Shown: positions 1 to 37,920, counted from the stretch's first letter. The stretch: 37,920 nucleotides of DNA from Acidobacteriota bacterium (GCA_021818005.1 JAKAFI010000003.1:1-37920), one strand, 5' to 3'. Notes: a model not told the origin generated them from the sequence alone. Numbers and translations are program-made.

Positions 1-709
1 GGGGTCGCGCGGTGGCCGCTAGCGTCAGCGGAACCACGCTGATCGGTCGCATCCGCGACCTCGGCGGCTATCGCGATCCGTTCATCACGGACGCGATGTT
101 GCTCGGCTGGATCAACGACTCCCTCGCGCAGCTCTGGGAGATCATCGTCAAGTATGACCCCGGCCGGGTAATGACCGCGGCGAACGTCTCGGTGGTCTCA
201 GGGACCGCCGCCTACAACCTCGCCTCGGACTTCTACCGGGTCAAGGGCGTGGCGGTGGCCGACACCGCATCGCCCGACGGGTGGACGGTGCTCGAGCGCT
301 ACATGTGGCCCGAGCGCCACGGCTACTCCGCCAACTCGGAGAAGCTCTCGGCGCGCTGGGACGTGCAGCAGGGGCAGCTCTGGATCTGGCCGAAGCCGAC
401 GTGGGCCGCGTCGGTGCGCGTGGAGTACTTCCCGACGGCCCCGCAACTCGCCACCGCGGCGGGGACCTTCGACTCGATCAACTACTGGACCGAGTGGGTG
501 GTCTTCGACGTGCTGGTGAAGTGCGCTCTCAAGTCCGACGACGACGCGAAGGGCTGGGCGATCGAGCGTGACCGGCGCGAGGCCCTGATCCGCGGGTCCA
601 CCCCGCAGGTCAACGGCGGCGGCCCCAAGACGATGGTCTCGATCTACGACCGGAGCGGAAGCCGGCGTCGGAGGCTGCGCTGGTGAGGCCGCCGATCTCC
701 AGTCGCGAT
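1..709. repeat. Left copy of a 709-bp terminal direct repeat (partner 37212..37920), non-identical in the middle
   Basis: Positions 1-92 and 603-709 match 37212-37303 and 37814-37920 exactly; internal substitutions between. Repeat ends coincide with contig ends. Confidence 0.95.
12..686 (+). CDS. Head-tail connector / tail tubular protein A (T7 gp11-like adaptor), allele A
   Basis: 224 aa; position between the capsid module and the tail nozzle; overall character of podovirus adaptor proteins; GTG start. Confidence 0.6.
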   Translation: MAASVSGTTLIGRIRDLGGYRDPFITDAMLLGWINDSLAQLWEIIVKYDPGRVMTAANVSVVSGTAAYNLASDFYRVKGVAVADTASPDGWTVLERYMWPERHGYSANSEKLSARWDVQQGQLWIWPKPTWAASVRVEYFPTAPQLATAAGTFDSINYWTEWVVFDVLVKCALKSDDDAKGWAIERDRREALIRGSTPQVNGGGPKTMVSIYDRSGSRRRRLRW

Positions 710-1834
710 CCTGCCCTCCTCGAGTCGAACCGGCTCGCGAGGGCAGAGGAGCGCCACCTCGGCGAGGGCGCCCCCAGGCGCAGCCTCGGGGCGCCCCTGC
801 CGAACCTGGAGACGAAGAGCAGGACCGCGGCCTATGGCGATCTGATCTGGGCCGACCCCGCCGCGGGCGCGCTTACCTTCCGGCTTCCGAAGGGCGACCG
901 CGCCCACATCGGAGAGAAGGTCACGGTCAAGAACTACTCCGACTCGACGACGGAGATCACGATCGTCGCGCAGACCCCGGACACGATCGACAAGTCTCCA
1001 ACGAAGGTGATGGCAACCGCTTGGATGCAGGCGACGTGCATCCTCGTCGCCGCGGACAAGTGGATCTGCGCGGCTCAGAACGGCTGCGCTGATTGCTCCT
1101 CGACCTGCTCTGGCACCTGCTCCGGGTCATGCTCTGGCTCCTGCGGTGGGGGATGCGCCGGCGGCTGCCTCGGGACTTGCTCCACCACCTGCGTCGGCGG
1201 CTGCTCCGGTGGCCTCTCCTGCGGCTGCGGAGGGAACTGCTCGGGGGCCTGCTCGACGGGTTGTGGTGGAGCGTGTCTCGGGACGTGCTCCGGGTCGTGC
1301 GCTGGGTCCTGCACCGGGTCGTGCCAGGGGACCTCTCGCGACGGGTGCGTCGCCTGCGCGGCCGACTGCACCGGCACCTGCTCTGGCACCTGCTCTGGCA
1401 CCTGTACGGGATCTTGCACGACCGCTTGCGGCGGGACTTGCACCGGCGGCTGCATCGGAACCTGCACGACCGCCTGCGGCGGGACCTGCACGGGCACCTG
1501 CACCGGATCGTGCTCTACGACTTGCACGGGCGGCTGCTCTACGACTTGCACGGGCACCTGCACCGGATCGTGCGGCGGGACCTGCGTCGGCGGCTGCGGA
1601 ACCGCCTGCACCTCGAGCTGCACGGGAACCTGCACCGGAGGCTGCGAGGCCGACTGCAAGGACAACTGCCGCTACACCTGCACCGCGACATGCGCTAGCG
1701 ACTGCACGACCGCCTGCGTCGAGAGCTGCGGTGCATCCTGCTCCGGGTCCTGCACCTCGAGCTGCACGGGAACCTGCACCGGGGGTTGTGTGGCCGGGTG
1801 CTCCGGAGACTGCTCCGGGGGGGCCGTAGCATGA
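683..1834 (+). CDS. Virion-associated CXXX-repeat protein: N-terminal beta-rich domain plus about 62-Cys C-X3-C array; putative radical SAM substrate
   Basis: GTG start overlapping the upstream TGA (GTGA). N-terminal segment ...GALTFRLPKGDRAHIGEKVTVKNYSDSTTEITIVAQTPDTID...ILVAADKWIC resembles phage virion/fibre domains; C-terminal C-(GSTA-rich)3 repeats. Followed directly by a radical SAM gene. Confidence 0.9.
   Translation: MRPPISSRDPALLESNRLARAEERHLGEGAPRRSLGAPLPNLETKSRTAAYGDLIWADPAAGALTFRLPKGDRAHIGEKVTVKNYSDSTTEITIVAQTPDTIDKSPTKVMATAWMQATCILVAADKWICAAQNGCADCSSTCSGTCSGSCSGSCGGGCAGGCLGTCSTTCVGGCSGGLSCGCGGNCSGACSTGCGGACLGTCSGSCAGSCTGSCQGTSRDGCVACAADCTGTCSGTCSGTCTGSCTTACGGTCTGGCIGTCTTACGGTCTGTCTGSCSTTCTGGCSTTCTGTCTGSCGGTCVGGCGTACTSSCTGTCTGGCEADCKDNCRYTCTATCASDCTTACVESCGASCSGSCTSSCTGTCTGGCVAGCSGDCSGGAVA
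1093..1822 (+). repeat. 12-bp-periodic coding tandem repeat (TGC NNN NNN NNN)
   Basis: Cys codon, almost always TGC, recurs every 12 nt. Includes exact longer duplications, e.g. ctgcacctcgagctgcacgggaacctgcaccgg at 1606 and 1750 (144 nt apart). Confidence 0.95.
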
Positions 1835-2919
1835 AACGCTCGCTGACCTTCATCGTCACCGACGAGTGCAACCTCCGCTGCTCCTACTGCTACGTGCGGA
1901 AGGGCTCGGAGCGGCTCTCGCTCGACGTGGCCGCGAAGGCGCTCTTCCTGTTTCTGAACGAGCCCCGATTCCGTGACGGGGCCGACGGCTGCACCTTCGA
2001 TTTCATCGGCGGAGAGCCGCTCCTCGAGGCCGATCTGATCGGGGAGATCCTGGACTGTGCGCACGGGATGCTGCGCGGGCACCCCTGGGAGAAGAACCAC
2101 GCCGCAGGGCTGACCACGAACGGGCTGCTCTACAACACGCTCCCGGTGCAGCGGCTTCTGGTGACGAATCGGTGCCTCGGGGTCTCGATCACGGTCGACG
2201 GGCCGGCAGACGTGCACGACGCCGCGCGCCGCTTCCCGGACGGGAGCGGGTCGCACGCCCAGGTCGAGGAGAACGCCAGGCTCTGGTTGCACCAGTTCCC
2301 GGGGCCGCTCACCTCCACCAAGTTCACGCTCTCGCGGAACACGCTCGGGCAGCTCGCCCGCTCGGTGGTCTACCTGCTTTGCGAGCTCCGGGTCCCAACC
2401 GTGAACGCGAACCCGGTGTTCGAGGGTCCGTGGTCAGACGAAGACGCCGCCCTCTACGAGGCGCAGCTCCTCGAGCTCGGGCGCGAGCTCCTGGCACGCG
2501 GCATCCCGCTTGACCGCTGCAACCTCTTCGGTCGACACGTCGGGCTCCCGCACCCGCGTCTCGACGATCAGAGTTGGTGTGGGGCTGGTAAGTGGATGCT
2601 CGCGGTGGACCCCTCCGGGAACCTCTACCCCTGCAACCGCTTCGCGCCCTCCGGCCTCTCGCATCAGCCTCCGATGCCCTGCGGTCACGTCGACGTGGGC
2701 CTCGACTTCGCCGTGCTCGACGCCTTCGCCGCGCTCAAGCGGTCGGAGCAGTCACCGCCCGAGTGCCTCTCCTGCGAGGTCTCCGGGGGCTGCGCCTGGT
2801 GCAAGGGGCACGACTACGACGAGAGCGGATCGATCGCGAAGCGCTCCACGAGCCTCTGTCTGATGCACAAGGCGCGGGCTCGCGCAAACCGAACGCTCTG
2901 GGCCGAGGCTGACGCATGA
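1831..2919 (+). CDS. Radical SAM / SPASM-domain peptide maturase
   Basis: CNLRCSYC (CX3CX2C) near the N-terminus; GGEPLL motif; C-terminal CGAGKWMLAVDPSGNLYPC (CX12GX4C) and CLSCEVSGGCAWC...TSLC, matching SPASM auxiliary-cluster spacing. ATGA overlap with the upstream CXXX gene. Confidence 0.92.
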   Translation: MKRSLTFIVTDECNLRCSYCYVRKGSERLSLDVAAKALFLFLNEPRFRDGADGCTFDFIGGEPLLEADLIGEILDCAHGMLRGHPWEKNHAAGLTTNGLLYNTLPVQRLLVTNRCLGVSITVDGPADVHDAARRFPDGSGSHAQVEENARLWLHQFPGPLTSTKFTLSRNTLGQLARSVVYLLCELRVPTVNANPVFEGPWSDEDAALYEAQLLELGRELLARGIPLDRCNLFGRHVGLPHPRLDDQSWCGAGKWMLAVDPSGNLYPCNRFAPSGLSHQPPMPCGHVDVGLDFAVLDAFAALKRSEQSPPECLSCEVSGGCAWCKGHDYDESGSIAKRSTSLCLMHKARARANRTLWAEADA

Positions 2920-5900
2920 CGCGCGCCGTCCTCCCGATCCCGCTCGGCGCCATGGGCCTCAACGCAGGCCCAGAGCCGCGACTTGTGCAGGATGGTCTCC
3001 TCCGGCTCGAGAACGGTCGGTGGGACCGGCGCGGCGCGATCTCGAAGCGGCCCGGGATGGACACCGTTTCGACGGAGGCGAACCACCCGCACCTCGCGAC
3101 GTGGCAGGACAAGCCCGTTCTCCTCGGGAGCACGCTCAAGGTTCGCAACGCGACCACCTCGGCATGGGACGACTGCGGCTCGCTCGGCCTGATGGATCTG
3201 TCGGTCGACTGGCGCGCGGTGGTCCCCGAGGAGCCGTCGGGCGTGGAGGTCGCCGCGCAGGGCGACGTGCTGCTCCTCGTCTTCACGTGGTACGAGGACT
3301 CCGCCATCCTCGCGAACGCCTACCAGTACGCCCGAGCTGTGACCTATTCGAAATCGAGCGGGAAGCGCCTGGCGGTGCTGGATCTCGGCCTCACACACTC
3401 GGCGATCGCCGCGCCGCCACCGTGGCCGGCGCGCGCCATCAACATCAACGGCTCGCTCTACTGCCTGAAGCTCGAGGGGAACTCGCTCAAGCTCGCCACC
3501 GTCTCGGCGGTCGACGGATCGATCGGGTCCTGGTCCACCGCGCACAGCTTCGCGGTCGCCCCCGAGACCGCCGCCGGTGCGCGCTGGGACTGCTGCGTCG
3601 ACGGGTCCACGCTCGTCGTCGCCTTCGCGGACGCCGCGGGCGACGTGCGGCTCGGGTTCCTCGCGGGCAGCATGACCGAGGCTGTCCACGCCGCCACCAC
3701 GGCGCGCGCCGTCGGGTGCTTCCAGCTTCGCTCCGGCGTCGCCGGCATCCTGTTCTATGACGCCGGGACCGCGCCCGACACCGTCAAGTGCGTCGGGTAC
3801 AACACCGCGACCGGAGCCGTCGCGGTTACCGAGATCACGCTCGACACGGCGGTGTTCGCCGTCAAGCACCTCGCCGGCGTCGCGACCTCGAGCACGGTCG
3901 CTGCGTGCTACTGGACAGACGCGACGGCTGCCTCGATCCCGACGGTGAGCGGACACGACTACCGGATCCGAAAAAGCACCTTCACCGACGCGAGCGGGAC
4001 CGGGGTTGCTGGCACTGTGTCCACTCTGAAGGACGGATGCCTGATCGCCGCGCGGCCCTGGCTCGACGGCACCGAGCACTACCTTCCGGTAGCGACGGAT
4101 GTCGGCTCAGGTCTCACGAAGCCTGGCGGTGTGGTGCTGAACTCGAGCGGGGTCCCCGTTGCTGTGTGCCTGGTCGGATCTCAGCACGCCGGGGAGAGCT
4201 ACCATCCTGGGGCGCCCGTCGCGACCACCGGAAGCGCCTATTTCGCGCTCCCGAGCTACGGCCGGTGGTTTGGCGGGCACGACTCGGCCGGCTGGCTCAA
4301 GGGCGCTGCTCCGTCGGATCCTGCGGCGGGCTTCGGCGTCGCGATCGTCACGCTCACCACGACTGACCTGGCGAAGTGCAAGCCAATCGACACGGGACAC
4401 AGCCTCGTGATCCCCGGCGCGCTCCCGCGCGAGTTCGAGGGCTCCGCGATTCGCGAGCTCGGGTTCTTCCAGTACCCGCACAAGTGCTCTGTCGCTGCCG
4501 GCGCCGGAGCGGGCCTCGGGATCGGGACCTACGGCTACGTCTGGGCCTACGAGGCGTTCGACGACCGCGGGCGTCGCGCCGTCTCCTCCTGCTCTCCGGT
4601 CGCCTCGGCCGTGACCACCAGCGGGAATCAGGTGGTCACGATCCAGCCTCCGCCTCCGCTGACGCTGACCCTGCGGCAGGCCGGCGAGTGGCGCGCCGTG
4701 CTCTATCGAACCCTCGTCGGCGGAAGCGTCTACCATCGCCGCGCCGTGCTCGAGGGAGCGAACGCCGCCTCGTGGGTGGCGATGGCCGATGGCCTGGCCG
4801 ACGCCGATCTGGAGACCGAGGAGCAGCTCTACGTAGGAGACCCGGCGTCGATCTCGATTCTCGAGCATGTCCAGGTGCCGCCGTTCCGCGTCGCCGCGAT
4901 GCACGACGGTCGGCTATGCGTGGTGCCGATCGAGGACGACCGCGTGATCTGGTACAGCAAGCCGCTCTTGCAGTCGCAGGCGATCCACTTCTGCGGCGAG
5001 ACGCACTCGCACAGGCCAGTGGCGGCGACCTCCGAGATCACCGCACTCGATTCTTTCTTCGGCCGGATCTGCGCGTGGACCACATCGCGCCTGATCATGA
5101 TCGAGGGCGCCCCGCTCGACAACACCGGCGGCGGCGCCGGGCTCGGCTCCTACCTGCTCCATGACGGCGTCGGGTGCTCCGATCACCGCACCGTCGTGCA
5201 GACGCCCGCGGGCGTGCTGTGGAACTCGAACGCCGGGATCCGGCTGCTCACCCGCGAGCTGCAGCTCGTCGACATCGGCGAGCGCGTGAAGTACCACACC
5301 GAGAACCTGACGGTGGTGCGCGCGGTCGCGCAGCCCGACGACGCCTCGGCGATCTTCCTGACCTCCGGCTCCGCGCTCGAGCTCAACACAGAGCAAGCGA
5401 TCTGGTCGACCAGGACAAACCACGAGGCGAGCGACGGCTGCGTCGCCGGAGGGCTCCTCTGGGTCCGCAACCCGTCGACGGGCGTGGTCAGGAAGCAGGT
5501 AGCGAACCGGCTCGACGGCGGCTCGGCGTTCTCGCTCCTACTCGCGAGCGGGCACCTCTCCCCGGCGAACCTCGGCGGGAAGTTCAGGATCAAGCGCCTG
5601 CTGATCTTCGCCTACCACCTGAGCACGCACACGCTCCACTGCGCGTTCCAGTACGACGGTGACCCGACGTGGATGGACGATCAGGACATGGTCGCCTCGA
5701 CACTCGGCTCCTACTTCTCCTCGGCGGCGCTCCTCGGCTCCGGGCTCGCGTCCACCTACCGGGACAAGGCCTATGTACTCGAGGCGATCCCGTCGCAGGA
5801 CAAGTGCTCCTCGATCGCCTTCCGGATCTACGACGCGAGCGCCACCGGCACCGACGGCGGGATCGAGATCGTGGCCGCTGCGCTCGAGGTCGACGTGAAG

Positions 5901-5942
5901 GAAGGCGCCCTACGCTCCGACACCGTGCGGAGGTTCACATGA
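2916..5942 (+). CDS. Large tail protein, probable tail nozzle / tail tubular protein B (T7 gp12-like)
   Basis: 1008 aa beta-rich; position after the adaptor; ATGA overlap with the radical SAM gene. Confidence 0.6.
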   Translation: MTRAVLPIPLGAMGLNAGPEPRLVQDGLLRLENGRWDRRGAISKRPGMDTVSTEANHPHLATWQDKPVLLGSTLKVRNATTSAWDDCGSLGLMDLSVDWRAVVPEEPSGVEVAAQGDVLLLVFTWYEDSAILANAYQYARAVTYSKSSGKRLAVLDLGLTHSAIAAPPPWPARAININGSLYCLKLEGNSLKLATVSAVDGSIGSWSTAHSFAVAPETAAGARWDCCVDGSTLVVAFADAAGDVRLGFLAGSMTEAVHAATTARAVGCFQLRSGVAGILFYDAGTAPDTVKCVGYNTATGAVAVTEITLDTAVFAVKHLAGVATSSTVAACYWTDATAASIPTVSGHDYRIRKSTFTDASGTGVAGTVSTLKDGCLIAARPWLDGTEHYLPVATDVGSGLTKPGGVVLNSSGVPVAVCLVGSQHAGESYHPGAPVATTGSAYFALPSYGRWFGGHDSAGWLKGAAPSDPAAGFGVAIVTLTTTDLAKCKPIDTGHSLVIPGALPREFEGSAIRELGFFQYPHKCSVAAGAGAGLGIGTYGYVWAYEAFDDRGRRAVSSCSPVASAVTTSGNQVVTIQPPPPLTLTLRQAGEWRAVLYRTLVGGSVYHRRAVLEGANAASWVAMADGLADADLETEEQLYVGDPASISILEHVQVPPFRVAAMHDGRLCVVPIEDDRVIWYSKPLLQSQAIHFCGETHSHRPVAATSEITALDSFFGRICAWTTSRLIMIEGAPLDNTGGGAGLGSYLLHDGVGCSDHRTVVQTPAGVLWNSNAGIRLLTRELQLVDIGERVKYHTENLTVVRAVAQPDDASAIFLTSGSALELNTEQAIWSTRTNHEASDGCVAGGLLWVRNPSTGVVRKQVANRLDGGSAFSLLLASGHLSPANLGGKFRIKRLLIFAYHLSTHTLHCAFQYDGDPTWMDDQDMVASTLGSYFSSAALLGSGLASTYRDKAYVLEAIPSQDKCSSIAFRIYDASATGTDGGIEIVAAALEVDVKEGALRSDTVRRFT

Positions 5943-6403
5943 TCCTCCGGCCGATCGAGCCCCAGGACCGCTCGCAGGTCGAGGCACTCTACGGTGCTGA
6001 GCTCCCGCAGTGCCCCGGGCTCGTCGACATCATCCTCGACGAGCCATCCGTGTTCACGCTCGTGGCGGTGGTCGCCGAGGAGGTTGTGGGGGCGCTCTCG
6101 GTGGCGCTCTGCTCGGAGCGGTGGCGTCCAGGCGCCAAGCTGGGCGGGGATCTGGCAGAGGTTCTCGCGATCGCGGTGCGCCCGTCGATGCGCCGCATGG
6201 GGATCGGCCTCCGCCTGATGGAGTCAGCGCACGCCTTCGCGGATGGAAGCGGGGCAAAGCGCCTCGAGGCGCAGATCCGGGAGCAGCCGGAGGCGATCCA
6301 CTGGCTGCTTGCCGGACTCGGCTGGCGCCCGGTGGAGATCGAGGCAGAAACCTACGCCGATGGCCAGCGCGCGATCCGCGTGGCCGCGGAGGTCGGAGGA
6401 TAG
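5939..6403 (+). CDS. GNAT-family acetyltransferase-like protein (T7 gp13 position)
   Basis: LAIAVRPSMRRMGIGLRLMESAHAFA matches the GNAT acetyl-CoA loop; ATGA overlap with the upstream gene. Confidence 0.75.
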   Translation: MILRPIEPQDRSQVEALYGAELPQCPGLVDIILDEPSVFTLVAVVAEEVVGALSVALCSERWRPGAKLGGDLAEVLAIAVRPSMRRMGIGLRLMESAHAFADGSGAKRLEAQIREQPEAIHWLLAGLGWRPVEIEAETYADGQRAIRVAAEVGG

Positions 6404-6405
6404 CC

Positions 6406-7380
6406 ATGGCATGGATCGTCCCAGCAATCGCTGCCGCGGGGTCGCTCGCCGGGGGGGCAGCAGGAATCGCCGCCGCGGTCCGCGCCGGAGGAGGCGGTGC
6501 TCACACGTCGGGGGGCGCTGGCGGGCCTCCCCCGAAGGACCCCGGGCAGGTTTACCTGGGCCGCTTCACGCCGCAGCAGCAGGCAACCGGCATGGCCGAT
6601 CCCTACGGCCCCACCGCGAAGAAGCAGGCCGAGCTCGAGCAGATGGGGGCCTCCGGCCTCGCGAGTCCGTTCGTCGGCGAGGCGCGGAGCCAGCAGGACC
6701 AGATGCGCCAGCAGTACCTCGACGCGCTCGCGCTCCAGGGCGCCCGCGCCCGCGGCGAGAACAGCGTGGTGGACGCTCAGGCGCAGATCGAGCGCGACCG
6801 GGCCCAGAAGGCGTTCCAGTCGCAGCTCGCGACCATGAGCGGGCAGGGCTACTACAGCCCCGCCGCCGCGCGCGCCGCCCAGATGCAGAGCTCCGGCCTG
6901 CAGCAGTCGCTCTCCGGCCAGGTCGCCGCGGCGAAGTCGCAGGAGATGCAGCAGGCGCAGCTCGCATACCTCCAGGCGATCGCCGCCGGGCGTGGGCAGG
7001 ACCTCGGGCTGATGGGCAAGGAACTCGACGCCGAGAAGCAGCGCCAGGCCTTCTACACCGCCATGGCGGGCCTCTCGCAGGGGTACGGTCAGATGGACCT
7101 GCAGAACAAGCTCGCGCAGCAGCAGGGGCAGCAGAGCTACGAGCAGTTCCTCGCCGACCTCTACCTCCGCTCGCAGCAGGGCAAGGACGCGATCGGCGCG
7201 CAGCAGAACCTCGCAAACCAGCAGCTCTACGGGCAGCTCGGCGTCGGCGGTCTCAACGCCGCGAGCGGAGCGCTGGGGGCGCTCGGGAGCTACTACAACG
7301 CCTCGCAGAACAACCAGCAGCAGCAGGCGTGGAACAACGGGGACTGGTGGGACACGACGGCCAACTGGCCGAAGCCGTGA
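6406..7380 (+). CDS. Internal virion protein (gp14-like position), Gln/Ala-rich with hydrophobic N-terminus
   Basis: 324 aa; hydrophobic AWIVPAIAAAGSLAGGAAGIAAAV then Q/A-rich coiled region; synteny. Confidence 0.5.
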   Translation: MAWIVPAIAAAGSLAGGAAGIAAAVRAGGGGAHTSGGAGGPPPKDPGQVYLGRFTPQQQATGMADPYGPTAKKQAELEQMGASGLASPFVGEARSQQDQMRQQYLDALALQGARARGENSVVDAQAQIERDRAQKAFQSQLATMSGQGYYSPAAARAAQMQSSGLQQSLSGQVAAAKSQEMQQAQLAYLQAIAAGRGQDLGLMGKELDAEKQRQAFYTAMAGLSQGYGQMDLQNKLAQQQGQQSYEQFLADLYLRSQQGKDAIGAQQNLANQQLYGQLGVGGLNAASGALGALGSYYNASQNNQQQQAWNNGDWWDTTANWPKP

Positions 7381-7388
7381 GGTGACAG

Positions 7389-8984
7389 ATGGATCTGAAG
7401 CAACTGCAAAACGCCTACCTCACGGAGACCAACCCGCAGAAGCTCGCGGCGATCCTGGCCACCCTCCAGCGGCTCCAGGGCGGATCTGTCCTGAAACCAG
7501 TCTCGATGGATGTTCCAATGGGGGCGTCCGCTGGCTCAGAGCCGATGATGTTTCCGACGACGAGCGCAAAGGAGATCGTTGCGCGCGCCAACGCCGAACG
7601 CTACGGGACCGATTACAACCCGCTGACGATGGACCCGGCCACCTGGTCCCAAGGTTCACCGGCACTCGACACGATGTCTGCGGTCAAGGCCAGGAACGAC
7701 ACGCCGGTCAACGTCCCGCCACCCACTGACCCGCTCGGAGGCCTCGGCGGAGCTCCGCAGGGCCCGCCGCAGATGGTCAGGATTGGCAGCGGAAGCTCGC
7801 GGACGGTGACGCACTCTCCCGAGTTCCCCGCCGCCCTCCTGCCGCAGAAGCGGGCGATCGCCGCGGAGGCGCAGACCGCCGCCCAGGACGCAGCCGCCCG
7901 CAAGACCGCGCTCCTCGACGAGCAGACGGCCCACGCACAGCTCTGGACCGACCAGGCCAACCTTGAGTCACGCCTCGCGGGCAAGGCCGCCGCCGGCACG
8001 TACCAGCGCTACGAGGAGACCGGGCGCGAGCTCGAGCGCGGCCGCGAGCAGATCCGGAAGTCGCAGCTCGACCCGGGCAGGCTCTGGGCGCAGATGCCCA
8101 CGGCGCAGAAAGCGGTCAACGCGATCGGGATCGCACTCGGCGGGTTCGTCGAGGGCTTCACCGCAGGCAAGGTGCAGAACTCGGCGCTCAAGATGCTCAA
8201 CATGGCGATCGATCGCGACATCGCCGCGCAGCGCGACGCCTTCGCCCGGCAGCTCGAGGATCTCAACCTCACCTCGAAGGCTCAGAGCGTGCTCTGGCAG
8301 CAGTGGCGCGCGCAGGAGGCAGACCGCAAGGCCGCGGCGCTCCGCGTCTCGCAGCTCGAGATCGCGAAGATGGGGTTGCAGTCGCAGCGCGAGGACGTGA
8401 AGACGAAGGCCGCGGAGACCGTGCTCGGGATCAAGGACGCGCTCGTGAACACCGAGGCGAAGACGATCCCGAAGACCACGAAGACCTCGAGCTACTCGTC
8501 GAAGACGGTGCCGCTCGCGAGCCTCGTGAAGAACGCGCCCGGGACCAAGACGCCGCCCCCGGCGCTCCTGGATTCCGCGGGGCAGGCCGTCGGCGTTCTG
8601 CAGCAGCTCCGCGGCATCCAGACCAAGCTCAAGGGCTACTCGCTGCTCGGGGCCAAGGCACCGTGGAACACCGAGAGCAAGCGGATCCTGGAGAGCGACA
8701 TCAAGCCGTTGACGGTCGAGCTCGCCAGGCTCGGCGGAGAAAAGGGGCCGCTCTCCGACGGCGACATCAAGCGGGCAACCGAGATGATCATGGGCGGGTG
8801 GAACACATCCGCGGAGCTCTCCGCTCGCCTCGACCTGGCGGCAAAGAAGATCGCCTCCCGCACGGCGGCGAAGCTGGCCACCGCCGCCCCGTACTTCAAT
8901 GTGGCCCCGCTCGCCCAGCAGCTGAGGCCCTACATGGGAGGCGCCGCGCCGGGAGGCGCCGCCAGCTTCGGGAGGCCGCAGTAG
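7389..8984 (+). CDS. Internal virion / ejection protein (gp15-like position)
   Basis: 531 aa helical protein in the tail module; synteny. Confidence 0.45.
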   Translation: MDLKQLQNAYLTETNPQKLAAILATLQRLQGGSVLKPVSMDVPMGASAGSEPMMFPTTSAKEIVARANAERYGTDYNPLTMDPATWSQGSPALDTMSAVKARNDTPVNVPPPTDPLGGLGGAPQGPPQMVRIGSGSSRTVTHSPEFPAALLPQKRAIAAEAQTAAQDAAARKTALLDEQTAHAQLWTDQANLESRLAGKAAAGTYQRYEETGRELERGREQIRKSQLDPGRLWAQMPTAQKAVNAIGIALGGFVEGFTAGKVQNSALKMLNMAIDRDIAAQRDAFARQLEDLNLTSKAQSVLWQQWRAQEADRKAAALRVSQLEIAKMGLQSQREDVKTKAAETVLGIKDALVNTEAKTIPKTTKTSSYSSKTVPLASLVKNAPGTKTPPPALLDSAGQAVGVLQQLRGIQTKLKGYSLLGAKAPWNTESKRILESDIKPLTVELARLGGEKGPLSDGDIKRATEMIMGGWNTSAELSARLDLAAKKIASRTAAKLATAAPYFNVAPLAQQLRPYMGGAAPGGAASFGRPQ

Positions 8985-10640
8985 ATGCCGACCCCCGCCG
9001 CCCAGCCCATGATCCTCGGCGTCGCCCCCGACGTGCAGGATCCGTCTCGGCTCGTCGCCTACACGAACGAGCAGGGCGAGGTGTCCATGCGGACGCCGGG
9101 CGGGGAGGCGCGCTGGGTTCCACGCGAACAGGCGCAGGCGGCGGTCAACGCCGGGCTGATCCCCGAGACCCGCGAGCAGTATGAGGTGCGGCGCGCCGGC
9201 GAGCGGGTCGACGCTCCGCTCGAGGCCGGGCTCTCCTCGGCGCTCCGGGCCGGCTCCCTCGGGCTCCTCGACGCGATCAGCCCAGACATCGTGCGGAAGC
9301 ACGCCAGGGACCTCGAGGAGGCGAACCCCATCGCCTCGACGATCGGCGGGCTCGTGGGAACCGTGGGGACGGCGCTCATTCCGGGCGGCCCGCTGGCGCG
9401 GATCGGAGGGCTCGGGGAGCGGGCAGGCGCCGCGGCTCTCGGGGCCGGCAGGGCAGGCCGCGCACTCGCGGAGGGCGCGGCGATCGGCGCCGGAGCGGGG
9501 CTCTCGCAGAGCGCGCTCGCGGGCGAGATCGACGCGGGCGAGATCGCCAAGGGGGCGGTCGCCGGGGCCGCCATGAGCGGGATCCTCTCCCTCGCGGGGG
9601 CCGGGCTCTCCGCCGTCGGGCGCAAGGCGAAGTCGGTAGCGCTCAAGGCCGGGGGCGTCGACGAGCTCAAGCTGCAGCTCCTGCAGGGGCGCGAGAAGGC
9701 GATCACGGATCAACTCTCCGTGCTCGAGGCGCGGGCGGCCGGAGCGCCTCCGCCGACTCCAGGGTTCGCATCGCCGGCCGCCGCCAGGTTCGACCTGGAG
9801 CTCTCCACGGCGCGCGGGGCGCTCGATGCCGTCAAGGGCGAGATCGCAGCGTCGCGTCAGTCGCTCTTTTCCGCCGCCGGAAAGTACCTATCCACCGCTG
9901 CTGGCGCGGCCGGCTTCCTCACGGGGATGCACTTCGACGGGATGCTGCTCGGCCTCGCGGGCGGTGGCATCGGTGGCGTGCTCGCGAAGGCGGTTGGCAA
10001 GCGGATCGGCTCCGCGGCGGAGGCTCTGCTTCCGAAGCTCGAGGGCGCGCTCGGGGTGGCATCCAAGGCGGTCGCTCCGCTCGCACTCGCCGGACGTACC
10101 GGAGCCACGCGGATCGTGTCCGACGAGGCGCTCTCGGCGCTCTCGAAGAGGCTCGAGCTCACCGACCCGGCAGAGATCGGGCGGGCCGCGCTGGCGGGAT
10201 ACTCCGAGGCCGGGCTGGATCCGCAGCTCGCCACCGACGCCGCGCAGTTCCAGGCCGCCCGCGTCGCCCTCCTCAAGAGCGCGGTAGGGTCGGGCAACAA
10301 GGTGTCGGCCTCGCGCGCCCTCGACGCGCTCGAAGATCCGCGCCGCATCGTGCGCCGGCTCGCGAAGCTCGAGCACCACCAGGAGGACCTGCAGGTGCTG
10401 CAGCAGGTGTTTCCCCGCGCATGGTCGGAGCTTCAGGCCGCGGCGCGGCTCCTGCTCGCCGACAGAAAGGTGCGCGGGCGCGACCGGCTCAAGCTGACGC
10501 AGATCGCCGACCCGCAGAGGTGGGCCGGCCTGTTCGCCGTGATGTTCACACCTGCCCCGCAGCCGGAGATCGGCGCGGGCGCCAAACGATTCAACATGCC
10601 CGACGCTGCCACCGGTCTGCAGCGTCTACAGGGAGGATAG
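8985..10640 (+). CDS. Internal virion / ejection protein (gp16-like position)
   Basis: 551 aa, Gly/Ala-rich amphipathic segments; synteny. Confidence 0.45.
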   Translation: MPTPAAQPMILGVAPDVQDPSRLVAYTNEQGEVSMRTPGGEARWVPREQAQAAVNAGLIPETREQYEVRRAGERVDAPLEAGLSSALRAGSLGLLDAISPDIVRKHARDLEEANPIASTIGGLVGTVGTALIPGGPLARIGGLGERAGAAALGAGRAGRALAEGAAIGAGAGLSQSALAGEIDAGEIAKGAVAGAAMSGILSLAGAGLSAVGRKAKSVALKAGGVDELKLQLLQGREKAITDQLSVLEARAAGAPPPTPGFASPAAARFDLELSTARGALDAVKGEIAASRQSLFSAAGKYLSTAAGAAGFLTGMHFDGMLLGLAGGGIGGVLAKAVGKRIGSAAEALLPKLEGALGVASKAVAPLALAGRTGATRIVSDEALSALSKRLELTDPAEIGRAALAGYSEAGLDPQLATDAAQFQAARVALLKSAVGSGNKVSASRALDALEDPRRIVRRLAKLEHHQEDLQVLQQVFPRAWSELQAAARLLLADRKVRGRDRLKLTQIADPQRWAGLFAVMFTPAPQPEIGAGAKRFNMPDAATGLQRLQGG

Positions 10641-10642
10641 AG

Positions 10643-11029
10643 ATGCTGACCGACGTGAGAATCAAGGACCAGGACGGCACGCGCCGGGTTGACGTGGTTG
10701 ACGGCGGCGACGAGAACGCCCTCGTGATCTCCGAAGCGATCTCGGAGGCCACCCACGAGACCGCGGCCAGCGTCGCGCAAACGACCGCCGGGAAGCTCAC
10801 CGCCACCGCGACACCGTGCCGAGCGGTGCGCGTCTGGTCCCCCGACGGCAGCGGAGGCTCGACGGCGAATACCGGCGACATTGCGGTCGGCTACAGCGGC
10901 CTCACGCTCGCGAACGCTGTCCACTTCCTCTCGCCTGGCGACGAGGCCGTGATTCCCTGTACCGACGCCGCGCACGTCTTCGCGGTGAGCGCGACCGCGA
11001 GTCAAACGCTGCGCTGGGAGGTGCTCTGA
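10643..11029 (+). CDS. Small structural protein, unknown
   Basis: 128 aa MLTDVRIKDQDGTRRV...; tightly packed in the late operon. Confidence 0.55.
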   Translation: MLTDVRIKDQDGTRRVDVVDGGDENALVISEAISEATHETAASVAQTTAGKLTATATPCRAVRVWSPDGSGGSTANTGDIAVGYSGLTLANAVHFLSPGDEAVIPCTDAAHVFAVSATASQTLRWEVL

Positions 11030-12411
11030 TGGGCGCCGGAATCGAGATGATCAAGAAGCTCCGTCAGACCCTGCACAAGTTGACCCTGAATCCGCTGCTG
11101 TCGAAGTATGGGCTGCAGGTCAATCTCGGGTCGCTCACTGGGCACACCGAGCAGCAAGGGCCACACGCAATCAACATCGAATCCGACGCCGGCTCAGTCA
11201 CCATCGCCAACGCTCTTCGCGTCGCCAATTCGACGTACCGTTTCTTCATCGACGCGTGCGGGCATGTCGTCTGCAACACGGCCTTTTTGATCAACGGTGG
11301 CATCAACGGTGGCATCACGGCCGATACCCCATCGACGTGGTACGCCTCGCAGCCAACGAATCAGCCGACCATGCTGGGAGTGATCAGCGACGTGGCCGGC
11401 CCCGTCGCCTACTTGCAGACGGGAAGTGGGCCGTTTGCAGACCTGGTGCGGGGGTACGGCTCGTCGAAGGAGCTTCTCCATCGTGTTGACTGTCTCGGGA
11501 AGCTGACGATCTGCGGCGGTGGGCCCGTGGCAATCGCGAATCGTTATGGCGCCAGAGAGGGTGAGATCTATCTCTCCAGCGACGGAGGAGCGGCCGGTGT
11601 TCCATGCCTGGTCGTGACGATCGGCGGGAAGAGCTACCCGCTCTCGACGGGGACGAAGATCGCCTCGTCGATCATCGACTGCAACCCGGTGTGCCGCGCG
11701 TCGAGCGGATGGGAGTACATGCCGCTGTTCGAACACTACGGGTACGACGCATTCGCGGACGTGTGGCCGGGGGTGGCGCACTTCGGGACCACCTACGGAT
11801 CGCAGCTCGCGAAGGTCGAGAACGGGTCCGATATGACCTACCGCGGGGCCGGCCCATACAGCGGCACGGCCCGAGATGGGTCGATCCTCTTCGCGAATGG
11901 CGACTACATGCAAGCGGCCTCGGCCGCTTCCTACGACGACGGTGCCGGCGGCTATGACTACGTGTGGCGGTTCATCGCGAAGACAGTGGCAGTGGCGGCC
12001 GGGTACGGTGGAGTAGCTGGGAAGATGGGCGGCTCACCGGCGGTCGGGTGGGTCTTCGGAGCTCGCGACACGAACTTCGGATTTCAGATCTGGCGTGCTG
12101 GCGCTCCGGTCGAGCTCACCAGCGGAGCTCTGTCGGCCGGTACCTACTATGATGTGATGGTGTTCTATCGGCGCTCGACCGGACTCGCTCAGATGTACGT
12201 GGACGGGGTGGCGAGCGGGAGTCCTGCCGACCTCGGAACCGCTGCGTTCTCCTGCCCAGCCTCGAAGTTCCAGATCGGGAATACCCTCTCGTGGGGAGGG
12301 TACGCCGGAAACGTGGCCTATGCCGCGTGCTGGCGCGGCCTGAGCGGCTACTACCTCGACACGCATTTGCAGGCGGCCTGTGCCGCAGCGATGCACGCGC
12401 CGCTTGCGTGA
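11029..12411 (+). CDS. Tail fibre/spike-like protein with C-terminal LamG/concanavalin-like region
   Basis: TGATG overlap with upstream; C-terminal FIAKTVAV...GVAGKMG...FGFQIWRAG...YYDVMVFYRRSTGLAQMYVDGV..., jelly-roll pattern; distal in the tail operon. Confidence 0.6.
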   Translation: MGAGIEMIKKLRQTLHKLTLNPLLSKYGLQVNLGSLTGHTEQQGPHAINIESDAGSVTIANALRVANSTYRFFIDACGHVVCNTAFLINGGINGGITADTPSTWYASQPTNQPTMLGVISDVAGPVAYLQTGSGPFADLVRGYGSSKELLHRVDCLGKLTICGGGPVAIANRYGAREGEIYLSSDGGAAGVPCLVVTIGGKSYPLSTGTKIASSIIDCNPVCRASSGWEYMPLFEHYGYDAFADVWPGVAHFGTTYGSQLAKVENGSDMTYRGAGPYSGTARDGSILFANGDYMQAASAASYDDGAGGYDYVWRFIAKTVAVAAGYGGVAGKMGGSPAVGWVFGARDTNFGFQIWRAGAPVELTSGALSAGTYYDVMVFYRRSTGLAQMYVDGVASGSPADLGTAAFSCPASKFQIGNTLSWGGYAGNVAYAACWRGLSGYYLDTHLQAACAAAMHAPLA

Positions 12412-12444
12412 TGGCAGACGGGCTCACTATGGAGGTGAGGTGCC

Positions 12445-13035
12445 GTGATGGGCGATGGTGACATCCTCGCCGTCCTCAACCGGCTTGACGTACTCAAGTC
12501 GATCGTGGACGAGCAGCGAATCGAGCAGCGGATCAACGGCGATCGACTCGAGCGCGTCGCGACAGATAACGAACAGCAGCGCGTTCAGCTGCAGGCGCTT
12601 GGGACGCAACTCGCTGGCGTAGACAAGAAGGTGGACGCTCTCTGCGTTGGCTGCGCCGAGCGACACAAGCGCATCAGCGAGGAGATCGACGGCGCGAGCG
12701 CGGAGCGGAAGGAACTACGGGCCAACCTCGAGAAGACGCGCGGGTGGATCCGCAGGGTCGATGCGCGGGCTACCAGTGGGGACATGACCGGGCCAGTCAA
12801 GGTGTCGGGCGTGGTCGCGATGTGGCTCGAGCGAAACTGGCGGCTGGTCGTGTTCGTTCTTGCGCCGATCCTGATGGCGGTCCCCACGGTACGCGGCTGC
12901 CTCGGAGAGCGCGCCACCGAGCAGCTCACGGCCGCAGTCAAGCGCCTCGAGGAGCGGCCAGCGACGAAGGTGATCATGCCGCCGCCGGCCCCCGTCCCCG
13001 TCCCAGTGAAACCAGATGCGGAGGTATCGCCATGA
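12445..13035 (+). CDS. Coiled-coil protein with one C-terminal transmembrane segment (lysis-region)
   Basis: Helical N-terminus then WRLVVFVLAPILMAVPTV; upstream ggaggtgagg RBS. Confidence 0.6.
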   Translation: MMGDGDILAVLNRLDVLKSIVDEQRIEQRINGDRLERVATDNEQQRVQLQALGTQLAGVDKKVDALCVGCAERHKRISEEIDGASAERKELRANLEKTRGWIRRVDARATSGDMTGPVKVSGVVAMWLERNWRLVVFVLAPILMAVPTVRGCLGERATEQLTAAVKRLEERPATKVIMPPPAPVPVPVKPDAEVSP

Positions 13036-13337
13036 GGCCATTCGTTACCATGCTGTTCTTCATCTACACGGCGCTGCTCGGTGGCTGCTGTGCCACTAGC
13101 CGCTGCTACGTGGCGCGCGCGCAGACTGCGCTCGAGGCCGCGGACCCAATCGCAGTCAAGGCAATCGGCGGCGTCTGCAAGCCGAAGGTCGCGGCCGAGT
13201 GCAAGGGCAAGGGGGAGGACTGTCCCGCGTTCAAGCGATGCGAGGCCGCGCTAGTCGCCTACCAGGCCGCGCGCAAGGTCGTGGGTGACGGGCTCATCGA
13301 GCTCAACCGCGCGCTGGCCGCGCTGGGGGTGGAGTGA
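13032..13337 (+). CDS. Small lipoprotein (possible outer-membrane spanin)
   Basis: MRPFVTMLFFIYTALLGGCC signal/lipobox; in the lysis cassette. Confidence 0.5.
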   Translation: MRPFVTMLFFIYTALLGGCCATSRCYVARAQTALEAADPIAVKAIGGVCKPKVAAECKGKGEDCPAFKRCEAALVAYQAARKVVGDGLIELNRALAALGVE

Positions 13338-13549
13338 TGGACAAGGTTCTCGACTGGCTCAAGCAGCAGGGGCTTGGCTGGGAGGCGCTTATCAGCCTCG
13401 GCCTCCTAGCCTATGAACTCGGGAAACGCCTCGCTGAGAGGGAGGGAGTAGCGCCGGAAGAGCTCGCCAAGCGCGAGGCCGCGGCACAGGTGCGGCTGGT
13501 TGGCGATGCCGACAAGTTGCTGGCCGAGCTCCGGGAGATGACCCGGTGA
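13337..13549 (+). CDS. Small lysis-cassette protein, unknown (possible holin-type)
   Basis: 70 aa; short hydrophobic stretch ALISLGLLAYELG; TGATG overlap. Confidence 0.4.
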   Translation: MDKVLDWLKQQGLGWEALISLGLLAYELGKRLAEREGVAPEELAKREAAAQVRLVGDADKLLAELREMTR

Positions 13550-13731
13550 ACGTCCCTGATGCAGCAAGCCGAGCTCGCCTAGTGGCTGCTCGAGAGGAGG
13601 CGTCGCGAGCCTGGGATCTAGTTGCTGCGTGCGCGAACCAGTGCGACACGGCCGCCCATGCTCTCCAGCAGGCGCTTGTTTCGGCGCATCGCGCGCAGGA
13701 GCGCGTGGAGCGCATAGAGCAGGAATGCTAG
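13546..13731 (+). CDS. Small helical protein, unknown
   Basis: 61 aa; start overlaps the stop of the preceding ORF and its end overlaps the next start. Confidence 0.4.
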   Translation: MNVPDAASRARLVAAREEASRAWDLVAACANQCDTAAHALQQALVSAHRAQERVERIEQEC

Positions 13732-14123
13732 AGGCGCTCTCCCTCGCCGCGCTGGTCGCCGCAGCGTCGCCAGTTGAGGCGCGTTACGGCCTGCCATCAC
13801 GGCTGCTCGTGGCTGTCGTGATGGCTGAGAGCGGAGGCCGTGCAGTAGTGTCCCGCCGCCGCAGTTGCGGTGGTGTTGATGTCGGAGTCGCACAGATCCA
13901 TGTCCATAACCGCGACCAGCGAAGAGTTCGTCAGCTCCTGGTGCTTGCAACAAATCTCGACCGAGCCGCCTACCTGCTCGCGCGCTCCAGAGAGCGATGC
14001 TCGAAACCGCGCAGCCGCTGCGTGTGCTTGGAGGCGCATTACAACTGGAACGGCCGCACCAAGTGGTGCCGCCGCGTCCACCGCATCTGGCGGGAGTTGC
14101 GGCCAGCGAAGGGGCTGACATGA
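13725..14123 (+). CDS. Lytic transglycosylase (SLT-like)
   Basis: RYGLPSRLLVAVVMAESGG...VGVAQIHVHN...NLDRAAYLL...AHYNWNG matches the SLT-domain pattern. Confidence 0.75.
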   Translation: MLEALSLAALVAAASPVEARYGLPSRLLVAVVMAESGGRAVVSRRRSCGGVDVGVAQIHVHNRDQRRVRQLLVLATNLDRAAYLLARSRERCSKPRSRCVCLEAHYNWNGRTKWCRRVHRIWRELRPAKGLT

Positions 14124-14314
14124 GCAGCATCGATATCCTCCGCGTCCTCGTGGATGGCGCCTTCGGTCCTCCCTCGCCGCTACGTGACCGCGAGCTCGAG
14201 GTTGTGCGCGCTCGCGTCGCAGGCGGTGAGCCGGTGGAGCGCGTCGCCGAGGAATATCGGGTCGAGCCGGAAGCGATTGTGGCTGTGTGTCAGCGGCCTA
14301 TGGTGTGGCGCTAG
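14120..14314 (+). CDS. Small unknown protein, last gene of the + operon
   Basis: 64 aa; ATGA overlap with the transglycosylase. Confidence 0.45.
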   Translation: MSSIDILRVLVDGAFGPPSPLRDRELEVVRARVAGGEPVERVAEEYRVEPEAIVAVCQRPMVWR

Positions 14315-14804
14315 GTCCCTTCTTCCACTCCAGGTCAATCCACGACGCCTCCTTGAAGCCCGGTCCCGGGTCGCGCTTTCCGGGCGTGATGTCGCTGTGG
14401 CGGCACCACCATCGCAGAGTCTTGCCGAAGGCGTTCCGCAGCGTCCCAACCAGCCGCGTGAACTCCACCCGCTCATGCTCGCTGCGCGGGTTCTGATCCC
14501 ACGGCCCCGAGAGCGCGATGCCGATCCAGTCGTTACCTTCCTTGCCTGCATGGTACGCGCGCCGCTGTAGGCTCACGAGTTGGACGAAGCGCCCCTCGCG
14601 GCCAGGCTCCACGTCCCAGGCGAAGTGGTAGCTGATGTTCATGTTCAGCGCCGCGTCGGCTAGGTCGGGGCCGCGCTCGCCGGAGTGGACGACGATGCCC
14701 GTCGGCGGGTGCTTCTGTGTCGCGTGGTCGCGGTCAGGTCTGCGCGTGTAGCCATCGAGCCAGTCTGGCCATTCCGCTAGAGGGCTCATGACGCCCGCCC
14801 GCAC
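14298..14804 (-). CDS. N-acetylmuramoyl-L-alanine amidase (Amidase_2 / T7 lysozyme-like)
   Basis: GIVVHSGE, YHFAWDV, AYHAGKEGNDWIGIALSGP, HSDITPGKRDPGPGF motifs. Confidence 0.8.
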   Translation of the reverse strand: MRAGVMSPLAEWPDWLDGYTRRPDRDHATQKHPPTGIVVHSGERGPDLADAALNMNISYHFAWDVEPGREGRFVQLVSLQRRAYHAGKEGNDWIGIALSGPWDQNPRSEHERVEFTRLVGTLRNAFGKTLRWWCRHSDITPGKRDPGPGFKEASWIDLEWKKGPSATP

Positions 14805-14865
14805 TTGCGCGGCGATGGGCTCGCCGGGACGCCCGCGATGCTGGTGAAGGTGATCAGGTCTAGGG

Positions 14866-15234
14866 TCATCCGCTCACCCTCACCATCAGAGTCGCCAGCG
14901 GGTTGGACCTGCACTGGTTGAGAACCCACCGCCAGAACGCGAAGGCACTTGCCTCGTCCCCCCAGCCGTTCTCCGGGTTCAGTCGCATCAGCGCTTCCCT
15001 CGAGCGACTCCACCACTCGAGCGCGGGCGCCAGCATCTCGGCAGCGCGGGCGCAAGGCAGCCCGTCGAGTGCGTAGAGTTGTCGATCTCCTAGCTCATCG
15101 AGTCGCCCAACCGCCGCGAGCGAACGGCGCAACATTTCATTGCAGTTGTGGGTGTAGTTGCGCAACTCGCCCGCCGAGGCGGGGCGACCGCAGTGTTCAC
15201 ACGGAGGGGATTCAACCCAAATGTCCCAACTCAT
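14866..15234 (-). CDS. Conserved phage hypothetical protein
   Basis: 122 aa; CEHCGRPASAGELRNYTHNCNEM; ATGA overlap with the neighbouring gene. Confidence 0.6.
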   Translation of the reverse strand: MSWDIWVESPPCEHCGRPASAGELRNYTHNCNEMLRRSLAAVGRLDELGDRQLYALDGLPCARAAEMLAPALEWWSRSREALMRLNPENGWGDEASAFAFWRWVLNQCRSNPLATLMVRVSG

Positions 15235-15488
15235 CTCCCTATTCTCGCTTTCACGCGCTCGAGCGCGGTCCGTGTTGCGATTGGGTCCTGCCTGTTGAGC
15301 TGTCGCGCGGCCTCGATCTCCGCGTCGAGCCAGGCGAGGAAGTCGGAGTGCTCCTGCCGCTCCTCCGCTCTCACGCGGTCGAGCAGGTTGGCGAGGTCAA
15401 TCGGCAACCAGCCCTCAAGCTCGTAGCTGGGAAGCGCCGTCGATCGCAGAAACTCCATAGCCTGCTCGCGGCTTCTTTCTGTGATCAT
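15231..15488 (-). CDS. Hypothetical protein
   Basis: 85 aa; overlapping start/stop with neighbours. Confidence 0.5.
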   Translation of the reverse strand: MITERSREQAMEFLRSTALPSYELEGWLPIDLANLLDRVRAEERQEHSDFLAWLDAEIEAARQLNRQDPIATRTALERVKARIGR

Positions 15489-15760
15489 CGTATCACTCCG
15501 TTTCCCTTCCGCCTCGCGGCCTCAATCGCCTGCGCCAGCGTCGCCCCCGCGCGCCACAGTTCCACCGCCGCCCGTCGCACCGTCGGACTGAGACGCTCCA
15601 GCGTCATGAGCTCGCACCCCAGCGCGTCCGCCACCTGCCGCAGCTCGTGCGCGGGACACTCCGCGGCGAGGGTGCGCAAGTGCTCCTCCAGCGCGGCGCG
15701 GACCTGCCCGAGGCGGTGACGCGGCGTCAGGCTGGCGAGGGGGATATCAGCGGCGGTCAT
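15485..15760 (-). CDS. Hypothetical protein
   Basis: 91 aa from MTAADIPLASL...; overlapping stop/start. Confidence 0.5.
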   Translation of the reverse strand: MTAADIPLASLTPRHRLGQVRAALEEHLRTLAAECPAHELRQVADALGCELMTLERLSPTVRRAAVELWRAGATLAQAIEAARRKGNGVIR

Positions 15761-15995
15761 GGGTGTTCCATCTCGAGCACTCTCGACACCTGTACCAGCC
15801 GTCCCCGTCGCAATCGTTCGGACCAGAGGACCCTTCGGGCGCGAAACATTCCATGTGTTCGGCCTCGTCGAGGCCATCCTGTTCGGCCCTCGAGGAGATG
15901 GCGTGGTCGCGTGCCAGCGAAAACACGTCGTCCGCTGACAGCCGCAATCCCTTTCTGAGCTTCGCGGCGGCAATAATCCGCTCATATACGCTCAT
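15747..15995 (-). CDS. Hypothetical protein with a CX2C-containing segment
   Basis: MSVYERIIAAAKLRKGLRLSADDVFSLARDH...YRCRECSRW. Confidence 0.5.
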   Translation of the reverse strand: MSVYERIIAAAKLRKGLRLSADDVFSLARDHAISSRAEQDGLDEAEHMECFAPEGSSGPNDCDGDGWYRCRECSRWNTHDRR

Positions 15996-16068
15996 CTGCT
16001 CACCACCCCGGCACACCAGCCGACCAGGAGCCCCACGACGGCGAGCGCGAGGAGGAGGAGGTTGCAGA

Positions 16069-16488
16069 TCATCTTGGTCTCCACGGTTTCGGGATTGGCC
16101 CGCCAGTTTCGTCGGCAGCGTTCCTCCAGCAGGACTTGCAGCGCTTGACCCTGCTACCCCGGCGCGGCACCTCGTCGCCCCACTTGAACGACTCCTGAGG
16201 CGCGACGAAAAGCTCGTCGATCTCGTCGCTGGCTGCACCACATTTCGACAGCGCCCACACCTTCCCCTTGCGGACGAACACCACGCGAGCAAGGTGCGCC
16301 ACCGGATGTGGGTGCGACGGGTACGCCATGCGAACGAACTGTAACTCGCCTAGCATGGCCAGCGCGCAACTCCAGGCATCGGCCTCGGAGAAGTCGTGCG
16401 ACAACAGCAGGTCCATCGCGACCATCGCGCGCTGGGCGGCTGGCTGCTCCGATGTCCGAAGCGAGCGCAGCAGGTCGACCAGGGTCAT
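16069..16488 (-). CDS. Hypothetical protein
   Basis: 139 aa MTLVDLLRSLRTSEQ...; overlaps the upstream gene stop. Confidence 0.5.
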   Translation of the reverse strand: MTLVDLLRSLRTSEQPAAQRAMVAMDLLLSHDFSEADAWSCALAMLGELQFVRMAYPSHPHPVAHLARVVFVRKGKVWALSKCGAASDEIDELFVAPQESFKWGDEVPRRGSRVKRCKSCWRNAADETGGPIPKPWRPR

Positions 16489-16814
16489 CCTCGCACGCTC
16501 CCGCTCCCGTCGCCGTCGCGCACCGGCAGCGTCTCGGCTGCGGCCTCGTCGGCGGCGTCGGAGAACTCGGGACCGTCGTCGAGGTCTTCCTTCTCCGCGA
16601 CGTTGGGACCGTCGGGCAGTGGCATCCAATACTCGATCGAGTAATCTCCGCTATTGTCTCCACCTCGATCATGGAGTCGAGGATCTCCGTTGTCGCATCT
16701 GGCCCCATCGTACGCGCACAGGTGCAGACTATCGTAGAACACATCCCATCCGAGCACCAACGCGCCGCGAGCAGGAAGTCTGTCCTTCACTCTGATCCAC
16801 ATTCCGTCTCTCAC
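16485..16814 (-). CDS. DUF551-like phage protein
   Basis: MWIRVKDRLPARGALVLGWD...IEYWMPLPDGP resembles the W-I/V-x-x-D/E-R-L-P ... H/Y-W-M-P-L-P pattern. Confidence 0.6.
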   Translation of the reverse strand: MRDGMWIRVKDRLPARGALVLGWDVFYDSLHLCAYDGARCDNGDPRLHDRGGDNSGDYSIEYWMPLPDGPNVAEKEDLDDGPEFSDAADEAAAETLPVRDGDGSGSVRG

Positions 16815-17044
16815 TTCACCCTCCTCGTAAGCGGCGCGGTCTGCGTGTCATCCAGCCTGCCGGCGACGAGCTTGTCAACTACCTGCTCATCGCGCGGGCT
16901 GATGGCAAATGGCCATTCCTCGCCGAGATAGCACCTCGAGCAAAGGTCACCATTGACTGTCCCGAGCTCACCGCAGCGGCAGCGCGTCTGCGCCAAGATC
17001 TCTCCGAGCTGCATGACCACGTTGCGCGCCCGCTCGTCGGCCAC
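16811..17044 (-). CDS. Small zinc-finger-like hypothetical protein
   Basis: CRCGELGTVNGDLCSRC. Confidence 0.45.
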   Translation of the reverse strand: MADERARNVVMQLGEILAQTRCRCGELGTVNGDLCSRCYLGEEWPFAISPRDEQVVDKLVAGRLDDTQTAPLTRRVK

Positions 17045-17246
17045 GTCGCGAGTCAGGACGGCGCCCTCGCGGACTCTCCGCGACGCGCCGCCCGCAGAAC
17101 GGCTTGCACGCGACCGCGCAGTCGTTGATCTGGTCGCCCTCGAGGAGCTGGACGCGCTCGCCGCGCTTCAGACGCAGCTTGCGGTGGTAGGCGTGCGCGT
17201 CGTCCCGCGTGCGCCAACCCGACTTGCCTTTCGGGTGAGTGCTCAC
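16968..17246 (-). CDS. Hypothetical basic protein
   Basis: Start overlaps the upstream stop; 3' part overlaps 16811..17044 out of frame. Confidence 0.4.
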   Translation of the reverse strand: MSTHPKGKSGWRTRDDAHAYHRKLRLKRGERVQLLEGDQINDCAVACKPFCGRRVAESPRGRRPDSRRGRRAGAQRGHAARRDLGADALPLR

Positions 17247-17677
17247 CGTCGCACCACCTTGAAGCGCGCGGCGAACTCGCTCGGTCGATAGCTCTCGACG
17301 GCGTCGACGATCTCATGCTCGGTCAACTCGACTCCGGTCAGATCGATTTTCGTCGCGACCGCCTTCCCGTCGACCACCTCCAGCCTGCCAACGTCTCCGA
17401 CCTCCTCGCCCTGCCACGTAACCGCCCCGGCAATGTTGATGCCCCACGGCTTGAGTTTGTTGTCAATGATCCACTGGAGCCAGTCGGCGTAGTAGTAGAA
17501 CTTCTCGCCACCGTCCCACACCAGCGCATCTCCCTCGCGGGATGGGACCCACTGACAGTAGGAATCAGGGGTGTCACCGCCACGCTTCTCGCTCAGATCT
17601 CCGATCTCGAGCCATTGTTCGTGGCTAAGAGAAGGATGAAGCTCGAACCGTCCACGAAACTCCGTCGTGTATCCCAT
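17243..17677 (-). CDS. Conserved phage hypothetical protein
   Basis: MGYTTEFRGRFEL...PDSYCQWVPSREGDALVWDGGEKFYYYADWLQWII...PWGINIAGAVTWQGEE; familiar conserved phage pattern. Confidence 0.65.
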   Translation of the reverse strand: MGYTTEFRGRFELHPSLSHEQWLEIGDLSEKRGGDTPDSYCQWVPSREGDALVWDGGEKFYYYADWLQWIIDNKLKPWGINIAGAVTWQGEEVGDVGRLEVVDGKAVATKIDLTGVELTEHEIVDAVESYRPSEFAARFKVVRR

Positions 17678-17976
17678 TACTCGCTCCTCTCTACCTGCCG
17701 CCGCATCTCAGCGGCCATCGCCTGCTCCCGCGTCAGCCCTCGCCACCTCGCGCCCACGTCGCCGCAGAGCTGCGCGAGCTCGGCGATGATCGCGTCCGGT
17801 TGCGCCTCGTTGAATAGCGCCGTTACCGCCGCTAGCCACACCGTGTCCCGCAGCCCGCGCAGCATCGTCGCTCCGCGCGGCGTGCTGACCACGTACAGGC
17901 GCCCGACCGGCACGGAGCGCACGATGGGGTCGTGGCCGGGGCGCTGACGCGAGTAGGGGAGGGGGAGCGGCTTCAC
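17677..17976 (-). CDS. Hypothetical protein
   Basis: GTG start overlapping the exonuclease stop (GTGA). Confidence 0.45.
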   Translation of the reverse strand: MKPLPLPYSRQRPGHDPIVRSVPVGRLYVVSTPRGATMLRGLRDTVWLAAVTALFNEAQPDAIIAELAQLCGDVGARWRGLTREQAMAAEMRRQVERSE

Positions 17977-18725
17977 GTACCCGCCTTGCTGTCGAGCCCG
18001 GCGCGCTTCTGCCTCTTGCACTCGCGGCACTCGCGCGGCGTCCACCGCGGGTACTTCTCGAGCACGGAGCGCGGCACGCTGAATAGCCCGCCGCACGACC
18101 GGCACTTGAACGTCCCCTCGGCCAGCGGAGACGGCGCCCCGCTCGCCTCGACGGTGAGCGCCCGGATCACGCCGAGGGTGAGCTGGCAGTCACCGAGCGC
18201 GCTGTGAGCCTTGCTCGCTGCGATCGCCTCCTTGCTCAGCATGTCTCCGACGACGGCGGTCAGCTTGTAGCTCCGGCGCGGCGGGGCCCCGGTCTTCGCG
18301 TCTATGAACCGCACCACGGAGATCATCTCGATCCACTGGAAGTGGAACGGCCACGGGCGCGCCCCGAGCAGGCGACGGAGGAAGCGCTCATCGAACGAGA
18401 CGTTCCACCCGACGAGCGGCACGTACTCGCGCGGGAGGCCTGCGCTCTCCATGAAGCAGAGCAACGTTTCTGCCGCCGCGTCAGCCTCGAGCGCAGCCGC
18501 CCACCCCTCGCTCGCCGGGTCGGTCGCCCAGGTGTGCCCGTTCACCCTGATCGCCTCGGCCTCGATCTCGTCGCCTGGCCGGGGTCGGACCGTGAACTCG
18601 AGCGGGTCGCCGACTGGCGCCAGCGAGTCGTCGAGCGCGATGGCGCCGACCTCGAGGATCGCGTGCCTCTCCGGGTCGAGGCCGCTCGTCTCGGTGTCGA
18701 CGAGGAGGTGTGTGGCGCGCCCCAT
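17973..18725 (-). CDS. DnaQ/RNase T-like 3'-5' exonuclease with C-terminal zinc-ribbon-like segment
   Basis: HLLVDTETSGLDPERHAILEVGAIAL (Exo I), later GWNVSFDERFL; CX2C...CREC at the C-terminus. Confidence 0.75.
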   Translation of the reverse strand: MGRATHLLVDTETSGLDPERHAILEVGAIALDDSLAPVGDPLEFTVRPRPGDEIEAEAIRVNGHTWATDPASEGWAAALEADAAAETLLCFMESAGLPREYVPLVGWNVSFDERFLRRLLGARPWPFHFQWIEMISVVRFIDAKTGAPPRRSYKLTAVVGDMLSKEAIAASKAHSALGDCQLTLGVIRALTVEASGAPSPLAEGTFKCRSCGGLFSVPRSVLEKYPRWTPRECRECKRQKRAGLDSKAGT

Positions 18726-18728
18726 GGT

Positions 18729-19649
18729 CTACCCCCTCGAGCCGGGCTCTGGCGCGTCGGAGTCGTCCATCGGGGGCGGCTCGCCCTCGACCGGCTGGGC
18801 CTCCTGCTCGCGGGTCGCCGGGTAGTCGCGCCGCGTCTTCTCGATGATCCCGGCCGCGAGCTCGCGCGTCAGCGCCTGGTCAGCTAGCCGCGTCCGCAGC
18901 CACCCGCGGAGCTTCTCCGGCAGGTCGTCGCGTGCGATCCACTCGTCGATCAGCGCGACCTGATCCGGGGTCGGGCCCTCGTCGCGCCTCCCCGCCGGCT
19001 TCTTCGACCCGCTCTTGCCACCCTTCGCCTGCCGGCCGCTGCTCTGCGGGTCCTCGTGTCCGTCTCCGTCCTCCACGTCCTGCGTGAAGCGATCGCTCAG
19101 CCCGAAGGCGTTGAGCACGGCTGCGACGAGCGCCCGCTTCTCAGCCATCTTCAGCACGGTGTTCTCGCAGTCCCGCGGCCTGTCGATGTACTTGCTCTCG
19201 AGCGTCGAGGCGCTTCCGAGTCCATCGCCGACGATCGCCCCATCGGCGCGCCGCACGAGCTCGCAGCGGACCACGTAGCGGTAGAGGCCGAGCGAGGACC
19301 CGCGCTCCTCCTCCCATCCGTCGAACTCGCGGTTGCGCCACTTCTTCTTCCGCTTGATCCACTCCGTCTCGCGGTCGTGGTCGATCTCGCTCGCCACGAT
19401 CGAGTAGCGGGGGAACGTACCGAATGCGATGCTGAGCCGCTCGGCGCCTGGCTTCAGGAGCGTTGGCTTGTCGCCCGCGCCGGGGATCGTGCCGTAGTCG
19501 CGTCCTCGCTCGAGCGCGTTGGCGATCAGCGTCGCGACCTCCTTGTGCACCTCGACCAGGTGCCCAGGGCTCACCACCGGGCGCATCAGGGAATGTTCTG
19601 GGCGCTGGACCTCGAGGGCCTCGGTCTCCTTCACGGCTGGGTCTCCCAT
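18729..19649 (-). CDS. Conserved phage protein, possible single-strand annealing/recombination protein
   Basis: ALERGRDYGTIPGAGDKPTLLKPGAERLSIAFG...AEKRALVAAVLNAFGLSDRFTQDVED, typical of phage recombination-module proteins. Confidence 0.45.
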   Translation of the reverse strand: MGDPAVKETEALEVQRPEHSLMRPVVSPGHLVEVHKEVATLIANALERGRDYGTIPGAGDKPTLLKPGAERLSIAFGTFPRYSIVASEIDHDRETEWIKRKKKWRNREFDGWEEERGSSLGLYRYVVRCELVRRADGAIVGDGLGSASTLESKYIDRPRDCENTVLKMAEKRALVAAVLNAFGLSDRFTQDVEDGDGHEDPQSSGRQAKGGKSGSKKPAGRRDEGPTPDQVALIDEWIARDDLPEKLRGWLRTRLADQALTRELAAGIIEKTRRDYPATREQEAQPVEGEPPPMDDSDAPEPGSRG

Positions 19650-19929
19650 CGTCTACCGCCTCCTGCGGCTAGAGCCGCGCTGTTAGACGCCGGTCTCTCC
19701 CGGCTGTCACGCAACTACCGCTCTCCTGCCTCTTCAAGAGCGCCGCACCAGCCGGCCGGGCTTGCTTCAACTTCTGCCCGCGCTGGATCAGGGGCCGCGT
19801 TCGCCCGGGGCGAGGTCGCCTCTCGGCGGCACTTCCCCATCATGGCCGCGCGCCGTCGACACTCGGCGCCCCATAGCGAGACGTGACTGCTCTGCCTCTC
19901 GCCGTCGGCCTCTCCCTCGTGGTATCTGT

Positions 19930-20259
19930 TCACGCGCGTCGCCCTCCTGCGGCCGCGAGGGCCGCGTTTGCGTGCGCGTCGTATGCGTCCTGCTCCGCCT
20001 GCCGCGCCTCGCGCTCCTCATCGGGATACACCCGCTTCCGGAGCGCCTCCGCCAGCGCCCTCGCGTGGTCGGCGCGGCTCACCCCGGTCAGCTCCGAGCG
20101 GACAGCTCCCGGGCCCTCGAGCCACTCCGGGTCCGCGAGCTTCGCCTCGAGGTCGGCAAGCTGCTCCTCGTCGCTGGGCTCGTGGCAGTCGCAGGGCCTT
20201 GGGTAGCCGTCCTCGTCGTAGTAGAGAGCGGCGAAGCACCAATCGCAGCGCATCAGCAC
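19930..20259 (-). CDS. Hypothetical protein with N-terminal CX2C / CXC motifs
   Basis: MRCDWCFAALYYDEDGYPRPCDCHE. Confidence 0.5.
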   Translation of the reverse strand: MLMRCDWCFAALYYDEDGYPRPCDCHEPSDEEQLADLEAKLADPEWLEGPGAVRSELTGVSRADHARALAEALRKRVYPDEEREARQAEQDAYDAHANAALAAAGGRRA

Positions 20260-20483
20260 ACCTCCCCGGCGAAGAGAGCGGCGTTCATGGCGGCGAAGCG
20301 GCTCGAGGCGACACCGTGGCGCTCCTCACCGAGGCGCCGCGACACCCACGCCCAGCCCGCCGCCGTCTTCCGCACCGCGATTGCGCGCCCGCCCGGGAGC
20401 AGCCGACGCTCGGCGCGAACGGTGCCGGGGAGGCCAGGCCAGCGGATGAGCGACTTCGTCCAGTTGCTTGCGTTGTGCGTCAT
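20253..20483 (-). CDS. Hypothetical protein, first gene downstream of the left arm of the divergent promoter
   Basis: MTHNASNWTKSLIRW...; ATG at 20483, 7 nt after the predicted -10 box. Confidence 0.5.
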   Translation of the reverse strand: MTHNASNWTKSLIRWPGLPGTVRAERRLLPGGRAIAVRKTAAGWAWVSRRLGEERHGVASSRFAAMNAALFAGEVC

Positions 20484-20560
20484 GAGTAACATAGTAGCAT
20501 GTGCAGGTTGTGAGTCAAGCGGGGCTTGTGATATTTGCTGGCCCTGCTACTATCGTCGTC
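20484..20560. promoter_or_regulatory. Symmetric divergent promoter/operator region
   Basis: + strand: TTGTGA 20526-20531, N16, TACTAT 20548-20553. - strand: TTGACT (20518-20513), N16, TACTAT (20496-20491). Perfect 9-bp inverted repeat atagtagca / tgctactat covers both -10 boxes. Confidence 0.65.
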
Positions 20561-20743
20561 ATGTCGCCCAAGAAGACCGAGAAGCCAGCTCCCCAGCCCG
20601 ACGAGACGCGCTCCGCCCGCCTCCAGGTGCTGCTCACCCCAAGCGCCAAGGCAGTGCTCGACGATCTCGCCTGGCGCGAGCGCAAGAGCACCTCGGAGTT
20701 CGTGCGCGAGCTCATCGAGGCGAGGCTGGCGCGCAAGGCCTGA
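20561..20743 (+). CDS. Ribbon-helix-helix (Arc/CopG-like) DNA-binding regulator
   Basis: 60 aa: RSARLQVLLTPSAKAVLDDLAWRERKSTSEFVRELIEARLARKA. Confidence 0.65.
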   Translation: MSPKKTEKPAPQPDETRSARLQVLLTPSAKAVLDDLAWRERKSTSEFVRELIEARLARKA

Positions 20744-20745
20744 CC

Positions 20746-21177
20746 TCACCTCCCGCCCCCGAGCGCCGCGCCCGCGAGCTTGAGCACGTCCCGCTGCCTC
20801 CACCCCGGCTCGGTGGCGTCTCGGTAGCTCTCCGCCGCCTCGCGCGCCGAGCGCATCCGCCCGCGGCGGGCGTCCTCGACGGCGGCGCGCCGCTCCTGCT
20901 CGCTGCACACGATCGCCAGCGGCCCTGGCCAGCGCGCTGCGAATCGCCACTCCGACTCCGTGAGTCGCCTCCGAGAGGCGGGCTTGCTCCCGTCCTTCAC
21001 CTCGAGCAGGTAGCTGGCCTGGACGGCGATCGGGTCGAAGCACACGAGGTCGAAGCAGGGCACCCCGTAGCTCGCCGCGCTGAACGTGGCGACCCCGTCG
21101 CCCTCGTTCGCGCGCGCGGTCTCGTGGTGGTTCGCGTCGAGCCCGCCGCCCGTCGGTCTGTGGCGCCCGCGGCTCAT
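20746..21177 (-). CDS. VRR-NUC-like / endonuclease-fold phage nuclease
   Basis: GGGLDANHHE ... CFDLVCFDP...YLLEVKDGSKPASRRRLTESEWRF. Confidence 0.55.
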   Translation of the reverse strand: MSRGRHRPTGGGLDANHHETARANEGDGVATFSAASYGVPCFDLVCFDPIAVQASYLLEVKDGSKPASRRRLTESEWRFAARWPGPLAIVCSEQERRAAVEDARRGRMRSAREAAESYRDATEPGWRQRDVLKLAGAALGGGR

Positions 21178-21238
21178 GGCGCGACCTTGTCCTTCCGGTG
21201 CCGCACGAGCCCCTCGCGCTCCTCGAGGAGCGGGCGCA
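21110..21238. repeat. 129-bp exact direct repeat, copy 1
   Basis: Identical to 22151..22279 by eye, offset 1041 bp; sequences diverge immediately outside. Confidence 0.9.
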
Positions 21239-21587
21239 CCAGACGCTCAAACCGAACACCAAGCTTGCGGCATGAACCTCCCCTTGTTCCCGGAAACTTG
21301 GGGGCACACTGAGGACGAGGCCAAAGGACCATGACAATGACTGGCTGATTGTGACGAAGGTCTCTAGTGTTCTGGTCCGTATACACCCAGACGATAACAT
21401 CATCGCCATAGAAGTCAGTCAGCTCGATGATGTCAAAGACCATCTTATGCATGGTCTCAGAAGCTATGGCCCTCTGCTCTTCCTTCTCCTTGTCACGAAC
21501 TATCTGAGCCGCATCTTCGGCCTGCTTCTTCGCGGCTGTGTTCTGGATATCAGCAACTTCTCGTGGGGAAAGACCATCAGCCATCAC
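21174..21587 (-). CDS. Hypothetical protein of the lower-GC island; last 20 aa encoded by the flanking repeat
   Basis: MMADGLSPREVADIQNTAAKKQAEDAAQIVRDKEKEEQ...; tail RPLLEEREGLVRHRKDKVAP identical to the end of 22215..22436. Confidence 0.5.
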   Translation of the reverse strand: MMADGLSPREVADIQNTAAKKQAEDAAQIVRDKEKEEQRAIASETMHKMVFDIIELTDFYGDDVIVWVYTDQNTRDLRHNQPVIVMVLWPRPQCAPKFPGTRGGSCRKLGVRFERLVRPLLEEREGLVRHRKDKVAP

Positions 21588-22021
21588 ACTAACTCTCCGC
21601 CTGGTTCATCCTTGTATCGTACGAATACACCAATACCATTACGAGGATGACCCTCCTTGGTCGGATAGAGCTTATTGGCTTGAGACCTCCTCTGGATCTG
21701 GAAGTCAACAGGTAGACCACTATGATGCGCCAGGTACAGCGCTATCGACGAACACATGAGAGACCACAGGGCGTGGTAGTTCTCATTGTGCCCCGCCAAA
21801 CCAGGAAACAGACGATCATAGTCCTCGTCAGCTAGAATGACCCTGACATCTACGTCTCTATAGTCCCGCTTCTTGAGGCAAGAACCTACGAGGTAGGTGA
21901 CCAGACCGCCGAAAGCTTCATCAACCACCCTACAAGCTTGGTTGAGGTTGAAGAACTCAGGACAGGTCAACCAATGAGCGCGATGTGGCTCACTTACGGC
22001 TTGAACTGGACTATCTTCCAT
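21584..22021 (-). CDS. Nucleotidyltransferase-fold protein
   Basis: YLVGSCLKKRDYRDVDVRVIL (GS-x9-DxD type) and downstream PVDFQIQ third-Asp candidate. Confidence 0.65.
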   Translation of the reverse strand: MEDSPVQAVSEPHRAHWLTCPEFFNLNQACRVVDEAFGGLVTYLVGSCLKKRDYRDVDVRVILADEDYDRLFPGLAGHNENYHALWSLMCSSIALYLAHHSGLPVDFQIQRRSQANKLYPTKEGHPRNGIGVFVRYKDEPGGELV

Positions 22022-22218
22022 GGCCCCTTGAACACCTGCTGAGTCGTGTCGATGACAACCACCACATGATCGTCATTCGTACCGTCCTCTGCCTTGAGGA
22101 CCATGAGCTTGCACAAAGGCTCCAGATCTGGCATCACCATCTTGATGCGAGCGCGCGCGGTCTCGTGGTGGTTCGCGTCGAGCCCGCCGCCCGTCGGTCT
22201 GTGGCGCCCGCGGCTCAT
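21994..22218 (-). CDS. Chimeric ORF: nuclease N-terminus (repeat-encoded) fused in frame to an island ORF
   Basis: MSRGRHRPTGGGLDANHHETARA is identical to the nuclease N-terminus, then unrelated RIKMVMPDLEPLCKL.... Confidence 0.5.
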   Translation of the reverse strand: MSRGRHRPTGGGLDANHHETARARIKMVMPDLEPLCKLMVLKAEDGTNDDHVVVVIDTTQQVFKGPWKIVQFKP

Positions 22219-22279
22219 GGCGCGACCTTGTCCTTCCGGTGCCGCACGAGCCCCTCGCGCTCCTCGAGGAGCGGGCGCA
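22151..22279. repeat. 129-bp exact direct repeat, copy 2
   Basis: See copy 1. Confidence 0.9.
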
Positions 22280-22436
22280 TCTTCGCCGTCACCGCGTCCC
22301 GCTCTGCGCGGAGGGCGTCCAGCTTCTCGTCGAGCTCGGCGACGCGCTTGCGCCGCGTCTCCTCGGCCTCGATCTTGGCGAGCGCCTCCCGGTGGTGCTT
22401 CTCGGCTGCGGCCTTGCGTTGCTCCAGCGTTGGCAT
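22215..22436 (-). CDS. Small coiled-coil protein
   Basis: MPTLEQRKAAAEKHHREALAKIEAEETRRKRVAELDEKLDALRAERDAV. Confidence 0.55.
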   Translation of the reverse strand: MPTLEQRKAAAEKHHREALAKIEAEETRRKRVAELDEKLDALRAERDAVTAKMRPLLEEREGLVRHRKDKVAP

Positions 22437-22447
22437 GTATCTCCTCC

Positions 22448-23020
22448 TCAGCGTCCTACGATGTGGATTCGTGTCCCGGGCGGGTCGCGCCAGACGTACC
22501 AGGCGACCCCGCGGACGAACGGCCAGACGCGCCACGGGATCGGGATCAGGTCAGTCGGTGGGCCGTGTCGGGTCAGAAACGCGGCGGTGCTCTGCTTCCC
22601 GGCGAGTTCGTCGATCGGGAGCACGAAGGCGGTGTAGAGTCTGCCCATGCAGCTCTCGAGGATGTGCGGCACCTTCGAGAAAGGCGGGTTCGTCACGATC
22701 GAGGCCGAGAGGATCGTGGCCATCGGGTCGCGAGGGAGGGCGGTCCAGTCCCCGATCTCGATGTTGCAGTCGGGGACGATGCGAACGAGGTTGAAGAACT
22801 CCTCTTCTCGGATCTCGCAGGCGTAGAGGTCCGTCCAGGCCCGGCCGCTCTCCACCAGCGCGGACAGGATCGCGCCGCCGCCAGCGAACGGATCGGCGAT
22901 CGACCCGAGCGGGGGAGGGGCGAAGCGGAGCAAGATCTCCGTCACCTCGCGCGGCGTGGAGATGAAGTCCCCACCCTCCGGCGGGACCTCGACGCCCTCG
23001 AGTCCAAGCTGCGCGATCAT
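22448..23020 (-). CDS. DNA N6-adenine methyltransferase-like protein
   Basis: ADPFAGGGAIL (SAM-binding) and TNPPFS (catalytic NPPF) motifs. Confidence 0.75.
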   Translation of the reverse strand: MIAQLGLEGVEVPPEGGDFISTPREVTEILLRFAPPPLGSIADPFAGGGAILSALVESGRAWTDLYACEIREEEFFNLVRIVPDCNIEIGDWTALPRDPMATILSASIVTNPPFSKVPHILESCMGRLYTAFVLPIDELAGKQSTAAFLTRHGPPTDLIPIPWRVWPFVRGVAWYVWRDPPGTRIHIVGR

Positions 23021-23223
23021 CGGCTGCGCTCCTTCGCTGTCGCTGGCGGCTCCTCGACGATCCGGTCCTCATCCACCCACCAGCCCGCAGAGGTCTCGCT
23101 CTTCGTCACGCCGATGCTGACGCGCCCGCTCGCTCCCCAGCGCCGGAACACGCCCTGGCGGATGGTGCCGTCGCTGTCGCGCCAGCGGATCACGTCGCCG
23201 CGCTTGTAAGCGCCTCGGCTCAC
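23017..23223 (-). CDS. Small hypothetical protein
   Basis: GTGA overlap; VSRGAYKRGDVIRWRDSDGTIRQGVFRRWG.... Confidence 0.45.
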   Translation of the reverse strand: MSRGAYKRGDVIRWRDSDGTIRQGVFRRWGASGRVSIGVTKSETSAGWWVDEDRIVEEPPATAKERSR

Positions 23224-23972
23224 TCGAGCACCGGCACCGACCCGACGCCCAGCTCCTCGAGGCACGCCTGGAGGTAACGCGCCGCGCTCGCCATCGCCGC
23301 GCCCATCCACCGCGTGTCAGCGCTCGCGAAGAGGGCGACCGTCGGCGCGTTGCCGTCCTTGCCGTCGCGGAGCCGCAGCACGAATGGGGAGGCCGGCTGC
23401 TCGAGCTCCGGGAAGGTGCGCCACGGGCGCAGCTCGACCGGGTTCTTGACCTCCATCTCGCCGTTGCGGACCACGCCCGTGCGGACCGTCGCGACCTGGG
23501 TCACGCCGTCCTCGGCGAGCGTCGAGACCTTCTCGGCCTTCAGGTTGCCGACGAGCCGGAGGATCGCCGCGGTCTGCTCGTCCTGGACGAAGCCGGAGAG
23601 CAGCCAAATAGTGAAGGCCTCGGCGTCGAGATACTGGCCGAATGGCTGCGGCATGCCACCGACCAGCGCGGCGCTCGCGAAGGTGCGGCGCGTGAAGTAG
23701 ATGCCGTCGAGCGGGCCGAGCAGACGGACCAGAGCCGGCCCCTCGACGTGGAGCACCAGCGACGAGATGTCGAGGCCGTCGCGCTTCGCGGACACATAGG
23801 CGAGGAGCGAGCGTATCGTGCTGAAGCCGAGCGGCGACGGCATGGCCGGCTTCACGATCTCGCGCGTCTGCGAGAAGTACTCGCGGCCGTCGTCCAGGTT
23901 GTCAGTGTCGCCAGCGCGGCCAGCCGCCTCCTCGGCGAGCTCGACCAGGTACTTCAGAGCCTCGGCGATCAT
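23220..23972 (-). CDS. Conserved phage protein (possibly DUF2303-like)
   Basis: 250 aa; VELRPWRTFPELEQPASPFVLRLRDGKDGNAPTVALF. Confidence 0.5.
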   Translation of the reverse strand: MIAEALKYLVELAEEAAGRAGDTDNLDDGREYFSQTREIVKPAMPSPLGFSTIRSLLAYVSAKRDGLDISSLVLHVEGPALVRLLGPLDGIYFTRRTFASAALVGGMPQPFGQYLDAEAFTIWLLSGFVQDEQTAAILRLVGNLKAEKVSTLAEDGVTQVATVRTGVVRNGEMEVKNPVELRPWRTFPELEQPASPFVLRLRDGKDGNAPTVALFASADTRWMGAAMASAARYLQACLEELGVGSVPVLE

Positions 23973-23975
23973 GGG

Positions 23976-24377
23976 CTACTCCTTCCGTGCGGCGCGGGCC
24001 GCGGTGATAGGGGTTGCGCTCGGCGCCTGCTCGTTCTGCGTCTCGGGGATCACGCGTTGCCGGCTCGGCATCGAGGCGACCTCGACGGCGAGGATGCTTC
24101 CGTCCCGCTGACGCGACAGCTCGATCAGCGCGCCGCTCGGCCGCACCTTGGCCAGCTTCTTCTCGACGCCGATCTGCATCGTTACGATCTGGCGCTCGTC
24201 GTCGGGCTTCATCGAGAGCGTCAGCACCACCTTCCGCTCCGCGTTCGCGGGCGTGTTCGGATCGCGGATGTCCTTGAAGGCCTCCTCGAGGGCCTCGTTG
24301 ACCATCTCCACGGCGCCTCCCTGCGCGAGGGTGGCCAGGTTCACGTTGTCCAGCTCTCCGGTCTCTCGGTCGATCAT
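23976..24377 (-). CDS. Conserved phage hypothetical protein
   Basis: MIDRETGELDNVNLATLAQGGAVEMVNEALEEAFKDIRDPNT.... Confidence 0.55.
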   Translation of the reverse strand: MIDRETGELDNVNLATLAQGGAVEMVNEALEEAFKDIRDPNTPANAERKVVLTLSMKPDDERQIVTMQIGVEKKLAKVRPSGALIELSRQRDGSILAVEVASMPSRQRVIPETQNEQAPSATPITAARAARKE

Positions 24378-24380
24378 GGG

Positions 24381-25130
24381 TCACTGTCCTTTCGTTGGTC
24401 TCACGCGCTCGTCGCACCGGATCCAGGTGCCGAGCTCGCCGAGGCGGTCGAAGACTCGCGCGGAGTAGCGCGCGCCGATCTGCTGCGGGGTCAGGTTCGT
24501 GGTGACGATCGTCCGCGTGCCCGGCCCAATCTCGTCGTCGCGTCGCGTGAGCAGCAGCCGCAGGCGCGCGGTCGCCTTCTCGCCGAGCTGCTCCTCCTCG
24601 CCCAGGTCGTCAATCACGAGGTGGCGCGTGCTCCACACCTCCTCGAGTCGGTCCTCCTCCCAGTCAGCGAGGCGGGCGTAGTCGGGTGCGCGGAGGTAGA
24701 GCCCGTCGGCCCACACGTCCACCTCGTCGCAGGTACGGCCGGCGTAGCTCTCGATCTCGACGCGGCAGAGCTCCGCGAGCACGCGGCAGGCGGCGGCGCT
24801 CTTCCCGGTGCCTACCTGCCCCCAGAGCACCACCACGAGGCTCTCGCGGATGGCAGCTCGCAGCTCGCGCACGGCCCGCGTCTCGACCCACGCTCGGCGC
24901 CCACGGTCCAGGCCGTCGAGGTAGAGCCCGATCTCCTTCCGCGGGAGGGCGAGCACCTCGAGCGCGAGCTCGGCCTGCCTCCGGCGCTCGGCGCGCACAC
25001 GTGAAAGCTCGGCGATCTCTGCCTGACGCGATGTGATCTGGCACCCTTGCCCAGCCGCCTCGCCGAACTTCGGAACCGCGCGCACCGGGGCCGCACACTT
25101 GCGCTCGAGGGGCAGGATCTTGGCGGTCAT
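24381..25130 (-). CDS. DnaC/IstB-like replication ATPase (helicase loader)
   Basis: VVLWGQVGTGKSAA (Walker A), RHLVIDDLGEE (Walker B), TRTIVTTNLTPQQIGARYSARVFDRL. Confidence 0.75.
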   Translation of the reverse strand: MTAKILPLERKCAAPVRAVPKFGEAAGQGCQITSRQAEIAELSRVRAERRRQAELALEVLALPRKEIGLYLDGLDRGRRAWVETRAVRELRAAIRESLVVVLWGQVGTGKSAAACRVLAELCRVEIESYAGRTCDEVDVWADGLYLRAPDYARLADWEEDRLEEVWSTRHLVIDDLGEEEQLGEKATARLRLLLTRRDDEIGPGTRTIVTTNLTPQQIGARYSARVFDRLGELGTWIRCDERVRPTKGQ

Positions 25131-25939
25131 GTGGCCTCCCCGATCGCGACTAGCACGCGCTGGATCGCCTCGGCGTCGTCTCCAGCCGGCGCTACTCCGC
25201 GGGCGAGCAGCGCGGTCAGGCGGTGCTGGAACAGGGCGGGGGGCCACCCGGCCTCCCGCAACTTCGGGTCATCAAGCGAGGGGTAGGCCTCGAGCAGCGC
25301 ACAAGCCTCGGCCTGCGTCCGCCCGTCGTGAGCCGCACAGTCGAGGTAGCCGCAGACCTTCGCGTTGGGTATGATGTCCCGCCGGATGCCGCGGTGCCGG
25401 AGGAGGCCTCGAGAGAGCGCCTTGCAGCGCTCCTCCTGCTCTGGAGTCGGTACCCAGCGTGTGCGCTTGGTAGGCTCTGGAGTGGTGGGGTGGGGATCGC
25501 GCGCGCGTGTGTCTTTCCTGGAAGGGGAAGGGGAAGGGGAAGGGGAAGGCATTGCGTCCGCATATGCGTCCGCATTGCGCCCGCATTGCGTCTGCCATCT
25601 GGCCTCAGCCGCCTTCCTGCCGTTATTAGAGAGCTTCTGCTCTCGCTCGCGCCCGTCGAGCCAGAGTTGAAGTAGCTTCGGGTTGGTGATTCGATCAACG
25701 CGAGATGGATGCGAACCGAAGAACAACTCGAGGATCAACTCGAGTTCAGGTCTCGCTCGCGTCATCTTCGCCATGCGCGCCAGCTTGTCGCGGTCGGTCG
25801 GGAGCGAGCATCCGTCCCCCTTCCAGCACCACATGAGCAGGCGCATGTATCCACGCTCCGCGCGCGGGCTCAGGTCGTCGATCGCCTCGGACGTGAGCCA
25901 GTCGTCGACCCAGAGCGGGAGGGGAGGCGTAGCGCCCAT
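25127..25939 (-). CDS. Replication initiator-like protein (DUF1376/YdaU-like N-terminus)
   Basis: PPLPLWVDDWLTSEAIDDLSPRAERGYMRLLMWCWKGDGCSLPTDRDKLARM; adjacent to the DnaC-like gene. Confidence 0.65.
   Translation of the reverse strand: MGATPPLPLWVDDWLTSEAIDDLSPRAERGYMRLLMWCWKGDGCSLPTDRDKLARMAKMTRARPELELILELFFGSHPSRVDRITNPKLLQLWLDGREREQKLSNNGRKAAEARWQTQCGRNADAYADAMPSPSPSPSPSRKDTRARDPHPTTPEPTKRTRWVPTPEQEERCKALSRGLLRHRGIRRDIIPNAKVCGYLDCAAHDGRTQAEACALLEAYPSLDDPKLREAGWPPALFQHRLTALLARGVAPAGDDAEAIQRVLVAIGEAT
25520..25594. repeat. Five GGAAGG units followed by four ~11-bp iteron-like repeats; candidate replication origin
   Basis: ggaagg x5 at 25520-25549; cattgcgtccg / catatgcgtccg / cattgcgcccg / cattgcgtctg at 25550-25594. 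Confidence 0.55.
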
Positions 25940-26220
25940 CAGCAGAGCTCCCACCCGACCGCGTTGCCAGCCGCGTCCCGCACCCGCCGCGCGTCGCCGG
26001 CCTCCTCGAGTTGCTCGAGCCCTCGGAGCGCCTCGGTGACCGTGATCCGCAGGCTCACGGCAACGGCCCGGAGTGTCCGCGGACCATGCGGCGCCACCTC
26101 GTGCAGGTGCCGGCGCAGTGCCGCGAGCAGATCCACGGGCCCGGAGCGCTCGGGCAGGCGAGCCTGGTACTGGTGCCGGAAGGTGCAGACGGCCGCCCAG
26201 CTTCCGCGGAAGAGGCTCAT
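25939..26220 (-). CDS. Small HTH-like protein
   Basis: MSLFRGSWAAVC...LAALRRHLHEVAPHGPRTLRAVAVSLRITVTEALRGLEQLEEAGDARRV (winged-helix pattern). Confidence 0.55.
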   Translation of the reverse strand: MSLFRGSWAAVCTFRHQYQARLPERSGPVDLLAALRRHLHEVAPHGPRTLRAVAVSLRITVTEALRGLEQLEEAGDARRVRDAAGNAVGWELC

Positions 26221-26549
26221 CTGCGCCCCCGCGTCGACGGCAGCGGCAGCTCGGGCTGCTGGCCTGGCCAGACCGCCGTCCAAACTGTCGCTCGGATGCG
26301 GCCAGGTGCTGGTGAACGTCGCCGGCCTGAGTCGCGGATCAACCCAAGCTGCTGGAGCTCGCGGCGCCGCGGTCTCTCCGTGTTGCCGGCGAGTCCGAGC
26401 ATGGTCTGCAACTCCTCGTCGGTGAGGCCGAGATCCCCTTCGGCGCGGATCGCCTCAAGCACACGCTCGCGGTCGCGACAGGCGCGGGGCAGGGAGTCGG
26501 CTGCGGCCTCGCGGGAGGGTTCGGAGTGGGCGACGTAGGGCAGGGCCAC
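26217..26549 (-). CDS. Winged-helix phage protein
   Basis: RVLEAIRAEGDLGLTDEELQTMLGLAGNTERPRRRELQQLGLIRDSGRRR. Confidence 0.6.
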   Translation of the reverse strand: MALPYVAHSEPSREAAADSLPRACRDRERVLEAIRAEGDLGLTDEELQTMLGLAGNTERPRRRELQQLGLIRDSGRRRSPAPGRIRATVWTAVWPGQQPELPLPSTRGRR

Positions 26550-26551
26550 GG

Positions 26552-26797
26552 TCAGCGCCTGCCGTTCAGGGCGTCGTCCTCGGCGGGGTGCTCGTCGGGG
26601 TCATCCTCGAAGAACGGCACCTTCCTCGCGTCAAGAGCCTGAGCGAGCAACTCGATGCCGATCTCCTGGTCGCTGATGGACGCGACCGGTGCGCCAGTGC
26701 GACGCGCCTTCTCTTCCTTCGCAGCCGTCAGCCGTTTGCGGAAACCGCTTGTGAATCTGACGGAAATGCGGTCGTCGCTGCCGTTTGCCATTGCCAC
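26552..26797 (-). CDS. Small early protein, possibly RHH-like
   Basis: ISVRFTSGFRKRLTAAKEEKARRTG; first gene of the leftward operon. Confidence 0.45.
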   Translation of the reverse strand: MAMANGSDDRISVRFTSGFRKRLTAAKEEKARRTGAPVASISDQEIGIELLAQALDARKVPFFEDDPDEHPAEDDALNGRR

Positions 26798-26838
26798 CGT
26801 CCTCTGTTGATGTCACACTGATTGCCAGGGATGAACCA

Positions 26839-26867
26839 CGATTAGCAGAATCTGCGGGTGGGGTCAA
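26839..26867 (-). promoter_or_regulatory. Candidate promoter of the leftward early operon
   Basis: On - strand: TTGACC, N17, TAATCG, upstream of the 26797 start. Confidence 0.4.
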
Positions 26868-26952
26868 GAGAAAATGCGCCCTGTGGCGCAATAGGCGCGA
26901 ACCATGAGGAGTGGGTTGACGCCGAGGAACGCGCGGGGTGATGATCGACGGC

Positions 26953-27297
26953 ATGCGATGGCTCTTGATCGTGCTGGTCCTCGTCGGTGGATGTGCGACG
27001 ACCGTCACCCGGTGGGAATCGACCAGCGAGGAGGGCCGTCGCTGCCTCTGGCGATGCGACTCCGACGGTCACCGATGCCAGTCTCAGTGCTGGGGATCGC
27101 CCGGCTGTTCCTCGAGCTGCTCGGCCTCGGTCTACTCCTGCAACGCCTCGTGCCCTGGCGCGCGCATCGTCGAGCAGCACGTCGAGGAGCCGCTTGGAGC
27201 CACCGGGGGGCCTTCGACCGACGCTGACTGCTGGCGCCTCGGGCTGTGCCAGCGAGGCGAGTGCGAGGTCCGCAAGGGCCGGTGCGTCAGGCGTTGA
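26953..27297 (+). CDS. Cys-rich lipoprotein with four CX3C pairs
   Basis: MRWLLIVLVLVGGCATT lipobox; CLWRC-x6-CQSQC-x5-CSSSC-x6-CNASC, then CWRLGLCQRGEC...C. Alternative starts at 26938/26941. Confidence 0.6.
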   Translation: MRWLLIVLVLVGGCATTVTRWESTSEEGRRCLWRCDSDGHRCQSQCWGSPGCSSSCSASVYSCNASCPGARIVEQHVEEPLGATGGPSTDADCWRLGLCQRGECEVRKGRCVRR

Positions 27298-27546
27298 GCG
27301 TCCCTTCGCACCTGCACCATGGCACGATTCCGCGGATGGCACGGTATCGAAAAGTGCAATGCTGACAGGTAGATGGATGGGGCACCACCCCCTCCAGTCT
27401 GCGAGTCGGCGCCCCGACCCCACACACAATTTGGGGCACTTTTCACCTCCAGGGACACGATTCGCGCCAGAAAGGCGCACATTTGGGCCATGTTGAGCGT
27501 TTGTACTTGACATAACCGACCGACCGTGCTCATTCTGGCACACAGG

Positions 27547-27978
27547 ATGGGCGACACCGCGACCGCCAAGCCGACCCGCAAGCCCCGCAACGCCCGCCGC
27601 GGCCTCGGCAAGGTCCCCAAGACCACCGAGGACCTCTTCCGGCTCGCCAGCCGCTCCGCGCTCCTCGTCGCACAGGGCAAGATGTCCGCCGTCGAGGGGA
27701 AGGCCGTCGCGGACCTGGTGAACAGGGCCGGGCAGCTCTCCCGGCGCCTCGAGCCCGACGATCCGTCCCTGACCGCCACCGGCGCGAAGGGGATGCCCCT
27801 CGATCAACTCCTGGCGACCGTCCAGGAGCTCGCCGCGAAGCTACAGCCAGGCGCGACCCCTCTCGCAGCACAGAAGCCGACCGACGAGACGCCTCTCGAC
27901 CTCACCGACGAGCCCGCAGCGGGCCCCGGCGTCGCGAAGGTGCTCGAGCTGCTCAAACGTGAAGAGCCGGCCGCGTAG
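27547..27978 (+). CDS. Possible small terminase / first late gene
   Basis: MGDTATAKPTRKPRNARRGLGKVPKTTEDLFRLASRSALLVAQGKMSAVEGKAVADLVNRAGQL; position in the head module. Confidence 0.4.
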   Translation: MGDTATAKPTRKPRNARRGLGKVPKTTEDLFRLASRSALLVAQGKMSAVEGKAVADLVNRAGQLSRRLEPDDPSLTATGAKGMPLDQLLATVQELAAKLQPGATPLAAQKPTDETPLDLTDEPAAGPGVAKVLELLKREEPAA

Positions 27979-28002
27979 GCTGGCGAGAAAGGATCCGCCC
28001 CA

Positions 28003-28596
28003 ATGTCGTTCCGCCCGCGTTCGATCGAGGAGACCACCAATCTGTTCTCGCTGTTCCTCCACTGGCTCGTCCAGATGAAGAACTCGATCCTGACCGGCCT
28101 GCTCTCGTCGGCGCCGACCACGGCGAGCACACAGGCGACCGGCGCCACCGGTGCGACCGTCGTCCGCGTGAACCTCTCGGCCGGAATCATCACCGTCGCG
28201 GGGGTCGCGAAGGAGTTCACCGCCGAGGCCGATCGCGTGCTGCACGACACGACCGTGTACACCGGGGCAGACGCCGGGGCCGGCACCTCGACGCTGACCA
28301 CCGCGAACTGCTACGCCTACATCACGATCGTGGCGAAGAACGCGGCCGGGACGATCTCGCTCGTGAACTGTAAGGGCGGGACCGCCACCAGTGCGGCGCT
28401 CGCGCTCGCGGCGAGATGCACCGACGCCGAGATCGACACCAAGGTGAGCAACGTGCCGTGGGTGCGCGTCTGCGACGTGCAGATCTACCGATCCGGCGAC
28501 ACCGCGATCAGCCAGGTCCAGGACAACACCGTGCGCCCGATCCTCGGCAGCAACTGCTCCGAGGAGCTCTTCACCTCGATGGGCTCGGTCGACTGA
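28003..28596 (+). CDS. Putative virion structural protein
   Basis: 197 aa beta-rich; head module. Confidence 0.45.
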   Translation: MSFRPRSIEETTNLFSLFLHWLVQMKNSILTGLLSSAPTTASTQATGATGATVVRVNLSAGIITVAGVAKEFTAEADRVLHDTTVYTGADAGAGTSTLTTANCYAYITIVAKNAAGTISLVNCKGGTATSAALALAARCTDAEIDTKVSNVPWVRVCDVQIYRSGDTAISQVQDNTVRPILGSNCSEELFTSMGSVD

Positions 28597-28600
28597 GCGG

Positions 28601-29485
28601 GTGCCGCGCCGCATCGCCATAGCGGCCATCGCGCCGGACATCACGCTCCCCATCTGGGCGGCGATGTTCCGGCGCGCGGTGCTGCCCACCGTCGACGAGG
28701 TGCGGGTGGTCGCGGGCTCGCCGATCGCCGAGATGCGGACCCTCGCGGACCGCGAGCTCGGATTCGCGCGGATCCGTCTGCTCGACTGCTACCCCAGCCA
28801 CGGGCACGAGCTCACCGAACTCTGCCGCAGCATCGAGGGCGACGCCGACGTGCTCGTGATCGAGTCCGACTGTTTCGTGCGGTGCGCTCCGAGCGTGATC
28901 CGGGAGATCTGGGACCGGCTGCACCTGTTCGGCGTGATGGGCTCGCGGATGGCGCGCGGGCCCGCCGAGGGCGCAGCCTTCCTCGACACGTTCGGCGCCG
29001 GTCTCTATCCCAACATGTGCTTCGCCTCGCTCGACGTGCTCCGCAAGCACACCTCGATGGACTGGACGAGCCGTGACGGCGGAGACGTGGGGCAGATCGT
29101 CGGCGAGGAGCTCCACGAGGCCGGTCTGCACAACACGAGCGCAGCGCACCTTCCACAGTGCCGCCTGAGCTCCTACTGCGGCGTGCAAATGGTCGAGCCG
29201 GGCAGCTTCAAGGGCCCCTGGCTGCACGTCGGGGAAATGAGCGGGATCCCGCGCTGGGGCATCGGCTCGCCTCCGACGCAGCGACACACCCACAGCCCCG
29301 CTGCGGTCGCGGCCTACGCGGCGGCGATCGAGAGCGGCCTCTGCCGGCCTGGCGCTGAGCTCGAGCGGATGCGCGGCCACGTCGAGTGGTTCGGGTCGCA
29401 GCCCGCGGCGCAGGAGCCGCACTACCAGGCCTGCAAGCGCCTTCTTGGGCGCGTGTTCAACGAAGCGAACAAGGAGCGACTATGA
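28601..29485 (+). CDS. Glycosyltransferase-like protein (GT-A-type)
   Basis: IAIAAIAPDITLPIW...EVRVVAGSP...GDADVLVIESDCFVRC (acidic metal-site-like motif). Confidence 0.45.
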   Translation: MPRRIAIAAIAPDITLPIWAAMFRRAVLPTVDEVRVVAGSPIAEMRTLADRELGFARIRLLDCYPSHGHELTELCRSIEGDADVLVIESDCFVRCAPSVIREIWDRLHLFGVMGSRMARGPAEGAAFLDTFGAGLYPNMCFASLDVLRKHTSMDWTSRDGGDVGQIVGEELHEAGLHNTSAAHLPQCRLSSYCGVQMVEPGSFKGPWLHVGEMSGIPRWGIGSPPTQRHTHSPAAVAAYAAAIESGLCRPGAELERMRGHVEWFGSQPAAQEPHYQACKRLLGRVFNEANKERL

Positions 29486-29946
29486 GCAACGTCACGATCC
29501 GCCCCCTCTTCAATCAGGTGCTCTGCCGTCCGGTGAAGCACGCCCCGCCGTCGAAGGAGATCGATGTCAAGAACCCGGAGACGGGGGAGATGGAGACCAA
29601 GACCCTCGAGGGCGACCCTGACGCGAAGGACCCCTTCCCGGTGGCGCGCGTGATCGCCTGCGGCCCCGAATGCAAGTACCTCCACGCCGGCGACCTCGTG
29701 CAGATCGCAGAGGTCGAGGCGGAGCACTTCCTCGCGGGCGAGGTACAGGCGTGGACCGTCGAGGAGAAGATCCGGTGCGTGGTCGAGGGCGAGGACCGCG
29801 CGAACCTGATCGAGGGCATCAGCCAGGAGAAGGCCGAGGCGCGGCTCGCGAAGCTTCGCGCCGACGCTGAGATCAAGCGGTCGCTCGCCATGGGACAGGT
29901 CGCGCCCCGGCACCACGCGATCGTGAACGGGCGCAGGGTCCGCTGA
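29482..29946 (+). CDS. GroES/Cpn10-like fold protein
   Basis: TIRPLFNQVLCRPV...PFPVARVIACGPECKYLHAGDLVQIAEVEAEHFLAGEVQAWTVEEKIRCVV follows the Cpn10 pattern; ATGA overlap. Confidence 0.5.
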   Translation: MSNVTIRPLFNQVLCRPVKHAPPSKEIDVKNPETGEMETKTLEGDPDAKDPFPVARVIACGPECKYLHAGDLVQIAEVEAEHFLAGEVQAWTVEEKIRCVVEGEDRANLIEGISQEKAEARLAKLRADAEIKRSLAMGQVAPRHHAIVNGRRVR

Positions 29947-30485
29947 TGGCCGCACTGACAGCAGATGGCATGATCCGGATCGCTCTCGAGCATCCGATCT
30001 ACCATCTTCCGGTCTCCGTCCGCGCCGCGGCTCCGGCCGACGAGGGTTTCATCTTCTCCGGCTGGCTCCGCTCGCTCGCGGATCAGCCCCCGTTCCGGGA
30101 CCTGCTCGAGTCCCGCGGCCTCGATCGCAACTGGTACTCAGCCGCGCAGCACGCGCTGATCTCGCGGCTGCTCGCGCGCGCGAGCGTTCGCGTGCTCGCG
30201 GCCACCTCGCCGCAGCACCCTGATCACCTGATCGGCTTCATGGTCTTCGAGCCGGCCGAGCGCGTGGTCCACTGGATCTACGTCAAGAAGGGGGCGAAGG
30301 TCGGCCTCGGCTTTCGCTGCGCCGGCGTCGCCACGCGCCTGATGATCGCCGCCTTCGGCGAGCGCAGCGCCGAGCCGGTCACCGCCTCGATCCGAACCGC
30401 AACCGGAACAGCGCTCGCCTCGAAGTGGAGCGAGCGCTGGCCGATCACCTTTCGCAGTCACCGCCTGTGCGAGGAGCAACCATGA
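29946..30485 (+). CDS. GNAT-like protein of the head module
   Basis: VLAATSPQHPDHLIGFMVFEPAERVVHWIYVKKGAKVGLGFRCAGVATRLMIAAF. Confidence 0.5.
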   Translation: MAALTADGMIRIALEHPIYHLPVSVRAAAPADEGFIFSGWLRSLADQPPFRDLLESRGLDRNWYSAAQHALISRLLARASVRVLAATSPQHPDHLIGFMVFEPAERVVHWIYVKKGAKVGLGFRCAGVATRLMIAAFGERSAEPVTASIRTATGTALASKWSERWPITFRSHRLCEEQP

Positions 30486-30829
30486 TGGCCGCAACCGAGA
30501 AGATCGTTCGCGTGCAGCTCTCCGAGCAGCTCGTCGGCGTGTTCCGCGGCGAGGTCACGCCGAAGAGCATTGAGCCGGGGAAGCGTGGCTTCACCGTTGA
30601 GGAGCACGATCGCTACCTGCAGATCAGCCGCCGCGATCCGCGCCGGCCGAATGTCGAGGTCGTGGCCTGCATCGGCTACGGCCCTGGCGTCGTGATCGTG
30701 AAGGAGCGCACCTACGCCGCAACCGAGTCCACCCCGCAACGAGTGAGCACCGATGGATCCGCGAGCAGCGCTGAGCCTGCTGGCCGCCGAGCTCGCCCGG
30801 CGGGCCGCACAACGGGGAGCGACGAGTGA
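30482..30829 (+). CDS. Hypothetical head-module protein
   Basis: 115 aa MMAATEKIVRVQLSEQLVGVFRGEVTPKSIEPGKRGF; overlaps the TerL start. Confidence 0.45.
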   Translation: MMAATEKIVRVQLSEQLVGVFRGEVTPKSIEPGKRGFTVEEHDRYLQISRRDPRRPNVEVVACIGYGPGVVIVKERTYAATESTPQRVSTDGSASSAEPAGRRARPAGRTTGSDE

Positions 30830-32267
30830 ATTTCACCCCGGCCAGGCTCGCGTCCGAGCGCTCCGTGATGATCGCGGCGCTCTGCCTCGTCGTGTCGGTC
30901 TGCTCACCCACCGCCGCTGGGGCAAGACCCACTACCTCGTCACCGACGAGGCCGACGTGTGCCTCTCGCGCGAGCGCGCCCGCTGCTGTTACATCGCCCA
31001 GCAGAAGACGAACGCAAAGCGCCTCTTCCTCGAGGCGATGCTGCCTCTCGCGGAGAAGTACGGCTGGGACTACGACTGGCACGCCGTCGATCTCGTCTGG
31101 ACCTTCCGCGAGACGGGGAGCTACGTCCAGGTCTGCGGGATGGACGACCCCCGGACCATCCGCCTCCTCCGCGGGTTCAAGTGGGATCGAGCTCACATCG
31201 ACGAGGCGCAGGACTTCATCTATGGCGACCTGCAGAATCTCACGATGCGCGTGCTCGGCCCCGGCGTTGCTGAACGTCGCGGCCAGATCGTCATGGCGGG
31301 GACTCCGGGCGACGCCGAGAACTTCTTCTGGGAGGTCGTGGCAGCTCGCCGTCACCACGACTGGCTCGTCGAGCATGGCAAGTTCCTCGAGAACCCTCAC
31401 ACCAGGGGCGCTCTCCTCGAGGAGATCGAAGGGCTCATTCGCGCCAACCCCGGCGTCATCCACGAGCCATGGTTTCAGCGCGAGTATCTCGGTCGCTGGA
31501 TCGCCGACTCCCGCCTTGCAGAGGTCGAGGTTGACCTCGAGCGCAACGGGCTCCGCGAGTGGACGCGCGAAGGCGACGATCGCTTCGATCTCGGGATCGA
31601 CTGGGGATGGACCGCTGCGCCTGCCGTCGCAAGCAGCGCGGAGCGGAAGTACAGCGCGGCCTACGTGCTCGGCACCTGGAATCCGCGCCGCTATCCATGG
31701 TTCGTCTACCTCCAGGCGCGACTCCTCGAACCGATGTTCATTCACGAGCACGTCGCCTTGCTCCGCGAGATGCTCGCGCGATGGCCTGGCCTCCGCATCT
31801 TCGGTGACCCAGCCGCCGAGGCCGGGCCGCTCCACGACGACCTGCGGAACATCTTCGGGATCCCAATCGAGGACGCCGAGAAGCGGGACAAGCGCTATCA
31901 CATCGAGCGCCTCAACTCCGAGAGCTCCCAGGGGCACCTCAAGCTCTTCCATCTCGACGAGGCCGACGGAGAGCCCGCGGTCGGTCGCGTGCTTCACTCG
32001 CCGCACCCTGAGCACCATCCGCTCTTCCGGCAGTGGCGATCGCTGGTGTGGGGCAAGGGGCCCGGAGGAAAGCGCGTCGAGGGATCGCCGCGCCACCTCC
32101 ACGACGGAGCGCTCTACGCTCGCCGCGGAGCCTATCTCTACGCCTATCGCGAGCCTCAGCCTCCCGAGACGCCCGAGCAGCGCGACGCGAAGATCAGCGC
32201 CCACATGCGAGAGACGCGGCTCCTTCACATGCGGAAGAACCAACGCCGCGCGCACCACGGGAGGTGA
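30753..32267 (+). CDS. terL: Terminase large subunit
   Basis: GLLTHRRWGKTH (Walker A-like), DRAHIDEAQDF (Walker B), FDLGIDWGWTAAP (RNase H-like nuclease Asp). Confidence 0.85.
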   Translation: MDPRAALSLLAAELARRAAQRGATSEFHPGQARVRALRDDRGALPRRVGLLTHRRWGKTHYLVTDEADVCLSRERARCCYIAQQKTNAKRLFLEAMLPLAEKYGWDYDWHAVDLVWTFRETGSYVQVCGMDDPRTIRLLRGFKWDRAHIDEAQDFIYGDLQNLTMRVLGPGVAERRGQIVMAGTPGDAENFFWEVVAARRHHDWLVEHGKFLENPHTRGALLEEIEGLIRANPGVIHEPWFQREYLGRWIADSRLAEVEVDLERNGLREWTREGDDRFDLGIDWGWTAAPAVASSAERKYSAAYVLGTWNPRRYPWFVYLQARLLEPMFIHEHVALLREMLARWPGLRIFGDPAAEAGPLHDDLRNIFGIPIEDAEKRDKRYHIERLNSESSQGHLKLFHLDEADGEPAVGRVLHSPHPEHHPLFRQWRSLVWGKGPGGKRVEGSPRHLHDGALYARRGAYLYAYREPQPPETPEQRDAKISAHMRETRLLHMRKNQRRAHHGR

Positions 32268-32270
32268 CGC

Positions 32271-34154
32271 GTGAGCGACTGGTCTTCCTTCTGGTGGGGC
32301 TGCATGCACGCCGACGACGCCGGGCGAAAGCTCTGGGCGACGTTCGAGACGATCCGCAGTCAGCACCTTGCCAGACTCGAGCGGCTCAAGCGCCTGACCG
32401 ACGCCTACCGGAATGTGGAGCCGGTCAACGGCTTCGACCCGTTCCTCTGGAAGCTCCGCGGCATCTTCGGCGCGCCGGTGACCTTCAACGTGGTTCGATC
32501 CGCGATCAACACCGCCGTCGCGCGCCTCTCGCTCCGCGACCCCATGGCGATGTGGGGGACGAGCGCGGGCGATCAGAAGCAGAAGCAGATCGCGCAGGCG
32601 CGGACGAAGCTCGCGGCCGGCGTGATCCAGCGCGAGCGCGCGTTCTCGCGCTCGTTCATCAAGGCCCTCAAGGACTGCGCGATCGGAGACTTCGGTTGCG
32701 TGCGCCCGAAGGCCGACGGCGAGCAAATCCGGGTCAAGCGCGTCCACCCCTCGCGCATCTTCTGGGACGAGACCGCAGCCCTCGACGACGATCCACCCTC
32801 GCTCTATGAGCTCTCCTGGCCGACGCCGGAGGAGCTCGCCGCGATGTTCACGCGCCGAGCCGACGACATCATGCGCGAGGCCAAGCGGCTCTCGGTCGCC
32901 GGTATCGACGGGGTGGCGGCGCGGCAGGTCGTGGAGTGCGTCGAGGCTTTCCACCCCGCGCGCGGAAACGCCCCCGGGCGGCGAGCCATCGCGATCGAAG
33001 GCGTGGGCGTTCTCGTCCAGGACTGGGACGGACCCTGGCCGCACAAGTTCGTGCGCTGGGATGGCGGGGACGTGCTCGGGTTCTCCTCGGTCTCCGCCGG
33101 GGACGAGCTGCTCCCGCTCCAGGAGGAGCTCGACTTCATCCTCGAGAGGATCGCCGAGAACGCCGAGGCGCACAGCGGCGCGAAGATCTGGAAGCCGAAG
33201 GGCTGCGAGGTCAACACGGACGATCTCGCCCGCAACGACCCGAACGCTGTCCACGAGTACGTTGGGGACAGGCCGCCAACGCTCCAGCTCTGGGACATCA
33301 TGTCCCCGCAGTATTTCCAGTGGGCCGAGACGGTCTACCGCCGCGCGTTCGAGATCGTGGGCGTCAGCGAGTTCTCCGCTACCTCGAAGATGCCGGGCCC
33401 GCGGATGGAGTCGGGCGAGGCCATCCGCGCCTACCAGGAGCCTGAGAGCGTCCGCTTCGCGCCGCTCGAGCGCGCCTACACCGAGCTCGTGGTCGACGTG
33501 AGCGAGGAGATCACTCGCGAGGCCCGCCGGCTCGCGCGGACCCACAAGGGGTGGGCGGTGAGCTACCTCGAGCGCGACCGCACGTTGACGCAGGTCAAGT
33601 GGTCCGACGCCGAGGGCAGCGACAACGGTTTCACCGTTTTCCCGCAGGCCCAGAGCGGCCTCCCGATGCAGCCGGCGGCGCGGCTCTCCAAGCTCCACGA
33701 GCTCGCCCGCGATCAGGTCGTGGACCGCGCGACCTTCATCGCCTACGCCGGCCCGCTCATGGGCGCCGACATGGAGGATTGGTGGCAGCTCGCGAACGCC
33801 CCCGTGGCCGCGATCCGGAAGCTGCTCGACTCCATGCTCGCAGCCGGTGACTACCTCGAGGAGTGCCGGCCGTTCGAGGCGATGCCGGGGCTCGAGCTCG
33901 GCGTCCAGATCGCCATGGCCTACCTCGCGCGAGGCGTCGCCGAGGGCCGCCCGAAGGCCGAGGCCGATCTCCTGGTCACATGGATCACCGACGCAGCCGC
34001 GCTGATCAAGGCTCGCACGATGCCGGCGCCGCAGGCCGGGGCTCCCGTGGTCCCGTCCGCGCCGACGCAGGTCGCCGCTCCACCGCCGTCCCTGGGCCCG
34101 GGGGTTGCCGGGCCGCCGACGATGCCGGGCCCAGGCCCGATGCCGAACGCGTGA
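32271..34154 (+). CDS. Portal protein
   Basis: 627 aa directly after TerL; DPFLWKLRGIFGAPVTFNVVRSAINTAVARLS...; position and size. Confidence 0.75.
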   Translation: MSDWSSFWWGCMHADDAGRKLWATFETIRSQHLARLERLKRLTDAYRNVEPVNGFDPFLWKLRGIFGAPVTFNVVRSAINTAVARLSLRDPMAMWGTSAGDQKQKQIAQARTKLAAGVIQRERAFSRSFIKALKDCAIGDFGCVRPKADGEQIRVKRVHPSRIFWDETAALDDDPPSLYELSWPTPEELAAMFTRRADDIMREAKRLSVAGIDGVAARQVVECVEAFHPARGNAPGRRAIAIEGVGVLVQDWDGPWPHKFVRWDGGDVLGFSSVSAGDELLPLQEELDFILERIAENAEAHSGAKIWKPKGCEVNTDDLARNDPNAVHEYVGDRPPTLQLWDIMSPQYFQWAETVYRRAFEIVGVSEFSATSKMPGPRMESGEAIRAYQEPESVRFAPLERAYTELVVDVSEEITREARRLARTHKGWAVSYLERDRTLTQVKWSDAEGSDNGFTVFPQAQSGLPMQPAARLSKLHELARDQVVDRATFIAYAGPLMGADMEDWWQLANAPVAAIRKLLDSMLAAGDYLEECRPFEAMPGLELGVQIAMAYLARGVAEGRPKAEADLLVTWITDAAALIKARTMPAPQAGAPVVPSAPTQVAAPPPSLGPGVAGPPTMPGPGPMPNA

Positions 34155-34158
34155 GGCT

Positions 34159-35178
34159 ATGAGCAACTCTCCGAACGCCGCGACGATCCTCCCACCCGCG
34201 CCCGCCGCGCCCCCGGCGCCGAAGTCCGACCTCCAGGCCGCCGTGGCGGCCATGCAGGCCTCGATGGCCGCCGGAGCAGCCGCGGAGGCCGCCGGGGACG
34301 GCAAGGCCGCATTGCCCGGTGAGCCGCCCCCAGCCAAGCCGCCCGCTCCCGCGGTGCCGCCAGCCGATCCGAGCCGACCGCCCGCGCCGACCGAGGGCGC
34401 AGACGACCGCTACACGCGGCTCTACGCCTCGTTCTCGGAGACCGAGCGGCAGCTCCAGGAGCTCCGCAGGGTCAACGCCGAGCTCCAGGGCCGGGCCCTC
34501 GACTCGACCGCCCTCGAGGCCCTCCCGGTCGCCGAGCGGCTCAAGCGCGTGGGTCTGACCACCGAGCAGGTCTTCGACGCCTGGACCGCCGACCTCGCCA
34601 CCGCGCCCGCGAGCCAGCAGCCCGCCGGGCAGCCCGCCGCGCCCGATCCCGTGCTCCAGCGCCTCGAGGCGCTCCAGGCCGAGATCGCGAGCCTCAAGGA
34701 AGGAAGCGCCGAGGCGGCCAAGCGGCAGGAGCGCGCGCAGCTCGAGGCCACCGCGACCTCGGTGATCCTCGCCGAGGCGAAGAAGGCCGAGACGGTGTAC
34801 CCCTACTTCAATCGGCTGCAGCAAGCCGATTACCGCGACGAGCACGGACGGACCCCGGCGCAGCTCGCGATCGTCGTCGGCGAGCAGATGATGCACATGA
34901 CCGGCGGCGTGCGCCCGACCTTCGAGCAGGTGCTCGGAGCCGTCGAGGATCACTACCGCCAGCGCGCCCAGCTGTGGGCGCCGCAGAGCACTACCCCGCC
35001 GGGCACACCGGCGGCACCGCAGACGCAACAGACGCAGACGCAACCGGCCGCACCGGCCGCGAGCCCCGGGGGGGACACTCCCGAGCCTCGCGATCTCACG
35101 CCCGACGAGGCGAAGAAAGAAGCAGTGCGGATCCTCCGGCAGAGGCTGGAGGCCCGCGAACGAGGCGCAGGCCAGTAG
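34159..35178 (+). CDS. Scaffolding protein
   Basis: Pro/Ala-rich then acidic coiled coil; between portal and capsid. Confidence 0.65.
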   Translation: MSNSPNAATILPPAPAAPPAPKSDLQAAVAAMQASMAAGAAAEAAGDGKAALPGEPPPAKPPAPAVPPADPSRPPAPTEGADDRYTRLYASFSETERQLQELRRVNAELQGRALDSTALEALPVAERLKRVGLTTEQVFDAWTADLATAPASQQPAGQPAAPDPVLQRLEALQAEIASLKEGSAEAAKRQERAQLEATATSVILAEAKKAETVYPYFNRLQQADYRDEHGRTPAQLAIVVGEQMMHMTGGVRPTFEQVLGAVEDHYRQRAQLWAPQSTTPPGTPAAPQTQQTQTQPAAPAASPGGDTPEPRDLTPDEAKKEAVRILRQRLEARERGAGQ

Positions 35179-35184
35179 CTCTAC

Positions 35185-35251
35185 GAGCAACCTCCGCTAG
35201 GCGCGACACAGCAGGGCCAGCACCTCCAGACCGTTCAAACGGAGGTTGCTC
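35185..35251 (+). promoter_or_regulatory. Perfect 12-bp stem enclosing the capsid-gene Shine-Dalgarno
   Basis: gagcaacctccg 35185-35196 pairs with cggaggttgctc 35240-35251; ATG at 35254. Confidence 0.6.
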
Positions 35252-35253
35252 AC

Positions 35254-36468
35254 ATGTCCGCCATCACCGCCGCCGATATCGCGGCCGCACTCAAGCCGAT
35301 GTACGGCAGCCAGGGGCAGAAGTCCCTGGTGTTCGACAAGAAGGCCCGCCCGTTCCTCTCGATGCTCAAGACCGTCGAGGAGTTCGAGGGGCAGTACTAC
35401 CCGCTGCCGGTGCTGTACGAGGACACCCTCGGCGGCTCGAACACCTTCACGACCGCGCAGACGAACGTGGGCGCGCCCGGGATGGAGGTGTTCCAGGTCG
35501 ACCCGACCTCGAACTACTACCGGATCGTCCAGATCTCGACGCAGGCGCTTCGGCGCGCGAAGAGCTCGCTCGGCAGCTTCATCACGCAGACGAAGCTCAA
35601 GTACGACTCGGCGCTCAACGGTCTCGCGAACGACATCGAGACCTCGCTCTTCCGGAGCTCCGACGGGCACCTCGCCACGATCAGCGGCGCGCCGGCCGCG
35701 GGCGTGGTCACGCTCTCGAACGCGGGCGACGCGAAGCTCTTCGCGATCGGCGAGAAGCTCGTGTGCGCCAACTCGATCACCGCCGCGCTCCACACCGGAG
35801 AGGTCGGGACCGTCACCGCCACCGACCCGGTCGCCGGCACGATCACGGTCAGCGGCACGATCACCAACTGGGGCGACACCGACGTGATCTTCCGCCAGGG
35901 CGATTACGTCAGCGCCTCCGACACGCTGCACCTCCACGGGCTCGCCGACTGGATCCCGACCTCGCTCGAGAGCGGGACCTTTATGGGCGTCACCCGCACC
36001 GGGAAGCGCGAGAAGCTCGCCGGGATGTACTTCTCGGACGGCTCGCTCACGGACATCGAGTACTCGATGTTCACGGCGCTCTGCCAGATGGGCGACAGGT
36101 CGGCCGCCCCGGTCGACAAGATCCTGACCGACTACACGCTGTGGGGCCTGCTCGCGAAGGAGCTCGGGATCGAGGTCACGCGCGACCCGCGCGACGGCGA
36201 CGCCGGCATGACCCGGATCGGCATCGCGCACCCGAACGGCGTCGCGGAGGTCGTGCCCTGCACCAAGTGCCAGCCCAACACGGCGTGGCCGCTCACCAGC
36301 GAGGACTGGGTCCTCGTGTCGCTCGGCCCCGCCGCCGGCATCTTCGACGACGACGGCCAGCTCGCGCAGCGGATCAGCAACGCGGACGGGATCGAGACCC
36401 GCGCCGTCGGGTTCCCCGAGCTCGGCTGCTCGGCCCCGGTGCGCTCGGGCCGGATCGCGTTCAGCTAG
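35254..36468 (+). CDS. Major capsid protein
   Basis: 404 aa after scaffold; MSAITAADIAAALKPMYGSQGQKSLVFDKKARPFLSML...GLANDIETSLFRSSDG. Confidence 0.75.
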   Translation: MSAITAADIAAALKPMYGSQGQKSLVFDKKARPFLSMLKTVEEFEGQYYPLPVLYEDTLGGSNTFTTAQTNVGAPGMEVFQVDPTSNYYRIVQISTQALRRAKSSLGSFITQTKLKYDSALNGLANDIETSLFRSSDGHLATISGAPAAGVVTLSNAGDAKLFAIGEKLVCANSITAALHTGEVGTVTATDPVAGTITVSGTITNWGDTDVIFRQGDYVSASDTLHLHGLADWIPTSLESGTFMGVTRTGKREKLAGMYFSDGSLTDIEYSMFTALCQMGDRSAAPVDKILTDYTLWGLLAKELGIEVTRDPRDGDAGMTRIGIAHPNGVAEVVPCTKCQPNTAWPLTSEDWVLVSLGPAAGIFDDDGQLAQRISNADGIETRAVGFPELGCSAPVRSGRIAFS

Positions 36469-36482
36469 GAAGTAGAAGCACC

Positions 36483-36515
36483 GGCCTCGGGGGGCTGTTG
36501 CAGTCGCCCGAGGCC
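36483..36515 (+). terminator. Strong hairpin downstream of the capsid gene (terminator/attenuator-like, no T tract)
   Basis: ggcctcggg 36483-36491 / cccgaggcc 36507-36515; second hairpin gcggc-ttgag-gccgc 36523-36537. Confidence 0.45.
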
Positions 36516-36555
36516 ACCAGACGCGGCTTGAGGCCGCACGACAAGGAGACGGATC

Positions 36556-37002
36556 ATGCCGCAGGGCACCCCGAAGAAGATCAGCAAGCAGGTTACCACC
36601 AAGCTCGCCAACGGCATGTTCGGCGGGAACTTCAAGATCGTTCAGTGGGAGGAGGAGGTCACCATCGCCGCCGCCGCGTACACCGACAGCTCGGCCAACT
36701 TCCCGGCCTACTGCCTCCCGCTCTCCTGCACCGCCCGGGTCAAGACGGCGATCGCGGGTGGCTCGACGGCGACCGTGTTCAACGTCGGGATCAGCGGCAA
36801 CACGAACAAGTTCACCCCGACCACCACCGTCGGCGTCGCCGCGGGGAGCACCGGCGGCGGGCTGGCCGCGGACCACACCCTCGTCGGCTCGAGCGCGATC
36901 GCGGTGCGCCTGACCCCAGATCAGACCCCGGCGACGGGCAAGGTGATCCTGCACGGGGTCTACATGCTCGCCGTCGCCCCCACCTCTTCCGTCAAGAAGT
37001 AG
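36556..37002 (+). CDS. Minor structural / decoration-like protein
   Basis: 148 aa beta-rich, immediately after the capsid gene. Confidence 0.5.
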   Translation: MPQGTPKKISKQVTTKLANGMFGGNFKIVQWEEEVTIAAAAYTDSSANFPAYCLPLSCTARVKTAIAGGSTATVFNVGISGNTNKFTPTTTVGVAAGSTGGGLAADHTLVGSSAIAVRLTPDQTPATGKVILHGVYMLAVAPTSSVKK

Positions 37003-37011
37003 GAGGCGACC

Positions 37012-37233
37012 GTGGACGCGAAGACCCCGACCGGCGACGACTTCGCCGCGAGCATCGCGAAGAAGGCGCTTCAGAAGCCCGACGAGAACCCCGACGAGAC
37101 CGCGGCCGCGCTCGGGCGCGAGCTCCTTGGCGTGCTCGACAAGAAGGATCCGGCCGCGCTCGGGCGGCTCTTCGCGTCGCAGGTCAAGATCGCCGTGGCC
37201 GAGGCCATGAAGGGGTCGCGCGGTGGCCGCTAG
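37012..37233 (+). CDS. Small structural-module protein
   Basis: 73 aa, GTG start; overlaps the adaptor start. Confidence 0.45.
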   Translation: MDAKTPTGDDFAASIAKKALQKPDENPDETAAALGRELLGVLDKKDPAALGRLFASQVKIAVAEAMKGSRGGR

Positions 37234-37920
37234 CGTCAGCGGAACCACGCTGATCGGTCGCATCCGCGACCTCGGCGGCTATCGCGATCCGTTCATCACG
37301 GACACGATGCTGCTCGGCTGGGTCAACGACTCCCTCGCGCAGCTCTGGGAGATCGTGATCAAGCACGATCCTGGCCGGGTGCTCTCCGCGGCGAACGTCT
37401 CGGTGGTCTCCGGGACCGCCGCCTACAACCTCGCCTCCGACTTCTATCGCATCAAGGGTGTCGCCGTCGCCGACGACGCCTCGCCGGACGGATGGACGAC
37501 GCTCGAGCGCTACATGTGGCCCGAGCGCCACGGCGGGGCCTTCGGGGCCGACAAGCTATCGGCGCGCTGGGACGTGCAGCAGGGTCAGCTCTGGATCTGG
37601 CCCAAACCGGAGTGGTCTGCCTCGGTGCGCGTGGAGTACTTCCCGACGGCGCCGCAGCTCGCGACCGCGGCGGGGACCTTCGACTCGATCAACTACTGGA
37701 CCGAGTGGGTGGTCTTCGACGTGCTCGTGAAGTGTGCTCTCAAGGCCGAGGACGACGCGAAGGGCTGGGCGATCGAGCGCGATCGGCGGGAAGCGCTGAT
37801 CCGCGGCTCCACGCCGCAGGTCAACGGCGGCGGCCCCAAGACGATGGTCTCGATCTACGACCGGAGCGGAAGCCGGCGTCGGAGGCTGCGCTGGTGAGGC
37901 CGCCGATCTCCAGTCGCGAT
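37212..37920. repeat. Right copy of the 709-bp terminal direct repeat
   Basis: See left copy; sequence runs through the end of the adaptor gene into the start of the CXXX gene, then the contig stops. Confidence 0.95.
37223..37897 (+). CDS. Head-tail connector / gp11-like adaptor, allele B
   Basis: About 20 of 224 residues differ from 12..686 by manual count. Confidence 0.6.
   Translation: MAASVSGTTLIGRIRDLGGYRDPFITDTMLLGWVNDSLAQLWEIVIKHDPGRVLSAANVSVVSGTAAYNLASDFYRIKGVAVADDASPDGWTTLERYMWPERHGGAFGADKLSARWDVQQGQLWIWPKPEWSASVRVEYFPTAPQLATAAGTFDSINYWTEWVVFDVLVKCALKAEDDAKGWAIERDRREALIRGSTPQVNGGGPKTMVSIYDRSGSRRRRLRW

Follow-up and report, generated by a model that had tools for sequence, protein, structure and literature searches.

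A phage contig encodes a cysteine-array protein, probably of the tail, next to a radical SAM/SPASM maturase

Radical SAM RiPP chemistry is known for making small secreted peptides. The closest described system to the one analyzed here is the CXXX-repeat system catalogued in NCBIfam, found mostly in Bacteroidota, which comprises a target (TIGR04114/TIGR04117), a radical SAM maturase (TIGR04115), an accessory protein (TIGR04116), and a second maturase (TIGR04119). We found no account of the biochemistry of this family in the open literature searched. Two further systems are related through their enzymes. The PapB/PapA ranthipeptide (freyrasin-type) system acts on repeated C-X3-D units that become S-Cbeta thioethers, and CteB, the maturase of the short six-Cys SCIFF peptide CteA, is a thioether-forming radical SAM/SPASM enzyme of known structure (PDB 5wgg/5why). 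In phages, PHROG 1802 (radical SAM) and PHROG 6085 already contain relatives of both proteins studied here as "other" or unknown function, but no function or pairing is recorded there, and SPN3US-type jumbo phages (SPN3US, CR5, and phiEaH2) carry radical SAM genes beside short CXXX open reading frames (ORFs).

An array gene and a maturase gene on a phage contig

The stretch of DNA analyzed (the window) is a contig of 37,920 nucleotides from a 3.19-Mb, 390-contig bin of an Acidobacteriota bacterium. A first-pass annotation had proposed that it contains a phage-encoded, RiPP-like pair, consisting of a 383-residue protein with about 62 Cys in a CX3C array and an ATGA-coupled radical SAM/SPASM protein. 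We confirmed this observation, including its coordinates and reading frames, except that the array protein has 63 Cys. The features of the window are listed in Table 1.

Table 1. Features of the window, with coordinates counted from its first nucleotide
Coordinates	Strand	Feature	Supporting evidence
1..709 and 37212..37920		Contig ends, 91% identical over 709 bases; both hold the adaptor gene, and the right end runs 27 nt into the CXXX gene	Comparison of the two ends
12..686	+	Head-tail adaptor (SU10-type) gene; stop overlaps the start of the CXXX gene by 4 nt (GTGA)	Pfam SU10_adaptor, E 6e-14
683..1834	+	CXXX-array protein (GTG start), 383 aa; proposed maturase substrate and virion (tail) protein	TIGR04114, 27.2 bits in two stretches (curated cut-off 20); TIGR04117; PHROG 6085, E 3e-14
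683..1084	+	N-terminal domain (aa 1-134) without export signal	PHROG 37034, E 1e-4 over aa 62-124
1085..1813	+	Cys array proper (Cys135 to Cys377), unit C-[TS]-G-[TSG]	Translation and unit analysis
1831..2919	+	Radical SAM/SPASM maturase, 362 aa; start overlaps the CXXX stop (ATGA)	TIGR04115, full-length alignment; AlphaFold2 pLDDT 91.8
1867..1890	+	CX3CX2C motif binding the radical SAM [4Fe-4S] cluster (C13, C17, C20)	Invariant in 21 relatives
2578..2859	+	SPASM cysteines C250, C268, C312, C315, C321, C324, C343	Invariant in 21 relatives
2916..5942	+	1008-aa protein of unknown function, coupled to the maturase by ATGA; probably same transcription unit	No PHROG or Pfam hit
30753..32267		Terminase large subunit	
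32271..34154		Portal	
35254..36468		Major capsid protein	

The contig carries terminase, portal, capsid, and adaptor genes, with replication genes (a DnaC-like loader and a polymerase exonuclease) on the other strand, and looks complete. The similarity of its two ends is as expected of a circular or permuted phage genome with some strain variation, and reflects either a circular genome closed on a strain variant or a duplicated adaptor. To test a chromosomal origin, we searched the relatives of the host bin for the maturase. No relative was found at E 1e-20 in the other 119 genomes of the set, and the bin itself has one copy, on this contig; a chromosomal origin was therefore rejected. The first-pass annotation had placed the pair inside the tail-gene module of a lytic-type phage. 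As the CXXX gene directly follows the head-tail adaptor gene, the former description is fair but inferred, while the latter was examined only to the extent that no integrase was found among the ORFs scanned. The adaptor, CXXX, maturase, and 1008-aa protein genes each overlap the next by exactly four bases and thus look like one translationally coupled unit.

To exclude the possibility that the array is a chance or repeat artifact, we compared it with shuffled sequences and examined its codons. The protein has 55 exact CX3C steps and 2 CX2C steps, whereas 20,000 shuffles of the array region gave a mean of 14.6 CX3C steps and a maximum of 26. The 55 twelve-base units comprise 45 different DNA words and 31 different peptides, with an invariant TG and freely varying third codon positions, which is what selection for Cys spacing gives and not a fresh tandem duplication. 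The X residues are mostly G/S/T/A, with Gly at X2 in 35 of 55 units. Although another plus-strand frame is also open across much of the array, the Cys frame is supported by the 4-nt junctions on both sides, by the TIGR04114 and PHROG 6085 hits, and by an in-frame homologue of the N-terminal domain followed by a Cys array in another phage contig, L142. The first 138 residues are 49% identical to the N-domain of the L142 protein, and the gene just before the latter carries the same domain without a Cys array. The N-terminus, MRPPISSRDPALLESNRLARAEERH, has no export signal. In our judgment, this domain has the sequence style of phage tail beta-domains, but its structure could not be predicted confidently (pLDDT 43), so that no fold search was run on it, and a profile search of the PDB with it found nothing.

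We next asked to which family the enzyme belongs. TIGR04115 was the best model by a wide margin (E 1e-94), but its 318 bits fall 32 bits below the curated cut-off of 350; the second-best model, PapB, scored 143 bits (E 1e-41) against a cut-off of 340, and cyclophane-forming and sulfatase-maturase models matched far more weakly. A phage relative, L141, passes the TIGR04115 cut-off with 473 bits. As the first-pass annotation had described, the enzyme has a CX3CX2C motif and a CX12GX4C ... CX2CX5CX2C ... C pattern, and all ten of these Cys are invariant in 21 relatives. CteB was the closest solved structure both by profile (E 3e-46) and by a Foldseek search (E 1e-19). However, the enzyme aligns only from CteB residue 98 on, and has no counterpart of the N-terminal extension of CteB, which is the RRE.

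Recurrence of the pair in viral and cellular genomes

To determine whether the pairing recurs, we scanned IMG/VR with a profile of the maturase and found 276 stretches encoding relatives (tblastn E 1e-3 or better), of which the best 80 were taken with flanks; the same scan of the GTDB genome collection gave 80 cellular loci. After dereplication at 80% identity, 48 of 52 viral and 14 of 17 near cellular loci had a CX3C array on the same strand within 10 kb, against 1 of 43 distant radical SAM relatives (Fisher p 3e-22). Several contigs are truncated, and the viral figure is thus a lower bound. Other routes gave little: tblastn of the CXXX protein against phages found nothing, probably because low-complexity filtering removes the array, and single-protein scans of IMG/VR with the maturase and with the portal also found nothing. 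A scan for a bare CX3C DNA pattern mostly hit long, 12-nt-periodic repeats in many IMG/VR contigs that do not look like genes but mimic arrays in translation, and will give false positives in such scans; the true cases were kept by frame, composition, and domain context.

In a quick tree, the enzyme of the window grouped with that of L142 (SH-aLRT 99), and viral enzymes formed several groups with cellular ones among them, needing at least five label changes on starred branches. In L142, the gene order is terminase, portal, scaffold-like, capsid, adaptor-like, maturase, TIGR04116 accessory, N-domain protein, and CXXX protein, which matches the layout of the window around the adaptor.

Comparison of neighborhoods revealed two types of system. 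Near cellular loci, mostly from Bacteroidota, typically have a short CXXX peptide with a Tat signal, TIGR04115, TIGR04119, and TIGR04116, and one fully read example also has TatA- and TatC-like genes. A Tat-type motif was present in 22 of 38 near cellular loci and in 1 of 80 viral loci, and TIGR04119 in 26 of 38 and 1 of 80, respectively, while TIGR04116 was present in 66 of 80 viral loci. Relative to the NCBIfam system, the pair in the window has a maturase of the same lineage (about 40 to 45% identity), the same C-[ST]-G-[STG] units, and the same adjacency, but a larger array fused to a phage-type domain, a location in a phage structural operon, and no Tat signal. Neither TIGR04119 nor TIGR04116 was detected in the window, no ORF of 25 aa or more matching the latter better than E 1.6, and it is therefore the leanest form, consisting of array protein plus maturase. 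A GenBank "Bacteriophage sp." record, L021 (MT837480), is evidently a piece of a Bacteroidota-like bacterial chromosome with a Tat-signal CXXX peptide, TIGR04115, TIGR04119, TIGR04116, and TatA/TatC-like genes.

Viral arrays are fused to domains typical of phage tails and adhesins. These include GDSL lipase (viral locus L117, with PHROG tail-fiber hits), F5/8C (L181, PHROG tail), RCC1-like (L192, PHROG tail), glycine-rich ALK/LTK-type (L217), and a weak carbohydrate-binding domain (L158). One domain of about 105 residues stands before the array in 36 proteins and after it in 8, and such order swapping fits an array that works as a spacer or shaft. The phage CXXX protein at L143 (7306-9600) has 160 Cys and 146 CX3C steps, with long internal duplications of the array. 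Proteins laid out like the viral forms, of 500 to 670 aa with N-terminal domains and up to 122 Cys, also occur in Margulisiibacteriota from termite gut (L248-L252), and may be prophage or cell-surface proteins. At L166 (10001-11083), the maturase frame has a single TAG directly after the CX3CX2C motif, possibly indicating a phage that reads TAG as an amino acid, and at L144 (11882-12934) a PhuZ-like phage tubulin lies just downstream of a CXXX/maturase pair.

Proposed role of the pair and alternatives

The interpretation offered by the first-pass annotation, that a dedicated maturase may produce a heavily stapled rod, spike, or adhesin on the particle, was partly supported. Two outcomes had been named in advance as counting against it, a lack of co-occurrence of the genes in related phages and assignment of the maturase to a free-standing radical SAM family with a different substrate, and neither was observed; a third, the absence of a mass change on co-expression, was not examined. 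The enzyme and substrate families were already represented in NCBIfam and PHROGs, the system is not unique to this phage, and most viral relatives carry the small third protein TIGR04116. What we found undescribed is the setting: our literature searches on the family names, on SPN3US with radical SAM, and on phage RiPPs found no description of the family in virions or as an array fused to tail domains, although prior mention in subscription journals is not excluded.

We consider, with moderate confidence, that the pair is a phage-encoded form of the CXXX-repeat/radical SAM RiPP-like system in which the substrate is a structural protein of the particle, probably of the tail or an adhesin, instead of a small exported peptide. 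In this view, the enzyme would use 5'-deoxyadenosyl radical chemistry, with its radical SAM cluster and SPASM auxiliary clusters, to abstract a hydrogen from a residue of each unit and join a backbone or side-chain carbon of a small residue to a Cys sulfur, working along the array before or during virion assembly. The resulting chain of small thioether rings would form a stiff, reduction-resistant rod or linker separating a virion-anchoring domain from a distal or receptor-facing domain. Our analysis demonstrates the gene pair, its family, the 4-nt coupling, the phage context, the recurrence, and the fusion to tail-type domains in relatives, whereas modification of the array by the enzyme, thioether chemistry, presence in the virion, and the rod function are inferences; no mass, structure, or virion proteome bears on the product, and neither cross-links nor purified particles were analyzed here. 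The TIGR04115 score below the cut-off, the lack of a TIGR04116 hit in the window, and the lack of a confident fold for the N-terminal domain also count against this view. The unit signature is shared by the window, other phages, Bacteroidota, and jumbo phages, which argues for one chemistry, with Gly at X2 (36 to 64%) and Ser/Thr at X1 and X3 as candidate acceptors. The assignment of thioethers is by analogy with CteB and PapB; the units here have the same spacing as those of the PapB substrate, but the fourth position is the next Cys and not Asp.

The recurrence of the pairing in many unrelated phages suggests that viruses use natural-product chemistry to harden or shape parts of their particles. 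The broader reading, that diverse tailed phages from small podovirus-like genomes to jumbo myophages build covalently stapled Cys-array rods or linkers in their tail fibers or adhesins, a protein cross-linking chemistry not known in virus particles, is in our view about as likely as not. The enzyme and target families are known at the level of profile models, but here they are tied to large multidomain proteins of viruses across several separate phage lineages, with a substantial chance that this is a new class of viral protein modification. If the product is stapled and in the virion, it would represent a new way of covalently hardening viral particles and a reservoir of cross-linking enzymes acting on arrays of up to 160 cysteines.

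Two alternatives are unlikely, to a similar degree. First, the array may be modified as proposed but not be part of the particle, being instead a phage-carried RiPP (bacteriocin-like or a host-acting peptide) made during infection or by the lysogen. In line with this, the bacterial relatives are mostly small Tat-exported peptides, RiPP maturases usually make secreted products, and no virion mass spectrometry exists for a CXXX protein; however, the near-absence of signals and of TIGR04119 at viral loci, the fusions to tail-type domains, and the location in structural gene runs speak against it. Second, the enzyme may do something other than form simple thioethers, such as C-C or C-O cross-links, epimerization, or chained S-C bonds between neighboring cysteines, with the remaining thiols forming disulfides. 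SPASM enzymes cover several chemistries, and no acceptor residue is invariant in the units, but the best structural and profile relatives, CteB and PapB, are thioether formers, and the only invariant unit residue is Cys. A third possibility, that the array is an unmodified disulfide- or metal-binding (metallothionein-like) protein unrelated to the neighboring enzyme, is very unlikely even though Cys-rich proteins bind metals and the cytoplasm keeps thiols reduced until release, because arrays co-occur sharply with this maturase lineage and not with its distant relatives, the genes are coupled by 4 nt, and arrays carry very little His or acidic residue that could add ligands.

Arrays in jumbo phages

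SPN3US, CR5, and phiEaH2 carry several short CXXX proteins followed by two radical SAM genes, next to tail-fiber/baseplate genes. The larger radical SAM protein is a more distant TIGR04115/PapB relative (113 and 118 bits, respectively) and is found at full length in 61 phage records; if the product is stapled and in the virion, this would be an explanation for the "hypothetical radical SAM" genes long seen in jumbo phages. In SPN3US, the arrays lie next to gp167, annotated as a virion structural protein, and gps 168-170, which were assigned by mass spectrometry to the tail and likened to peripheral baseplate or fiber proteins (PMC10052503; gp168 also in PMC5105663). The 2023 study (PMC10052503) searched a database of 273 annotated proteins with fixed Cys carbamidomethylation, which would probably miss a stapled, unannotated array. 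The CXXX ORFs of these well-studied phages (SPN3US, L397 3085-4120; CR5, L139 6142-7178; phiEaH2, L140 6099-6898) are mostly missing from GenBank/RefSeq or called there in the wrong frame or strand.
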